From Syntrophaceae bacterium (GTDB lineage: Bacteria > Desulfobacterota > SM23-61): a DNA stretch of 11,270 bases. Below the pieces are notes generated by a model. That model saw only the letters and a list, made by a program, of their open reading frames with translations. It was not told the origin of the DNA and made no database searches. Position 1 is the stretch's first letter. Each line of letters begins with the position of its first letter. Position numbers and translations under genes: made by a program. The stretch is from contig PMCE01000366.1 in assembly GCA_003154025.1 (NCBI GenBank), positions 1 through 11,270 on the forward strand. The letters are read 5' to 3'. Below are positions 1 to 11,270 of the stretch, one piece after another.

Positions 1-2492
1 CGAATCTCGTGGCTCATGTTGGCCAAAAAATCGCTCTTGGCCTTATTGGCCGCATCGGCTGCCTCCTTGGCCAGCAGCAGCTCATTCTCCGCCCATTTGC
101 GCCCGGTGATGTCTTTGATTTGGACCAAAATGAAGTTCTTTCCGGCCACCGTCATCAACGCCGGACTAAGATCCGCAAAAAATATGCTTCCGTCTTTTCG
201 CCTGAACCTGATGTCGTTGCGAACGCATTCTTCGCCCTTTACAAGCTTGGCGATTTGTTCAAAGATAAACGGCAAGTCCTCCGGCGGATGGAAGGCAGGG
301 AACTCCAGGTTCAAGAACTCCTTTTGCGAATAGCCCAGCATTTTCAAACACATTTCATTGCACATGACGAATTTCTTGCATTCCAAATCGCGGAGAAATA
401 TCCCGTCACTCGAACTTTCGAAAATTGTCCTGAATTTTATTTCGGATTCTTTTAACACCTGCTCTGCTTGTTTTCGCTCGGTGATGTCGCGAATAATCGC
501 GGTAAAGAAGATCTCTTCATTCTTTTTCCAGGCAGCCAGCGAGAGCTCTATGGGAAATTCGCCGCCGTCTTTTCTCAGACCCGCTAGCTCAACGGTTTTT
601 CCAATTACCTTGAATTCTCCGGTTGAACCTGCGTGCTTCATTCTTTCAATCTGGGCCTCACGGAACCGCTCAGGTATGATCAAGGCAAGCGTCTGCCCGA
701 CCATCTCGTCGGGCGAAAAACCAAAGATTTCTTCGGCTGCCTTGTTCCATAAAATGACCTTCCCGCCGCTGTCAATATTGATGATGGCATCGTTGGCGGT
801 TTGCACGATCGAACGGAAGCTTTCCTCACTGGCTCGCAGGGCTTCCTCGGCCTGCTGACGGGCGCTCATGAGCTGGACATTGGCGATCGCCCCGGCAATC
901 TGGGTGCCCACTTTCAAAGCCAGCCGCAAGTTCCCCTGCGTATATGCATTCGGCTGAATCGCCATAAGCTGCAGAGCCGCGACCGTTTCACCTTTCGAGA
1001 CCAGCGGAACAATCATCACGGACCGCAGGCCGGACCGAAAAACCGGTAGAAGCCCCGGAAACCTCTCCGCGACCTCGTTTTCACTCTGCGGGTGATAGAT
1101 CATTCCCTCCTCGGTTCGAATTCCCCTATCAGTGAACGAGCCGGCCAGGGGGAAGGAATCTCTGGGGCCCCGATCCAGAACCGACATTCCGGAAACATAC
1201 GCCAGCGTGACCGTATTCTGATCTTGATTTACTAAATTGATCGACATCTTGTCGAAGGAAAGCACTTTACCCACTTCCTCGGCGAAGAGCTGGTAGATCT
1301 CATCGGTATCCAGGGTGGAGCCGACGATCCGCCCTATCCGCGCCATGGTCTCATTCTCTTTGGCCAGGCGATTCGCTTCCTCCTCGCTTTTCCGCAAGCT
1401 CTCCTCCGCACCCTTGCGCTCGGAAATTTCTTCGTTCAACTTTTGGTTCCTGACTTCAAGCTCAGCGGTGCGTTCACGCACCCTTCCTTCAAGTTCTTCA
1501 TTTACCTTTTCTAAGCTTCTGATCTGTCTCTGTCTTACCCTAAAATAAACCAAGGAAAAAGCAACAACCGCATATATCAGAAACGAGATGACGGCGATCA
1601 GAGCAAAATTCGAATACTCCGATTTAAACACTTCGCCTTTCGCCTTCTCGACGATGATTGACCACCCAATCCCTTCAATGGGCGCAAAGGAGACATATTT
1701 GACTTTATTCCCGTCAGAAAGGTCCTGAATCTCAACTTCACCCTTCTCCTCCTTCATGGCCCTTCTGACTAAATCAAAGGATGGGTAATCGATTAATTCG
1801 TTTGTGTAAGGAAGCCTATTGCTATAGATGATATGACCTTTCTGGTCGATCAGAGCCATATGTACATTGGAATCTGAAATAACCCCATCAATAATCGTCT
1901 TGAAAAAGGCTGCGCTCTGGGCGGTAGCGAGGATTCCTATCACTTTCCCCTTTTCATCAAAAACCGGAGCACTGACCGTGACGGCAAGGTCCTCTTCTCC
2001 CACAAACTTCTCGAAAACACTGGAGATGTATGGCATCCATTCTCTGCTCACCCCTTTATACCAATCCCGACCGGACAGGTCGTTATTAAAAACCCGCTTA
2101 TCAACAGGATAACTGATCCAAACCGAGCCATCCGGATCTGCGATATAAAGCCATTCCACCTCCGGGTTGTTCCTTGCCAGATCATAGAGATGTCTGATGG
2201 CTCCTTGAAGATCCTTTCTCTTGACCGAATCCATTAATAGCGGTTGTCTGCCGTATGATTGAAGAACACCCATGGTCGCTTTTTGGTGTTGCAGAACCAC
2301 CCTGCCTAAAAGAGTTGCCCAGGTTCTGTTTGAGCGCTGGGCAGCATCCGTCGCTTTCGTGAAAGAATTGTACCCGAGGATGCAGGCCACTCCAAAGATG
2401 ATACAAAATGATAAAAAGAGGCTAGACACAAATAGCGAACGCTTCTCCAATGAATAGATTCTCTGCCCTTTTGATGACATGGCTGTTATCAT
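1..2492 (-). CDS. Membrane-bound sensor histidine kinase, Cache-GAF-PAS-PAS-HisKA (C-terminus cut by window edge)
   Basis: Reading the minus strand from the ATG at 2492 gives 830 uninterrupted residues to the window edge. TM1 is about 20-41, followed by a periplasmic Cache-like sensor (about 44-290, with WLYIADPDGSVWIS and later APVFDEKGKVIGIL). TM2 is about 296-317, then a charged coiled coil about 320-384, a GAF domain about 388-542, PAS1 about 555-674 (ends DITERKQAE) and PAS2 about 683-800 (ends DITGRKWAE). The visible sequence stops in NMSHEI, the HisKA H-box, with the phospho-acceptor His near residue 828. The catalytic ATPase domain and any receiver domain must lie left of the window. 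The Cache domain should bind a small extracellular ligand, often a carboxylate or amino acid in this superfamily; the GAF and PAS domains add cytoplasmic sensing. The start is uncertain: ATG 2492 has a GGA about 6 nt upstream, while ATG 2480 in the same frame is the alternative. No partner regulator is visible. Confidence 0.93.
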   Translation of the reverse strand, partial: MITAMSSKGQRIYSLEKRSLFVSSLFLSFCIIFGVACILGYNSFTKATDAAQRSNRTWATLLGRVVLQHQKATMGVLQSYGRQPLLMDSVKRKDLQGAIRHLYDLARNNPEVEWLYIADPDGSVWISYPVDKRVFNNDLSGRDWYKGVSREWMPYISSVFEKFVGEEDLAVTVSAPVFDEKGKVIGILATAQSAAFFKTIIDGVISDSNVHMALIDQKGHIIYSNRLPYTNELIDYPSFDLVRRAMKEEKGEVEIQDLSDGNKVKYVSFAPIEGIGWSIIVEKAKGEVFKSEYSNFALIAVISFLIYAVVAFSLVYFRVRQRQIRSLEKVNEELEGRVRERTAELEVRNQKLNEEISERKGAEESLRKSEEEANRLAKENETMARIGRIVGSTLDTDEIYQLFAEEVGKVLSFDKMSINLVNQDQNTVTLAYVSGMSVLDRGPRDSFPLAGSFTDRGIRTEEGMIYHPQSENEVAERFPGLLPVFRSGLRSVMIVPLVSKGETVAALQLMAIQPNAYTQGNLRLALKVGTQIAGAIANVQLMSARQQAEEALRASEESFRSIVQTANDAIINIDSGGKVILWNKAAEEIFGFSPDEMVGQTLALIIPERFREAQIERMKHAGSTGEFKVIGKTVELAGLRKDGGEFPIELSLAAWKKNEEIFFTAIIRDITERKQAEQVLKESEIKFRTIFESSSDGIFLRDLECKKFVMCNEMCLKMLGYSQKEFLNLEFPAFHPPEDLPFIFEQIAKLVKGEECVRNDIRFRRKDGSIFFADLSPALMTVAGKNFILVQIKDITGRKWAENELLLAKEAADAANKAKSDFLANMSHEI

Positions 2493-2680
2493 TCCAGTCC
2501 CGGCCTTTGCCGCCACATTGGAATAAACCCCCTGCCCGGCCAGGTTGACATCAACTATCGGGTTAGGGTTCAATTCCGGAAAAGATGAAATGTGGCGGAT
2601 TTCTTCCTTTGACCGCTTGGGATCGGCTCCCAATTTATTAAGTCCAACTATTGCCGGGCGAAATTCTGACAATTCACCGA

Positions 2681-2709
2681 ATAACAACCTTCAAACATAA
2701 TGATTCCAA
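2681..2709 (-). promoter_or_regulatory. Candidate sigma-70 promoter for the histidine kinase
   Basis: On the minus strand a TTGGAA (-35, 2704-2709) and TGTTAT (-10, 2681-2686) are separated by exactly 17 bp. They lie in an AT-rich stretch about 190 nt upstream of the kinase start. Both boxes differ from consensus and a second, weaker pair (TTGTAT/AATAAT, 16 bp apart) lies just upstream, so the assignment is tentative. Confidence 0.3.
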
Positions 2710-3118
2710 ACAGGAATTATTCCATGGGTTATTTAACATACAACCCCATATTGGTTAGCGGCAGTTTCAAATTAATCTTTAAGGCTCTTTTGAAGGACTG
2801 GCGCTGAAATCCACACCTGATAGGCAATTATTCCTTGGAAGACCTGTCAAGGATATTCAGCCCAATTATCTTTAGTATAGATGCGGCAGGACATTTTGGG
2901 GGGCGGTTCGAACCTCGGTCAAGGAAGACCCACTTCGATTATCTATATTCGAAGGGAATGGGCCTCCCTAAACTTCTAATGGGGGAATTTTCCCCTGAAT
3001 CCAAACTCCTTGCGGGAGAATCTAAACAAAAAGGGGGGAGAGCCTGCAGTGACCGAAGTTCTCGTTGGAGTCAAACAAAAGAAATAACCTCCTTTTCGCT
3101 TGATGCACAACGAAAATC

Positions 3119-3137
3119 GGGGCTGCGGAGCAGCCCC
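3119..3137 (-). terminator. Hairpin, possible weak terminator of the selenoprotein transcript
   Basis: GGGGCTGC and GCAGCCCC form a perfect 8-bp stem around a 3-nt loop. Read on the minus strand the stem is followed by GATTTTCGTT, a short broken T-run, so it could end transcripts coming from the selenoprotein gene 270 nt upstream. On the plus strand it is followed by C-rich sequence and would be poor. Confidence 0.35.
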
Positions 3138-3315
3138 CCCCTTTCACTATGCGGCCCGGGGATAAGAAGAGGAAAGAGCGTCGGGTCGTAACCGCAGCCA
3201 AAGAGAAAGCATGTCCGGGTAAGAAGGGCAACTCCAGACGTGATTTCGTTTGTAAATTCAACCCGGCCCGTAGAAATTCCACTGACCTGAATTAACCGGC
3301 TTTTCCGAAATCGAA

Positions 3316-3345
3316 GCACGAAATGAAGGTAGGAAAGATTCGTGC
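3316..3345. repeat. 7-bp inverted repeat
   Basis: GCACGAA (3316-3322) and TTCGTGC (3339-3345) are perfect inverted copies separated by 16 bp, just beyond the 3' end of the selenoprotein gene. This could be an operator or a loose hairpin. It is short enough to be chance. Confidence 0.25.
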
Positions 3346-3409
3346 CTTTTAGTGCCTTTGGAAGTCGAAAGATGCGGCCCCGCCTCCAGCCATTTTTGAA
3401 GAGGCTCCC

Positions 3410-5179
3410 TCATTCGGCCGGGGGCGGCCCCATTTCCCCATCGGCCTCCCGCAGGAGTTGCTCCCATTTGGCCGGCAGTTGGATCCTTGCGCTCACGGTC
3501 TTCTGCCCCTGGGCGCCCTGCATCCAATAGGCCTGGGTTGGGTGTCTTCCCCCCGCCACTACAATCATCAGGTTCCTGGCCTGGCGGGTGATCGGCCAGG
3601 GGTCCGGCAGGGTCTGGATATCGATTCCTCTCTCCTCAAGGTAGTAAAGCATCCCCATCCTCTTCAGCTTCGCCACCGGGATTTTGGAATTCTCCCAGAG
3701 GAACTCTTTGATCTTTTCCTTGGTCCAGCCCAGGTTTGACATTTGCCGGGCGGCTATCGAAGAAAGAAGCAGGACCCCCGGTGCCCCCTCATCATATCCT
3801 TTCAGGCCGTTTACATTCGGGGCCTCCATGTAGGCTGCGATGCGGAAGAGGCTTCCCAGCGCCTCTTCCTCCGGCGTCTCCTTCCCCGTCCCCCGGCGGG
3901 TGATATTCGTGGCGCTCGAAACGGTATAGAAAGCCAGGGAGTTCGCCCCCCGGGGAGCGCCGAAATACTCTACGCTCAGCGGCTCCCAGCCGGGAGGAAG
4001 CCCTTCCTCATCTTCAGCGAAGACGGCGTTCGTGTAGCGCATGCCCCCGAACTGGGACATGGTTCCCACCCCGGGAACGGCTCCGCCCACGTTCTGCAGC
4101 ACAAGTCGCAGGGCCCGACCGATCAGTCCACCGGCGGGATGGAGCGCATCCGGCCCCAGCAGTCCGAAGCCCGAGTTCAGGCGGATCTGCCTGGCCACGG
4201 GCCCGTTGACAATCACCACCGGATAGATGCTGGAAGAGGTCGCCTGCCAGGACTGGTGGGCAAGGCCGGGATCGACCAGGGCCTCCACGGCCGCGATCAG
4301 CACGGGCAAATACTCTGGCCGCCCCCCGGCCATAGCGAGGGAAAGGGCCAACGTCTTGAGCGTCGCGATGCGTCCCTGGGGCAGAATCTTCCCGACCTGG
4401 GTATCAGGAGGAAGGTCCGTCCCCCGCAAGATCCACTTCACCCGCTCCTCCGTCGGGGGGAGGAGGGGAAGCCCGTCCCCCCAACGTTTTGCCAGGAATA
4501 GACGATTCATCCTGGCAAAGTTGTCCTCATAATTTTTCCCCCTGATTTCGATCGCGGGGGGGGCAATCCTTCTGGCCCCTTGGACTGCCGGCTTCCACCG
4601 GGTCAGCCCCTGGATGAAAAGATCGATATTCTGTGCGATGGGGGTCAGATCGCTGCCTGCCAGGAACAAACCCACGGGAAAGATCACCATCGCCACTTCG
4701 GGGGCGAAACCGAACCCGGCGATGGCGTTCTTCGTGGCCCCCACGAACTCCCGGCGCTGGACGATGACCGTCGGGATGCCTTTTTTCTCCATCCTTGCAG
4801 CCGACCGGCCGCAGGCCGTGCAGCAGGCCCCTCAGCTGGCGTTGCCGATGATGACCGCTTGAGCCCCCGATCGGGCCACGAGGTCGGCGGCTTTCTCCGT
4901 GTCGATCCCCTCGTTTCCCTTCGGAAACTCCGTGTAGGGGATGAATTTTGCGGTAGGGAAGCGCTCCTGGAGGAGCCGGCGGATCTCCGGCATGACCCGA
5001 TGGGCTTGCCAGGAGTCGTTCGACAGCTCGGCGATCGTCTTGCCCGCCAGTGTGTCCAGCCGGGGAGCGTGGGCCTCGGTGATCTCCATGGCCCCGGTAG
5101 GATCATATACCTCCAGGATGGAGCGGTCAGCGGGCAGCGCTTCGGTTGCGGAAAATTGAACAAACTCGTCAACGCCCAT
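3410..5179 (-). CDS. UGSC-family selenoprotein; TGA at 4832-4834 read as selenocysteine (589 aa)
   Basis: A strong AGGAGG 9 nt upstream sets the start at 5179. The frame runs 115 codons to a TGA, then stays open for 473 more codons to a TGA at 3410-3412. The sequence around codon 116 reads GNAS-U-GACCTACGRSAAR, followed by MEKKGIPTVIV. This matches the UGSC selenoprotein family pattern (Sec-Gly-x-Cys, then an acidic residue and GIPTV), with Ala in place of Ser. Sec116 and Cys119 make a UxxC redox pair. Cys119, Cys120 and Cys123 are the only cysteines in the protein, so the redox chemistry is concentrated at the recoded codon. A SECIS-like hairpin follows. Residues 1-200 form the UGSC domain. 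The C-terminal part, about 215-560, carries RWGDGLPLLPPTEERV (about 232-247) and a glycine-rich core near VVIVNGP (about 321-327); I do not recognise a named fold there. There is no signal peptide or clear TM segment, so it is probably cytoplasmic. The UGSC family was described as selenoproteins of unknown function, and substrate and partner are unknown. A standard annotation would give two false genes, or one starting at 4792. Confidence 0.92.
4793..4834 (-). promoter_or_regulatory. Bacterial SECIS element with its UGA codon
   Basis: In the minus-strand mRNA the UGA (4832-4834) is followed after 25 nt by a GGUC tetraloop (4803-4806). The loop is closed by a 7-bp stem UGCGGCC/GGCUGCA (4807-4813 with 4796-4802), which contains one G-U pair. 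Two further G-C pairs (4814-4815 with 4793-4794) lie beyond a single bulged A. A short apical loop containing GGUC, within about 16-37 nt of the UGA, is the known bacterial SECIS layout bound by SelB; E. coli fdhF also has GGUC. The element is inside the coding sequence and encodes CGRSAAR in frame. Confidence 0.85.
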
Positions 5180-5188
5180 GAGGCCTTT

Positions 5189-5194
5189 CCTCCT
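5189..5194 (-). promoter_or_regulatory. Ribosome binding site of the selenoprotein gene
   Basis: A consensus AGGAGG lies 9 nt upstream of the ATG at 5179. It fixes the start of the full-length protein and argues against initiation at the internal ATG (4792) after the TGA, where I see no comparable site. Confidence 0.8.
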
Positions 5195-5199
5195 ATCTG

Positions 5200-5225
5200 G
5201 AAGCCCCTTCGTCTAAAAGGGCTTC
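5200..5225 (-). promoter_or_regulatory. Leader hairpin immediately upstream of the selenoprotein RBS
   Basis: GAAGCCC (5200-5206) and GGGCTTC (5219-5225) form a perfect 7-bp stem around a 12-nt loop, with two more A-T pairs possible past a mismatch. It ends five bases before the AGGAGG, so it would sit in the mRNA leader and could affect translation. There is no T-run, so it is not a terminator. Confidence 0.35.
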
Positions 5226-5259
5226 ATTTCTCCCGGCCGCTTCCGGCTTCCTCCATTTT

Positions 5260-5279
5260 GGAAAAAAATTCTTTTTTCC
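5260..5279. repeat. AT-rich perfect inverted repeat in the selenoprotein leader
   Basis: GGAAAAAA and TTTTTTCC (5260-5267 and 5272-5279) are perfect inverted copies around ATTC. The repeat lies just downstream of the candidate promoter at 5288-5316, so it would be at the 5' end of the selenoprotein transcript. It may be an early attenuator-like structure, an operator or simply A/T-tract DNA. Confidence 0.3.
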
Positions 5280-5287
5280 TGAAAATG

Positions 5288-5316
5288 AATGTACTAAATT
5301 TCCATACCCCTTTCAA
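5288..5316 (-). promoter_or_regulatory. Candidate sigma-70 promoter for the selenoprotein gene
   Basis: On the minus strand TTGAAA (-35, 5311-5316) and TACATT (-10, 5288-5293) are spaced by exactly 17 bp, five and four matches to consensus. Transcription from here would give a leader of about 100 nt with two hairpins before the AGGAGG. This suggests the selenoprotein gene is transcribed on its own and not from the small gene upstream. Confidence 0.45.
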
Positions 5317-5468
5317 GGGATAGATGAACAACCCGAGAGAATCATTTGCGGGTGTCAGGGTTGGATTCCAGTTTGCAGGATAAGACTCGTTGACCGTGTC
5401 GGCGCAAGATAAGTGAAAGGGATTCAGGGACGGGCAGGCAGGGAGGCTTGGGCGGCAGATTTGGCGGT

Positions 5469-5825
5469 TCAGTTCATGATTTCCCTCGAATGGCCGCAAG
5501 GATAGCCCACCCGCCGCCAATACCACCGTCCCATGACGATCTCTCCGAGGGTGACCAGGAGGCCCGCCTTCTCTCCGAGGAAACCCTTTTCCATGCATTT
5601 GGGGCATCGCTTGTTGAGCCACCCGACATCCAACCGAGGCTTTTTTGTCCTGGATTTCCCGTTGGGTTTGATCCTGATTTTGTTATCCTTCACCCACCTC
5701 TTTACCGTGTAGAGGTCGAAAATCCATTGGGATAGAAATTTTTCGGCCGGGCACCCCCGGAGGAGCCAGTCATCCACATCCCAGGGCTCAACATTCAATT
5801 GTTCGGCGATTTCTTTTCGAGTCAT
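5469..5825 (-). CDS. Small helix-turn-helix protein with a C-terminal Cys/His (zinc-ribbon-like) cluster
   Basis: The product is 118 aa. Residues 1-50 (TRKEIAEQLNVEPWDVDDWL, GCPAEK, then YTVKRWVKDN) resemble the winged helix-turn-helix of MerR/excisionase and Nu1-type phage terminase small subunits, where 'G-x-P' precedes a 'Y/F-D...V..W' helix. Residues 53-65 are a basic linker. The C-terminal half has CPKC at 74-77 and C110/H112, a possible zinc site with a long spacer. It contains no membrane segment or signal. A GGAGGG lies 14 nt from the ATG, somewhat far, with a weak GGA closer, so the start is moderately secure. It is upstream of and co-oriented with the selenoprotein gene, separated by about 290 bp that contain a separate candidate promoter. 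It may be a regulator of its neighbours or a leftover phage-type DNA-binding protein. I do not recognise a named family. Confidence 0.7.
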   Translation of the reverse strand: MTRKEIAEQLNVEPWDVDDWLLRGCPAEKFLSQWIFDLYTVKRWVKDNKIRIKPNGKSRTKKPRLDVGWLNKRCPKCMEKGFLGEKAGLLVTLGEIVMGRWYWRRVGYPCGHSREIMN

Positions 5826-6280
5826 AATCCGATCTTATCCCTCCAACCGACGATATCCTCTGATCCTAGCGTAAAGGGCGCCCAGAATTACCGCTGTTCG
5901 GTGTCAAGCTCCCATGGTTTTGATTCCCTGGAAATTACTCCATATGATCCTCCACGGGCCCCAATATGATTTTACTCCTCTGTTCATTTTTTGGCACAAA
6001 ATCTCATAAAAAACTATCCGCTTAATCTTTTCCAAAATTAATTCTACTTAAAAATTCAATAGCTTATTTATTAGCCTTGACCGACCGTCACCCCCTCCCT
6101 TTTGAGGCCCGGAATATCCTCCATGCCAGGCTAGGCCCATTTGTTGCAAACCCCGCGCCAACCGGAAATCAGGAATGATCGAAAAGGCGGGCCTTCCATT
6201 CATATTGACTTTTCGGGAAGAATGAATTATTCCCTTGGAAGCCCGGAGAGAAGGAAAAAATCGAAAGGGAGGAGAGGAAA
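5826..6280. other. Divergent intergenic region between the HTH gene and the flavoprotein gene
   Basis: No ORF here looks real. The centre (about 5985-6080) is strongly AT-rich and probably holds the promoters of the two outward-facing genes. I could not find a -35/-10 pair with correct spacing. A perfect TTGACA on the minus strand (5902-5907) has no acceptable -10. The flavoprotein RBS (GGGAGG, 6267-6272) is at the right end. Confidence 0.5.
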
Positions 6281-6847
6281 ATGAAGGTGGTGGCGTTCAA
6301 CGGGAGTCCGAGGAAAGACGGCAATACCTGCATTCTCATCCAGCAGGTTCTTAAAGAACTCCAGAAACAGGGGATTGAGACCGAGTTGCTGCAGCTCTCG
6401 GAAAAGGAGCTCCATGGCTGCATTGCCTGTCACCAGTGTATTAAGAATAAGGACCAGCGGTGCGGGGTGAAGAGTGACGCCGCCAACGAGTACATCGAGA
6501 AGATGCTGGCGGCCGATGGGATTCTCCTGGGATCTCCGGTTTATTTTAATGACGTGACTCCGGAAATGAAGGCCCTCATCGATCGGACCGGTTATGTGTC
6601 CAGGGCCAACGGCAGGATGTTTCGGAACAAGGCGGGAGCTGCCGTCGCTGCCGTTCGTCGATCCGGGGCGGTTCACACGATTGACACCATGGACCATTTT
6701 TTCCTTAGCCAAGAGATGATCATCGTCGGCCGGGGCATCGGTTTTGGCCGGGAAAAAGGGGAAGTGGAAAAGGACGAGGAGGGGATGGGCCTGGTCAAAT
6801 CGCTTGGGCAGAGGATGGGCTGGTTACTGAGAAAGATACATGGATGA
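6281..6847 (+). CDS. Iron-sulfur flavoprotein (NADPH-dependent FMN reductase / flavodoxin fold), Isf-like
   Basis: The 188-aa product begins MKVVAFNGSPRKDGNT, the phosphate-binding loop of FMN-binding flavodoxin-like reductases. It continues with GSPVYFNDVTPEMKALIDR (about 84-102), the second flavin-contact loop. Between them are four cysteines at 47, 50, 53 and 61, spaced CX2CX2CX7C. This compact motif binds the 4Fe-4S cluster in iron-sulfur flavoproteins such as Methanosarcina Isf, and the length also fits that family. It should be a cytoplasmic electron carrier, probably two-electron to one-electron, with ferredoxin or an NAD(P)H-linked partner. AGGAG ends 6 nt before the ATG, so the start is firm. 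It is the only plus-strand gene, apparently a single-gene unit, convergent with the TctC gene to its right. Members of this fold also reduce quinones, azo or nitro compounds, so the substrate cannot be named. Confidence 0.9.
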   Translation: MKVVAFNGSPRKDGNTCILIQQVLKELQKQGIETELLQLSEKELHGCIACHQCIKNKDQRCGVKSDAANEYIEKMLAADGILLGSPVYFNDVTPEMKALIDRTGYVSRANGRMFRNKAGAAVAAVRRSGAVHTIDTMDHFFLSQEMIIVGRGIGFGREKGEVEKDEEGMGLVKSLGQRMGWLLRKIHG

Positions 6848-6965
6848 AGGCCGGTGTCGGCCGAAATAAACTGAGCTCCTGCCCAGAATCCCCCCCCCGG
6901 GAGCGCGGGAGGGCCGATATTACCCGGCCAGATCCAGGTGTGCGGAACGGCTCCATCGGGCTCTT

Positions 6966-6982
6966 GCCTCGGGGACCGAGGC
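6966..6982. repeat. GC-rich hairpin between convergent genes
   Basis: GCCTCGG and CCGAGGC pair perfectly over 7 bp with a GGA loop. It lies in the 193-bp gap between the flavoprotein and TctC 3' ends, where a two-way terminator would be expected. It lacks a T-run on either side, so it is at best a weak or Rho-assisted end. A shorter stem (GGCCG/CGGCC, 6849-6862) directly follows the flavoprotein stop codon. Confidence 0.3.
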
Positions 6983-7040
6983 CAGGCTCGGCTTGCGGGT
7001 CGGGACGGCAGATCCCTGGAGTGGTAAAAAGTGGGTATCC

Positions 7041-8009
7041 TTATTTTTTGTTCAACCCCATCTTTCGGACTAGCTTTCCAATCTCATCAGATCTTTCTAC
7101 CACGTATTTTCCATAATCTTCTGAATTAAGGTATAAATGGTCCATATCCAACTTTTTCATCACCGCTTTAAATTCCTGATCATTCGTCGCTTCTCGAAAA
7201 GCATCATGAAGTTTCCTGACGATGGGCTGGGGCATTCCTTTCGGGCCGCAAATGCCCAAAGAGGCTAAAAAGCTAAAACCATAAATCTCTTTGGTCGTAG
7301 GTACCCGGGGATAATGATCCGCCCGTTGAATCCCATAAGTTGCCAAAAGCCGCAGTTTCCCGGCATCAACCAGGGGAATAAAACTCGAATCGCAGGAGAT
7401 CATATCCACATGCCCCCCCAGAAGCGCGGTACAGGATTCCGGAGCGCTCTTATAGGGGATGTGCCCTAATTCGATACCCGCGGAAGAACAAAACATTTCC
7501 ATCGCTATATGAACAGGAGTTCCTACCCCCGCTGATCCATAAAAGAGCTTCTGGGGGCTCTTTTTTATCTGTTCCACTAATTCCTGGATACTCTTTGCCT
7601 GCGAGTCAGCACGGACAACAATCCCGAATAAGAACCCCCCCCAACGTATGATTCGAGTAGGCTCAGCCACAGGGTCGAAATTCAATTCCCCCATATGAAA
7701 ATTAATAATCGGGCTATCGGTTATGACCCCAATGGTATAGCCATCCGGCTTGCTTCTAAGCACCAAATTGGGCCCGATCGTCCCTCCTCCTCCAGGTTTG
7801 TTCTCGCAGATAACCGGCTGCCCCAGGTATTTCCCGGCACCTTTGGCGAGAACTCTCGTCGACAGATCCGTTCCTCCCCCCGCTCCATAGGGGATCATTA
7901 AGTTTATGAATTTTGACGGGTATTCCGATGCCCAAGCGGAGAATTCTCCGGAATAAATAATACTGGTTAGGAATGATACTAAGATAATCAGCCCTTTATA
8001 AAAACCCAT
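7041..8009 (-). CDS. TctC/Bug-family periplasmic substrate-binding protein (tripartite tricarboxylate transporter type)
   Basis: With the start at 8009 (AGGAG 7 nt upstream) the product is 322 aa. Residues 1-28 are a typical signal peptide (basic start MGFYK, hydrophobic core, FSAWAS before EYPSKF). The longer in-frame ATG at 8111 would put 34 polar residues before this signal and is rejected. The mature part matches the TctC (PF03401) pattern: YPSKFINLMIPYGAGGGTD, ENKPGGGGTIG, KPDGYTIG, VPTTKE and GPKGMPQPIVRKLHDAF. These proteins bind dicarboxylates, tricarboxylates or aromatic/amino acids in the periplasm and hand them to a TctA/TctB membrane pair. No such pair is intact here, so it is an orphan receptor, as is common in this family. 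It is a clear paralogue of the other binding protein at 10366-11270. The base composition looks more AT-rich than in that paralogue. The ligand cannot be deduced. Confidence 0.93.
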   Translation of the reverse strand: MGFYKGLIILVSFLTSIIYSGEFSAWASEYPSKFINLMIPYGAGGGTDLSTRVLAKGAGKYLGQPVICENKPGGGGTIGPNLVLRSKPDGYTIGVITDSPIINFHMGELNFDPVAEPTRIIRWGGFLFGIVVRADSQAKSIQELVEQIKKSPQKLFYGSAGVGTPVHIAMEMFCSSAGIELGHIPYKSAPESCTALLGGHVDMISCDSSFIPLVDAGKLRLLATYGIQRADHYPRVPTTKEIYGFSFLASLGICGPKGMPQPIVRKLHDAFREATNDQEFKAVMKKLDMDHLYLNSEDYGKYVVERSDEIGKLVRKMGLNKK

Positions 8010-8068
8010 GATGCTTCTCCTTTGCCATCTATTCTTTTGATGAGAATTTTTTGTTAACCAAGTCGTAA

Positions 8069-8087
8069 CCTCCGGTAGAGCCGGAGG
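8069..8087. repeat. Hairpin upstream of the TctC gene
   Basis: CCTCCGG (8069-8075) and CCGGAGG (8081-8087) pair perfectly over 7 bp around TAGAG, about 60 nt upstream of the TctC start codon. The 295-bp spacer 8010-8304 between the TctC gene and the thiolase gene also holds a smaller stem (CCGCT/AGCGG near 8104-8116), the hairpin at 8270-8290, and a perfect TTGACA (minus, 8185-8190) without a good -10. No gene is seen in the spacer. The hairpins could separate expression of the TctC gene from the thiolase operon. Confidence 0.3.
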
Positions 8088-8269
8088 CTTGAAAATATGT
8101 GAACCGCTCAAAGCGGAATAAGTTTGGAGCCACCTAAAGTTGGCCTTCGCTTGGGTGCCAGGCTAGGGCGCAAGGTTCGGGAACTGTCAAACTCTTTGAT
8201 TACCCCAGCAAATCCGGGGATTTATCCAAGGCAAAATTAAACCGATAAGATTATTTCTGCTGCCTTACC

Positions 8270-8290
8270 CCGCAGGTCTGCCGGCTGCGG
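8270..8290 (-). repeat. Hairpin just after the thiolase stop codon
   Basis: CCGCAG and CTGCGG (8270-8275, 8285-8290) pair over 6 bp around a 9-nt loop, starting about 15 nt after the thiolase stop. It has no following T-run on the minus strand, so it is more likely a 3'-end stabilising or Rho-pausing structure than an intrinsic terminator. Confidence 0.25.
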
Positions 8291-8304
8291 AAACATTTTC
8301 CCCA

Positions 8305-9441
8305 TTACGCCTGCAGGATATGAACCGTGCAGGCATTGGCTTCCAGGCCCGCAATCGCACCCCCCCGGTTCATGGCCAATCCGGTCCGGGCATGGGGGAT
8401 CTGCCTTTTCCCAGCCTGCCCCCGCAGCTGCTTGCAGAGCTCATAGATCTGCGCGATGCCCGTAGCCCCGATCGGATGCCCCTTGGCCAGCAGCCCTCCG
8501 CTGGGATTGATGGGCTTTTTCCCGGTGAGCTCAATCGTGCCGTCCTCGATCCATTGAATCATGCCTCCGCGCGGGCAGAGCCCCAAACCTTCGACCCTTA
8601 GAATTTCGGCGATGGTGAAACAGTCGTGGACCTCGGCAAAGTCAATATCCTCGGGCCCGCATCCCGCCTGCTCGTAAGCATCCTGGGCGGTCCGCCAGGT
8701 TACATCCTCGAAGGTCATATCGATAAACCGTTCCGCCAGCTTACCGGATTTCAGGGAAGCAGCGACGATCCGGACCGGCTTCCCCCCGATACGCTTGGCC
8801 ACTTTTTCATTCACGATGACCGCCGCGGCGGCTCCGTTTGAATTGGTGTTGCTGTCATAGAGATGCAGCGGGTCTGCAATCATGGGGGAGTTCAATACGG
8901 TATCGATATCGATGAGTTCGCCGTAGGAGGCTTTCTCATTAAGATAGCCGTTTCGTTTGTTGATCACCGCGATTTTGGCCAATTGTTCCGGCCGCAGCCC
9001 GTAAGTCCACATGTACCGCCGAGCTCTCTGGGCATAAATGGCCGGGAAGTTATTCCCCAAGGTTCCTTCCAAATCATCTTCGTCAACAATCGGGCCCTTG
9101 AGTACCGCGGTCAGGTTTTCCACCCCCACGGCAAGGCCGATATCAATCCGCCCCAGGGCCACCGCCCAATACACTTCACGGAAAGCATTGGAGGCGCTGG
9201 AACAGCAATTCTCGATGTTGGTCACCGGAAGCCCGGTCACCCCGATTTCGGCCATTACCTTCTGGCCCACACCCGCTCCCCCGTATACGTTGCCGCAGTA
9301 GACCTCCTGAATGTCTCGCAGATCGATTCCGGCTTCCGCGACCGCTTCCCGAGTGGCGGCAGAAGCCATTTTTTCGACGCGAACCGTGGGGTCGCGGTGG
9401 AATTTCGTCATGGAGATGCCCAAAACGTACGCCTTGCCCAT
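8305..9441 (-). CDS. SCP2-type thiolase / acetyl-CoA acetyltransferase-like protein
   Basis: The 378-aa product has the thiolase fold in the shorter SCP-x/archaeal form. A nucleophilic cysteine lies in ENCCSSASNAF (about 77-87, Cys80 by alignment). The catalytic His pair is in EVHDCFT (His272) and GGLLAKGHPIGATG (His322), and the C-terminus has NRGG. Such enzymes cleave 3-ketoacyl-CoA with CoA, or run the reverse condensation, in the cytoplasm. The segment usually reading 'DCCPxSDGAAA' is DSNTNSNGAAA here (about 196-206), a noticeable change that may alter substrate fit. AAGGAG 6 nt before the ATG supports the start. The gene follows the DUF35 gene by 27 bp and the two probably form a complex, as in BbsAB of toluene degradation, archaeal acetoacetyl-CoA thiolase/HMG-CoA synthase assemblies and steroid side-chain enzymes. 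A role in acid or aromatic-derived acyl-CoA breakdown is inferred. Confidence 0.93.
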   Translation of the reverse strand: MGKAYVLGISMTKFHRDPTVRVEKMASAATREAVAEAGIDLRDIQEVYCGNVYGGAGVGQKVMAEIGVTGLPVTNIENCCSSASNAFREVYWAVALGRIDIGLAVGVENLTAVLKGPIVDEDDLEGTLGNNFPAIYAQRARRYMWTYGLRPEQLAKIAVINKRNGYLNEKASYGELIDIDTVLNSPMIADPLHLYDSNTNSNGAAAAVIVNEKVAKRIGGKPVRIVAASLKSGKLAERFIDMTFEDVTWRTAQDAYEQAGCGPEDIDFAEVHDCFTIAEILRVEGLGLCPRGGMIQWIEDGTIELTGKKPINPSGGLLAKGHPIGATGIAQIYELCKQLRGQAGKRQIPHARTGLAMNRGGAIAGLEANACTVHILQA

Positions 9442-9468
9442 ATTCGGCTCCTTCTCTTTTGAAACGCT

Positions 9469-9888
9469 TCAGTCCTTCTTTTCCCCTCCGGGAAGAACCG
9501 GCATGAATTTATAAACCATTCTCTTTTTGCCCGGATCGCGCATTGCCGTACCCTCGAAAACGAGTTTCATCTCCATGCCTATTCTCAGTTCTTCCGGTTT
9601 GCATCCGGTGATTTGTGAAAAGACACGGACTCCTTCTCTTTCAAAATCGACGCACCCGACCACATAGGGAACGGAAAAATCGGGGCTGCCCCGGTGGACA
9701 ATCGTAAAAGTGTATAATTTCCCTCCCTCTTTAAGCGTCTCGTCTTTAAGCGAGGTCTCCTGCAAGCACTTAATGCAGAGTTCTCGGCGGGGAAAAAAGC
9801 TGAGGCCGCATTGACTGCAGGTATTGATCAACAGATAACCTGATCCATCCTCCGTCAACTCAAACAATCCCTCCCTTACCGGGTCCAT
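9469..9888 (-). CDS. DUF35 zinc-ribbon / OB-fold acyl-CoA-associated protein (thiolase partner)
   Basis: The 139-aa product has an N-terminal zinc ribbon with CX2C pairs at 24/27 and 38/41 (CSQC, CIKC). An OB-fold follows at about 55-130, with VGCVDFEREGVRVFSQI and GMEMKLVFEGT. This is the DUF35_N plus DUF35 OB domain order. Family members bind next to thiolases or HMG-CoA synthase and help hold or pass acyl-CoA intermediates; BbsA is the anaerobic example. The length is normal. AAGGAG 5 nt before the ATG is a strong RBS. It is directly upstream of the thiolase gene with a 27-bp gap, so the two are almost certainly co-transcribed. Confidence 0.93.
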   Translation of the reverse strand: MDPVREGLFELTEDGSGYLLINTCSQCGLSFFPRRELCIKCLQETSLKDETLKEGGKLYTFTIVHRGSPDFSVPYVVGCVDFEREGVRVFSQITGCKPEELRIGMEMKLVFEGTAMRDPGKKRMVYKFMPVLPGGEKKD

Positions 9889-9927
9889 CCAGTCTCCTTT
9901 CTTACCGGGAAGGTGATCTTCACGGGG

Positions 9928-10299
9928 TTATTCCTTTATGACCTTCATCCCGATTTGCTTCATAACCCTTACTGCTTCCCTTTCCCAATCCTTCACGTAT
10001 TGAACCCATTCTTCCGTTTCCCTGGAAACGGGTATAAGATCATTTTTCTCCTCCACCTCCTGGAATCCCGGTTTCTGCCGGCCCTTGCACCATTCCGGCT
10101 CAAAGCGAGGAGGATCAATCTTTTCCCTCCCTTTTCAGCCCCATTGCGGCCTCAGGAAAATGGCAGCGAAAATCCCCGACACAAGACTGACACAAAAGGG
10201 CAGAAAACCCGGAACCGAACCAGCCATCTGTCCGGGTTTTAATGAGATGGAATCCATGGCTCCCAGGAAAGTTAAAATCAGCCAATGAAAAGTGACGAT
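9928..10299 (-). pseudogene. Probable remnant of TctB/TctC-like coding sequence, interrupted by TGA
   Basis: On the minus strand one frame stays open from 10299 to 9928 except for a single TGA at 10135-10137. The first part (ATG 10257, 40 aa: SVPGFLPFCVSLVSG plus hydrophobic IFAAIFL) resembles the first membrane segment of TctB proteins, with their 'GPGFFP' turn. The second part (68 aa, no ATG near its start) ends TEEWVQYVKDWEREAVRVMK followed by QIGMK. This lines up by eye with the C-terminal tails of the two TctC proteins in this window (for example SPEEYEKYLREEFDRMGK, then LVKRLGL). Neither part has a good RBS or full family length. I read it as decayed transporter DNA between the upstream TctC gene and DUF35. 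It could instead be an unrecognised short gene. A selenocysteine reading of this TGA is unlikely because no proper SECIS hairpin follows. Confidence 0.35.
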
Positions 10300-10365
10300 T
10301 CAATCCATCTTTATCTTCGGCTTCCCGTCTGATGCTTCGAATAGCAAGATCGGGGAGCAAAATCC

Positions 10366-11270
10366 TTAGGTCTTGTCCAACCCGAGTCTTTTTACCAGCT
10401 TACCCATCCGGTCAAATTCTTCCCGCAGGTATTTCTCGTACTCCTCGGGGCTCGAATAGCATCGGGTGATTTCGAATTTTTTCTGGGCCTCGATGAACTC
10501 GAGTTCATCCATGGCTTTCTTGAAGGCTTCATGGAGCCGGTTTACGATCGGTTTCGGGAGTCCTTTGGGTCCCACGATCCCCATATGGTTGCTGACCACG
10601 ACATCATAACCGACTTCTCTCAGCGTGGGAGCCTGGGGATAACGGGGAGTCCTCTGTTCTCCATAGGTGGCCAGCAGCCTGAATTTCCCCGCATCCACCA
10701 TCGGGGTCCAGCCGGAGGAGTTGGAAAGGACATCGATATGACCCCCCAGAAGGGCCGTGTTGATTTCTGCTCCGCCCTTGTAGGGGACGTGGACGAGCCG
10801 GATGCCCGCCGCCATGCTCAACTCTTCGATACCCAGGTGGCCCGAGCTTCCGGTCCCCGGGGTTCCATAGGACAGTTTGTCGGGATTTTTCTTGGCATAT
10901 TGGATCAGGTCCTGAATCGTTTTCCACTGCGAATCGGTCCGGACCAGAATGCCGTAAAGGTAGTCGCCCCAGCGCATGATGGGAGTCAGGTCGTTCAGCG
11001 GGTGAAAGTTCAGCTTGCCCATCTGATAGGCCTGCAGGGTGCTTCCCGTGAAGACGCCAATGGCGTACCCGTCCGCCGGCTTGCTGACCACCAGGGCGAC
11101 GCCCACGGTGCCCCCGCCGCCGGGTTTGTTCTCCCCGACCATGGTCTGGCCCAAATATTTCCTGGTGCCCATGGCCAGGGGGCGGGCGGTCAGGTCCGTG
11201 GAGCCCCCGGGGGGATAGGGGATGGTCAGGTTGATGGGCTTGTTCGGGTAAGACTGCCCCCAAACACACA
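10366..11270 (-). CDS. TctC/Bug-family periplasmic substrate-binding protein (N-terminus cut by window edge)
   Basis: The frame is open from the right edge for 300 residues to a TAA at 10366. It does not start at the internal ATG 11172: upstream residues read WGQSYPNKPINLTIPYPPGG, the conserved start of a mature TctC protein, so only the signal peptide is missing. The family motifs ENKPGGGGTVG, PADGYAIGV, APTLREVGYD and GPKGLPKPIVNRLHEAF are all present, as is the C-terminal SPEEYEKYLREEFDRMGK helix. It is paralogous to the binding protein at 7041-8009, roughly half identical by eye, but differs at the ligand-facing N-terminal loop (YPPGGSTD against YGAGGGTD). It may therefore bind a different acid. 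It is the first gene of the minus-strand run that leads into DUF35 and thiolase, which hints that its ligand feeds that pathway. Confidence 0.93.
   Translation of the reverse strand, partial: CVWGQSYPNKPINLTIPYPPGGSTDLTARPLAMGTRKYLGQTMVGENKPGGGGTVGVALVVSKPADGYAIGVFTGSTLQAYQMGKLNFHPLNDLTPIMRWGDYLYGILVRTDSQWKTIQDLIQYAKKNPDKLSYGTPGTGSSGHLGIEELSMAAGIRLVHVPYKGGAEINTALLGGHIDVLSNSSGWTPMVDAGKFRLLATYGEQRTPRYPQAPTLREVGYDVVVSNHMGIVGPKGLPKPIVNRLHEAFKKAMDELEFIEAQKKFEITRCYSSPEEYEKYLREEFDRMGKLVKRLGLDKT

Follow-up and report, generated by a model that had tools for sequence, protein, structure and literature searches.

In aquatic metagenomes, proteins carrying the UGSC motif form one of the more abundant selenoprotein families of prokaryotes, with 255 sequences in the 2008 selenoproteome of the Global Ocean Sampling, where the sections dealing with this family consider the protein likely to be thioredoxin-like, note that domains fused to such selenoproteins have conserved Cys as a rule, and name a UGSC/Unknown_1 fusion (PMC2398784, Figure S1A). 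Another list gives 26 and 33 for UGSC, numbers that we take to be those of organisms and proteins (PMC5029168), and UGSC-motif selenoproteins are mentioned for Geodermatophilaceae (PMC5330540). The passages on UGSC that we found in this literature give no established function for the protein, and they describe neither a partner gene, nor a thioredoxin fusion, nor an expansion of the family.

We have analyzed a locus in an 11,270-nt stretch of a Syntrophaceae genome (contig PMCE01000366.1, hereafter the window), in which a single minus-strand frame of 589 codons is interrupted only by a TGA at codon 116 (Table 1). Judged by sequence comparison, this TGA is almost certainly the selenocysteine codon of a UGSC-type protein, as argued by its conservation, its alternation with Cys, the hairpin downstream of it and the SelB and tRNA-Sec genes in the genomes of relatives. 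The gene fuses two parts that neighboring genes specify separately in many other bacteria, and it hints at an uncharacterized selenium-dependent redox enzyme. The complete explanation that we favor, with a probability of about 0.8, is a single selenoprotein with hairpin-directed selenocysteine insertion that acts as a fused two-subunit thiol-dependent reductase.

Table 1. Coordinates of the UGSC fusion gene and its elements in the window.
Feature	Position	Strand	Basis
UGSC::C-domain fusion gene, Sec proposed at codon 116	3410..5179, start ATG 5179, terminator TGA 3412-3410	-	frame reading and relatives
In-frame TGA, proposed selenocysteine codon 116	4832..4834	-	TGA in 83/84 copies; Cys in 49/50 database homologues
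Shine-Dalgarno-like AGGAGG	5189..5194, 9 nt ahead of ATG 5179	-	sequence
Internal ATG (codon 130), false start for gene callers	4790..4792	-	
UGSC domain (PF24696), residues 23-166	4682..5113	-	Pfam and structure model
C-terminal domain, residues ~217-589	3413..4531	-	no Pfam/NCBIfam family; elsewhere often separate, near a UGSC gene
SECIS-like hairpin, 6-bp stem GCGGCC/GGCUGC with GGUC loop	4797..4812	-	comparative

As the sequence-only reading of this DNA had proposed, the frame is open on both sides of the TGA, and the residues that follow it run unbroken into the internal ATG; the third-position GC content is 0.783 before the TGA and 0.774 after it. Gene callers begin a 460-aa protein at this ATG, upstream of which there is only an AAGG, directly abutting. 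The same reading expected standard callers to split the gene, and this proved to be common, since among the 120 database homologues listed, 70 are less than full length, most of them with a start at the internal Met or beyond it. Database gene calls thus often cut the UGSC-fusion family at its active site, and the 115-aa fragment left in front is, as anticipated, devoid of both motif residues. No Rfam families or tRNAs were found within the window.

A scan of a genome collection returned 151 relatives, and the best 80 of these loci, with 84 gene copies that span residue 116, were analyzed. Codon 116 is TGA in 83 of the 84 copies and TGC in the remaining one (L049), and the TGA persists down to 28% identity. 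The matched frames contain no further stop, except for a match at L023 that runs into its own terminator. Full-length database proteins, which show the alternative residue because such entries cannot contain a TGA, have Cys at both positions 116 and 119 in 49 cases out of 50. Overall, the in-frame UGA stands where homologues have Cys or Sec, as is characteristic of bacterial selenoproteins, and frames continue through position 116 with both residues and synonymous codons conserved beyond it. These data bear directly on the possibility that the locus is a pseudogene in decay or consists of two distinct genes, namely a 115-aa UGSC fragment followed by a protein starting at ATG 4792, which is how gene callers annotate it and which the existence of stand-alone C-domain proteins would favor. 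We consider this very improbable and have rejected it, because the stop is a conserved TGA, conservation extends past it and ATG 4792 has no usable ribosome-binding site; moreover, the first product would miss both motif residues, and stop-free C-domain proteins align from around query residue 190-235 onward rather than from 130.

Several of the homologous loci deserve a mention in their own right. The one exception among the 50 full-length proteins, P0078, has GGEG, with Gly replacing both residues of the U/C-x-x-C pair, and judging from its sequence may have lost catalysis. Two UGSC::C fusion genes, both with TGA at codon 116, lie in tandem at L027 and L028 (about 10001-13488). Several records (L030, L038, L043, L048 and others) come from metagenome bins titled Bordetella parapertussis and, in one case, Chitinophaga pinensis; they cluster with betaproteobacterial genes in the tree, and their titles look wrong.

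In the window, the putative SECIS hairpin lies 22-37 nt downstream of the T of the TGA, and positions +22 to +26 read GCGGC and positions +33 to +37 read GCCGC in nearly all sequences of a set of 84 that includes the window, whose own arms are GCGGCC and GGCUGC. Codon choice in this segment is strongly skewed among the genes of the close family: Arg125 is CGT in 73 of 82 genes vs 13.4% among the other Arg codons of the same genes, Gly124 is GGC in 80 of 82 and codon 127 is GCC in 66 of 82. In the Cys-type gene L049, these hairpin codons are instead CGC GCG GCG. A test of synonymous sites over 196 codon columns in 79 genes (reduced from 82 by dropping near-identical ones) placed columns 131, 127, 125, 124 and 123 within the 25 most over-conserved and columns 121, 122 and 128 outside them; the distant columns 434, 176 and 144 rank high as well, and the background of the test is raised by the relatedness of the genes (mean z 2.5, sd 5.0). 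The ACGR.AAR stretch conserved in relatives sits over the hairpin, and its conservation may therefore partly reflect an RNA constraint.

Pairing was evaluated separately in a close group (75 distinct sequences, including two copies with less than 45% identity) and in distant relatives, with nine UGSC sequences assigned to neither group. All five stem pairs are formed in 70 of the 75 close sequences, and a register slid by -3 is still 88.5% paired; as the stem hardly varies there, covariation within this group says little. In the distant relatives the stem is about six bases closer to the TGA, with +14 to +20 pairing to +26 to +32. Among 38 distinct distant sequences, 85.0% of the cells are standard pairs (70.4% in shuffles, at most 54.1% in slid registers) and 31 cells show two-sided changes (11.4 in shuffles, at most 21 in slid registers), values reached by none of the 500 shuffles in either case, and all five inner pairs are formed in 27 of the 38. 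The number of pair types was reached by 49 of 500 shuffles. The close family placed in the distant register is just 32.4% paired, yet it beats all 500 shuffles on two measures, which shows that the shuffle test is inflated by relatedness and makes the slid registers, together with the exchange of G-C (23 of 38) for C-G (15 of 38) at pair 20-26, the better evidence. On this basis, distant relatives keep a hairpin through compensatory changes. Folding energies below those of synonymous shuffles were not found across 83 genes (the mean z is +0.38 over the hairpin segment and +1.68 over 54 nt), nor for the hairpin segment of the window (z -1.25, p 0.12). Against dinucleotide shuffles, the 24-nt hairpin segment of the window gives z -2.31, with 6 of 200 shuffles folding equally well, and its 50- and 60-nt segments are not outstanding (z -0.03 and -0.41). 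Overall, the second hallmark of a bacterial selenoprotein gene, a SECIS hairpin directly after the UGA, is found here on comparative evidence, with a negative energy test and a shuffle control inflated by relatedness.

The selenocysteine machinery was searched for in 36 of the 37 genomes with relatives (all except that of L011) and in 14 control genomes. SelB exceeds its cut-off in 32 of the 36 vs 2 of the 14 controls. The tRNA-Sec cut-off is passed in 32 of the 36, but weak second hits and 5 of the 14 controls pass it as well; we therefore counted tRNA-Sec only at 60 bits or more, which leaves 31 of the 36. SelB, a strong tRNA-Sec or both are present in 33 of the 36 genomes; the three with neither (G010, G028 and G032) have their loci in records with MAG in the title. 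Of 95 genomes in the Rokubacteria-titled phylum of G018, 84 have SelB above its cut-off and 71 have a family match; since SelB is nearly universal there, the co-occurrence represents agreement and not a test of association. G029, the genome of the sole Cys-type gene L049 among the 80 loci, has both SelB and a strong tRNA-Sec, so that the choice between Cys and Sec is not a simple matter of whether the machinery is present. The Cys in 49 of 50 full-length homologues would also suit a UGA decoded without selenium, as Cys, Trp or Gly, by a variant tRNA or a changed code. Such decoding seems hardly credible given the hairpin after the codon and the machinery in 33 of the 36 genomes, and a general sense meaning of TGA is excluded here by the fact that the terminator of the fusion gene is itself a TGA.

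The assignment to the UGSC family, made originally from the motif, holds for Pfam, where the joined protein scores 80.7 bits with PF24696 and the 115-aa piece before the TGA 36.8 (cut-off 25). It does not hold for the NCBIfam model NF041046 (UGSC_fam), whose cut-off of 125 is missed by the whole window protein (47 bits), by its UGSC domain (50.2 bits) and by all eight full-length fused homologues tested (P0035, P0039, P0065, P0068, P0070, P0074, P0079 and P0080). Stand-alone UGSC relatives at L167 and L179 pass the same cut-off with 130.1 and 150.3 bits, respectively. The low score of the window protein points to a divergent, fused branch of UGSC. The domain is modeled as a Rossmann-like alpha/beta fold with U116 placed between a strand (108-114) and a helix (117-132). 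The motif itself varies among 83 genes (43 UGSC, 28 UGAC, 7 UGRC, 3 UGNC, 1 UGTC and 1 CGSC), and the suggestion that UGAC marks a subgroup had to be abandoned, as the label requires at least three changes on the tree of 83 rows.

Pfam and NCBIfam scans of the C-terminal domain (~370 residues) matched no family, and no confident fold was obtained for it. The domain has no Cys in the window and 0-5 Cys in relatives. Any family match is found in 87 of 294 genomes of a Chloroflexi-titled class and in just 9 of 241 genomes of the class of G026, and the phylum of G018 has up to 15 family matches per genome. Stop-free C-domain matches without UGSC occur in the Chloroflexi-titled class and in the G018 phylum too. 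Forty stand-alone or differently fused C-domain loci were picked by hand, not at random, from the listed stop-free matches, in a first set of 20 with frames of 352-432 aa and a second set of 20, mostly lower-ranked, with frames of 422-736 aa. In 38 of these 40 hand-picked loci (20 of 20 and 18 of 20), the C-domain has a separate, TGA-containing UGSC gene in its vicinity. In the first set, it is on the strand of the C-domain in 19 loci and upstream along that strand in 18; in the second, all 18 UGSC genes share the strand of the closest C-domain and lie no more than 175 nt from it. At the other two, L187 (near a contig end) and L188, no UGSC gene was found in the stretch searched, and both carry a thioredoxin-like domain.

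Such a C-x-x-C thioredoxin-like stretch precedes the C-domain in 9 of the 20 loci of the second set, L187 and L188 included (the pattern matched ten loci, of which L181 was discounted as apparent out-of-gene sequence), and L176 and L177 have a similar stretch in which the second Cys is missing. L179, the only C-x-x-C locus of this set that was scanned, reaches E 3.7e-7 with ResA and 27.9 bits with AhpC-TSA (cut-off 26). In the class of G026, the C-domain of three loci (L086, L087 and L088) is likewise preceded by a CxxC stretch, and a TGA-containing UGSC gene follows closely downstream; no Pfam thioredoxin match was obtained for these loci, and L086 matches no family. At L085, UGSC is absent from the stretch searched. 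The C-domain occurring alone or after a thioredoxin-like domain, with UGSC encoded separately nearby, appears to be a new arrangement. The fusion in one lineage, the adjacency in others and the redox domain on the partner, all visible on comparing the loci, together argue for one two-part redox enzyme. Conversely, selenocysteine could be read as proposed in what is an ordinary thioredoxin-like redox protein, with the C-domain an unrelated passenger, a reading in line with the likely thioredoxin-like nature ascribed to UGSC in the relevant part of PMC2398784 and with the lack of a named family for the C-domain. We hold it to be rather unlikely, as the two parts adjoin in nearly all of the sampled loci and are fused in the family of the window; in addition, none of the 50 rows shown in the structure search with the full model is titled thioredoxin, a count that in itself leaves room for a thioredoxin fold.

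Enzymes of the GrdB type (with GrdF and GrdH, the glycine, sarcosine and betaine reductases) and of the PrdB type (D-proline reductase) are dithiol-dependent reductases composed of a selenocysteine-containing subunit and partner subunits. GrdB, GrdF, GrdH and PrdB models weakly match 7 of 9 fused proteins over the Sec motif, with a best E of 0.0021 (the window, P0035, P0039, P0065, P0070, P0079 and P0080); no match of this type was seen for P0068, nor for P0074, for which matches were listed only to E 0.1. The UGSC domain of the window alone matches GrdH at E 0.15. The GrdB/PrdB family cut-offs are missed by far, the best homologue reaching 17.5 bits vs 300 for PrdB, and the search with the Pfam GRDB model is empty up to an E of 10. 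It is from these weak matches over the Sec motif, combined with the known enzyme type, that we infer a thiol-dependent reductase. GRDB-like proteins (L101-L120), mostly in short frames, exceed the cut-off of PF07355 in 14 of the 14 fusion-carrying genomes searched and in none of the 14 controls.

In the mechanism that we propose, ribosomes would read the UGA as selenocysteine via SelB and tRNA-Sec, guided by the hairpin. The product would combine a UGSC domain, with a redox pair U116-x-x-C119 at a strand-helix junction, with the partner domain that is a separate neighboring gene in many bacteria, and the fusion would most likely work as a two-subunit thiol-dependent reductase. As to the chemistry, electron donor and substrate class, the selenolate may attack or reduce a small, probably anionic organic substrate at the subunit interface, whereupon a U116-C119 selenenyl-sulfide would form and be regenerated by a thioredoxin-like donor. 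Extending this beyond the window, we see a somewhat better than even chance that UGSC is the Sec subunit of a widespread two-subunit reductase, akin in principle to D-proline reductase, that has the C-domain as its partner. Within that same proposal, a thioredoxin-like domain fused to the partner could donate electrons, the enzyme would occur split, as the UGSC::C fusion of the window, or as UGSC plus Trx::C, and the multiple copies (at most 15 family matches per genome, in the Rokubacteria-titled phylum) would probably serve the breakdown of different organic acids.

The gene neighborhood suggests a context of organic-acid catabolism. By Pfam, the window encodes tripartite-transporter receptors, a thiolase with an OB-fold partner and a flavin-reductase-like gene, and neighbors elsewhere, named by eye, resemble short-chain dehydrogenases, CoA-transferases and acyl-CoA dehydrogenases. 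The two TctC (tripartite tricarboxylate receptor) genes of the window, on the minus strand at 7041-8111 and 10366-11172, flank the thiolase/OB-fold pair, and TctC genes are present at 37 of 47 loci with betaproteobacterial-type titles vs 2 of 33 others. Upstream of the fusion gene, a minus-strand ORF of 118 aa (5469-5825) has a possible helix-turn-helix start and Cys pairs; it matched no Pfam or NCBIfam family.

A UGSC fusion has been known since 2008, and it is the split-subunit arrangement that appears new and worth pursuing. With candidates for the partner subunit and the electron donor, and with compensatory changes in the hairpin, the system becomes one that can be expressed and assayed. 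Compared with the UGSC family of NF041046 and PF24696, the window protein has in common the U/C-G-x-C motif, the TGA at its first position and a domain over the Pfam cut-off; it differs in reaching just 47-50 of the 125 bits required by NF041046 and in being fused to a partner of ~370 residues. UGSC/Unknown_1, compared here through its description in the text of PMC2398784, likewise joins a UGSC selenoprotein to a conserved unknown domain, but the fused domains described there usually have conserved Cys, unlike the C-domain of the window. The likeness to PrdB and to GrdB, GrdF and GrdH is a weak one at the profile level, over the U-x-x-C region and far under every cut-off. Finally, thioredoxin-like proteins of the ResA/AhpC type are fused to the same C-domain at L179, whereas the window gene carries the UGSC domain and the C-domain without such an addition.
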